A DNA stretch of 38,303 nucleotides from Lamprocystis purpurea DSM 4197 (GTDB lineage: Bacteria > Pseudomonadota > Gammaproteobacteria > Chromatiales > Chromatiaceae). The DNA lies in the NCBI RefSeq assembly GCF_000379525.1, contig NZ_KB902362.1, positions 1 to 38,303 of the forward strand. Reading direction: 5' to 3'. The notes under the pieces are model-generated. The model was not told where the DNA came from, did not search any database, and worked only from the letters and a program-made list of their open reading frames with translations. The position numbers and the translations under genes are program-made. Position 1 is the first letter of the stretch, and each line of letters begins with the position of its first letter. Shown one piece after another: positions 1 through 38,303 of the stretch.

Positions 1-354
1 GACATGCGGTGGAGCCTCCAGATGACGACATACGGGGCTCCCAGGCTACTGGGCTAGAGACGGGATTTCATGCAGGCTTGCCGGAAAGACACCCGTGCTC
101 TATGTCAAGACTCCCGACTTTGACGGGGCCGTGGGGGGGCAGCAACCGGTTCTTGTCTGTCTGTTGAGTTCGGCGTACCCTTCGGTTTGGGGTCTTTCCC
201 GCCCACCCCGACGAGACATTGGCGGAATCCGCGACGACTCGCGTATGCAGCACAGCAGATAGGAGCGCTTCAACGGCGGCACCTGCGCTCTGCCGGAAGA
301 CGAGCCCACCGCCGGTTTCTATCGTCAACTGAAGAGCGCCAGTGAGAACGCGAT
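1..354. other. Left-end stretch without a recognisable gene
   Basis: No reading frame here resembles a known family, and the open frames on either strand look like chance frames. Two short inverted repeats are visible: GGAGCC (11-16) with GGCTCC (36-41), and GTCAA/TTGAC arms near 103-123. It could be the end of a mobile element or an untranslated region cut by the window edge, but nothing identifies it. Confidence 0.4.
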
Positions 355-606
355 ATGAGCCTTTCCATTCGCTTGCCAAAGACGCTGGAAGAGCGGCTGG
401 CGATCTTTTGTCAGACACACGGAATGACAGAAGATCAAGCGATCGAGCGTGCTCTTCACCAGCTCTTGAGCGACGAGTCCCCCTCGCTCACACCCTATGC
501 CCTGGGCGTTGAAGGATTTGGGGCGGACCGAACCCATTCCGGCGATATCGCGAAAAATAGCCGCCAACTGCTGCGGGACCGATTTCGTGACCCCGTTACT
601 CGTTGA
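355..606 (+). CDS. Ribbon-helix-helix (CopG-like) antitoxin of a PIN-type toxin-antitoxin pair
   Basis: An 83-residue protein. It opens with a short beta-strand followed by two helices (SLSIRLPKTLEERLAIFC, then MTEDQAIERALHQLL), the pattern of CopG/Arc ribbon-helix-helix DNA-binding domains. The second half (about 47-83) is polar and ends in a basic helix, which in such antitoxins usually wraps the toxin. The stop overlaps the GTG start of a PIN-domain reading frame by 20 bases, the usual coupled antitoxin-toxin order. By family knowledge it would neutralise a PIN ribonuclease and repress its own promoter. The partner toxin is cut short, so this may be a relic. The family call is from pattern only; the exact antitoxin class is not certain. 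Confidence 0.7.
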   Translation: MSLSIRLPKTLEERLAIFCQTHGMTEDQAIERALHQLLSDESPSLTPYALGVEGFGADRTHSGDIAKNSRQLLRDRFRDPVTR

Positions 607-733
607 CACCGGCTTCTTAGTCGCGCTCTACATTCGCGGCGATAATCTGCATCATGCGGCCGTTTCATATTTGCGACAGAACCAGGCGCCGCTGCGCACG
701 GCAGCGCCCGTTTACAGATACCGAATTGAGTAG
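587..733 (+). pseudogene. Truncated PIN-domain toxin (VapC-like)
   Basis: Starting at a GTG inside the end of the antitoxin gene, the frame reads VTPLLVDTGFLVALYIRGD, the N-terminal strand of a PIN nuclease with the first acidic residue (LLVDTGFLVAL) followed by the helix HHAAVSYLRQN. The frame stops after 48 codons, whereas PIN toxins are about 130 residues, so the remaining acidic residues of the active site are absent. Beyond the stop there is only a short hairpin region before the next gene. It is read as a 3'-deleted, inactive toxin. A neighbouring frame continues for some codons (TDTELSRLSPKL), but I cannot show that this is PIN sequence. Confidence 0.65.
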
Positions 734-757
734 ACTGTCCCCGAAATTGGCGCGTAC

Positions 758-778
758 CCGACGCGGAACGCGCGTCGG
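758..778. repeat. Short perfect hairpin between the PIN remnant and the Rpn gene
   Basis: CCGACGCG (758-765) pairs with CGCGTCGG (771-778) around a five-base loop. The 169-base interval 734-902 holds no gene. The hairpin could act as a terminator for the antitoxin transcript, but no T-run follows, so this is only a structural observation. Confidence 0.35.
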
Positions 779-902
779 TTGGTTCCGCGCAGGATGCGGT
801 CCGCTCAGCGAACCCGGCTGAGCCGGCGGTGCCTCCCGCCGGGCGCGGTGCCCCGGGACCGCGTCCCTTGTCGCACCGGCAACGGCTGTCTACACTGCCA
901 CC

Positions 903-1835
903 ATGCGCCATCCCATCGATCCCAAGGTTGACTGCGTCTTCAAAGCCCTGCTGGGGGCGGAGGCCAACCGTGACCTGCTGATCCATTTCCTCAACGCCAT
1001 CCTCGGCGCGGAGCTGCCCCGGCCGATTACCGCGGTGGAGATCCAGAATCCCTATAACGAAAAGGAATTTCTCGACGACAAGCTCACCGTGGTCGACGTC
1101 AAGGCCCGCGACGCGACCGGGCAGATGTATCAGGTCGAGGTCCAACTCCTCAATCACCGCGACCTGCCGGCGCGCATCCTCTACGGTTGGGCCGACCTCT
1201 ACAGCGCACAGATCAAAGAGGGCGAGAGCTACCGCAAGCTGCGCCCCACCTATGCGATCTGGCTGTTGGGTCAGACGCTGTTGCCGGATGCCCCGGACTA
1301 TGCCCACGTATTCCGGATGCGCGACCCGCATGGACGTGTCTTTCTGGACCACGGCGGCATCTGGCTGCTGGAACTGAGCAAATTCGCCGCCGACGCGGTC
1401 GAAACCGAGCAGGAGCGCTGGCTGAAGTTCTTTAAAGAGGCGGAGTGTCTGGATGAGAACGCACTGCCCGCCTGGATGCAGACCCAAGAGATGAGGCGAG
1501 CCATGAACACACTGAAGGCCTTCTCCGAGAAAGAGCACGCCTACCATGCCTATCAGGCGCGGCAGAACTTTCTGCGCGAACAGCAAAGCATCCAACTCGA
1601 ATTCGACGACCTGCGCGCGGAGGTCGAGCAGGCGCGGGCGGACGCGGAGCAGGAGCGGGCGGCGAAGGAGCAGGAGCGGGCGGCCAAGGAGCAGGAGCGG
1701 GCGGCGAAGGAGCAGGCACGGGCAGACGCGGAGCAGGAGCGGGCCGCCAAGGACGAAGCGTTGGCCGAGATCGCGCGGCTGAAGCGCTTGCTCGCCGACC
1801 AGCCGGAACCGTCTGACCCCGAGACGCGGTCGTGA
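903..1835 (+). CDS. Rpn-family recombination-promoting nuclease / PD-(D/E)XK transposase-like protein
   Basis: A 310-residue protein of the Rpn (YhgA-like) / PDDEXK_2 family, which are PD-(D/E)XK-fold DNA endonucleases once described as putative transposases; characterised E. coli Rpn proteins promote RecA-independent recombination. The start matches the family (HPIDPKVDCVFKALLG, then LLIHFLNAILG). The nuclease core follows, with the metal-binding Asp in LTVVDVKARD (about residue 64) and the E-x-Q form of the second motif in YQVEVQLL (about 80). The C-terminal part (from about 215) is a charged coiled coil made of heptads such as AAKEQER, encoded by 21-base tandem repeats. It stands alone, with a hairpin region before it and a transposase relic after it. 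Such genes are often multicopy and mobile within a genome. The family call is firm; the biological role is not. Confidence 0.85.
   Translation: MRHPIDPKVDCVFKALLGAEANRDLLIHFLNAILGAELPRPITAVEIQNPYNEKEFLDDKLTVVDVKARDATGQMYQVEVQLLNHRDLPARILYGWADLYSAQIKEGESYRKLRPTYAIWLLGQTLLPDAPDYAHVFRMRDPHGRVFLDHGGIWLLELSKFAADAVETEQERWLKFFKEAECLDENALPAWMQTQEMRRAMNTLKAFSEKEHAYHAYQARQNFLREQQSIQLEFDDLRAEVEQARADAEQERAAKEQERAAKEQERAAKEQARADAEQERAAKDEALAEIARLKRLLADQPEPSDPETRS
1624..1752 (+). repeat. 21-bp tandem repeats encoding coiled-coil heptads
   Basis: About six near-identical 21-base units of the type GCGGCGAAGGAGCAGGAGCG encode heptads AAKEQER / ADAEQER in the tail of the Rpn-family gene. The period is a multiple of three, so gain or loss of a unit keeps the frame and changes only coiled-coil length. 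Confidence 0.8.
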
Positions 1836-1867
1836 TGTAGTGCGGGGTTCGGGCTCAGGTCTTGTAA

Positions 1868-2497
1868 TCACCCATGTGTGAATGCAAGACCCGACTGCAC
1901 TCTACGAGACGCGGCAGCGTCGTCAATTCCTGGTTCCACAGCAAACCCGGTGACAAATAACTCCCGGTAGGCGAGTTGCCGAGCGACGGCGCTATTGCCC
2001 AAAGCCATGTACAGTTCATGTGGCGACAGGATGCCGTTTGGTGCACCAAGAGCGTGATGCCGATCGCTCGACCAAGGATACTCCGCCGGGCCTTGATCAC
2101 GGTTCCGGCCACGGGACATCGTAGGGTGGACAAGCGCAGCGCAGTCCACCAGCGGCGGCGCGGGATTCGGTGGACTGCGCTAGCGCTTGTCCACCCTACG
2201 GCCGGAACGATGATCAAGGCCCTCCGCCGGGTCGGCGACCATGGCCGCCCGGACCGGGTTCATCTCGATGTAACATTGGCACAACAGGAGAGACGTCTCG
2301 GCCTGCACCGGGGAGGATTTGTACCTGCTGTCCCAGAGGGTTCCCGTGCGCCGGTCGCTGTGGTTGATGTATGGCACGTACCGGCGCCCGACGGCGATAA
2401 TGACCCGCGAATAGGCATGGTCGTCCTGTTCACCGAAGAAGCACGGCTCACGATTATTCGTCCCGTAGGATGGGTGTTTAGTCCCGCCAGCGAGCAC
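1868..2497 (-). pseudogene. REP-associated (IS200-like, Y1) transposase pseudogene, interrupted by a palindromic element
   Basis: On the minus strand the frame carries hallmark pieces of REP-associated tyrosine transposases: NNREPCFFGEQDD, then RRYVPYINHSDRRTGTLWDS, RYKSSPVQAETSLLL, YIEMNPVRAAMVADPAE, and after an interruption YPWSSDRHHALGAPNGI with a C-terminal tail. Two lesions are visible. First, the segment between GEQDDHAY and GRRYV, which in the family holds the HUH metal-binding motif (consensus TNHVHLL), is missing, about 50 codons. Second, a 133 bp palindromic element sits between codons for PAE and YPWSS. Removing the element and one copy of the duplicated target rejoins the family consensus in frame. 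The N-terminus before NNREPC is also not recognisable. The gene is inactive; order of events is unknown. Confidence 0.85.
2089..2221 (+). mobile_element. 133-bp palindromic non-autonomous element, copy 1, with target-site duplication
   Basis: Termini GGCCTTGATCA (2089-2099) and TGATCAAGGCC (2211-2221) are perfect inverted repeats. Inside are longer arms, GTAGGGTGGACAAGCG on the left and CGCTTGTCCACCCTAC on the right, so most of the element folds on itself. The flanks carry a direct repeat, CTCCGCCGG at 2081-2089 and again at 2222-2230 (8 bases plus one ambiguous base), i.e. a target-site duplication. The element carries no gene. A second copy lies at 27910-28078 in the opposite orientation. 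An 8-9 base duplication points to mobilisation in trans by a DDE-type transposase; which one is not in the window. Confidence 0.85.
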
Positions 2498-2518
2498 ATG
2501 CCGAGACTGCCAACGCCA

Positions 2519-4483
2519 TCAATCCGCCACCTCGACGCGGTTGCGTCCGCCGTTCTTGGCGGCATAGAGGGCGCGGTCGACGCGGGCGAACAAGGACTGG
2601 AGGCTCTCGCCGGGCCGGGCGAGGGTGGCGCCGAGGCTCACGGTCCTGGCGCCGACGACCTCGAAACGATGGGCGGCGATGTGCTGGCGCAGGGTGTCGG
2701 CCAGGGTCGCCAGGCCGGCGCGGCTGGCGTTGGGGCAGAAGATGATGAACTCCTCGCCGCCCCAGCGGCCGAGCCAGTCGCTCTCGCGCAGCAAACTGGC
2801 GAGCAGGCGCGCCATCTCGGTGAGTACCTGATCGCCAACCAGATGGCCGTGCTGGTCGTTGACCTGCTTGAAATGATCGATGTCGCAGAGAATGACGCCG
2901 AAGGGCGGCCCGCCATGCGCAAAGCGGGCGTGCTCGGCGCCCAGCAGATCATCGATCTTGCGCCGGTTGTGGACCTGGGTCAGGGTGTCGGTGCTCGCCA
3001 GACGCTCCAGGGTCCGCGTCTCCTCCTGGCGCAGGCGCTCGCGGACCATGGTGGCGGCCAGTTGGCTGGTGCGCTCGTCGAGTTCCTCGATCATGGCGTT
3101 GAAGTGCTGGTTAAGCGCGTCGATCTCCTGGATTCCGGCAGCGCGCAGGGGATGGTTGCGCAGCTCCAGGCCCAGATGGCTGGTGGCCTCCGAGAGCGCG
3201 TGGATGGGCATGGCGATCCGGGTGCCCAGGCGCCGCGCCCTGGCGTTCAGCACCAGAAAGAACAGCAGATAAAAGAGCAGCATACCGCTAATGGCCAGAT
3301 AACCGATGCGGGTGCTGAGCGCGCGCAGATCCGCGATGGGGGCGAAGATCTTCGCCTTGTCCGCCAGCACCATGAGACGCCAGCCGTTCTGCGCGACGAT
3401 GCGCTGAATGAGCAGATAATCGGCGCCATCCACGTGAAGTTCGGTGCTGCTGTCGCGCGAATTGAAAAAGTGGCTCAGGCGGTCGCGAAAGACCGGATGC
3501 CGGCCGGTCAGCAGATTGTATTCATCGGGCTTTTCGTGCGTCCCGACGATCGGGCCCTGATAGTCGTACTGGTGCAGTTCCTTCAGCCCCATGAGCCGCT
3601 CGACCCCCGGTGGCATGGCCAGGATGGTCCCCCGGTCATCGACCAGGAAGGCCATGGCGTCCCAGGCGAGGTTCAGATTGAGCACGTGGCTCACCACGCG
3701 ATCGAGGGTGATGTCGATGCCGCTGACCGCCACCAGACGCTCATCCCGGTAGATGGGCACCAGACTCGACATCACCCAACCTTGACCCGCCGGGTCGAGG
3801 TAGGCGCCCGTCCACACCGGACCGCGTCCGGGGTTGTGCGCCGCGTCGGCCTCGACGTAGAAGGCGAGGTCCTCGACGTTCCAGGATGGCCCGAAGCGCT
3901 CGGCGGCATCGTGCATGAAGGGATAGAGCCGGTTCATGCCATCGGCGGTGTTGATGTAAGCCTGGGTCACCAGCGGATGGGTCTCGACGATGGCGCGCAG
4001 CAGCGGGTCGATGGCCTCGCTACAGCGCGCCTGGCGCCGCTCGGCCGCGCCGATGGCGGTGCTGGCCGAGTAGTAGAGGCTCGCCCCGCCATTGTCCGCG
4101 GTCTTGAAAAAGGCGCCGTTGGGATGCGGCTCCAGGCGCGGCTCGCCATTGGGCAGCACACAGGTCTCGGGGTTGGCGAAGAACCGCTGATGATCGGCCT
4201 GCAGGAGACGGCTCAGGCGGGCGATCTCGGCCAGCCGCATGTCGATGCCCGCAGTTTCGGTGGCGGTGACCTCAAGCAGGTTGCGCCGCACCTCATCGAG
4301 CAACAGCGCCTGATTCTTGTCGGAGATATAGAGCGTGATGCCGAAATAGAGCGCCAGCAGCAGACACTCGACCAACAGCATCGGGACCAGCGCGCTGCGC
4401 AGATAATGGCGGTAGATGATGCGCTGCAGGCACGGGCTGTTCGACATCGATGCGGTGGACGATGCTGAGGGAGAAGGGGTCAT
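2519..4483 (-). CDS. Membrane-bound diguanylate cyclase with periplasmic Cache-type sensor
   Basis: A protein of about 654 residues that would make cyclic di-GMP from two GTP. Order: a cytoplasmic N-terminus, a transmembrane helix (ALVPMLLVECLLLALYFGIT), a periplasmic sensor of roughly 300 residues of double-Cache character (QAYINTADGMNRLYPF, DPAGQGWVMSSLVPIYR, VSGIDITLDRVVSHVL), a second transmembrane helix (GYLAISGMLLFYLLFFLVL), a HAMP-like linker with coiled coil, and a C-terminal GGDEF domain. The catalytic motif is RWGGEEF, and the inhibitory I-site RESD lies five residues before GGEEF, so both activity and product inhibition look intact. DIDHFKQVNDQHGH is the usual metal/GTP-binding segment. 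The start is uncertain: an in-frame ATG at 4561 adds 26 residues without a membrane signal, and neither start has a clear ribosome binding site. The ligand is unknown. Confidence 0.92.
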   Translation of the reverse strand: MTPSPSASSTASMSNSPCLQRIIYRHYLRSALVPMLLVECLLLALYFGITLYISDKNQALLLDEVRRNLLEVTATETAGIDMRLAEIARLSRLLQADHQRFFANPETCVLPNGEPRLEPHPNGAFFKTADNGGASLYYSASTAIGAAERRQARCSEAIDPLLRAIVETHPLVTQAYINTADGMNRLYPFMHDAAERFGPSWNVEDLAFYVEADAAHNPGRGPVWTGAYLDPAGQGWVMSSLVPIYRDERLVAVSGIDITLDRVVSHVLNLNLAWDAMAFLVDDRGTILAMPPGVERLMGLKELHQYDYQGPIVGTHEKPDEYNLLTGRHPVFRDRLSHFFNSRDSSTELHVDGADYLLIQRIVAQNGWRLMVLADKAKIFAPIADLRALSTRIGYLAISGMLLFYLLFFLVLNARARRLGTRIAMPIHALSEATSHLGLELRNHPLRAAGIQEIDALNQHFNAMIEELDERTSQLAATMVRERLRQEETRTLERLASTDTLTQVHNRRKIDDLLGAEHARFAHGGPPFGVILCDIDHFKQVNDQHGHLVGDQVLTEMARLLASLLRESDWLGRWGGEEFIIFCPNASRAGLATLADTLRQHIAAHRFEVVGARTVSLGATLARPGESLQSLFARVDRALYAAKNGGRNRVEVAD

Positions 4484-4700
4484 GAGGGAGAAGGGATCAG
4501 GTCTCGCATCGTAACATTCCGATATCTGGGGCGATTTCCGAGTTAATTTATACCACTGCATGCGATAGTAGTGGCATGTTAAGAAACGACGACTCCAAGC
4601 GCGTGATCGCGCGTACCGCCCCGACGTTTCGCAGTACGGACACTTTCACACGGTTGACGGTCGCGGAAGCGCTCACGCTTGATCTAGCTCGGGTCCTCGA

Positions 4701-4802
4701 TCAGGTGGCGGACCGCGCGTCCCGGAACAGCTCGCTGGAGGGCTCGAACTGCGTGCGCAGCGTCTCCGCGACGCCCTCATCGACGATCAGCGATGGCAGC
4801 AT
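4701..4802 (-). pseudogene. 5' fragment of an unidentified gene with a strong ribosome binding site
   Basis: A minus-strand ATG at 4802 is preceded by GGGAGGATTGGG, a strong Shine-Dalgarno match. The frame reads MLPSLIVDEGVAETLRTQFE and then SSELFRDARSAT before a stop after 33 codons. The good initiation site and protein-like composition argue for the beginning of a once longer gene. It follows the remnant ending at 4851 by 48 bases, so the two were probably one operon. I do not recognise the family. Confidence 0.4.
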
Positions 4803-4836
4803 CCCAATCCTCCCTGGGTTATTACCTCGTTCATTA

Positions 4837-4850
4837 CCCTCATATGAGGG
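4837..4850. promoter_or_regulatory. 14-bp perfect palindrome in the spacer between two gene remnants
   Basis: CCCTCATATGAGGG is a perfect palindrome flanked by TCATTA-type direct repeats, within the 48-base spacer between the minus-strand remnant ending at 4851 and the start codon at 4802. Its size and symmetry fit a binding site for a dimeric regulator, but function is inferred from symmetry only. Confidence 0.35.
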
Positions 4851-5231
4851 TCATTCATTACCTTCATTGCCAGCGTCGCCCCTCGACCAGGCCGCGCCGG
4901 CGCCGCGCCCCGAGCAACTGATGGCGCCTTGCCCCTGCTGCTCCCGCAGGACGTGACGGATCATGTCACGGCTGACGCCTGGGCACACCTGCTCCAGCTC
5001 ACTGATCTTGAAAGTGCAAAGAGGCGCAGCGTCGTCATCATGCGTCTGGAAGATCGTCCTGAGTGGCTTGTCGAAATAGTGACCGTGCTGCGCCTCGGTC
5101 GTGTGCAGGTCGGTCAGGGTGAGGTCGCGCAGGTGCTCCAGACAGTAGCCGCGGGTGTAGACATCGCTCCGGTTGATGGACGCGGAGCCCAGCTCGGGGC
5201 GGGCCTTGATGTAGAACAGGAAGATCAGCCG
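4851..5231 (-). pseudogene. C-terminal remnant of an unidentified gene ending in a probable winged-helix domain
   Basis: An open minus-strand frame of 126 codons without a plausible start (a stop lies just upstream at 5232-5234). It reads FYIKARPELGSASINRSDVY, then GYCLEHLRDLTLTDLHTTEA, GHYFDKPLRTIFQTHD, and finally FKISELEQVCPGVSRDMIRH and VLREQQGQGAISCSGRG. The last part has the helix pattern of a winged-helix DNA-binding domain, and the end is a polar GNEGNE tail. The 94-bp repeat element begins 12 bases from its broken upstream edge. I cannot name the family. The coherent protein-like sequence over 380 bases supports a real former gene. Confidence 0.5.
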
Positions 5232-5243
5232 CTACATCAATAT

Positions 5244-5337
5244 TATAGCCTTCGTACCTGATATCCAGACAGACCCTTGGTGTAGGGGCGGGTTTGAAAC
5301 CCGCCCCTACGTCCGGTTATCAGGTCCGAATGCTATA
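5244..5337 (+). mobile_element. 94-bp MITE-like element, copy A
   Basis: The element begins TATAGCCTTCG and ends CGAATGCTATA, giving imperfect terminal inverted repeats of about 25 bases. The centre is a perfect palindrome with arms GTAGGGGCGGGTTT and AAACCCGCCCCTAC around one G. Further copies lie at 7067, 10828, 24542, 33795 and 35547. It carries no gene. It adjoins the broken edge of the remnant ending at 5231. Confidence 0.85.
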
Positions 5338-5681
5338 AACCGGCGCATCAGCCCCTTCCAGGCAAGCATCCACGATCCGCGCCCGACATCTTCAGGACTC
5401 TACTGGAGAGGGCGGCGGCTAGTCCCCGGGGGTCGCCAATCAAGACCTGCGCGAGATGTCACGGCTGTCGTGCAACCGATCGATTTAGTTCGCTGTAAGC
5501 GGATGATATCAAGAGAAAAATAATCTGATGTGTCAAACTCTGTTAGGATAGCGGGGTGAGGCTGCGCCAACCCGACCCGCGCCGATGATTTTCACAGACG
5601 CTTGTGCGTGCGATGCCGAGAGGGTGACGCGGGCCACCCGAGCGCGTAAATTCCCGCCCAGACAGCCACCGGACAGACACG
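5338..5681. other. Intergenic stretch upstream of the 100-residue hypothetical gene
   Basis: These 344 bases hold no gene that I recognise. The part around 5500-5560 is locally AT-richer and could hold the promoter of the following three-gene cluster, but I cannot place convincing -35/-10 boxes. Confidence 0.4.
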
Positions 5682-5984
5682 ATGAACCAAAAAATCTATC
5701 ATGGGATCAATCATGAGCCCAAGGGCGGCATGACCCCCACCGCCAACATCATTCGTGATGCCTGGGTGTTCGGCCTCATTCCCGAGGAGCAGACCTGTGA
5801 GGGCTGGACCATTCAGGGTATCGAAAACCTCTATGACCAGGTCCATGACGCCTGGCTACCCTACGGTCACCTGGCCTCCCGGCTGCCCCCGGAACTGGCC
5901 GAGCGCCATGCCCGCATCTATGGTGCGGCGGTTGAGCGCGCCCGCGCCGAGGGCTGGGACCCGTCGCTGGACGACGAGACCTGA
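5682..5984 (+). CDS. Conserved-looking hypothetical protein, 100 residues
   Basis: A small soluble, acidic protein without signal peptide or membrane segment. It reads as structured (NIIRDAWVFGLIPEEQTCEG, then GIENLYDQVHDAWLPYGHLA, and a C-terminal helix RHARIYGAAVERARAEGW). I do not recognise the family. It is the first of three genes on the plus strand (spacing 21 bases to the next, then 74 to the bacteriohemerythrin), so it may be co-transcribed with them. The ribosome binding site before the ATG is weak (GGACAGACACG). Codon composition matches the surrounding genes, supporting a real gene. Confidence 0.7.
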   Translation: MNQKIYHGINHEPKGGMTPTANIIRDAWVFGLIPEEQTCEGWTIQGIENLYDQVHDAWLPYGHLASRLPPELAERHARIYGAAVERARAEGWDPSLDDET

Positions 5985-6005
5985 TCCTTCCCGGCGAACA
6001 GAGTC

Positions 6006-6461
6006 ATGGCTTGTTATCGGATCCGCGAAACCTTCTTTCGACCGGAGACGGAGCACGCCCAAGAGACCGGCACGCTGCCGGCTGATCTCCACAACGGGTT
6101 GCAACTGCTGCTGGCACGTGACGGCGCCGAGCACTGTTTCTTGCCTATCCGCTCCATGCAGTATCTGGCGGTCATCGCGCGCGACGAAGTGGTGTTCGTC
6201 GATGCCAACGGCGGTTATGCCCATCAGGACGGGGTTGGCGGCCGGTTGATCCGGATCGCCTGGCGGCCGACCGGCGGGCCGCGTGAATCGATTTCGGCCC
6301 CGCTCCCTTACGCAATCATCTACTATTTCTCTGGTTTGGCGGAAACCCAGCGGCGACTGATCGGCGAGACTCGCGCGGCGCTCCGGCTCCAGGCGGCGCG
6401 TCAGCGGGAACGGGCCGCGCCGGTCCGCGAGTCCTGCATCGTGCCGATGCGCCGCCGCTGA
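6006..6461 (+). CDS. Hypothetical protein, 151 residues
   Basis: A soluble protein whose central part alternates beta-like segments (MQYLAVIARDEVVFVDANGG, then RLIRIAWRP) and a short hydrophobic run (APLPYAIIYYFSGL), followed by a strongly basic Arg-rich tail (about 115-151). There is no signal peptide and no motif that I can name. The tail could bind nucleic acid or simply be a basic extension. It lies between the 100-residue hypothetical gene and the bacteriohemerythrin on the same strand, with short spacers, so the three may form an operon. Function unknown. Confidence 0.65.
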   Translation: MACYRIRETFFRPETEHAQETGTLPADLHNGLQLLLARDGAEHCFLPIRSMQYLAVIARDEVVFVDANGGYAHQDGVGGRLIRIAWRPTGGPRESISAPLPYAIIYYFSGLAETQRRLIGETRAALRLQAARQRERAAPVRESCIVPMRRR

Positions 6462-6535
6462 AGGGTCTCCGTCAGACCCATTGCCCCCGTACCTTTTGGG
6501 GCAGGAAACGTGCTGTGCAATCGAGATAGAACAAG

Positions 6536-7036
6536 ATGACGAAGTTGCTGACCTGGCGTGATGAATGGGCCTTGGGAATCGATGCCTTGGACGCGGATCA
6601 CCGGGCCCTGATCGGGACCGTGATCGACATCTGCCTGCGCTTCTGTCCCCAGGCAGCGATTCCATCCGGCGTTTCCGCGGGCGTGGCACCGCCGCGCACC
6701 GCCGGGTTTCCTGGAGCGAGCCCGCGGGATCTGGTCGAGGCGTTGGTTGCCTTCGGCGGTCAGGTCCATGCCCATTTCCGGCGGGAAGAGTCCTTCATGC
6801 GCGCCATCGGGTATGCGCGGGCCGAAGAACACGCTGCCGAGCATGTCGTCCTCATGAGCCAATTCAGCGAGATGCTGCGCAACTGGCGGGCGCTCGGCAT
6901 CACGGTGTTCGACGAGACCGCACAGGAGCGGGTCTGCCAGTGGCTCCTCACCCACATCCTGGAATCCGATCGGGCGTTCGCCAAGGACTATTTCGCGTTG
7001 TGTGGCTGGCCGGAGTCCGATGCCGATTCCGCTTAG
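6536..7036 (+). CDS. Bacteriohemerythrin (O2-binding di-iron protein)
   Basis: A 166-residue single-domain hemerythrin, a four-helix bundle that binds O2 at a carboxylate-bridged di-iron centre. The ligand pattern is complete: W7 and LGIDALDADH with His22 in helix A; VHAHFRREESFM in helix B; EEHAAEHVVLM in helix C; and WLLTHILESDRAF in helix D. Single-domain forms store or deliver O2 or sense it; here no signalling domain is attached. Unusual is a Pro/Gly/Ala-rich segment of roughly 27 residues between helices A and B, making the protein longer than the usual 130-140 residues. A 94-bp repeat element begins 31 bases after the stop, between this gene and the convergent recQ. Confidence 0.93.
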   Translation: MTKLLTWRDEWALGIDALDADHRALIGTVIDICLRFCPQAAIPSGVSAGVAPPRTAGFPGASPRDLVEALVAFGGQVHAHFRREESFMRAIGYARAEEHAAEHVVLMSQFSEMLRNWRALGITVFDETAQERVCQWLLTHILESDRAFAKDYFALCGWPESDADSA

Positions 7037-7066
7037 GAACCGTTTACCAATAAGTTAAACAGCGAA

Positions 7067-7160
7067 TATAGCCTTCGTGCTTGATATCCAGACAGATTCT
7101 TGGTGTAGGGGCGGGTTTGAAACCCGCCCCTACGTCCGGTTATCACGTCCGACGGCGATA
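7067..7160 (+). mobile_element. 94-bp MITE-like element, copy B
   Basis: Same structure as the copy at 5244: TATAGCCTTCG at the left end, GGCGATA at the right end (one base off the usual GCTATA), and the identical central palindrome. It lies in the interval between the convergent bacteriohemerythrin and recQ genes, 15 bases from the recQ stop, where its hairpin could end both transcripts. Confidence 0.85.
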
Positions 7161-7174
7161 AGGCCGAAATGGCC

Positions 7175-9436
7175 TCAGTCACGCGCCATGGCCGCCCGCA
7201 CGCAGCGCAGCAGGCCATAATCATAGTGACCCTGAAAGGCGTCATAGACCGGCTTGAGCGTCTGCGGCGAATCCGCTCCCACCAGTTGGTCGAAGGCGGA
7301 CCGGATGGCCTCGATCTCGTCCTCGCGGAGCGTGACCACGTCGCGCAGGCTCAACTCGCCTTCCTCGATGCAGCGCGCCAGATGGGTGAACACGGTGGTG
7401 AGCTTGAGGTCGCGTTGCTCGCCGATCGCCGCGGGCGGGAGGCCGGCACGAAACAGTTCCAGGGTCTCGCGGACGGTACCGCTCAGGCCCAGGTCCCAGG
7501 TGCGGCCCGCGGCGGGTGCTTTCTCTGCTAGCGGCCCCGCGGCCGATCCCGCCACCGACCGGTCGGCGCGTGTCGGCGGCTCGGGCAGCGGTGGGAGGTC
7601 GGCGGGCCGGCCGTGCTCGGCCTCATGGTCGGCCAGCACGCCCAGGAAGCTGACGCCATAGCGCTCCAACTTGACCACGCCAACGCCACTGATCCGGCTG
7701 AACGCGTCGGCATCGCGCGGTCGGTAGGTGACCATGTCCCGCAAGGTCGCGTCGTTGAAGATCACATAGGGCGGCACGCCTTGCTGCTGCGCCAGTTCCC
7801 GCCGGTGGGCGCGCAAACGCTCCCAGAGTGCCGCGGCTTCGGGGTCCAGCGGGGTCTCGGCCGCGACCGCTCGACCCTTGTTTTCCACGGCGCGGCTGGC
7901 CGGCCGGCGCTCCGGGTCCTGGCGCAGGTGCACCCGTTGCTCGCCGCGCAGGACAGCGCGGCTCAGTTCGGTGAGCTTGAGTGCGCCGTGGGCATCCATG
8001 TCGACCGCGACCAGCCCGGCGGCGACCAGTTGCCGGTAGACTGATTTCCATTGCTCGGCGCTCAAGTCCTGGCCGATCCCGAAGGTGGAGGTGCGGTCGT
8101 GGCCAAACCGGCGGATGCGCTCGTTGTCCTTGCCGAGCAGCACATCGATCAGGTAATTCACGCCGAAACGCTGTTCGGTGCGGAAGATGCACGACATCGC
8201 CTTCTGCGCGGCCACGGTGCCGTCCCAACGCGCCACCGGCGCCAGGCAGGTATCGCAGTTGCCGCAAGGCTCGGCCAAGGTCTCGCCGAAATAGTTCAGC
8301 ATCACCCGGCGGCGGCACTCGCTGGTCTCGCAGAAGCCCAGCAGGGCGTTGAGCTTGTGCAGCTCGACGCGCTTGAACTGTTCCTCGGCCTCCGAGTCCT
8401 CGATGAAGCGGCGCAACATCACCACGTCGCCCAGGCCGTAGGTCATCCAGGCATTCGCCGGCAGCCCGTCACGGCCGGCGCGACCGGTCTCCTGATAGTA
8501 GGCTTCCAGGCTCTTGGGGAGGTCCAGATGGGCGACGAAGCGCACGTCCGGCTTGTCGATGCCCATCCCGAACGCGATGGTCGCGACCACGATGACCCCC
8601 TCGCCGCGCAGGAACTCCGCCTGGTGGGCCCGCCGGTGCTCGGCCGTAAGACCGGCGTGATAGGCCAAGGCGTTGAACCCCTGTCCGCGCAGGAATTCGG
8701 CCGTTTCCTCCACCTTACGGCGCGACAGGCAATAGACGATACCGGCGTCGCGCGGGTGCTCGTTGCGCAGAAACTCGATGAGCTGGCGGCGCGGCTGCGC
8801 CTTCTCGGTGATGCGGTAGCGGATATTCGGTCGGTCGAAACTGGAGACGAACTGCGCCGCCTGCTCCAGTGCCAGCTTGGTCACGATCTCCTTGCGGGTC
8901 GGGGCATCCGCCGTGGCGGTCACCGCGATGCGGGGCACCTGCGGCCACCGCTCGTGCAGCAGGTTCAACTGGATGTATTCGGGCCGAAAATCATGGCCCC
9001 ACTGGGAGACGCAGTGCGCCTCGTCGATCGCGAAGAGCGCAATCGACACCCGCCCCAGCAGGTTCAGGAAACGCTCGCTCAGCAAGCGTTCCGGGGCCAC
9101 GTAGCAGAGATCCAACTCACCGGCCAGCAGGGCGCGCTCCACCCGCGCCTGTTCGTCGGCCGCCAGGGACGAGTTCAGAAAGGCCGCCCGCACCCCAAGC
9201 TGGCGCAGGGCGTCCACCTGGTCTTGCATCAGTGCGATCAGCGGCGAGACCACCACCCCGGTTCCCGGCCGCAACAGCGCCGGAATCTGGTAGCACAGCG
9301 ACTTGCCGCCTCCGGTCGGCATCAGCACCAAGGCATCGCCGCCGTTGCGGATCTGCTCGATGACCGCTTCTTGCGCGCCGCGAAAACTCGGGTAGCCGAA
9401 GACCCGGTTCAGTATCTCCAACGGGTTCTGGTTCAT
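7175..9436 (-). CDS. recQ: ATP-dependent DNA helicase RecQ
   Basis: A 753-residue 3'-5' DNA helicase of the RecF recombination pathway. It has the RecQ motif 0/I region ([17 protein letters not shown], Walker A TGGGKS at 41-46), DEAH at 138-141 with [14 protein letters not shown], motifs IV-VI ([39 protein letters not shown]), the RQC zinc-binding cysteines (C374, C391, C394, C397) and winged helix, and an HRDC domain (about 535-605). Beyond HRDC, after a Pro/Ala linker, comes an extra helical domain (about 648-753, [20 protein letters not shown] onward) resembling the helix-turn-helix module appended to some RecQ proteins, which explains the length compared with about 610 residues in E. coli. 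It is convergent with the bacteriohemerythrin gene and stands alone. Confidence 0.97.
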
Positions 9437-9640
9437 CGTCTGGTGCAGTTGCGAAGGATGAATTGGGTCGGATGACCACTGCCCATGCTACCCACTTGAG
9501 CCGAAAAAATCTTCGCGGAAGGGCGGGCGGGTGCGATCGGAACTGATGGGGCCGGGGCCTCTGCGGACGCGTAGACAGCGTTGGCGTACCGGATGCCAGA
9601 CTCTCGGTCGGCGCCTACGAAAACGTGTGCGAGTCAATCT

Positions 9641-9812
9641 ATACAAACCATTTGTAATGCCCAATCGAAGTCGCTAAAATCCCTACATCGCATCCGATCT
9701 CGGAACGAGCGACTGCAACTGAAAGAGGGCGATAAGGCACTGACCGCTCTGGTCCGGCCTCAGCGCCCCGCTCCAAACCCGATGTACCGGGCGAGGAGGA
9801 CACCAATTCCCG
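9641..9812 (+). repeat. Diverged non-coding block, copy 1
   Basis: Three conserved islands mark this block: ATACAAACCATTTG at 9641, AGAGGGCGAT-AGGC at 9724, and GGGCGAGGAGGACA at 9789. The same islands recur at 10206, 10289 and 10358. The first two offsets are identical (83 bases) and the third differs by four bases, so the two blocks are homologous although the sequence between islands has diverged. Confidence 0.6.
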
Positions 9813-9850
9813 GCCGGCCCACTCGGGCCGGTATCCCTCTGCCAAAGCCC

Positions 9851-9882
9851 CGGCAGCCGGCGCCTCACGCGACCGGCTGCCG
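9851..9882. repeat. Perfect 10-bp-stem hairpin after block copy 1
   Basis: CGGCAGCCGG (9851-9860) pairs perfectly with CCGGCTGCCG (9873-9882) across a 12-base loop. A hairpin in a comparable position follows the second block. No T-run follows, so an intrinsic terminator is not demonstrated. Confidence 0.6.
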
Positions 9883-9982
9883 ATCAGGGTGTCTTGTGAA
9901 TCCGCGCTCGAATCATTCTGCTGACCATTCCCCGGCCATGCGCGAAGCCAGCGGCTGCCCGAGATCCCAGTCGCGTAGCTTT

Positions 9983-10100
9983 ACCGTGAAAGTCGCGCAG
10001 CGACCCCGTGGGAGCGGCGTCCCGCCGCGATGGATGCCGCGGTCACCCCGAACGGTCGGGTTACGCGCCCGGCCCCATCGCGGCGGGACGCCGCTCCCAC
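9983..10100 (+). repeat. 118-bp palindromic (REP/BIME-like) unit, copy 1
   Basis: The unit is ACCGTGAAAGT, 14 bases, then a large palindrome with arms GTGGGAGCGGCGTCCCGCCG (from 10008) and its complement ending at 10100. The other copy (10638-10755) is in the opposite orientation with the same 14-base spacing to the complementary ACTTTCACGGT, showing that the asymmetric tag belongs to the unit. Confidence 0.75.
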
Positions 10101-10205
10101 AACGTCTTGGTCGGAAAGGCGCAGAAAAACAGTAGCTTTGGTGACCGGCAGCGGCCGCGCGATTTGGCGTTCGGCGGCTGCCCAGGGAAGCAGTCGGTTT
10201 ATACA

Positions 10206-10385
10206 ATACAAACCATTTGCAAAGACCGAATGTCCTCGTTAGACTTACTCCACGCCGCCGGACTCGTGGCGGGGCATGACGACAATACAGAGGGCGATCA
10301 GGCCGCGACCCCCGCCGGGGTTGCTGTCAAAAGCCCCACATCCGAGCCTGATTGATTGGGCGAGGAGGACAACATTCAATTTCCG
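10206..10385 (+). repeat. Diverged non-coding block, copy 2
   Basis: It carries the same three islands as the block at 9641: ATACAAACCATTTG (10206), AGAGGGCGAT-AGGC (10289) and GGGCGAGGAGGACA (10358). The repeat period is about 565 bases. The purine-rich third island resembles a ribosome binding site, but no convincing gene follows it in either copy. Confidence 0.6.
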
Positions 10386-10436
10386 ACTTACGCGGAACGC
10401 CATGCCCGTCAGCACCTGGCTGTCGGCGTTTTCCCC

Positions 10437-10475
10437 CCGCCCGCCTCCCCGACCTTGAGTCGGGGGCGCGGGCGG
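10437..10475. repeat. GC-rich hairpin after block copy 2
   Basis: CCGCCCGCCTCCCCGAC (10437-10453) pairs with GTCGGGGGCGCGGGCGG (10459-10475) with one two-base internal mismatch and a five-base loop, giving 15 base pairs. It occupies a position similar to the hairpin at 9851 in the first block. Confidence 0.6.
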
Positions 10476-10637
10476 TTCTCAGGGGGCTCAGTTTCCCGCC
10501 CGTCTGCTCTCATTCATCCTGGAAAAAGCGGTCAGCAATCAGCCGTCAGCTTGAGTTGGAATACTGCCTTGGGAGCGCTTGAGCAGCGCTATGCGTTCGT
10601 TCACAGGGTGACCGACCCCGCAAGCTGGCCGTCTCCC

Positions 10638-10755
10638 GTGGGAGCGGCCTCCGGCCGCGATACGGTGCCGCGGTGAACGCCGCTGGGCGTCATCTCGCGC
10701 GGCCCCAGCGCGGCCGGAGGCCGCTCCCACGGGAACCCGGTGTGACTTTCACGGT
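10638..10755 (-). repeat. 118-bp palindromic (REP/BIME-like) unit, copy 2
   Basis: A palindrome with arms TCCCGTGGGAGCGGCCTCCG (from 10634) and the exact complement ending at 10734; the full stem is 26 perfect base pairs. After 14 bases comes ACTTTCACGGT (10745-10755), the complement of the tag at 9983. The arm sequence differs from copy 1, yet pairing within each copy is kept. Confidence 0.75.
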
Positions 10756-10827
10756 CACACACTGAGCTTACGAGGCTGGCGGTTCATTGTTGTTGTTAGG
10801 GTTGCCGCTATCGACGGAAAGCCCTGC

Positions 10828-10921
10828 TATAGCCTTCCTACCTGATATCCGGACAGACCCTTGGTGTAGGGGCGGGTTTGAAACCCGCCCCTACGTCCGA
10901 TTATTACGTCCGATGGCTATA
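10828..10921 (+). mobile_element. 94-bp MITE-like element, copy C
   Basis: It begins TATAGCCTTCC and ends GATGGCTATA, with the standard central GTAGGGGCGGGTTT palindrome. It lies 80 bases beyond the stop of rfbD, downstream of the rfbBACD operon, where the hairpin could help end the transcript. Confidence 0.85.
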
Positions 10922-11001
10922 AATCGCGCCAGATCCGAGGATCGCCGATTCTACCGAGGCTGACCCAATCCAAAAACATCGCATATCGCGCCGGGCGCGA
11001 T

Positions 11002-11931
11002 TTAGCAGGGGATCAACTCCAGACATTGATCCAATGATTCCTTCCAATCCGGCATGTAGAGCCCGAAGGTCTCGCGGAACTTGGTGTTGTCCAAGACCGA
11101 ATAGGCGGGGCGCTTGGCCGGGGCGGGGTACTCGGACGAGTGGATGGGGATCAGGTGGCAGTTGGCGCCGCTCTGTTCCAGGATGGCCTGGGCGAAGCCG
11201 AACCAACTGACCTCGCCGCTGCCGGTCAGGTGATAGAGACCGCCGACCTGTTTAAGATCCAGGTCGCCGCGCAGCACACGGTAGAGGACCAGGGCGGTCT
11301 GCTCGGCGAGCATCCGGCTCCAGGTCGGCGCGCCGATCTGGTCGTCGACGATGCGCAACTCGTCCTTTTCCCGGAACAGGCGCAGCATGGTGAGCAGGAA
11401 GTTGGCGCCGCGTGCCCCGTACACCCAACTGGTGCGGAAGATCAGGCAGGGCGCGCCGGACTCGAGTAGGGCCAGTTCGCCGCCGAGTTTGGTCTCCCCG
11501 TAGACATTCAGCGGACCAGCGTTGTCGGTCTCGGTGTAGGGCCGGCTTGCCTGCCCCGAGAAGACGAAGTCGGTGGAGTAGTGGACGATGGGTATACCGC
11601 GTTCGGCCAGCAGCGTTCCCAATTCACCCACCGCGTCGGCATTGATGCGCCGGGCGACGTCGCGGTCGGTCTCGGCCTTGTCCACCGCGGTGTAGGCGGC
11701 GGCATTGACCACCGCGTCCGGACGCGATTCCTCCACCAGCTTGGCGAGCAAACCCTTGTCGAGCAGGTCGACGATGGGGCCGTAACCTCCTTCCACGGAA
11801 GCGGCGATAACCTCTCCCAGGCTGGCCAGGGTCCGGCGCAACTCCCAGCCGACCTGGCCGTTGGCGCCGATCAATAGGATTCTTGGCAGCTTCGATTCCT
11901 GGCGATCCGGGGTGGAGCGTCGCTTGGTCAT
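11002..11931 (-). CDS. rfbD: dTDP-4-dehydrorhamnose reductase
   Basis: A 309-residue NAD(P)H-dependent short-chain dehydrogenase that catalyses the last step of dTDP-L-rhamnose synthesis, reducing dTDP-4-dehydro-rhamnose in the cytoplasm. The Rossmann motif is ILLIGANGQVGWELRR, followed by VVNAAAYTAVDKAE, the Ser/Thr site HYSTDFVFSG, and the catalytic YxxxK as YGETKLGGE. The C-terminal substrate region ends in CLELIPC. The ATG at 11931 overlaps the stop of rfbC as ATGA, which fixes the start; about 14 extra residues precede the Rossmann strand. It is the last gene of rfbB-A-C-D and is followed by a 94-bp repeat element. Confidence 0.95.
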   Translation of the reverse strand: MTKRRSTPDRQESKLPRILLIGANGQVGWELRRTLASLGEVIAASVEGGYGPIVDLLDKGLLAKLVEESRPDAVVNAAAYTAVDKAETDRDVARRINADAVGELGTLLAERGIPIVHYSTDFVFSGQASRPYTETDNAGPLNVYGETKLGGELALLESGAPCLIFRTSWVYGARGANFLLTMLRLFREKDELRIVDDQIGAPTWSRMLAEQTALVLYRVLRGDLDLKQVGGLYHLTGSGEVSWFGFAQAILEQSGANCHLIPIHSSEYPAPAKRPAYSVLDNTKFRETFGLYMPDWKESLDQCLELIPC

Positions 11932-12496
11932 GGATAGTCCTCGATGGCAGGCAGCCGCTCGGACGGAATCTCCGAAAGGCTGGGTGCTGCTTGGTCTTTT
12001 AAGGAGAGTTCGGGTGCGGCCTGGCTTTCCAGGGGCCACGCGATGCCGATCGCCGGGTCATCCCAGCGCACGCTGAACTCGGTTTCAGGTCGATAATAGT
12101 CGGAGCACTTGTAGCCGAACAGCGCCGTCTCGCTGGTCACCAGAAAACCGTGAGCGAACCCGGCCGGGACCCAGAACTGCCGTTTATTCTCGCCGGAGAG
12201 CGTGACACCCACCCACCGGCCGAAGGTCGGCGAGCCACGGCGCACATCCACTGCCACGTCGAACACCTCGCCGGCGTAGACCTGTACGAGTTTGCCTTGG
12301 GCGCCGGGATGTTGGCAGTGCAGACCACGCAGGACACCGCGTCGGGAGTAGGACAGATTATCCTGCACCAGAGGCGCGCGGATACCGAATTCCGCATAAG
12401 GGCCGGCGCGATAGGTCTCCAGGAAGAAGCCGCGTTCATCCCCCCAGACCTTGGGCTCGATGATGATAGCGCCGGGAATATCGGTCGTGATCACGT

Positions 12497-12500
<4 letters not shown>
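11928..12500 (-). CDS. rfbC: dTDP-4-dehydrorhamnose 3,5-epimerase
   Basis: A protein of about 190 residues of the cupin-fold RmlC family, which epimerises C3 and C5 of the 4-keto sugar in dTDP-rhamnose synthesis. Family signatures: [35 protein letters not shown] with the active-site His, [32 protein letters not shown] and [12 protein letters not shown]. The ATG at 12500 overlaps the rfbA stop as ATGA and gives the usual [10 protein letters not shown] start; another ATG at 12509 adds three residues. The tail after residue 160 is somewhat longer than in many homologues. It is the third gene of the operon, translationally coupled on both sides. Confidence 0.95.
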
Positions 12501-13381
<881 letters not shown>

Positions 13382-13397
13382 AGGGGTCGTCCGTCTG

Positions 13398-14456
13398 TCA
13401 AAGGGCCGCGCCCAGGCGCTCGCCGCGATAGCTCCCATCGGTCACGCGGCGGCACCATTCTGGGTTGTCCAAATACCATGCGACGGTGCGTCGCAAACCG
13501 GTCTCAAAGGTCTCGCTGGGCGTCCAGCCCAGGTTGCGCTTGATCTTGTCGGCGTCGATTGCATAGCGACGGTCGTGTCCGGGACGGTCGGTGACAAAGG
13601 TCTTGAGGTTTGCGTGGGGGCGCCGCGGCGAGTCGGGGAGCAGTTCATCGAGCAAGGCGCAGAGGGTATCGACCACTTGGAGATTGGTGCGCTCGCTGTC
13701 GCCGCCAACATTGTAGACCTCGCCGGGGGCGCCGGCCTCGAGTACCCGCCAGATGGCGCGGCAATGATCGGTGACGTAGAGCCAATCGCGGATGTTGCCG
13801 CCATCGCCATAGATCGGCAAGGGTTCTCCCTGTTGGGCCTTGTGGATCATCAGCGGGATCAACTTTTCGGGGAACTGATAAGGCCCGTAATTATTGGAGC
13901 AATTGGTCGTCAGTACCGGTAATCCATAGGTGTGGAACCAGGCTCTCACCAAATGATCCGAGGCCGCTTTGGATGCCGAATAGGGTGAATTGGGGGCATA
14001 GGGGGTCGACTCGGTGAAGCGTCCGGTGGCACCCAGTGACCCATAGACCTCGTCGGTGGAGACGTGCAGAAAGCGAAAGCTTTGCCGCGTCGCCTCGTTA
14101 CGCTTGAGCCAATGGGCGCGGGCGCATTCCAGCAGGTTGAAGGTCCCCACGACGTTGGTCGTGATGAACGGGGTTGGTCCGTCGATGGAGCGGTCCACAT
14201 GGCTCTCGGCGGCGAAGTTCACGACCGCGTCGACTTCAAAGTCTTTCAGCAGTTGTTCTACCAATGCCGCATTGCCGATATCCCCATGGACAAAGCAATG
14301 GCGCGGGTTGTTCGCCAGCGGGGCAAGTGTATCCAGGTTGCCGGCATAGGTCAGATTGTCGAGATTGACCACCCGGCAATCGGTCTCGTCCATCAAAAAG
14401 TGGACAAAGTTGCCGCCGATGAATCCGGCACCCCCGGTGACCATCACTGTGTGCAT
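13398..14456 (-). CDS. rfbB: dTDP-glucose 4,6-dehydratase
   Basis: A 352-residue extended short-chain dehydrogenase/reductase that converts dTDP-glucose to dTDP-4-keto-6-deoxyglucose with bound NAD. It shows [15 protein letters not shown] for [43 protein letters not shown] with the catalytic Thr-Asp-Glu, and [12 protein letters not shown] carrying Yxxx[18 protein letters not shown] and [13 protein letters not shown] are typical of RmlB. The start is supported by AGGAGGG eight to nine bases before the ATG. It is the first gene of rfbB-A-C-D, so dTDP-L-rhamnose for lipopolysaccharide or exopolysaccharide is the expected product. A 137-base gap separates it from lutB upstream on the same strand. 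Confidence 0.97.
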
Positions 14457-14593
14457 CAAAGAGACCCTCCTGGTGGAGTATATAAATTTGGACGAGGCAG
14501 TTGTTTGCCGCCGCGGGTTCCAGCAAACCCCGGCGTCCCTCGGCGCCGGGTGACCTTCACCGGTTTTCCCTGCGCTGACGAGATGATACCGCG

Positions 14594-16009
14594 TCAGAGC
14601 CGGTCCGTGAATCCGGCCGCGCGTGCCAGACGGTGCAGATCCTGGCCGGCGATACGCGGTGCCTCGCGGGTGTCGGTCCAGGGTTTGATGCGGGTCGGTT
14701 GCAGCGGACGCAGCGCCGTCATCAGCCTGGTCAGCGTGCGGTAGATGCGCGGGTGTGCGCAGGTCCAGGCCCACAGGCGCCAGAGTCCGGCCTGGCCGGC
14801 CAGCCGACGGCTGCCGTGGCCCAGGGCGGGCGAATCCGCCTGGGCGTTGACCGCTTCGAAGCGCAGGCGATTCAACAGCCGGGGGATCGGGATGCGTACC
14901 GGACAGACCTCGGCACAGGCGCCGCACAGACTGGACGCCTCGGCCATTTCGCCCCGCTCGGCCAGACCGTGGAGCTGGGGTTCGAGGATACTGCCGATGG
15001 GCCCCGGATAGACGGTGCCGTAGGCATGGCCGCCCAGGCGGGTGTAGACCGGGCAGTGATTCATGCAGGCGGCGCAGCGGATGCAGCGCAGGGTGGCGGA
15101 CAGCTCCGGGTCCAGGCGGATGCGCGAGCGGCCGTTGTCGAGCAGGATCAGGTGGACGGCCCGCGGCCCGTCTTGCTCCCCTGGCCGGCGCGGTCCGCTG
15201 ATGAAATTCACGTAGGTGGTGATCGGCTGACCGGTGGCGCTGCGGGTGAGCAGGGTGAGCAGCGGCGGGATCTGGTCCAGTCGGGCGACCACTTTCTCGA
15301 TGCCCATCACCGCGATATGCAGATCCGGCAGGGTGGTGCAGAGCCGCCCGTTGCCCTCGTTCTCGACCAGGCACAGGGTCCCGGTTTCGGCCACCGCGAA
15401 ATTGACCCCGGACAGCCCCGCGGTCATGCCGCGAAAGCGCTTGCGCATGACACGGCGGGCCAGCGCGGTGAGTTCCTCGATGCGCTCGGCGGGCGGCTGG
15501 TCCGGGTAATGCTCACGGAACAGGGCCGCGATTTCGGCGCGGTCCTTGTGGATAGCCGGGGCGATGATGTGGGATGGGGCTTCACCGGCCAGTTGGATGA
15601 TGAGCTCACCCAGGTCGGTCTCGACCGCCTCGATGCCCGCGTGCTTCAGATACTCATTGAGCCCCATCTCCTCCGAGACCATCGACTTGCCTTTGAGCAG
15701 CGCGGTTGCCTCGGCGTGCCGCAGGATGTCCAGGACCAGCCGGTTGGCGTCCTCCCCGGTCTCGGCCCAGTGGACCTGGATGCCGTTGCGGGTGCAACTG
15801 CGCTCCAGTTCCTCGAGCAGTTCCGGCAGCCGGGCCACCGACTCGCCGCGGATGGCCTCGCCCTGATCGCGCAGGCGTTCACGCTCGTCCGCATCCGGGA
15901 AGGCCGCCGCCCGCTTGCTGACCAATCCGTCCATGGCCTTGCGGATGTTGGTACGGACCCGTTCGCGCCCCAGGGCCGCGCCGATGGCAAGGCGAAACTC
16001 AGTCGTCAT
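14594..16009 (-). CDS. lutB: Lactate utilisation iron-sulfur protein LutB
   Basis: A 471-residue LutB/LldF-type protein of the LutABC L-lactate oxidising complex. The N-terminal two-thirds is the LUD (DUF162) domain ([55 protein letters not shown]). Then come two ferredoxin-type cluster motifs, [14 protein letters not shown] and [10 protein letters not shown], for two 4Fe-4S clusters, and a C-terminal region of DUF3390 character. It overlaps the end of lutA by 11 bases, so the two are coupled. No lutC follows: the next gene is rfbB. Electrons would pass to the quinone pool by an unknown acceptor. The assignment to lactate, rather than another 2-hydroxy acid, rests on homology only. Confidence 0.93.
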
Positions 16010-16736
16010 GGCTGGTGCGCTCCCAGATGAACTCGGCAACGTGCTTGACTGCCGGACCCCCGCCGCGGCGGGCGAAGGTGCCGCCCAGGTTCATCAGGCA
16101 GCCGCAGTCCTGGCTGACTAGGACCGCGGCGCCGGTGGCGGCGATGGCGCTGGTTTTGTCCGCCGCCATGGCCGCGGAGATCTCCGGCTGTTTGATGGCG
16201 AAGGTGCCGCCGAAGCCGCAGCACTCGTGGGCGCGTTCCGGTTCCACCAGCTCCACCCGCTCAAGCCGCCGCAGCAGGTCCATGGTGGCGTCCGCGACGC
16301 CCAGTTCCCGTCGCGAAGAGCAGGAGTTGTGCACCGCGACGCGGATGGGCGGACCCAGGTCGGTGAGGCGCAGGTCGAGCACCCGCACGAGGAAGTCAGT
16401 CAGCTCCACCACCCGCCCGGCAAAGGCGTCGGCGCGCGCGGCGTCGGCCGTGCCGGCGAGCAACAAGGGATAATGGACCTTGAGCATCCCGGCACAGGAG
16501 GCCGAAGGCACGACCACCGGTAAGCTCTCGGGAAAGGCATCCAGTTGTGCCCGCGCCACCCGGCGCGCCTCATCGCGGTAACCCGCGTTGTAGGCCGGCT
16601 GGCCGCAGCAGGTCTGACCCTGGGGGAAGAGTACCCGCAGGCCCGCGCGCTCCAGCAGCCGCATCGCCGCGAGCCCGGTGCGTGGGAACAGGAGATCGAT
16701 CAGGCAGGTGCCGAAGAAGTAGACGGTGTTGGGCAT
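15999..16736 (-). CDS. lutA: Lactate utilisation protein LutA (CCG-domain iron-sulfur subunit)
   Basis: A 245-residue protein with two cysteine-rich CCG domains like those of LutA/LldE, GlpC and heterodisulfide reductase HdrB. Cysteine motifs: QGQTCCGQPAYNAGYRDEAR and SASCAGMLKVHYP in the first, HNSCSSRRELG, HECCGFGGTFAIK and SQDCGCLMNLGG in the second. MPNTVYFFGTCLIDLLFP is the normal start, and 245 residues matches the family, so the far longer open frame upstream is discarded. It precedes lutB with an 11-base overlap. The divergent glycosyltransferase gene begins 183 bases away, and the shared interval must hold both promoters. Together with LutB it would oxidise L-lactate, though the third usual subunit is not present here. 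Confidence 0.93.
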   Translation of the reverse strand: MPNTVYFFGTCLIDLLFPRTGLAAMRLLERAGLRVLFPQGQTCCGQPAYNAGYRDEARRVARAQLDAFPESLPVVVPSASCAGMLKVHYPLLLAGTADAARADAFAGRVVELTDFLVRVLDLRLTDLGPPIRVAVHNSCSSRRELGVADATMDLLRRLERVELVEPERAHECCGFGGTFAIKQPEISAAMAADKTSAIAATGAAVLVSQDCGCLMNLGGTFARRGGGPAVKHVAEFIWERTSHDD

Positions 16737-16919
16737 CTTTTGGTGTTCGGTGGTGCAGGCGCGGTCGACAGTATCGCCCGCGGCGCGGCCGCGGACCAGC
16801 CGGCGTTCATTGCGGCGACCCGGCGCACCGATCGTGCCGGACGGCTGGAAATGAGGCGGGGATCCGACATGGGGCCTCAAGTATGATGCGCTCGGTTCAT
16901 TCGTACCGCCAGGTTTTCC

Positions 16920-18050
16920 ATGTCTGCTGCGCCTCGCCCACTCGCGGTCTTTGCCTCGTTCTCCGGATCGGGTGGGGTGGAGCGCATGCTGATCAATCTG
17001 ATCCGCGGTTTTGTGGATTTGGGGCAACCGGTGGAGCTGGTCCTGGTGCGCGCCGCGAGTCCGCATCTGCGGCGTTTGCCGGATTCGGTTGAACAGATCC
17101 GATTGGATGCCCGTCACACCTTCCTGGCCGTCCCGGCGCTGGCGCGTTATCTGCGTGACCGTCGTCCGGCGGCCCTGCTGGTCGCCAAGGACCGGGCCGG
17201 CCGCACCGCGGTGTTGGCGCGCGCCTTGGCCGGCACCGCAACCCCGATCGTGCTGCGGCTCGGGACCAATCTCTCCACCGCCATGGCGGGTCGCTCCTGG
17301 TTCGACCGCTGGCTGCGCTACCTGCCGATCCGGCTGCTGTATCCGCGGGTCGACCGGATCGTTGCCGTCTCCGCCGGCGTGGCGGAGGACACCGCCCGCA
17401 TCGCCCGGCTGCCGCGGCAGGCGATTCTGGTCATCCGTAACCCGGTGATCACCCCGGAGCTGGCGGCCCAGGCGGCCCAGCCCTGCCCGCATCCCTGGCT
17501 GGACGATCCGGGAGTCCCCGCGGTCTGCGCGGCCGGCCGCCTGGAAGCCCAAAAGGACTTTCCGACCCTGCTCCGGGCCTTCGCCTTGGTTGCGCGGGAT
17601 CGCCCCTGTCGGCTCCTGATCCTGGGCGAGGGTAAGGCCCGCCCCCGTCTGGAGGCATTGATCGCTGATCTGGGATTGAGTGAGCGGGTGGCCTTGGTCG
17701 GTTTTCAGCGCAATCCCTATGCGTTTCTCGCGCGGGCCGCGCTGTTCGTGCTGTCGTCCGCGTGGGAGGGGTCGCCGAATGTGCTGACTGAGGCCATGGC
17801 GCTGGGCATCCCGGTGGTCTCGACCGATTGTCCCAGCGGACCGGCCGAAGTGCTGGACGGCGGGCGGTTCGGCCCCTTGGTGCCGGTGGGTGATGCGTTG
17901 GCGCTGGCCGCGGCGATGACGACGACGCTGGAGCGGCCGCTCCCCGGCGCGGTCCTGCGGTTGGCCGTGAGCGAGTATGAGCAGGGTCGTAGCGCCCGGC
18001 GCTATCTGGAGGCGCTGGGGTTGGGTGTGGCGGGTGCCCCGCGCCATTGA
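16920..18050 (+). CDS. Family 4 glycosyltransferase (GT-B fold)
   Basis: A 376-residue retaining GT4 transferase. The N-terminal domain begins LAVFASFSGSGGVERMLINL, in which SGGVERM is the donor/acceptor-side glycine loop of this family. The C-terminal domain has AAGRLEAQKDFPTLLRAFAL, LLILGEGKARPRLEALI, ALVGFQRNPYAFL, and the EX7E motif in SAWEGSPNVLTEAMALGIPV with VSTDCPSGPAEVL. There is no membrane segment, so it probably works at the inner face of the membrane on a lipid-linked glycan. Position next to the dTDP-rhamnose operon is suggestive of surface polysaccharide synthesis, but lutAB intervenes and the sugar is unknown. A possible -10 box TATGAT lies at 16882, without a good -35. Confidence 0.92.
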   Translation: MSAAPRPLAVFASFSGSGGVERMLINLIRGFVDLGQPVELVLVRAASPHLRRLPDSVEQIRLDARHTFLAVPALARYLRDRRPAALLVAKDRAGRTAVLARALAGTATPIVLRLGTNLSTAMAGRSWFDRWLRYLPIRLLYPRVDRIVAVSAGVAEDTARIARLPRQAILVIRNPVITPELAAQAAQPCPHPWLDDPGVPAVCAAGRLEAQKDFPTLLRAFALVARDRPCRLLILGEGKARPRLEALIADLGLSERVALVGFQRNPYAFLARAALFVLSSAWEGSPNVLTEAMALGIPVVSTDCPSGPAEVLDGGRFGPLVPVGDALALAAAMTTTLERPLPGAVLRLAVSEYEQGRSARRYLEALGLGVAGAPRH

Positions 18051-18190
18051 CTCCTTGTCGATGCGCAGTTGACCCGGCGACGGGCTGGCTGGCTTGCCAC
18101 GCGGAGTCGCGACGTGCTAAACACCCTTCGCTTTGTTCCGACGCTCTAGGCGCAGGGGCATAATCGGGACGTCCCAGCGTCCTGTGTTAC

Positions 18191-18237
18191 GCAAAGCAGC
18201 GCTTTGCGGACCGTGTTCCCAACTGGAAGTTCGGAAC
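18191..18237. repeat. Two adjacent hairpins upstream of the toxin-antitoxin pair
   Basis: GCAAAGC (18191-18197) pairs with GCTTTGC (18201-18207) around AGC. Immediately after, GTTCC-C-AACT-GGA-AGTT-C-GGAAC (18215-18237) forms a second hairpin, of the same type as the TCCA/TGGA-loop hairpins clustered at the right end of the window. The interval 18051-18308 holds no gene. Confidence 0.5.
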
Positions 18238-18308
18238 GAGAAGGACGGGATGCAGCGAAAACCATAACGCATTCGCTCCCCGTCGCAATGCAACCGGAGC
18301 TTCGATCA

Positions 18309-18551
18309 ATGACCGAATGGCGCAACCGTATCACCGTGGACCCCGAGGTGCTGGTCGGCAAACCGATCGTCCGTGGCACCCGCATCTCCGTGGAACTACT
18401 GCTGGACCGGCTCGGGGACGGCTGGAGTGTCGAGCAGATCCTTGATGCCTATCCACGGCTGAGCCGCGAAGATGTGCTGGCGGCGATCAACTTTGTCAGC
18501 GAGGTCTTCCGTGAGGAGCGGTTCATCGCGGTAGCGAAGGCGAGTGTATGA
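18309..18551 (+). CDS. DUF433-family antitoxin (VapB45-like)
   Basis: An 80-residue DUF433 protein. The family signature is clear: ITVDPEVLVGKPIVRGTRIS followed by VELLLDRLGDGWSVEQILDA and YPRLSREDVLAAINF. DUF433 proteins carry a helix-turn-helix fold and act as antitoxins beside DUF5615/PIN-like toxins. The stop overlaps the start of the next gene as ATGA, the usual coupling. The ATG at 18309 is preceded by CCGGAGCTTCGATCA, a moderate ribosome binding site; a longer in-frame start at 18204 would run through the hairpins and is unlikely. The pair is probably self-regulated through antitoxin binding to the upstream region. Confidence 0.9.
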   Translation: MTEWRNRITVDPEVLVGKPIVRGTRISVELLLDRLGDGWSVEQILDAYPRLSREDVLAAINFVSEVFREERFIAVAKASV

Positions 18552-18928
18552 GGCCGCGACTGCTGCTGAACGAGAACATGCCGATCCCGGCGGCACGACG
18601 CTTGCGCGCGGCAGGCTGGGAGGTACTGCACATCGCCGAGCAGTGCGCGAGCGTGACCGACGAGGCCGTGATGGCGCTGGCCTGCGCAGAGGCCCGTTGG
18701 CTGATCACCTTTGACCGCGATTATGGCGAGCTGGTGTTCCAACAGCACCTGCCACCGCCGCCGCTGATCCTGTTGCTGAGAGTAGCGTCCTACCAACCCG
18801 AGGAACCGGCGCGATGGGTCGAGGATCTCTACGCGAGTGGCGCATTGTTGGAAGGGCATTTCTGCGTCTTCGACGGCGAGACCCTCAGGCGCCGGCCGTT
18901 GGCGAACAAGCCAAGTCGGGCGCATTAG
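18548..18928 (+). CDS. DUF5615-family PIN-like toxin
   Basis: A 126-residue protein of the DUF5615 (Mut7-C-related PIN-like) family, presumed ribonuclease toxin. Acidic active-site positions expected of the fold appear as LLLNENMPIPAARRLRAAGW near the N-terminus (N-E), TDEAVMALACAEARWLITFD in the middle and DRDYGELVF after it. RVASYQPEEPARWVEDLY and GHFCVFDGETLRRRPL make the C-terminal half. It directly follows and overlaps the DUF433 antitoxin by four bases. Compared with the other two toxin-antitoxin loci in the window, which are broken, this pair looks complete. Target RNA is unknown. Confidence 0.88.
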   Translation: MRPRLLLNENMPIPAARRLRAAGWEVLHIAEQCASVTDEAVMALACAEARWLITFDRDYGELVFQQHLPPPPLILLLRVASYQPEEPARWVEDLYASGALLEGHFCVFDGETLRRRPLANKPSRAH

Positions 18929-19105
18929 CGTCAGCGCGACGTTTAGTGTCATCCGGTTACCCTGGTGCGGCTCGGCGCTGCCCAACGAAAAAGATCCGCG
19001 GCGGCGTTTCCTCAGGCGTTTATCAGAGGCAGGTGTCGGAGCGACAAAGGCGACACTGAATACGTGGCGAGCCGCGCCGCGCCAATCCGGCCTGATTTGG
19101 CCACG

Positions 19106-20026
19106 TTATCCGCCCATCACTTGAGCGCTTGCAGATTCGCCCAGGCGGGTGACACTGAGGCTCTCGATCAGTTCAGGGGTTTCGCCGGTGCCCTTACTCG
19201 TGTGCCGGATCGGACTCACATCACCGGCGTCGCGTCCGACGGCGACCCGGATATAGGTATCATCGGCGACCAGGGCGAAGGCGGGGTCGAAACCGCGCCA
19301 ACCGACACCCGGAATCAGCGCTTCGACCCATTGATGCAGGGTCTGGGGGCGCGGTTTGGTTCCAGGCGGTGCCTCGTCATCGGGTTCGAAGTAAGCGGCG
19401 TCCTGGTAGCCGGAGACGAAGCGCGCCGGCCAGCCCCAGCCCCGCAGGACGGCGATCAACAGGTGGGCCAGGTCGGCAGCGGTGCCGTGGCCGGCGTCGA
19501 ACAGGGCGGTGAGGGTGGCGACTGAACTGGCCGCGGCCGGGTCGAATGCGGTGAAAGCGTGGACCCAGGCCGAGGCCTCCTGCACCTGGGTCAGGACCGG
19601 TATGTCATCCCGCCAGGCCGGCAGCGGCTGTCCGCCGATCTCGGCCGGCAGCGCCGGTGTCAGCGGCCCTTGATGGTAGACGAAGTCCCACAGGCGCGGC
19701 GCCTGATGCAGGCTATCCGCCAACCAGGCGCGCTCCCGCGCCGGGGTGATCGCCTCGTAGTCGAAGGGGTTGGCCAGTCGGGTTTCGACCTCCGCGGTGA
19801 GTTTGAACGCGAGCGCTCGATGGGCATCGAGCACGGAAAAGTGATGCGACAGATTGCCGAAACCGTCGTAGCGGGCCACGGGGATTGCGTCCGGTGAGAC
19901 GCTCAGGTCCAGGCTGACCAACGCTTGGGCGCTGTCCTCCCAAGGCGCGAGGCGCACCTGGACATGATGCTCCCGCACCGGGGCGGGGAATTGGATGCGA
20001 CAGTCACGCTCGATCCGATAGTTCAC
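19106..20026 (-). CDS. Transglutaminase-like protein lacking the expected catalytic cysteine
   Basis: A 306-residue protein of the bacterial transglutaminase-like family that travels with alpha-E and circularly permuted ATP-grasp proteins. The N-terminal beta domain (about 1-85) is typical. In the core the family consensus around the nucleophile, G-V-C-Q-D-F-A-H, reads GTAADLAH at 181-188, so Ala183 stands where Cys should be. The His (LHQWVEALIPGVGW, His231) and Asp (GFDP, Asp247) of the triad are kept, as is ARFVSGYQ. It therefore probably cannot act as a cysteine protease or transferase and may be a binding or regulatory homologue. The start is GTG, overlapping the alpha-E stop as GTGA. 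Last gene of the three-gene operon. Confidence 0.9.
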   Translation of the reverse strand: MNYRIERDCRIQFPAPVREHHVQVRLAPWEDSAQALVSLDLSVSPDAIPVARYDGFGNLSHHFSVLDAHRALAFKLTAEVETRLANPFDYEAITPARERAWLADSLHQAPRLWDFVYHQGPLTPALPAEIGGQPLPAWRDDIPVLTQVQEASAWVHAFTAFDPAAASSVATLTALFDAGHGTAADLAHLLIAVLRGWGWPARFVSGYQDAAYFEPDDEAPPGTKPRPQTLHQWVEALIPGVGWRGFDPAFALVADDTYIRVAVGRDAGDVSPIRHTSKGTGETPELIESLSVTRLGESASAQVMGG

Positions 20027-20985
20027 GGCTCGTCCCCCAGATGCGCCTCGAAGTAGTCGCTTTGGAGGGCGGTGGTCAGGTCAGCCAGCAACTCCAGGAA
20101 CCGGTCGAGATATTCGTGTAACCCGCGGTCCAGGATGTCGGTCGCGGTGACGCCGGTGAGGTGTCCGCGTAACGCGTCCAAGGCCTGCGGGACTGTCCCC
20201 TGTTCCACGTAACCGATGCGCTTGACGGCGCGCTCCATGCCGTCGAGACAATAGGTCAGCGAGCGCGGAAAGTCCGGATTCAGGACGACGAATTCCACGA
20301 CCTCGATGGGGCGGATGCCGCCGTGGTATTCGCGCCGGTAGGACTCGAAGCCGGAGAGTGATTTGAGCAGGGCGCCCCACTGATAATAGTCGAGCGGGGA
20401 GCCGACCATGCTCACATCCGGGAGCAGCAAATGATAGCGCACATCAAGAATGCGGGCGGTCATGTCCGCGCGTTCCTGAAGGCTGCCGAGCACGGTGAAG
20501 CCATAGGCCTCGCCGCGCATCATGGTGCTCTGGGCGATGCCGAAGAAGGTGGCGACCTCGCGGTGCACAAAGGCATAGAACTCGGCTGCCCGCCATGGCT
20601 GGAGCGTGGTTTTCAGGTGCTTGTCGGCCGAGAGCCAGAATTCGTTGATCGCCTCCCACATGGCGTTGGAGATGCGGTCGCGCACCACCCGGGCGTTCTC
20701 GCGCGCCAGGCGCAGGCTGTTGTAGAGCGAGCCGGGATTATCCTTGCCCTGGGTCAGCAGGTGGATGACGCGCTGCACCGTCACCCGTTTGTCCGGGTAG
20801 CGGATGGGGTAGATTTCATCAGCGCCGACGATGTTCAGCAGCGGCTGCCACTGCATCTCCTCGGTGGCGTCTTCGTCCGCCTCCAACATATAGACGACAT
20901 TGATATCCAGGATGCGTGCAGTGCCGTCGACACGCTCCAGATTGCGTGTCATCCAATAGAGCGATTCGCCGATACGACTCAACAT
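20023..20985 (-). CDS. Alpha-E (DUF403) domain protein
   Basis: A 320-residue all-helical alpha-E protein. It opens with the family signature MLSRIGESLYWMTRNLERVD and GTARILDINVVYMLE; further matches are RENARVVRDRISNAMWEAIN, VATFFGIAQSTMMRGEAYGF and VEFVVLNPDFPRSLTYCLDG. These proteins almost always lie between a circularly permuted ATP-grasp ligase and a transglutaminase homologue; the set has been predicted to make and cleave a peptide, but the product is not known to me. The gene is coupled to the following one by a four-base overlap and separated from the ATP-grasp gene by 117 bases containing a hairpin. Confidence 0.93.
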   Translation of the reverse strand: MLSRIGESLYWMTRNLERVDGTARILDINVVYMLEADEDATEEMQWQPLLNIVGADEIYPIRYPDKRVTVQRVIHLLTQGKDNPGSLYNSLRLARENARVVRDRISNAMWEAINEFWLSADKHLKTTLQPWRAAEFYAFVHREVATFFGIAQSTMMRGEAYGFTVLGSLQERADMTARILDVRYHLLLPDVSMVGSPLDYYQWGALLKSLSGFESYRREYHGGIRPIEVVEFVVLNPDFPRSLTYCLDGMERAVKRIGYVEQGTVPQALDALRGHLTGVTATDILDRGLHEYLDRFLELLADLTTALQSDYFEAHLGDEP

Positions 20986-21022
20986 CCCCTGGGCTCCGGG
21001 AGGTATCTAATAAAGACGTTCA

Positions 21023-21083
21023 GCCGCGGTTGAACGCCACTGGACGCACATCACGAGGTGCGTTCAGTCGCCTCGACCGCGGC
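21023..21083. repeat. Two-tier hairpin between the ATP-grasp and alpha-E genes
   Basis: Outer arms GCCGCGGT (21023-21030) and ACCGCGGC (21076-21083) are perfectly complementary. Inner arms TGGACGCAC (21041-21049) and GTGCGTTCA (21058-21066) pair with one wobble. The structure sits in the 117-base gap within the operon and could set the relative output of the upstream and downstream genes. Confidence 0.55.
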
Positions 21084-21102
21084 CTTCTTGGTAGGAACCG
21101 CA

Positions 21103-22575
21103 TCAATCGGCCAACACCCAGGTGTCTTTGCTCCCGCCGCCTTGGGAGGAATTGACCACCAGTGAGCCCTTGGTGAGGGCCACCCGGGTCAGACCGCCGG
21201 GCACCACCTGAATGCCGTCGCCATAGATGATGAAGGGGCGGAGATCCAGGTGACGGGACTCCAGTTCACCGTCCAGGTAGCAGATGTGGCGTGACAACTG
21301 GACGACCGGTTGGGCGATATAGTTGCGCGGATTATCAGCGATCTTCTTGGCGAACTCGGTCCGCTGGGACGCTGTCGACGAGGGCCCCATCAGCATGCCG
21401 TAACCGCCCGACTCGGCGACCGCCTTGATCACCATGCGCTCCATATTGTCGAGCACATAGGCGCGGTCCTGATGGTCGGTCATCTGGTAGGTCGGGACGT
21501 TCTGCAGGATCGGTGACTCGCCGAGATAGTAACGGATGATCTCCGGGACATAGGCATAGACCGCCTTGTCGTCGGCAATCCCGCTGCCGGGAGCGTTCAC
21601 CAGGGCCACATTGCCGGCCCGCCAGGCATCGATGACACCGGCCACACCCAGGGCCGAATCGGAGCGGAACACCAGGGGGTCGAGGAAGTCGTCGTCGACC
21701 CGCCGGTAGATCACGTCGACCCGGCGCAGACCGTGGGTGGTCTTGAGGTAGACCTTGTCGTTCTTGCAGACCAGGTCGCGGCCCTCGGCCAGTTCGACAC
21801 CCATTTCCTTCGCCAGGAAGGTGTGCTCGAAATAGGCTGAGTTGAAGATCCCCGGGGTCAGCAGGACGATGGTGGCATCATCGGGGCCGCGGGGTGCGAG
21901 GAAGCGCAGTGCCTGCAGCAGCAGGGCCGGGTAGTGTTCCACCCGCCGGACCTTATAGCGAGCGAAGAACTCGGGGAGGATGCGCCGCTCCACCATGCGG
22001 TTTTCGATCATGTAGGAGACGCCGGACGGCGTGCGCAGATTGTCCTCGAGGACCAGATAGCGCCCCTCCTCATCGCGAATCAGGTCGACCCCGCTGATAT
22101 GGGTGTAGATGTCGTGTGGTGGGTCGATGTCCATGATCTCCCGGCGAAAGTCTTTGCCGCGGTAGATCAGTTCCGGAGGCACGACCCCGTCTTTCAGGAT
22201 GCGCTGGCCGTGGTACAGGTCTTTGAGGAAGAGATTCAAGGCGCGGATGCGCTGCTTGAGCCCAGCCTCCAGCATGGTCCATTCAGCTGCCGTGATGATG
22301 CGCGGCAGGATGTCGAAGGGCCAGACCCGTTCGATGCCTTCGTCTTCGTTTGCGTAGACCGTGAAAGTCACGCCTTCGGTATGCAGCGCGAGATGTGCCT
22401 CGTGGGCCTTGGTCCCCAGCATCTGCTGCCCGGTGGTCTGGATGTGCTCCCACATGGGGAGGTAGTGGTCACGAGGGCGGAAGTTGTCGCCGTAGAACTC
22501 GTGATAGGCCATCGCGGGGCCGGCGCCGTTGGCCTGGGCTTGGACGGCGCCGCTGGATTGAAATTGCCTCAGCAT
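21103..22575 (-). CDS. Circularly permuted type 2 ATP-grasp protein (DUF404/DUF407)
   Basis: A 490-residue circularly permuted ATP-grasp ligase homologue. Signatures: FTVYANEDEGIERVWPFDIL, PRIITAAEWTMLEAGLKQRI, RALNLFLKDLYHGQRILKDG, GVDLIRDEEGRYLVLEDNLR followed by TPSGVSYMIENR, and NAPGSGIADDKAVYAYVPEI. Near the end are VIKAVAESGGYGMLMGP and HLDLRPFIIYGDGIQVVPGG, typical of the family. ATP-grasp enzymes join a carboxylate to an amine with acyl-phosphate chemistry; the substrate here is unknown. It is the first gene of the operon with the alpha-E and transglutaminase-like genes. The start could instead be the ATG for MAYHEFYG, 21 codons later, since the first residues are low-complexity. A possible -10 box lies 34 bases before the start. 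Confidence 0.94.
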   Translation of the reverse strand: MLRQFQSSGAVQAQANGAGPAMAYHEFYGDNFRPRDHYLPMWEHIQTTGQQMLGTKAHEAHLALHTEGVTFTVYANEDEGIERVWPFDILPRIITAAEWTMLEAGLKQRIRALNLFLKDLYHGQRILKDGVVPPELIYRGKDFRREIMDIDPPHDIYTHISGVDLIRDEEGRYLVLEDNLRTPSGVSYMIENRMVERRILPEFFARYKVRRVEHYPALLLQALRFLAPRGPDDATIVLLTPGIFNSAYFEHTFLAKEMGVELAEGRDLVCKNDKVYLKTTHGLRRVDVIYRRVDDDFLDPLVFRSDSALGVAGVIDAWRAGNVALVNAPGSGIADDKAVYAYVPEIIRYYLGESPILQNVPTYQMTDHQDRAYVLDNMERMVIKAVAESGGYGMLMGPSSTASQRTEFAKKIADNPRNYIAQPVVQLSRHICYLDGELESRHLDLRPFIIYGDGIQVVPGGLTRVALTKGSLVVNSSQGGGSKDTWVLAD

Positions 22576-22997
22576 GGTGCGAATGTCCGTGCGATCGATG
22601 ATCTTAGCTGTATAAAGGCAAAAATCATGCCATGTAGTTATTCATTCGCCGACTCCTTGATGGTGCCGCGTAAGCCACGGTTAAACAGTCGAGTGCCCGG
22701 CTGTGCTCGCGGCGTCCGGCCCGGCGGATGCCCTGAGCGGAGGGCATCGTACGGCCGATCGGCGCCCCAGGATCGCGCGGTGCGACCGGTTGGGGGCTGA
22801 ATTGGTGCGGGTTCAGGATGGAGCGGTGTCGATGCTGCCGTCCCGTTCCGGTTTGGTCTGGTCGGGCGCGGCGACCCCAAGGTTCGCGTCGGCAGGCGTG
22901 CCAGGTGTCTGACCTGGGCCCGGCAGCGGCGCGGGATCGGCGGGATCCAGCGCAACAGGCCGGCTTGTTATCGTTTCTTGATAAACGAACAATCTGC
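22576..22997. other. Intergenic region between sbcB and the ATP-grasp operon
   Basis: These 422 bases hold no gene that I can support. GATGCCCT and AGGGCATC (about 22730-22751) form a perfect eight-pair hairpin with a six-base loop, which may end the sbcB transcript. An AT-rich stretch near 22600-22650 probably holds the promoter of the ATP-grasp operon. Confidence 0.5.
22609..22614 (-). promoter_or_regulatory. Possible -10 box for the ATP-grasp operon
   Basis: On the minus strand the sequence TATACA lies 34 bases before the ATP-grasp start codon, within a locally AT-rich segment. The hexamer 17 bases further upstream (CTACAT) matches the -35 consensus poorly, so this is tentative. Confidence 0.25.
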
Positions 22998-24449
22998 TCA
23001 GTCCCCCGCGTCCATCAGGGTCTCGGCCCAAGCAGCCAAGGCCTCGATGAGTCGGCGTTTGGCTGGATCTGCGGCATGGGTTTGCGCGAGGACGGCGAGG
23101 CGTTCTTCGTATCGCTCCAGGTCGATACTGCCGCCGCCGGCCGGATCGGTGAGCCGGGTCAGGCGCCACGCGGCCCACTGCTCCCGCTCGTCCGGGGTCA
23201 GCGACAGCGGCCAGTTACGGGCGCGGTAGCGGAAGACCATTTCGGGCAGTCGTGGGTCATCGAAGCGAAGCCCGCCCCGTGCCAGTTCGTCAGGGGTGAG
23301 TCGACGCAGGTTCTCCAGTCGCCGCCGATCGGCATCGGTGAAGAAACCGCCGGTGTAAAGCATCAGGTCGGGGTCCGTATCGGCCGGATCCTTGGCGCCG
23401 CCGGATGCTCGCTGGTGCACCGCTTGCACGCGCTCGCGGATGGCCACCGCATGAGTCTTAATGATTTGTGTGCCGCGAGCCACCTGGTCCAGGTCGATGG
23501 ACCAGCGCGCCGCCGCCTCAGCGCTCAGGGTCTTCATCGGCGCGAGGACCGGCGCGCGGTTCAGATGCACCGATTTCAGCGGGACCCGGGCCGTCCCCTG
23601 GGGGAGATCGGCCAGCGGGGTGAAGAGGCGCCGACGCAGTTCGTCCGCCGACAGATCGAGCAACAGCGTCGGGTCCGCGCGCAGATCGAAACAGATGATT
23701 TCGTTGGCGTTGGTGGGGTGGGCCGCGACCGCCAGGATCGGGGCGATACATCCCTGTGCGGCCGGAAAACGCGACGAGGCGTGCAGCAGGGGTTCGCCCT
23801 GATCGAGCAGCGCGCGCACCTGTTTTTTGTCGCGTAACGTCAGGGCGTAGTCGAAGAGTCGCGGCTGGGCCTGGCGCAGGAGTTTGGCCAGGGCGATCGT
23901 GGCCTGCACATCGGCCAGCGCGTCGTGAGCGCCCTCGTGGGGAATGGCGTTCGCGCGGGCGAGGTCTTCGAGCCGGAAGGAGGCGGTGCCATCGTCGCGC
24001 AACGGCCAATGAATCCCCGCGGGTCTCAGCGCTTGAGCCAAACGCAGGGTGTCGATCAGGTCCCAGCGGGAGTTGCCGTTCTGCCACTCTCTGGCATAGG
24101 GGTCCAGCAGATTGCGGTACAGGAGGTTGCGTGTGACCTCGTCATCGAACCGCATGCTGTTGAAGCCGACGCCGCAGGTATTCGGGGCACCCAGTTCCGC
24201 GACGATGGCGGCGGCAAACTGGGCCTCGATCAGGCCTTTTTCGTCGGCGAACTGGGGCGTGATGCCGGTGATCAGACAGGCATCCGGCTGGGGCAGCAGA
24301 TCAGCCGTCGGGCGGCAGTAGACGACCAGGGGCTCACCGATCGGACGCAACTGCGCATCGGTGCGCAGACCGGCGAACTGACACGGGCGATCCCGGCGCG
24401 GATCGGTGCCCCAGGTTTCGTAGTCGTGCCAGTAGAAAGTGGTGGTCAT
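22998..24449 (-). CDS. sbcB: Exodeoxyribonuclease I
   Basis: A 483-residue single-strand 3'-5' exonuclease that degrades DNA from free 3' ends and trims recombination intermediates. It is a DEDDh enzyme: FYWHDYETWGTDPRRDRPCQ holds the first acidic pair, VGFNSMRFDDEVTRNLLYRN the second, and EGAHDALADVQATIALAKLL the catalytic His-Asp. The SH3-like and helical C-terminal extension of ExoI follow (LNRAPVLAPMKTLS, about 320, to the end). Length matches E. coli SbcB (475). The ATG at 24449 gives the usual N-terminus. It stands alone, upstream of it lying a 94-bp repeat element and the end of the rplS operon. SbcB counteracts the RecF pathway, in which RecQ, also encoded here, works. Confidence 0.96.
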   Translation of the reverse strand: MTTTFYWHDYETWGTDPRRDRPCQFAGLRTDAQLRPIGEPLVVYCRPTADLLPQPDACLITGITPQFADEKGLIEAQFAAAIVAELGAPNTCGVGFNSMRFDDEVTRNLLYRNLLDPYAREWQNGNSRWDLIDTLRLAQALRPAGIHWPLRDDGTASFRLEDLARANAIPHEGAHDALADVQATIALAKLLRQAQPRLFDYALTLRDKKQVRALLDQGEPLLHASSRFPAAQGCIAPILAVAAHPTNANEIICFDLRADPTLLLDLSADELRRRLFTPLADLPQGTARVPLKSVHLNRAPVLAPMKTLSAEAAARWSIDLDQVARGTQIIKTHAVAIRERVQAVHQRASGGAKDPADTDPDLMLYTGGFFTDADRRRLENLRRLTPDELARGGLRFDDPRLPEMVFRYRARNWPLSLTPDEREQWAAWRLTRLTDPAGGGSIDLERYEERLAVLAQTHAADPAKRRLIEALAAWAETLMDAGD

Positions 24450-24541
24450 GGCTCGGACGGTGCGGTGCCGGTGTGATGACCGGGTGCGTTATCGGGTTAC
24501 GAAAAACGAGAAACCAACAACGACAGAGACCCGCCGGGTCC

Positions 24542-24636
24542 TATAGCCTTCGGACGTGATAACCGGACGTAGGGGCGGGTTTCAAACCCGCCCCTACACG
24601 AAGGTCTGTCTGGATATCAGGTGCGAACACTCTATC
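24542..24636 (-). mobile_element. 94-bp MITE-like element, copy D
   Basis: Inverted relative to copies A-C. It starts TATAGCCTTCGG, holds the central palindrome, and ends GGATATCAGG with a degraded right terminus (CTCTATC in place of GCTATA). It lies between the end of rplS and the start of sbcB, about 90 bases before the sbcB ATG, so it is inside the probable promoter region of sbcB and the terminator region of the rplS operon. Confidence 0.82.
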
Positions 24637-24721
24637 AAGACGCCAGGGGCCGCGGACGACGTGCCGGGCGCCGGTGTTACCGTCGCCGGTCCGGCGCAAT
24701 CGTCCGTGTGACGCCGCTTGG

Positions 24722-25066
24722 CTAGACCTTTTCCTTGATGCGGGCCGCCTTGCCGGTGAGTCCGCGCAGGTAATAGAGCTTGGCGCGACGCACGTCGCCC
24801 CGGCGTTTGACCTGGATCTCGGCGACGGCCGGGCTGTAGGTCTGGAAGACGCGCTCGACACCCTCGCCGTGAGAGATCTTGCGAACCGTAAAGGCCGAGT
24901 TGAGGCCGCGGTTGCGCTTGGCGATCACGACACCCTCGAAGGCTTGAAGACGCTCGCGTTCGCCCTCCTTCACCTTGATCTGGACGACAACGGTATCGCC
25001 GGCGGCGAAGTCCGGGACTTCGCGGTTCATCTGCTCTTGATCGAGCTGTTGAATGATATTGCTCAT
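24722..25066 (-). CDS. rplS: 50S ribosomal protein L19
   Basis: A 114-residue L19, which sits at the interface of the 30S and 50S subunits. [60 protein letters not shown] and [20 protein letters not shown] are all canonical. It is the last gene of rpsP-rimM-trmD-rplS and lies 56 bases after trmD, the standard gene order in Gammaproteobacteria. Confidence 0.98.
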
Positions 25067-25122
25067 GATTTCCTAAGCTCCTGTTCTCAGACTTGTTCTG
25101 ACCCTTCTCCCGATCCCTGTGA

Positions 25123-25869
25123 TCAGGCCTCGGGGTCTTCACGGGCCTGCATAAATTCATCGAGCAGCGCCTGATCCGCCGGGGTCAGACCACGTCGCTG
25201 CAGCAAATCGGGCCGTCGCAGCCAGGTTCGCCCGAGGGACTGGCGCCGCCGCCAGCGGGCGATCTGTGCATGGTCGCCGCCGACCAGCACGGCCGGGACC
25301 GCCGCGCCGTCGATTGTCTCCGGGCGCGTATAGTGCGGGTGGTCCAAGAGTCCATCGGAATGCGAATCCTGCTCCGCGGATTGGGCATGGCCCAAGGCTC
25401 CCGGCAAGAGCCGGATCACCGCATCCATGACGACCATCGCTGCCAACTCGCCGCCACTCAGAACGTAATCACCGATCGACCATTCCTCGTCGACATGGCC
25501 CTGGATCAAGCGTTCGTCGATTCCCTCATAACGACCTGCGACCAGTATCCACCCGCTCGATCGCGCCAGTTCACCCATGGCCGCCTGATCCAGCAGGCGC
25601 CCCTGAGGCGAGAGGTAGGCCACCCGGCTCTCCGGTGCCTGCCCCCGTGCGGCAACAATCGCATCGCGCAGGGGCTCGACCTTCATCACCATACCCGGTC
25701 CGCCGCCGTAGGGGCGGTCATCGACCGTGCGGTGCACGTCACGGGTGAAATCGCGCGGGTTCCACAGGTGCAACCGCGCAATCCCGCGAGTCATGGCGCG
25801 ACCGGTGACTCCCTGATCCAGCAAGATCCGGAATAAGTCCGGGAACAGCGTGATCACGTCGAAACGCAT
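25123..25869 (-). CDS. trmD: tRNA (guanine-37-N1)-methyltransferase
   Basis: A 248-residue SPOUT-family enzyme that makes m1G37 in tRNAs, with S-adenosylmethionine, and so prevents +1 frameshifting. [20 protein letters not shown] is the usual start; [40 protein letters not shown] and [20 protein letters not shown] form the trefoil knot and cofactor loop. The C-terminal helical domain ends [17 protein letters not shown]. It follows rimM by 45 bases. Length and motifs are normal. Confidence 0.98.
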
Positions 25870-25914
25870 GGCGGCCAGTCGTTCGCTCGGTGATCCGCTA
25901 CGACGTCGCGGTCC

Positions 25915-26433
25915 TCAGAAGTCCGGGTCCCAGTCGACCTGGATCAAGGGTCGAGCGAAGTCCACTGATCGGATCACGTCATCCCAGACGAAGGGCAGCA
26001 GGCGCTCGCGCTCTCCGATGACGACCAGGACATCGTTGGACCCGGTCGAGAACAGGTGGCTCACGCGGCCGAGCGGAATGCCGCTCAGCGTCTCGACCGG
26101 GAGTCCTTCCAGGTCGATCCAATAAAACTCATCCGCGCTCGGCGGGGGCAGTCGATCACGGGTGACCGCGATCTCCCGATCCACCAGCAGAGCGGCCTGG
26201 TCCCGGTCATTGCATCCTTCGATGCGGGCCACGACACCCTTGCCGTGCGCCCGACCTTCCAGCACGCGCAGCGGTTCACCCGCTTCGCCGATCGTCCAGG
26301 GGGAGTAGCGCAGGATGCCTTCCCGCGGCTCGGTCTCGGAGAACACCTTGACCCAGCCCTGTACCCCGAAGACACCGGCGATGCGGCCGAGCACGACCCG
26401 TCGCGTCGCCCGGGCCTCAGTGTCGCCGGACAC
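25915..26433 (-). CDS. rimM: 16S rRNA processing / ribosome maturation factor RimM
   Basis: About 172 residues, needed for maturation of the 30S head domain; it binds S19. The N-terminal beta-barrel reads VVLGRIAGVFGVQGWVKVFS and ETEPREGILRYSPWTIGEAG, the PRC-barrel begins at DEFYWIDLEGLPVETLSGIP and continues GRVSHLFSTGSNDVLVVIG. The start is not certain: a GTG at 26433 gives the usual 11-residue lead before VVLGRI; other in-frame options are a TTG nine bases upstream and a GTG at 26526 that would overlap rpsP by 44 bases. None has a strong ribosome binding site, so coupling to rpsP translation is likely. Confidence 0.94.
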   Translation of the reverse strand: MSGDTEARATRRVVLGRIAGVFGVQGWVKVFSETEPREGILRYSPWTIGEAGEPLRVLEGRAHGKGVVARIEGCNDRDQAALLVDREIAVTRDRLPPPSADEFYWIDLEGLPVETLSGIPLGRVSHLFSTGSNDVLVVIGERERLLPFVWDDVIRSVDFARPLIQVDWDPDF

Positions 26434-26482
26434 GGTGCTCAAGCCCGCGGGTCGCGATGGACGAGCGGCCTCCAGGCCGTTC

Positions 26483-26764
26483 TCAGGCTGCGGCAGCGGC
26501 AGCCGGTAGGGCCGCGGCTGCCTCACGTGCGGCCTGTTTCAGGATTTGCCGCACCCGATCAGTCGGCTGGGCGCCATTTTTGAGCCAGTGCTCGGCTCGG
26601 GCGCGGTCCACCCGCAACGGCACCTCGCCGCCTTTGGCGGTGGGATTGTAGAAGCCGATACGCTCGATGTACCGCCCGTCACGCGGGGAGCGGATATCGG
26701 CAACGACGATCTGGTAGAAGGGGTGCTTCTTGGCACCGCCGCGAGTCAAACGGATCGTGACCAT
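26483..26764 (-). CDS. rpsP: 30S ribosomal protein S16
   Basis: A 93-residue S16 with the canonical start [20 protein letters not shown], then [20 protein letters not shown] and [20 protein letters not shown]. The tail is Ala-rich ([16 protein letters not shown]), a common variation. AGGA lies seven bases before the ATG. It is the first gene of rpsP-rimM-trmD-rplS. The ffh gene, often next to this operon in Gammaproteobacteria, is not upstream here; a probable promoter lies about 100 bases before the start. Confidence 0.97.
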
Positions 26765-26870
26765 GTGCAGTCCTGGCTGAAAATCGAATCGCCCCTGCTC
26801 CGGGCTGCGGAGCGTCGGATGAGGGCACAGGAAATGCGCGGCACTTGGAGCGCCTCGCAGGAAACGAGCA

Positions 26871-26876
26871 AGTATA
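26871..26876 (-). promoter_or_regulatory. Probable -10 box of the rpsP operon
   Basis: On the minus strand CCTGTATACTTGC contains TATACT, one base off the consensus TATAAT, 107 bases before the rpsP start codon. The hexamer 17 bases upstream, CTTCCG, is a weak -35. The setting, directly upstream of a ribosomal protein operon in a non-coding interval, makes it credible. Confidence 0.4.
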
Positions 26877-27301
26877 CAGGAATCCGTTTGGAACGGAAGC
26901 TGGTAATTTTCGAAGACATTTGCCTTGGAGTTTTTCGCGGGCGCGGGCGGCGAGGCCCCTGGACGCCGGGTGACCCTGACGCGCGGTCGTGTCCTTAATA
27001 CCGGCATGCGTTACGATTGGATTCAGTGCTTTGGAAGCGGGCCAGGTCGGGCTGCGCGCCGGTACCAGGTATTGCGCCAACCAAGCGTCCGGGAGATGAT
27101 CTTGTACCAGGGAGGGGCGATCCAGATCGCTGCGCGCTTCAGCGTCTTGCTAGTCAAACCTGCGCGTCGGACGGCCGTTCGGGACCGGGGCCTTCGTTAG
27201 CGATTATGGAGGCGTAAGTCGCCCGCGCGCTCCGGCGGCGAAAGCGCGGATCCAAGCCGAAGAGCGCAGACCGACGAGACGCCGGAACTTGTCCCTGGAT
27301 T

Positions 27302-27352
27302 AAGGTCGGAACAGCAATTGACTGTCTGTTCCCGAACCTTCCTGTCGGCAGG
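27302..27352 (+). promoter_or_regulatory. Two-hairpin leader upstream of the 163-residue hypothetical gene
   Basis: AAGGT-C-GGAACAG (27302-27314) pairs with CTGTTCC-CGA-ACCTT (27326-27340), 12 base pairs with a small internal loop. CCTG-TCGG-CAGG follows at 27341-27352. The pair ends 47 bases before the GTG start of the next gene. It could be a structured 5' leader, but no known riboswitch class is recognised. Confidence 0.45.
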
Positions 27353-27399
27353 TGACCGGTCTGAGACCTTTTCCTGACTCACCGAAGAGGAGTGCGCTT

Positions 27400-27891
27400 G
27401 TGATCCACATCAACAGTCGTCAGACGTTCCAGCAGCTGCTTGCCGACCTTCCGGTGCAGCAACAACGGCAGGTCGGGGCACGCTTTGTCGGCAATGTGCT
27501 CGACTTGACGCAGGACCCGCGGTTCCGCAATTGCGTGACGCTCCTGGCGAGGTCGGGCCTGTCCGCGCAGGAGTTGGTCGATGGGTACCATTCGATCCAT
27601 GCCGTCAATGTTGCCACCCATCCTCGCTCGGACTTGTCCGAGCTCAACTATGCACTTCAGGCGGAACACTTTGTCGCCGAGGCGTGCCTGATCTGCCTCT
27701 CGCCGGTGTATGAGGAAACGCGCAAGCATCATTTGGCCGAGAAGGCGGCGATGTATTGTCGTATGGCAAGAACCTGCGCTTCCATCAATCATGACGAGGA
27801 ACGGCCGTGCTTATCCGCGGCTGAGAATCTGCTGGCGCAAGAGATCCAGGATCAGTATAAAATATTAAGTGGATTTTTGAATCAGCAATAA
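27400..27891 (+). CDS. Hypothetical protein, 163 residues
   Basis: A soluble, helical-looking protein (SRQTFQQLLADLPVQQQRQV, VGNVLDLTQDPRFRNCVTLL, ELNYALQAEHFVAEACLICL and a C-terminal stretch SAAENLLAQEIQDQYKILSG). It has no signal peptide and no motif that I can name. The GTG at 27400 is chosen because AAGAGGAG, a strong ribosome binding site, ends seven bases before it; an upstream in-frame start at 27352 lies within the leader hairpin. Five cysteines and several histidines occur but without a recognisable metal motif. It is followed at once by a palindromic repeat element. Function unknown. Confidence 0.72.
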   Translation: MIHINSRQTFQQLLADLPVQQQRQVGARFVGNVLDLTQDPRFRNCVTLLARSGLSAQELVDGYHSIHAVNVATHPRSDLSELNYALQAEHFVAEACLICLSPVYEETRKHHLAEKAAMYCRMARTCASINHDEERPCLSAAENLLAQEIQDQYKILSGFLNQQ

Positions 27892-27909
27892 GGCGATGGT
27901 CGGTTCTTC

Positions 27910-28078
27910 GGCCTTGGTCATCATTTCGTACTTCGAGCCCGTCTGGACCTCGGTCATCGGTCCGGCCGTAGGGTGGACAAGCGACAGCGCAGTCCACCGA
28001 ATCCCGCGTCGTCCCTGGTGGACTGCGTTGCGCTTGTCCAGCCTTGTATGCCGCGTGGACGGAGCCAAGACCAAGGCC
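27910..28078 (-). mobile_element. Palindromic non-autonomous element, copy 2 (169 bp)
   Basis: Read on the minus strand it aligns along its length with the element at 2089-2221: ends GGCCTTGGTC and GACCAAGGCC, inner arms around TGGACAAGCGCAACGCAGTC and ACTGCGCTGTCGCTTGTCCA, and CCCTACGGCCGGACCGATGA. It has an additional 36 bases near one end, flanked by direct copies of GATGACC. Flanks GGTTCTTC (27902-27909) and GGTTATTG (28079-28086) agree at six of eight positions, a likely decayed target duplication. Confidence 0.75.
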
Positions 28079-28139
28079 GGTTATTGACCTAAATCGCCTA
28101 ATCACTCAACGCGACAGGTTTGCCGGATCGGCCCCCTGA

Positions 28140-28631
28140 TCACCGACGCGTAGACGGTGGCGATTCAGCGTTGGTGAATGCGGTGATCGCCGCATCGTCC
28201 GCCGCAATGTCGGTCATAATGCGACCCACTTCGCCGCCGATCAGTCGTGCCATCAGACCCATGTTCATGGCTGCCAGATAGGTCCGGCCGTCTGACTTTT
28301 CGTAGACCGATATCGAACAGGGGGCCATGACCGAGACATATTTGGAGTCATCGTCGGCAAACATCCGTGAGGCAAATTGCGGTGAGCATAGTTTAATCAC
28401 GGTGATGCGACCTGGGTCTGGTTGACCATGAGCCACTAAGGACGCTCGGAAATCGAAGGATTTTGGCGCCTCCCAGCCTCTCGCTGTTGCGTTGTTGACG
28501 ACGGTAGCGACAGTTTTATCGAAGTCGTACGGGCTGCGATGTTCAAGAATCAGCATAGGCCCCAGGGAACACCCGCTCAGCAAGATCGTGAGGCCAACTG
28601 CGAACGTGCGTTCAGCGGATCGCGACAACAT
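28140..28631 (-). CDS. DUF302-domain lipoprotein
   Basis: A 163-residue protein with a lipoprotein signal peptide: basic N-terminus, hydrophobic FAVGLTILL and lipobox LSGC with Cys21 as the lipidated residue. The rest is a DUF302 domain (SPYDFDKTVATVVNNATARG, then WEAPKSFDFRASL, VIKLCSPQFASRMFADDD, VSVMAPCSISVYEKSDGRTY, LAAMNMGLMARLIGGEVGRI). DUF302 proteins are often periplasmic or membrane-attached, sometimes beside sulfur-metabolism genes; the ligand is unknown. It stands alone, with the palindromic element downstream and a non-coding interval upstream. Confidence 0.9.
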   Translation of the reverse strand: MLSRSAERTFAVGLTILLSGCSLGPMLILEHRSPYDFDKTVATVVNNATARGWEAPKSFDFRASLVAHGQPDPGRITVIKLCSPQFASRMFADDDSKYVSVMAPCSISVYEKSDGRTYLAAMNMGLMARLIGGEVGRIMTDIAADDAAITAFTNAESPPSTRR

Positions 28632-29003
28632 CTCTTAGCCCTCCTTAATCTTGGGTGATTTCTGCCACATCCGGTACCACCTCGCTCGTCCTTTCGCCCG
28701 CCTTCCGCGTCTCGTCGAAAGTCACATCGCCTTGCTATGTTATTGGCAGCGCCTCGTTAAGGCAGACGAAAATCATTCGCGATCTGGTACGTGATTTTCC
28801 AACAATCGGCTTGGTGCTTCTGATATCCATAATATTAGCCCATACTAATTTATCTGCAAGTGACATCCGACGATCGAAAACGAACACTTTTCGATGAGCG
28901 GTCACCCCGGCGTCAAGGTGATGTAAATCCGCGCGGCCATGGTTTCTGCGGTGATGAAACCTACGTTTGGTAGCATAGTCGTATCGCTTGCCTGCCATCT
29001 TGC
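28632..29003. other. Intergenic region between the decarboxylase and DUF302 genes
   Basis: These 372 bases are less GC-rich than the surroundings. Short open frames on both strands (for example one with a hydrophobic stretch GLVLLISIILAH) lack a family match and a ribosome binding site, so none is called. The promoter of the DUF302 gene must lie at the left side. Confidence 0.45.
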
Positions 29004-31241
29004 TTATCGCACACAATCTACATAATAGCGCACATGCCCATTGACCTGCTCTTTGACCAGTCCGTGAATGTCGGTCTCGAATCCCGGAAACTGATCATTG
29101 AACGCCCGGGCGAACTGGAGATAGCGCACGATGGTGGAGTTGAAACGCTCGCCGGGGATGAGCAACGGGATGCCGGGCGGATAGGGGGTGAGGAGGATGG
29201 CGGTGATCCGCCCCTCCAGATGGTCGATCTCGACCCGCTCGATCTCGCGGTGGGCCATGCGGGCGAAGGCATCCGCGGGGCGCATGGCGGGTGCCATCTC
29301 GGAGGTGTACATTTCGGTGGTGAGTCGCGGGATGTCGTATTCGCGATAGACGGCGTGGATCCGGTCGCACAAATCCTTCAGGCCGATCCGTTCATAGCGC
29401 GGCTGCTTGGCGACGAACTCCGGCAGGACGCGCCACAACGGGCGATTGTGGTCATAGTCGTCCTTGAACTGCTGCAGCTCGGTGACCATGGTATTCCAGC
29501 GGCCCTTGGTGATGCCGATGGTGAACATGATGAAGAAGGAATAGAGCCCGGTCTTTTCGACGATGATGCCGTGCTCGACCAGATAACGCGTGACGATTGC
29601 GGCGGGGATGCCCCAATCCGCCACGTCACCATCCACGTCGACCCCCGGGGTGATGACCGTCGCCTTGATGGGGTCGAGCATGTTGAAGCCGGGGGCCAGA
29701 TCCCCGAAGCCGTGCCAACGCTCGCCGGCGCGCAGAATCCAGTCCTCGCGTTCGCCGATGCCCTCCTCGGCCAGTGCATCCGGCCCCCACACTTTGAACC
29801 ACCAGGATTCTTCCAGTTCCAGGCCGACCTTGCGCATGGCGCGGCGGAAGTCGAGGGCCTCCAGGATGGACTCCTCGACCAGCGCGTGCCCGCCCGGCGG
29901 TTCCATCATGGCGGCGGCCACGTCGCACGAGGCGATGATGGCGTATTGGGGACTGGTGGACATGTGCATGAGGAAGGCCTCGTTGAACACGTCGCGGTCC
30001 AGTTTGCAGTGCGTGCTTTCCTGCACCAGGATTTGTGATGCCTGGGACAGCCCGGCCAGCAGCTTATGGGTGGACTGGGTCGAGAAGATCATGGAATCTA
30101 CGCAGAGTGGGCGACCCTCACCGATGGCGTGATAGTCGGCGTAGAACTCATGGAAGGGCGCGTGCGGCAGCCAGGCCTCGTCGAAATGCAGCGTGTCGAT
30201 GCGGCCGTCCAACTGTTCCTTGATGGTCTCGACGTTGTAGAGCACCCCGTCGTAGGTGCTCTGCGTGATGGTGAGGATGCGCGGGCGGGCGCCGGTCTGA
30301 GCGAACGGGTTGGCGGCGATCTTGCGCTCGATGTTCTCCCAACTGAACTCCGCGAGCGGGATCGGCCCGATGATCCCGTAGTGGTTGCGGGTCGGCATCA
30401 GGAACACCGGGATGGCGCCGGTGATGGTAATGGCGTGGAGAATCGACTTGTGGCAATTGCGGTCCACCACGACCACATCGCCCGGTGCGACCGTGGAATG
30501 CCAGACGATCTTGTTGGAGGTGGAGGTCCCGTTGGTGACGAAGAACAGGTGATCGGCGTGGAAGATGCGCGCCGCGTTGCGCTCGGCTGCCGCCACCGGA
30601 CCGGTGTGGTCGAGCAACTGGCCCAGTTCTTCCACCGCGTTGCAGACGTCGGCCCGCAGCAGGTTCTCGCCGAAGAACTGGTGGAACATCTGACCCACCG
30701 GGCTCTTGAGGAAGGCCACACCGCCGGAGTGTCCCGGGCAGTGCCAGGAGTAGGAGCTGTCCGCCGCGTAGTGGGTCAGTGCACGGAAGAACGGGGGAGC
30801 CAGTGAGTCCAGATAGTTGCGCGCCTCGCGTACGATGTAGCGGGCGACGAACTCGGGGGTGTCCTCGAACATGTGGATGAAGCCATGCAGTTCGCGCAGC
30901 ACGTCGTTCGGGATGTGGCGGGAGGTGCGGGTCTCGCCATAGAGGAAGATCGGGATATCCGTGTTGCGAAAGCGGATTTCCTCCACGAAGGCGCGCAACT
31001 GCGCGACCGCTGCCGCCGCCTCCTCGGGTGACGAGAACTGCTCGTCGTCGATCGACAGGATAAAGGCCGACGCACGGGATTGTTGCTGGGCGAAGGAGGC
31101 CACGTCGCCGAAATTGGTGACGCCCAAGGCCTCGATGCCTTCCTCTTCGATCGCCTTGGCCAGCACCCGGACCCCGGTGCCGCTGGCGTTCTCGGAGCGG
31201 AAGTCCTCGTCGACGATCACTACGGGGAAACGGAAGTGCAT
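29004..31241 (-). CDS. Orn/Lys/Arg decarboxylase (PLP-dependent, inducible acid-stress type)
   Basis: A 745-residue fold-type I PLP decarboxylase of the LdcI/AdiA/SpeF group. The N-terminal wing domain (FPVVIVDEDFRSENASGTGV to about 130) has a response-regulator-like fold. The core has SYSWHCPGHSGGVAFLKSPV, FFVTNGTSTSNKIVWHSTVA, HKSILHAITITGAIPVFLMP, LHFDEAWLPHAPFHEFYA, and the Schiff-base lysine in STQSTHKLLAGLSQASQ. The C-terminal domain contains LTPYPPGIPLLIPGERF. Substrate (lysine, ornithine or arginine) cannot be told from the sequence alone. AGGAG lies close before the ATG at 31241, and this start matches the family length; the 46 codons upstream are not needed. No antiporter gene is adjacent, unlike typical acid-resistance loci. 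Confidence 0.93.
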   Translation of the reverse strand: MHFRFPVVIVDEDFRSENASGTGVRVLAKAIEEEGIEALGVTNFGDVASFAQQQSRASAFILSIDDEQFSSPEEAAAAVAQLRAFVEEIRFRNTDIPIFLYGETRTSRHIPNDVLRELHGFIHMFEDTPEFVARYIVREARNYLDSLAPPFFRALTHYAADSSYSWHCPGHSGGVAFLKSPVGQMFHQFFGENLLRADVCNAVEELGQLLDHTGPVAAAERNAARIFHADHLFFVTNGTSTSNKIVWHSTVAPGDVVVVDRNCHKSILHAITITGAIPVFLMPTRNHYGIIGPIPLAEFSWENIERKIAANPFAQTGARPRILTITQSTYDGVLYNVETIKEQLDGRIDTLHFDEAWLPHAPFHEFYADYHAIGEGRPLCVDSMIFSTQSTHKLLAGLSQASQILVQESTHCKLDRDVFNEAFLMHMSTSPQYAIIASCDVAAAMMEPPGGHALVEESILEALDFRRAMRKVGLELEESWWFKVWGPDALAEEGIGEREDWILRAGERWHGFGDLAPGFNMLDPIKATVITPGVDVDGDVADWGIPAAIVTRYLVEHGIIVEKTGLYSFFIMFTIGITKGRWNTMVTELQQFKDDYDHNRPLWRVLPEFVAKQPRYERIGLKDLCDRIHAVYREYDIPRLTTEMYTSEMAPAMRPADAFARMAHREIERVEIDHLEGRITAILLTPYPPGIPLLIPGERFNSTIVRYLQFARAFNDQFPGFETDIHGLVKEQVNGHVRYYVDCVR

Positions 31242-31406
31242 GGGGGGAGTCTCCTGGTGCGGCGAGGAAAACGCGGAAGTATAGGGCCTTGTGCCGCCGC
31301 GCGCGTTAAGCTGTTGCGTCGGGCGAGCCGCGGCCGCACGTGCGCTGCGGGCTCGGGGCTTCGGTGATTTTCGGAACATCGGATACTATCCACTATCGGC
31401 TCGGAT

Positions 31407-31432
31407 GTAGATGCGGCTGAAGTCGCACCTAC
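31407..31432. repeat. Imperfect hairpin between divergent genes
   Basis: GTAG-A-TGCG (31407-31415) pairs with CGCA-C-CTAC (31424-31432). It has the shape of a short REP-like palindrome and sits in the 277-base interval between the start of the decarboxylase and the start of the heptad-repeat protein. Confidence 0.45.
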
Positions 31433-31518
31433 ACTCACCGGCATTCAAATTGTCGGAAATCGCCTTAGATCTCTGCAAGGACTATACTTTTCCCTAGTGC
31501 CCGACTTGAGCCGCCAGT

Positions 31519-32343
31519 ATGTCTTCTGCCCCGTTGCCCGCCACCCAGGAACGCGTCGATCGGCTTGAAGCCTCGATCGACCGTTTCGTTGCCAACGCGG
31601 ATCTCCAGTTCAGCCGGCTGTATGAGTCGCAGTTGCGCACCCAGGCTCAGTTGCGGGAACTCAAGGACGAAATGCTGGAGTTCAAGAACGAGATGGGGCA
31701 GTTCAAGGAGGAGATGCTGGAGTTCAAGATCGAAATGGGGCAGTTCAAGGACGAGATGGCCGCGTTCAAGGACGAGATGGCGGAGTTCAAGGACGAGATG
31801 GCGGAGTTCAAGGACGAGATGGCGGAGTTCAAGGACGAGATGGGCGGGTTCAAGGACGAGATGCAGTGTTTCAAGGCCGAATCCGTCGCCGAACGGCGCG
31901 AGATGAACCGCAAGTGGGGCGACCTCGCCAACAAACTCGGTTCCATGGTGGAGGATCTGGTCTATCCGAGCCTGCCGCGCGTCTTGCGCGAGACCCTGGG
32001 CCGCGAGTTCGACAGTATCCAGGCACGGGTGCGATTGCGTCTGCCCGACGGCCGGGTCCGGGAATTCGATGCTTATGCCATCGCGTCCGATCTGGCCGCG
32101 GTGAACAGTACCAAGGCCACCCTGCGCAGTGCCGACGTGGATCACATGATCGATGAGATCGCCGCTTTCCGGGAATTCCTGCCCGAACGTGCCCGATTAC
32201 CTGTGGTTGGCATTCTGGCCACCCTTGCCGTCAACGACAGTGTGCTCACGTACGCCGAGCGGCTCGGCTTTTTGGTTCTTGCCGTGGGCGATCAGGTCAT
32301 GGAAGTCAAGAACCGGCCGGGGTTCGAACCGAAGCGCTGGTAA
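31519..32343 (+). CDS. Heptad-repeat coiled-coil protein with PD-(D/E)XK-like C-terminal domain (DUF3782-like)
   Basis: A 274-residue protein with two parts. Residues about 10-130 are a long coiled coil, including ten successive heptads such as EFKDEMA that are encoded by 21-base repeats. From about 135 comes a nuclease-like domain: LVYPSLPRVLRETLGREFDS, RLPDGRVREFDAYAIASDLA, AVNSTKATLRSADVDHMIDE, and LGFLVLAVGDQVMEVKNRPG. The pattern resembles DUF3782-type PD-(D/E)XK proteins; the Asp (EFDAYA) is kept, but the expected E-x-K reads S-T-K within NSTK, so activity is doubtful. I recall the NSTK form as common in relatives, which would be a family trait, not decay. It stands alone. Function unknown. 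Confidence 0.8.
   Translation: MSSAPLPATQERVDRLEASIDRFVANADLQFSRLYESQLRTQAQLRELKDEMLEFKNEMGQFKEEMLEFKIEMGQFKDEMAAFKDEMAEFKDEMAEFKDEMAEFKDEMGGFKDEMQCFKAESVAERREMNRKWGDLANKLGSMVEDLVYPSLPRVLRETLGREFDSIQARVRLRLPDGRVREFDAYAIASDLAAVNSTKATLRSADVDHMIDEIAAFREFLPERARLPVVGILATLAVNDSVLTYAERLGFLVLAVGDQVMEVKNRPGFEPKRW
31657..31866 (+). repeat. Ten 21-bp tandem repeats encoding heptads
   Basis: Six almost identical 21-base units of the type GAGTTCAAGGACGAGATGGC occupy 31741-31866; four more diverged units precede them from 31657. They encode heptads of the form (E/Q/A)FK(D/E/N)EM(A/L/G). The near-identity of the last six suggests recent expansion. Confidence 0.85.
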
Positions 32344-32439
32344 GTCCCTGTCACGCTCCTGGACCGATGCCGTTGCGCAGGCAAGTTTGGCCCGCCCCCG
32401 GTATCATCGCGGCGAGTTTACCGACGCAGGAATCGACGC

Positions 32440-33396
32440 ATGGCCGGCAGCAGCTTACTCGCACTGATCGACGACATCGCCACCGTCCTGGACGACATCT
32501 CCGTGATGACCAAGATGGCGGCGAAGAAGACCGCCGGGGTCCTGGGGGACGACCTGGCGCTCAACGCCCAGCAGGTCGCGGGGGTGCGGGCGGAGCGGGA
32601 GATTCCGGTGGTCTGGGCGGTGGCCAAGGGGTCACTGGTCAACAAGATGATTTTGGTTCCGGCAGCGCTCGCCATCAGCGCGGTCGCCCCCTGGGCCATC
32701 CTCCCGCTGCTGATGCTCGGCGGGGCTTACCTGTGCTTCGAGGGGTTCGAGAAGCTGGCCCACCGGCTGCTGCATTCCAAGGCCGAAGATCAGGGCCACC
32801 ATGACGCGCTCACGCAAGCCCTTGAGGACCCGGCGGTCGACCTGGTGAGTCTGGAGCGGGACAAGATCAAAGGCGCGGTGCGCACCGACTTCGTGCTTTC
32901 CGCCGAGATCATCGTGATCACCCTGGGGACCGTGGCCGCCGCGTCCTTCCAGAATCAGGTCGTGGTGCTGGTCGGCATCGCACTGATCATGACCGTCGGT
33001 GTTTACGGACTGGTGGCCGGGATCGTCAAGCTGGACGACGCCGGACTCTGGCTCAGTCGGGTATCGGGGGCCGGCGGCGGGGCGCGGCTGGTGCGGGGAT
33101 TTGGTCGGGGCCTGCTGTCCGCCGCACCCAAGCTGATGAAGGTGCTGGCGGTCGTCGGCACCGCGGCCATGTTCCTGGTGGGCGGGGGCATCATCACCCA
33201 CGGCATTCCGGCCGCTCATCACCTGATCGAGTGGGCCACCCATGCGGCGCACACGGTTCCGACCATCGGTGGCGTACTGGCGGCCCTCACGCCGCTGTTG
33301 ATCAACGTCCTGGCCGGGGTGCTGACCGGGGCCGTCGTGCTCGTGCTGGTCACCGTCGGTCAGAAGGTGTGGTCGACGTTGCGGTCTTGGGGCTGA
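32440..33396 (+). CDS. DUF808 family membrane protein (YedI-like)
   Basis: A 318-residue integral membrane protein of the DUF808/YedI family. The N-terminus is the signature [20 protein letters not shown] and [20 protein letters not shown], followed by [20 protein letters not shown]. Hydrophobic segments lie at about 70-100 ([20 protein letters not shown]), 150-190 (two), 240-265 and 280-310. The loop between the first and second groups is charged. The role of the family is unknown. It stands alone between the heptad-repeat protein and the convergent orphan antitoxin gene; length agrees with E. coli YedI (about 305). Confidence 0.93.
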
Positions 33397-33461
33397 GGGT
33401 CTGCCGACAGCGACGCCGAGGGCACGAATCGAGAATGCTCCACCAGGTCCCGCTCTTGCGT

Positions 33462-33686
33462 CTACCCGGCGCGATACTCGGCGATCGACCGGGCGAGATG
33501 GGCGGCGTTGGCCGGGGACCGCAAGAGATGGACGGTCTCCATCAAGCTGTTGAAGCTGTCGAGCGACATGACAACCGCGTCCTGGGCATCGCGACGGGTG
33601 ATGACGGTGTAGTCCGCGTCGCGGGCGACGCGGTCCAAAACGTCCTTGAGGTTGTTGCGCGCATCGGTGAAATTGAGGGTCTGCAT
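33462..33686 (-). CDS. Orphan YefM/Phd-family antitoxin, probably shortened by a stop codon
   Basis: A 74-residue Phd/YefM-type antitoxin. MQTLNFTDARNNLKDVLDRV, ARDADYTVITRRDAQDAVVM and SLDSFNSLMETVHLLRSPAN are the DNA-binding and dimerisation region. The frame stops at TAG (33464-33462) after AEYRAG; beyond it the same frame reads TQERDLVEHS, which matches how YefM antitoxins usually end (a Lys or Gln, then -QER-L-E). So one base change probably created the stop and removed the last toxin-contact residues. No YoeB or RelE toxin follows; the gene abuts the convergent DUF808 gene. Start at the ATG at 33686; an upstream in-frame ATG adds ten residues. It may still bind DNA. Confidence 0.82.
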   Translation of the reverse strand: MQTLNFTDARNNLKDVLDRVARDADYTVITRRDAQDAVVMSLDSFNSLMETVHLLRSPANAAHLARSIAEYRAG

Positions 33687-33794
33687 CGCCGGTACCTGTC
33701 TTGGTTTACTGTACAAATATAAGCGGGCCGGGCCTTGGGGTAAAGAAAAACCCCGGTAGAGGGTAGGTCATTTATTTGCCTAGGTGGGCCTGGC

Positions 33795-33888
33795 TATAGC
33801 CATCGGACCTGATAACCGGACGTAGGGGCGGGTTTCAAACCCGCCCCTACACCAAGGGTCCGTCCGGATATCAGGTAGGAAGGCTACA
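33795..33888 (-). mobile_element. 94-bp MITE-like element, copy E
   Basis: Inverted orientation: TATAGCCATCGG at the left, central palindrome, and GGAAGGCTACA at the right (one base off the usual terminus). It lies 39 bases beyond the stop of purC and about 100 bases before the antitoxin gene, in a non-coding interval on the minus strand. Confidence 0.84.
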
Positions 33889-33927
33889 TCTGCATCTACG
33901 CAAAGACTCGGACACCTCCGGGGGGGG

Positions 33928-34818
33928 TTACCGGCCGCCGCCCGTGAGCCGCTGTTCCGCCTCACGGTATTTGGCGGCGGTGCGTTCGATGATCGCCGCG
34001 GGCAGGTCGGGACCGGGGGCGGTCTTGTCCCAATCCAGTGTTTCGAGATAATCGCGCACGAATTGTTTGTCGAAGCTCGGGGGGCTGATGCCCGGCTGGT
34101 ATTCGTCGGCCGGCCAGAAACGCGAGGAGTCCGGGGTCAGGACCTCGTCGATCAGGTGCAGGCGGCCGGCGGCATCCAGGCCGAATTCGAACTTGGTATC
34201 GGCGATGATGATCCCCCGTTCCAGGGCATAGGCGGCGCATTCGCTGTAGATGCGCAGGCTGGCGTCCCGTACCTGGGCGGCGAGTTCTGCGCCAAGGAGG
34301 TCGACCGTGTGGGCGAAGTCCACGTTTTCGTCGTGGGTGCCGGCCTCGGCCTTGGTGGAAGGGGTAAAGATCGGTGTGGGCAGTTGGTCGGCCTGGACCA
34401 GACGCGGCGGCAGCGCGATGCCGCAGACGGCGCCGCCGGTCTGGTAGTCTTTCCAACCGGAGCCGATCAGGTAACCGCGCACGATCGCCTCGACCGGCAG
34501 CGGTTTGAGTCGGCGCACGACCACGGCGCGCTCGCCGAGTTGGGCGCGTTCGGCCGGATCGGTGACGATCTCGGCGACGGGGATGCCGCTGAGATGGTTG
34601 GGGATCAGCGCCGCGGTCCGGGCGAACCAAAAGTTCGACACCCGGGTCAGGACCTCGCCCTTGCCGGGGATGGGCTGGGGCAGCACCACATCGAAGGCGG
34701 ACAGCCGGTCGCTCGCCACCACCAGCAGGTGGTCATCGCCGACACCGTAGATGTCCCGGACCTTGCCCCGTCCAATGAGAGGCAGGCTGCGGAGGTTGGA
34801 TTCGAAGAGTGCGGTCAT
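33928..34818 (-). CDS. purC: Phosphoribosylaminoimidazole-succinocarboxamide synthase
   Basis: A 296-residue SAICAR synthetase, which joins CAIR with aspartate using ATP in purine synthesis. [120 protein letters not shown] and [20 protein letters not shown] are the family motifs, including the glycine-rich nucleotide loop and the Glu/Asp metal site. It is the longer type of PurC (about 295 residues). GGGAGC precedes the ATG at 34818; the long upstream open frame is not part of it. It stands alone on the minus strand. Confidence 0.97.
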
Positions 34819-34986
34819 AGCTTGCTCCCGGGTCGCTTGGGCTGACAGTATATCGGCTGGCGGACGGTCGCGGGTCGGCGTTCGGCAGGCAGCAAAGCGG
34901 CGAGGTGCCCGTCGGCAGGCGCGCGACCGCGCTGTTTTCCGCGCGCTCCGGGCCTGTTTAACGTTGTGATTGGCGGATCGGAATTC

Positions 34987-35448
34987 ATGAAGGCGAGCCC
35001 TACACCCAACCCGCCGGAGCAGCCCGAAGCCCCGTTCCTGATCGCGTTTCGGGGCAGCTTCACCGCTGCTCTGCGCTGGCATCAGCTCGACGCCCTCTGG
35101 GCGCGCCTGCGCGAGCGTGCCGACGCGGGCTGGTTTTTGTACGCGGTCGGGGAACCGCCGCCAACCGAGCCTGCAGATGCCGCGCGGGTTCAGGTCTTCA
35201 TCGCCGAACTCGACGCCCTGTTGCGCGCAGAGCATCAGGAGGACTACTGCGGGATCGTCTACGCGGATGACCCTCAGGCCCCGACGCTCGTGAAAATCTA
35301 CGATCCCCATCACCTGGGAGTCGCCTGCGGTTCCAGCGCCAACCCGCCGTTGCCGGGTTGGGTCATGAGCTTGTTGCCGCCGGTGGACCTGCCCGCCGCG
35401 CGGGCGCCGGCCAACAACCGCCGTCGCTGGTGGCGTCGCCTGTTCTGA
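34987..35448 (+). CDS. Hypothetical protein, 153 residues
   Basis: A soluble protein with alternating helix and strand segments: [80 protein letters not shown] and [20 protein letters not shown], then a basic end [11 protein letters not shown]. The basic-aromatic tail could touch the membrane or nucleic acid. I do not recognise the family. The composition and codon use match real genes nearby. An upstream in-frame GTG at 34966 would add seven residues; the ATG at 34987 is preferred. It lies divergent from purC and convergent with the TSP3-repeat gene, with a 94-bp element between them. Confidence 0.7.
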
Positions 35449-35546
35449 GGCGGGCGGGGCGCCCGCGCATTCAAGGGCTCTGTCCGGCGCACGGGTCAGT
35501 GGCGGCGCGGCTCATCGCGAGCGACGACGCGGCTGGGTCTCTGAAC

Positions 35547-35639
35547 TATAGCCTTCGTACCTAATATCCAGACAGACCCTTGTGTAGGGGCGGGTTTGAA
35601 ACCCGCCCCTACGTCCGGTTATCACGTCCGAACGCTATA
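35547..35639 (+). mobile_element. 93-bp MITE-like element, copy F
   Basis: TATAGCCTTCGTACC at the left and CGAACGCTATA at the right with the usual central palindrome; one base shorter than the other copies because TTGGTGTAG reads TTGTGTAG. It lies between the convergent hypothetical gene ending at 35448 and the TSP3-repeat gene ending at 35696. Confidence 0.86.
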
Positions 35640-35695
35640 AAAAAGAGTAGTCAGCGCTCAGCCGTCAAGGCTGAGTTCGCCGCAGTTTTCATCAC

Positions 35696-38107
35696 CTACC
35701 AACGCCCCGTGACCGGCAGGTCTCCGCTCAAGCCGAAGGGCGCGCTGAGTGCATCCCCGGCACTCGCGTCGTTGCTCCCGTCCGCGTCCAGCGAGAACAA
35801 TCGCTCGCTCGGGCGGTAGACGCCGACCTCGTCGCGGCCGTCGCCGTTCCAGTCGCCCGCCACCGGCAAGTCACCGGCCTGTCCAAAGGTCGCGGAGCGG
35901 TCGCCGCTGTCCCAGCTTCGGCTACCGTTGGCGTCCAGGTAGAAGGTCTTGGTGCTGGGTCGCCACACGCCGATCTCGTCACGTTGGCTGCCGCTCCAGT
36001 CCCCGATCACCGGCAGATCGCCGACCAGGCCAAAGGCCCCGGTGGTGAGGTCCTTGGTGGTGGGGCTCAGGCTCCCGTCCAGGTCCAACGTGAATTGGCC
36101 GGTGCTCGGGCGGTAAACGCCGATCTCGTCCCGGCCGTCACCATTCCAGTCGCCGCTCACCGGCAGATCTCCGGCCAAACCGAAGGCCAGGCTGGTGCGG
36201 TCGCCGGTGTTCCAGGTGCCGTTGCCGTCGATGTCCAGATAGAAGCGGCGGGTGCCCAGTCGGTAAAAGCCGGCCTGGTCGCGACCACCGCCGCTCCAAT
36301 CGCCGGCGATGGGCCGATCGGTGGCGAGGCCGAGCGGACCGGTAGTGATGTCGCCCGCGCTCTCGCTCAGGCTGCCGTCGCTGTCCAGGATGAACTGGCG
36401 GGTACTCGGGCGAAACACGCCGATGCGGGCAGGCGGAACAGCGCCGGCATCGAGCGGGTCGGGGTCGATGGCATCGGGGAAGCCGTCGCCATCGTCGTCC
36501 TGATCGGCGTTGTTGCCGGTACCGTCCTCGTCGGTGTCGAGCCACTCGGTCCGGTCGCGGGGGAAGGCGTCTTCGGCATTGGTAGCGCCGTCGCCGTCGA
36601 TATCCCCGTCACAGGCGTCGCCTTGGCGGTCGCCGTCCAAGTCGGCCTGGTCCAGGTTCATCAGGGTCGGGCAGTTGTCGGTGGCGTCGGGAATGCCGTC
36701 GCCGTCGGTATCGGCGAGCCAGGAGACCAAACGCAGCGCCCAGGGATCAGTCGCGGGCGGGTTGCGCGTGTTGTCGAAGACCAGCACCTGGCGCTGATTG
36801 GCCGGGAGCTTGAGGTGTTGGGTCGCACCCCAGGTCAGGTTGCCGCTCAACGGGCAGTACCCGAGTAGCGTGCCATTGCGCAGGATCCGGACCTCGGAGG
36901 TGGTATCGACGTCATAGCCACGGTAGTCGAGTACGCTGGGGGTGGTCGCGGCGCCGATCAGGACGCTGATCCGGTCATCCAGGCGCTCGGCGGCGGGGAT
37001 CGTGCTCAGGTTGCCGAGGGTGCCGTCGAGCGGGCGCAGCCCGTCCAGGCGCAGGCCCCAGTCCTCGGTGTCCGGCCCGCTGTTGCCGATCACCAGTTGA
37101 TTGTCGCCGGCCGCCAACCAGGCGCCGGGCAGCAGGACTTGATAGCCCGGCGTCCAGACGGCGTTGCCGCCCAGCGGCAGGTCCACCAGGGCGCTGCCGT
37201 TGAGTGTGATGCGGATCTCGTCCTCGGCGTCGCTGTCGTAGCCGCTCAGGCCCAGCAGGTAGCCGCCGGCGGACTGGGCCAGGTGCAATTGGATGCCGTC
37301 GGCGTGCGTGGTATCGCCGCCGACGAGCGTCTTGAGGTTACCGAAGGCGGCACCAACGGCATAGAGCCCGAGTTGGGTGACGCCCCAGGTCTCCCCGGCC
37401 GTCTCCTGGCGAATCTCGACGCGGTTCAGGCCGCTGACCTGGCCGGCGGCCGGCAGCCACCACAGGTCGCGGGGGCCGAGCGTGGCGGTCGTCGCCCGCG
37501 CCAGGGAGCCGAGTTGTTGGCCGTTGAGCCAGACGGAGACTTCAGTGGCCGTCTCGACGTCGTACCCTTGCGTATGCAGCACCCGATCCGTGCCGTCGCT
37601 GGTGAAGGTGGCGGCGAGGATGGTCCGATACGCCTGGTCGCCCCAGCCCCAGCCGTGCTCGGCGGACTCGAAGCCGTTGAGCAGCAGAGCGATGATCGTG
37701 CCCCGGTTGGTGGCGTCCAGGGGGGCGCTGTCCTGCGCATCCAAGACGCCGTCGTTGTCGTCGTCCGGGTCGGCGTTGTTGCCGATCCCGTCGCCGTCCG
37801 TATCCAGTGATTCGCCGGGGTCGAGCGGGAAGGCGTCCTGGGTGTCGGGCGCACCGTCGTTATCGTCGTCCGGGTCGGTGGCGTCGGGGAGTCCATCGTC
37901 GTCGGCATCGCCGGTCACGGTCTTGCCAATGCGGTTGCCGGCCTGGTCATAGGCATAGACGACCGCGCGCCCGTCGGCATAGGCGACCTGCACCAGACGG
38001 TTCAGCTTATCGTATTGATAGCTGACCGTGCCGGCGCAAGGCATTCCCGGAAGCAGCAGGGAACAGAGCCCGGCGGCGGCGGATATCCCGATCTTGTTCA
38101 TTGTCAT
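35696..38107 (-). CDS. Secreted multi-repeat protein: YD repeat, TSP3 calcium-binding repeats and tandem GDWNGDGRDE-type repeats
   Basis: An 803-residue exported protein. A signal peptide (MTMNKIGISAAAGLCSLLLP then GMPCAG) is followed by a single RHS/YD repeat (VSYQYDKLNRLVQVAYADGR, about 27-63). Thrombospondin type 3 repeats with DxDxDG calcium loops come next (about 66-130), then three related beta-rich modules marked by GYDVETATEVSVWLNG, GYDSDAEDEIRITLNG and GYDVDTTSEVRILRNG (about 140-465). A second TSP3 block follows (about 466-552), and finally five repeats of about 49 residues (GDWNGDGRDEIGVYRPSTGQ) to the C-terminus, probably a beta-propeller-like fold. The ATG at 38107 is preceded by GAGAGGACGCAA, a good ribosome binding site. 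No anchor or sorting signal is seen. Likely calcium-stabilised adhesin or surface protein; ligand unknown. Confidence 0.85.
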   Translation of the reverse strand: MTMNKIGISAAAGLCSLLLPGMPCAGTVSYQYDKLNRLVQVAYADGRAVVYAYDQAGNRIGKTVTGDADDDGLPDATDPDDDNDGAPDTQDAFPLDPGESLDTDGDGIGNNADPDDDNDGVLDAQDSAPLDATNRGTIIALLLNGFESAEHGWGWGDQAYRTILAATFTSDGTDRVLHTQGYDVETATEVSVWLNGQQLGSLARATTATLGPRDLWWLPAAGQVSGLNRVEIRQETAGETWGVTQLGLYAVGAAFGNLKTLVGGDTTHADGIQLHLAQSAGGYLLGLSGYDSDAEDEIRITLNGSALVDLPLGGNAVWTPGYQVLLPGAWLAAGDNQLVIGNSGPDTEDWGLRLDGLRPLDGTLGNLSTIPAAERLDDRISVLIGAATTPSVLDYRGYDVDTTSEVRILRNGTLLGYCPLSGNLTWGATQHLKLPANQRQVLVFDNTRNPPATDPWALRLVSWLADTDGDGIPDATDNCPTLMNLDQADLDGDRQGDACDGDIDGDGATNAEDAFPRDRTEWLDTDEDGTGNNADQDDDGDGFPDAIDPDPLDAGAVPPARIGVFRPSTRQFILDSDGSLSESAGDITTGPLGLATDRPIAGDWSGGGRDQAGFYRLGTRRFYLDIDGNGTWNTGDRTSLAFGLAGDLPVSGDWNGDGRDEIGVYRPSTGQFTLDLDGSLSPTTKDLTTGAFGLVGDLPVIGDWSGSQRDEIGVWRPSTKTFYLDANGSRSWDSGDRSATFGQAGDLPVAGDWNGDGRDEVGVYRPSERLFSLDADGSNDASAGDALSAPFGLSGDLPVTGRW

Positions 38108-38150
38108 TTGCGTCCTCTCGCACCCCGATATCATGCCGCCATCGATGGGA

Positions 38151-38295
38151 TTCTCGTTCCCACGCTCCAGCGTGGGAATGCAGTCTTCTCGTTCCCACGC
38201 TCCAGCGTGGGAATGCCGTCCGGCCGCTCCAGCGGCCCGTGGGATTACGCGACGCTGGAGCGTCGGGACTTGCTCCCACGCTGGAGCGTGGGAGC
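38151..38295. repeat. Cluster of five hairpins with constant TCCA/TGGA loops
   Basis: Two direct copies of a unit starting TTCTCGTTCCCACGCTCCAG (38151 and 38186, period 35) are followed by GGCCGC-TCCA-GCGGCC (38222-38237), CGACGC-TGGA-GCGTCG (38250-38265) and GCTCCCACGC-TGGA-GCGTGGGAGC (38272-38295). All are perfect palindromes about the same loop, but the arms differ. The cluster lies just upstream of the TSP3-repeat gene and continues to the window edge. Confidence 0.85.
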
Positions 38296-38303
38296 CAGAT
38301 CAA

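Follow-up and report, generated by a model that had tools for sequence, protein, structure and literature searches.

MITEAba12 and ISAba12 (PMC6382973) form a described pair in which a short, non-coding element has inverted ends common to a full-length insertion sequence (IS), with constant 9-bp duplications in 40% of copies according to the available text. The GTAG and CGTC REPs and the REPINs, as far as the available parts of PMC2817692 and PMC3733652 describe them, consist of a tag followed by an imperfect palindrome and often occur as inverted pairs. For the CGTC repeats, the available text of PMC3733652 gives no associated transposase and leaves the mode of movement open. The same text describes REP dimers of A. 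variabilis and H. neapolitanus that are regularly embedded in a longer palindrome, as is the case here; no duplication or transposase is named for them in that part, and their outer sequences are different.

The window analysed here is a 38,303-bp stretch of DNA from Lamprocystis purpurea DSM 4197, a Chromatiaceae purple sulfur bacterium which by kinship belongs to the same genus as Ca. Thiodictyon syntrophicum. It contains a 133-bp element that is short, non-coding and bounded by terminal inverted repeats, the features by which a MITE is recognised. Like MITEAba12, it shares these ends with a full-length IS and is duplicated at its target in part of the copies, here over 8 bp. Unlike MITEAba12, one kind of end occurs here with many palindromic cargoes, and the IS protein belongs to a family listed as of unknown function. 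The cargo has the tag-plus-palindrome form of the REPs, and two cargo kinds surround RAYT genes, as with RAYT-linked REPs. In contrast to RAYT-moved REPs, the termini of the mobile unit lie beyond the REPs and match those of a DDE-like IS, and the unit has an 8-bp duplication. We consider it probable that the 133-bp element is a MITE which is not autonomous and which a DDE-type IS mobilises in trans, with PF19936 (DUF6399) as the putative transposase. Since MITE-IS pairs are already known, only the combination of a DUF-family IS with MITEs carrying exchangeable REP pairs appears to be new, as judged by published papers rather than by ISfinder.

The 133-bp insertion and its target site

Comparison of ends and copies places the MITE, with a cargo here termed type A, at 2089..2221 on the plus strand. 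It is flanked by two copies of an 8-bp target duplication, CTCCGCCG (2081..2088 and 2222..2229). A preliminary description of this DNA had given the duplication as 8-9 bases; eight are retained, as the G that looks like a ninth base in the left copy already belongs to the element, of which it is base 1. The termini are perfect inverted repeats over 11 bp (GGCCTTGATCA/TGATCAAGGCC) and near-perfect over ~22 bp, with the left terminal stretch GGCCTTGATCACGGTTCCGGCC at 2089..2110 (plus strand) and the right one, GGCCTTGATCATCGTTCCGGCC when read inward, at 2200..2221 (minus strand). When 133 + 8 bp are removed, the minus strand reads through the rejoined flanks in frame as ADPAEYPWSSDRHHALG, which reproduces the reconstruction proposed earlier.

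Natural empty sites were sought among relatives, for which 11 loci were fetched and six compared. Five of the six (from four genomes) are gap-free across a single target copy, with identities of 90.5% over 221 bp for L404 and 70-73% for L407, L411, L409 and L413; the sixth, L405, stops four bases beyond the target copy. The insertion with its exact ends is thus confirmed.

The interrupted gene is a RAYT relic on the minus strand. Its N-terminal side (2230..2497) lacks the HUH region and matches the RAYT family NF047646 with E 3.1e-6 and 27 bits, against a family cut-off of 80 bits. The C-terminal side (1855..2088) has no family match on its own and is assigned by the in-frame join. The N-terminal HUH motif (NHVHLL/NHIHLL) is present in the homologues L404, L407 and L409 and absent from the RAYT of the window, so that the relic was probably dead before the insertion or was inactivated separately. 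The earlier view of a broken REP-type transposase therefore holds as regards the in-frame interruption, but the gene is a relic without its HUH motif. A gene for an Rpn-type PD-(D/E)XK nuclease (PF12784), at 903-1835, adjoins the insertion. A gene of the same family lies within a 1199-bp element of another locus (L199, 4121-5319) that has GGCCTTGATC ends and a 7/8 duplication, and such ends may therefore carry Rpn genes as a further cargo.

Within the MITE, a REP-type repeat consisting of GTAG plus a palindrome (GTAGGGTGGACAAGCGCAGCGCAGTCCACC) is located at 2121..2150 (plus strand), with the architecture given in the available Table 1 of PMC2817692, and a second one lies in inverted orientation at 2169..2199 (minus strand). 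The type-A repeat is close in form to the Enterobacter sakazakii RAYT REP GTAGGGtGGGTAAGCGcAGCGCACCCaCC of the same available text. These arms had earlier been likened to an ordinary intergenic repeat; their REP nature and the exchangeable interiors had been missed. The inverted pair of GTAG-tagged palindromes, together with the position inside a RAYT gene, could be read as a REPIN or BIME moved by a RAYT, the outer ends being mere flanking sequence. We assign this reading a negligible probability: the duplications sit exactly at the outer ends and not at the REPs, the same ends enclose unrelated interiors as well as a 1.9-kb IS, and, according to the available text of PMC2817692, neither terminal inverted repeats nor larger duplications occur in the known members of IS200/IS605. 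For the insertion at 2089..2221 itself, the duplications at the outer ends refute REPIN/RAYT movement.

A second, decayed type-A copy is present in the window at 27946..28078 (plus strand), with a duplication of 6/8 if the alternative left end at 27910 is taken. A search of the host genome with the 133-bp query, of which 40 of 403 candidate matches were scored, revealed an identical copy elsewhere with a duplication of its own, GTATCGCG. The 11-base end GGCCTTGATCA occurs 209 times in the host genome, compared to 0 for the reversed sequence. Thirty fetched host loci contain 28 two-ended elements, 26 of them with a type-A interior. The flanking duplication is 8/8 in eight of the 28 and 7/8 or better in ten, far above the controls (2/756 for mismatched flank pairs and 7/1792 for shifted ends at 7/8 or better), although the duplication-giving right end was preferred where several were possible, a freedom that the controls lacked; the other 18 are without a 7/8 duplication. 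Part of the training set for the model of the 22-bp end consisted of elements later found with the same model, some of them chosen for their duplication; most duplications lie outside it. Duplications at constant ends, empty sites and the identical copy all support the earlier proposal that this repeat moves as a transposon. A different conserved repeat, which is longer and has two inward-facing GTAGGGTGGATAAG arms at its centre, was observed at several host places, among them C1:136685 and C2:56825.

A full-length element with the same ends and its DUF6399 protein

A full-length IS with the same ends, for which the earlier description had proposed to look, is present in the host genome at C45:1916-3833. 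This 1918-bp element is bordered by GCGCATTG on both sides and supplies the partner in the same genome by which a MITE is commonly recognised. It contains a single ORF of 590 aa which matches PF19936 (DUF6399; E 5.7e-58) and has weak N-terminal helix-turn-helix matches. The host genome has five DUF6399 matches, and 38 of 194 genomes of the host family are positive. The gene is multi-copy: equally scoring matches number 19 in G209 and 12 in Ca. Thiodictyon syntrophicum Cad16T (G007). Three annotated plasmid records in RefSeq name the feature a DUF6399 domain-containing protein and not a transposase, and among the papers searched none mentions DUF6399.

We compared 81 DUF6399 loci, a number from which three repeats had been removed and in which at least three more places are counted twice. 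Both ends were found in 38 of these, at a spacing of 1.78-1.96 kb. Duplications flank 25 of the 38 (20 at 8/8, three at 9/9 and two at 7/8), with end pairing having favoured duplicated pairs and one 8/8 case (L309) using an outer end 42 bp past the usual one; 13 of the 38 show no duplication. No pair of ends was seen in 43 of the 81 loci, including that of the best Magnetococcales DUF6399 protein (L353); many of the 43 are fragmentary or cut off by the end of a contig. In L309/L333 (the same place) and L337, the DUF6399 IS is nested in or lies beside elements with like ends.

In an alignment of seven DUF6399 sequences that spans Chromatiaceae, Magnetococcales, Desulfobacteraceae and one cyanobacterium, four acidic residues are invariant, D84, D138, D158 and E410 (numbering of L358), and the conserved D, D and E are also invariant in a second alignment of 11 sequences. 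There are 272 residues between D138 and E410, a spacing which we take to be reminiscent of those DDE enzymes in which a large helical segment is inserted. A PDB sequence search with DUF6399 returned no relative under E 0.01, and Pfam gave a weak helix-turn-helix (HTH_Tnp_1, best 0.0029) and no DDE domain. DUF6399 is thus a candidate DDE transposase by virtue of its invariant acidic residues and the behaviour of the element, not of its fold. Together with the same-ended IS, these residues favour the earlier suggestion that a DDE-type transposase, and not the broken RAYT, moved the repeat. A distant DUF6399 relative was also observed on a contig classed as viral (L417, IMGVR_UViG_3300002092_000058).

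In the proposed mechanism, the DUF6399 enzyme would recognise ~22-bp ends of the form GGCCTTGATCATCGTT(C/T)CGGCC, make a staggered target cut of 8 bp (sometimes 9 bp) and act in trans on MITEs that share the IS ends. Both the catalytic role of DUF6399 and its action on MITEs are put forward from sequence comparison. The IS1595 family is likewise characterised by 8-bp duplications and GG ends, and has a different transposase domain. IS1595-family genes occur in the host, where one copy has roughly similar ends, GGCTCAATATGG(A/G)TTCCGGAC, and movement of the MITE by such a transposase was the first guess. However, in none of 31 IS1595 loci, which are part of the matches, does GGCCTTGATC form a facing pair around the gene (PF12762); a few have single end-like sequences that point away. 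Furthermore, G007 has 468 end matches yet no PF12762 match. We therefore regard an IS1595 mover as very improbable, and a PF12762 gene between GGCCTTGATC ends was discarded as a candidate in 31 of 31 loci. A CRISPR-like regular repeat array lies directly beside an IS1595-type element in the host (L032, G000:C14:57563-61057) and adjoins a masked stretch.

The link between DUF6399 and the MITE ends was further assessed by co-occurrence over the 194 host-family genomes. Two or more ends were found in 29 of 38 genomes with DUF6399, compared to 21 of 156 without it (Fisher p 1.2e-13, kinship uncorrected), a comparison that is partly circular as one IS itself brings two ends. Twenty or more ends, a number beyond what a few IS copies can supply, were found in 15 of 38 versus 5 of 156 (p 1.4e-8, kinship uncorrected). 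Reversed-pattern controls gave five matches over the listed genomes. Eight of the 27 host-family genomes with ten or more ends have no DUF6399. Among 20 genomes reached via end-pattern loci, nine have DUF6399 and 11 have none.

A second end pattern, which favoured TTGTTC, was used to follow variation in the ends. In G000 and G007, 74 of 74 matches read TTGATC or TTGGTC, while TTGTTC ends account for 4/4 in G030, 8/8 in G176, 1/1 in G209 and 32/35 in G163. Three of the four TTGTTC ends of G030 are on type-A MITEs and one is at a DUF6399 gene. Many IS copies of G209, which is of the same genus as G030, end in TTGATC, and hence the end variants do not follow genus strictly. Moreover, 12 of the 15 type-A copies of G030 have no duplication. 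The co-variation of TTGTTC is at most weakly indicative of an IS-MITE link.

Exchangeable interiors and REP cargo

Interiors were surveyed in 750 kb from three host contigs and in other host loci. In the 750 kb, the same ends with a duplicated target enclose type B (124 bp, GTAGTCAGG type interior) and type C (135 bp, GTAGGGTCCGC interior); types D (151 bp, duplication 7/8) and E (159 bp, 8/8) were found in further host loci, so that the host genome has five interior kinds with duplications. A scan of GTDB genomes with the 22-bp end pattern yielded at least 103 stretches spanning Chromatiaceae, Magnetococcales, Desulfobacteraceae, Accumulibacter and others, and viral contigs contained no exact match for this pattern. 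The 103-locus set comprises 64 two-ended elements, half of which (32) have duplications of 7/8 or better and half (32) do not, compared to 11/4032 for mismatched and 16/4064 for shifted pairs. Taken together, the two sets comprise 92 elements, which shared 12-mers divide into 21 groups. In one group, whose 13 members come from Magnetococcales and some Desulfobacteraceae, nine have duplications; a ATTCCCGC...GCGGGAAT hairpin with a CGTC tag is present in L197, which represents this group. A literature search with the ten-base end sequence gave no related title among the matches listed.

The interiors were divided by the analyst into 24 cargo kinds (25 representatives, with the groups of L242 and L243 left out). 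By the criterion applied here, two opposed tagged hairpins are present in nine kinds, one in three and none in 12. The nine comprise type A and eight others, with L222 and L290 among them being without duplication; a shuffle test of the tagged hairpins (60 shuffles) was unconvincing for C (0.07), L222 (0.08) and the Thiohalocapsa kind (0.07).

Two of these cargoes also surround RAYT genes of the host. The RAYT on C69 (NF047646, 169 bits) is surrounded by nine copies of cargo C and that on C146 (103 bits) by eight copies of cargo E, while a third RAYT locus, C178, has one nearby copy of cargo F. Among 14 Y1_Tnp loci, the type-A repeat is near none and no RAYT is flanked by its exact form; the only B-type repeats lie ~1.4 kb from a 93-aa Y1_Tnp fragment (L047). 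As the same ends occur with varied palindromes, and C and E occur around RAYTs as well, it appears that not only RAYTs but also a DDE-type system moves REP pairs. The MITE interior would then be a passenger, an inverted REP pair of the kind mobilised by RAYT tyrosine transposases, and the same ends would have acquired REPs or other hairpin repeats that differ from host to host.

Alternatively, the palindromes may have arisen inside MITEs, with the free or RAYT-flanking REPs as their escaped descendants. Cargo copies in the 750 kb were tallied by whether they have both ends, one end or none. Type B occurs only with these ends (10/5/0 for each of B1 and B2), as an origin within MITEs would suggest, and types E (2/7/1) and D (2/0/1) were tallied alongside. 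In contrast, end-less copies outnumber both-ended ones for C (4/1/13), F (0/2/4) and G (2/8/19). Arrays of C and E at RAYT genes also speak against such an origin, as do REPs of the same architecture published for other bacteria (available text of PMC2817692). We thus consider an origin within MITEs unlikely, and infer that the REPs were captured by MITEs.

A 16-base type-A arm, allowing up to three mismatches, matches the host genome at 32 places with no end, six with one end and 15 with both, compared to six for its reversal. Free type-A repeats were rejected at seven of eight inspected end-less places, which proved to be a different, longer repeat; the eighth, on C2, is a single hairpin with a RAYT gene ~1.4 kb away. 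The G030 copies considered as core-only, free REPs were likewise rejected in three of 15 cases: with up to three mismatches allowed per end, these are MITEs with duplications of 8/8, 8/8 and 7/8, and the remaining 12 of the 15 are without duplication. A further GTAG repeat, type H (GTAGGGGCGGGTTTGAAACCCGCCC palindromes), occurs in the window at 5282, 7105, 10866, 24569, 33822 and 35584. It has 44 hits in the 750 kb, close pairs being counted twice, none of them near MITE ends.

Implications for the spread of REPs

DUF6399 proteins were seen in Chromatiaceae and also in Magnetococcales, Desulfobacteraceae and cyanobacteria. It is a tentative proposal, to which we give somewhat less than an even chance, that DUF6399 represents an unrecognised DDE IS family whose MITEs repeatedly capture the REP pairs circulating in their host. 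REPs are common in bacteria, and here REP pairs, including one CGTC-tagged repeat, are found inside 8-bp-duplicated elements for which a candidate enzyme can be named. This proposes for DUF6399, which Pfam lists without a function, a role open to testing, and suggests caution in that a REP at a new place may have arrived on another transposon. If the proposal is correct, REP families would owe their spread to two chemistries that are unrelated, namely single-strand transfer by RAYTs and transposition of the DDE type. The CGTC repeats, which are without a known dedicated transposase, would gain a vehicle, and the hairpin core may itself favour survival of the MITE.
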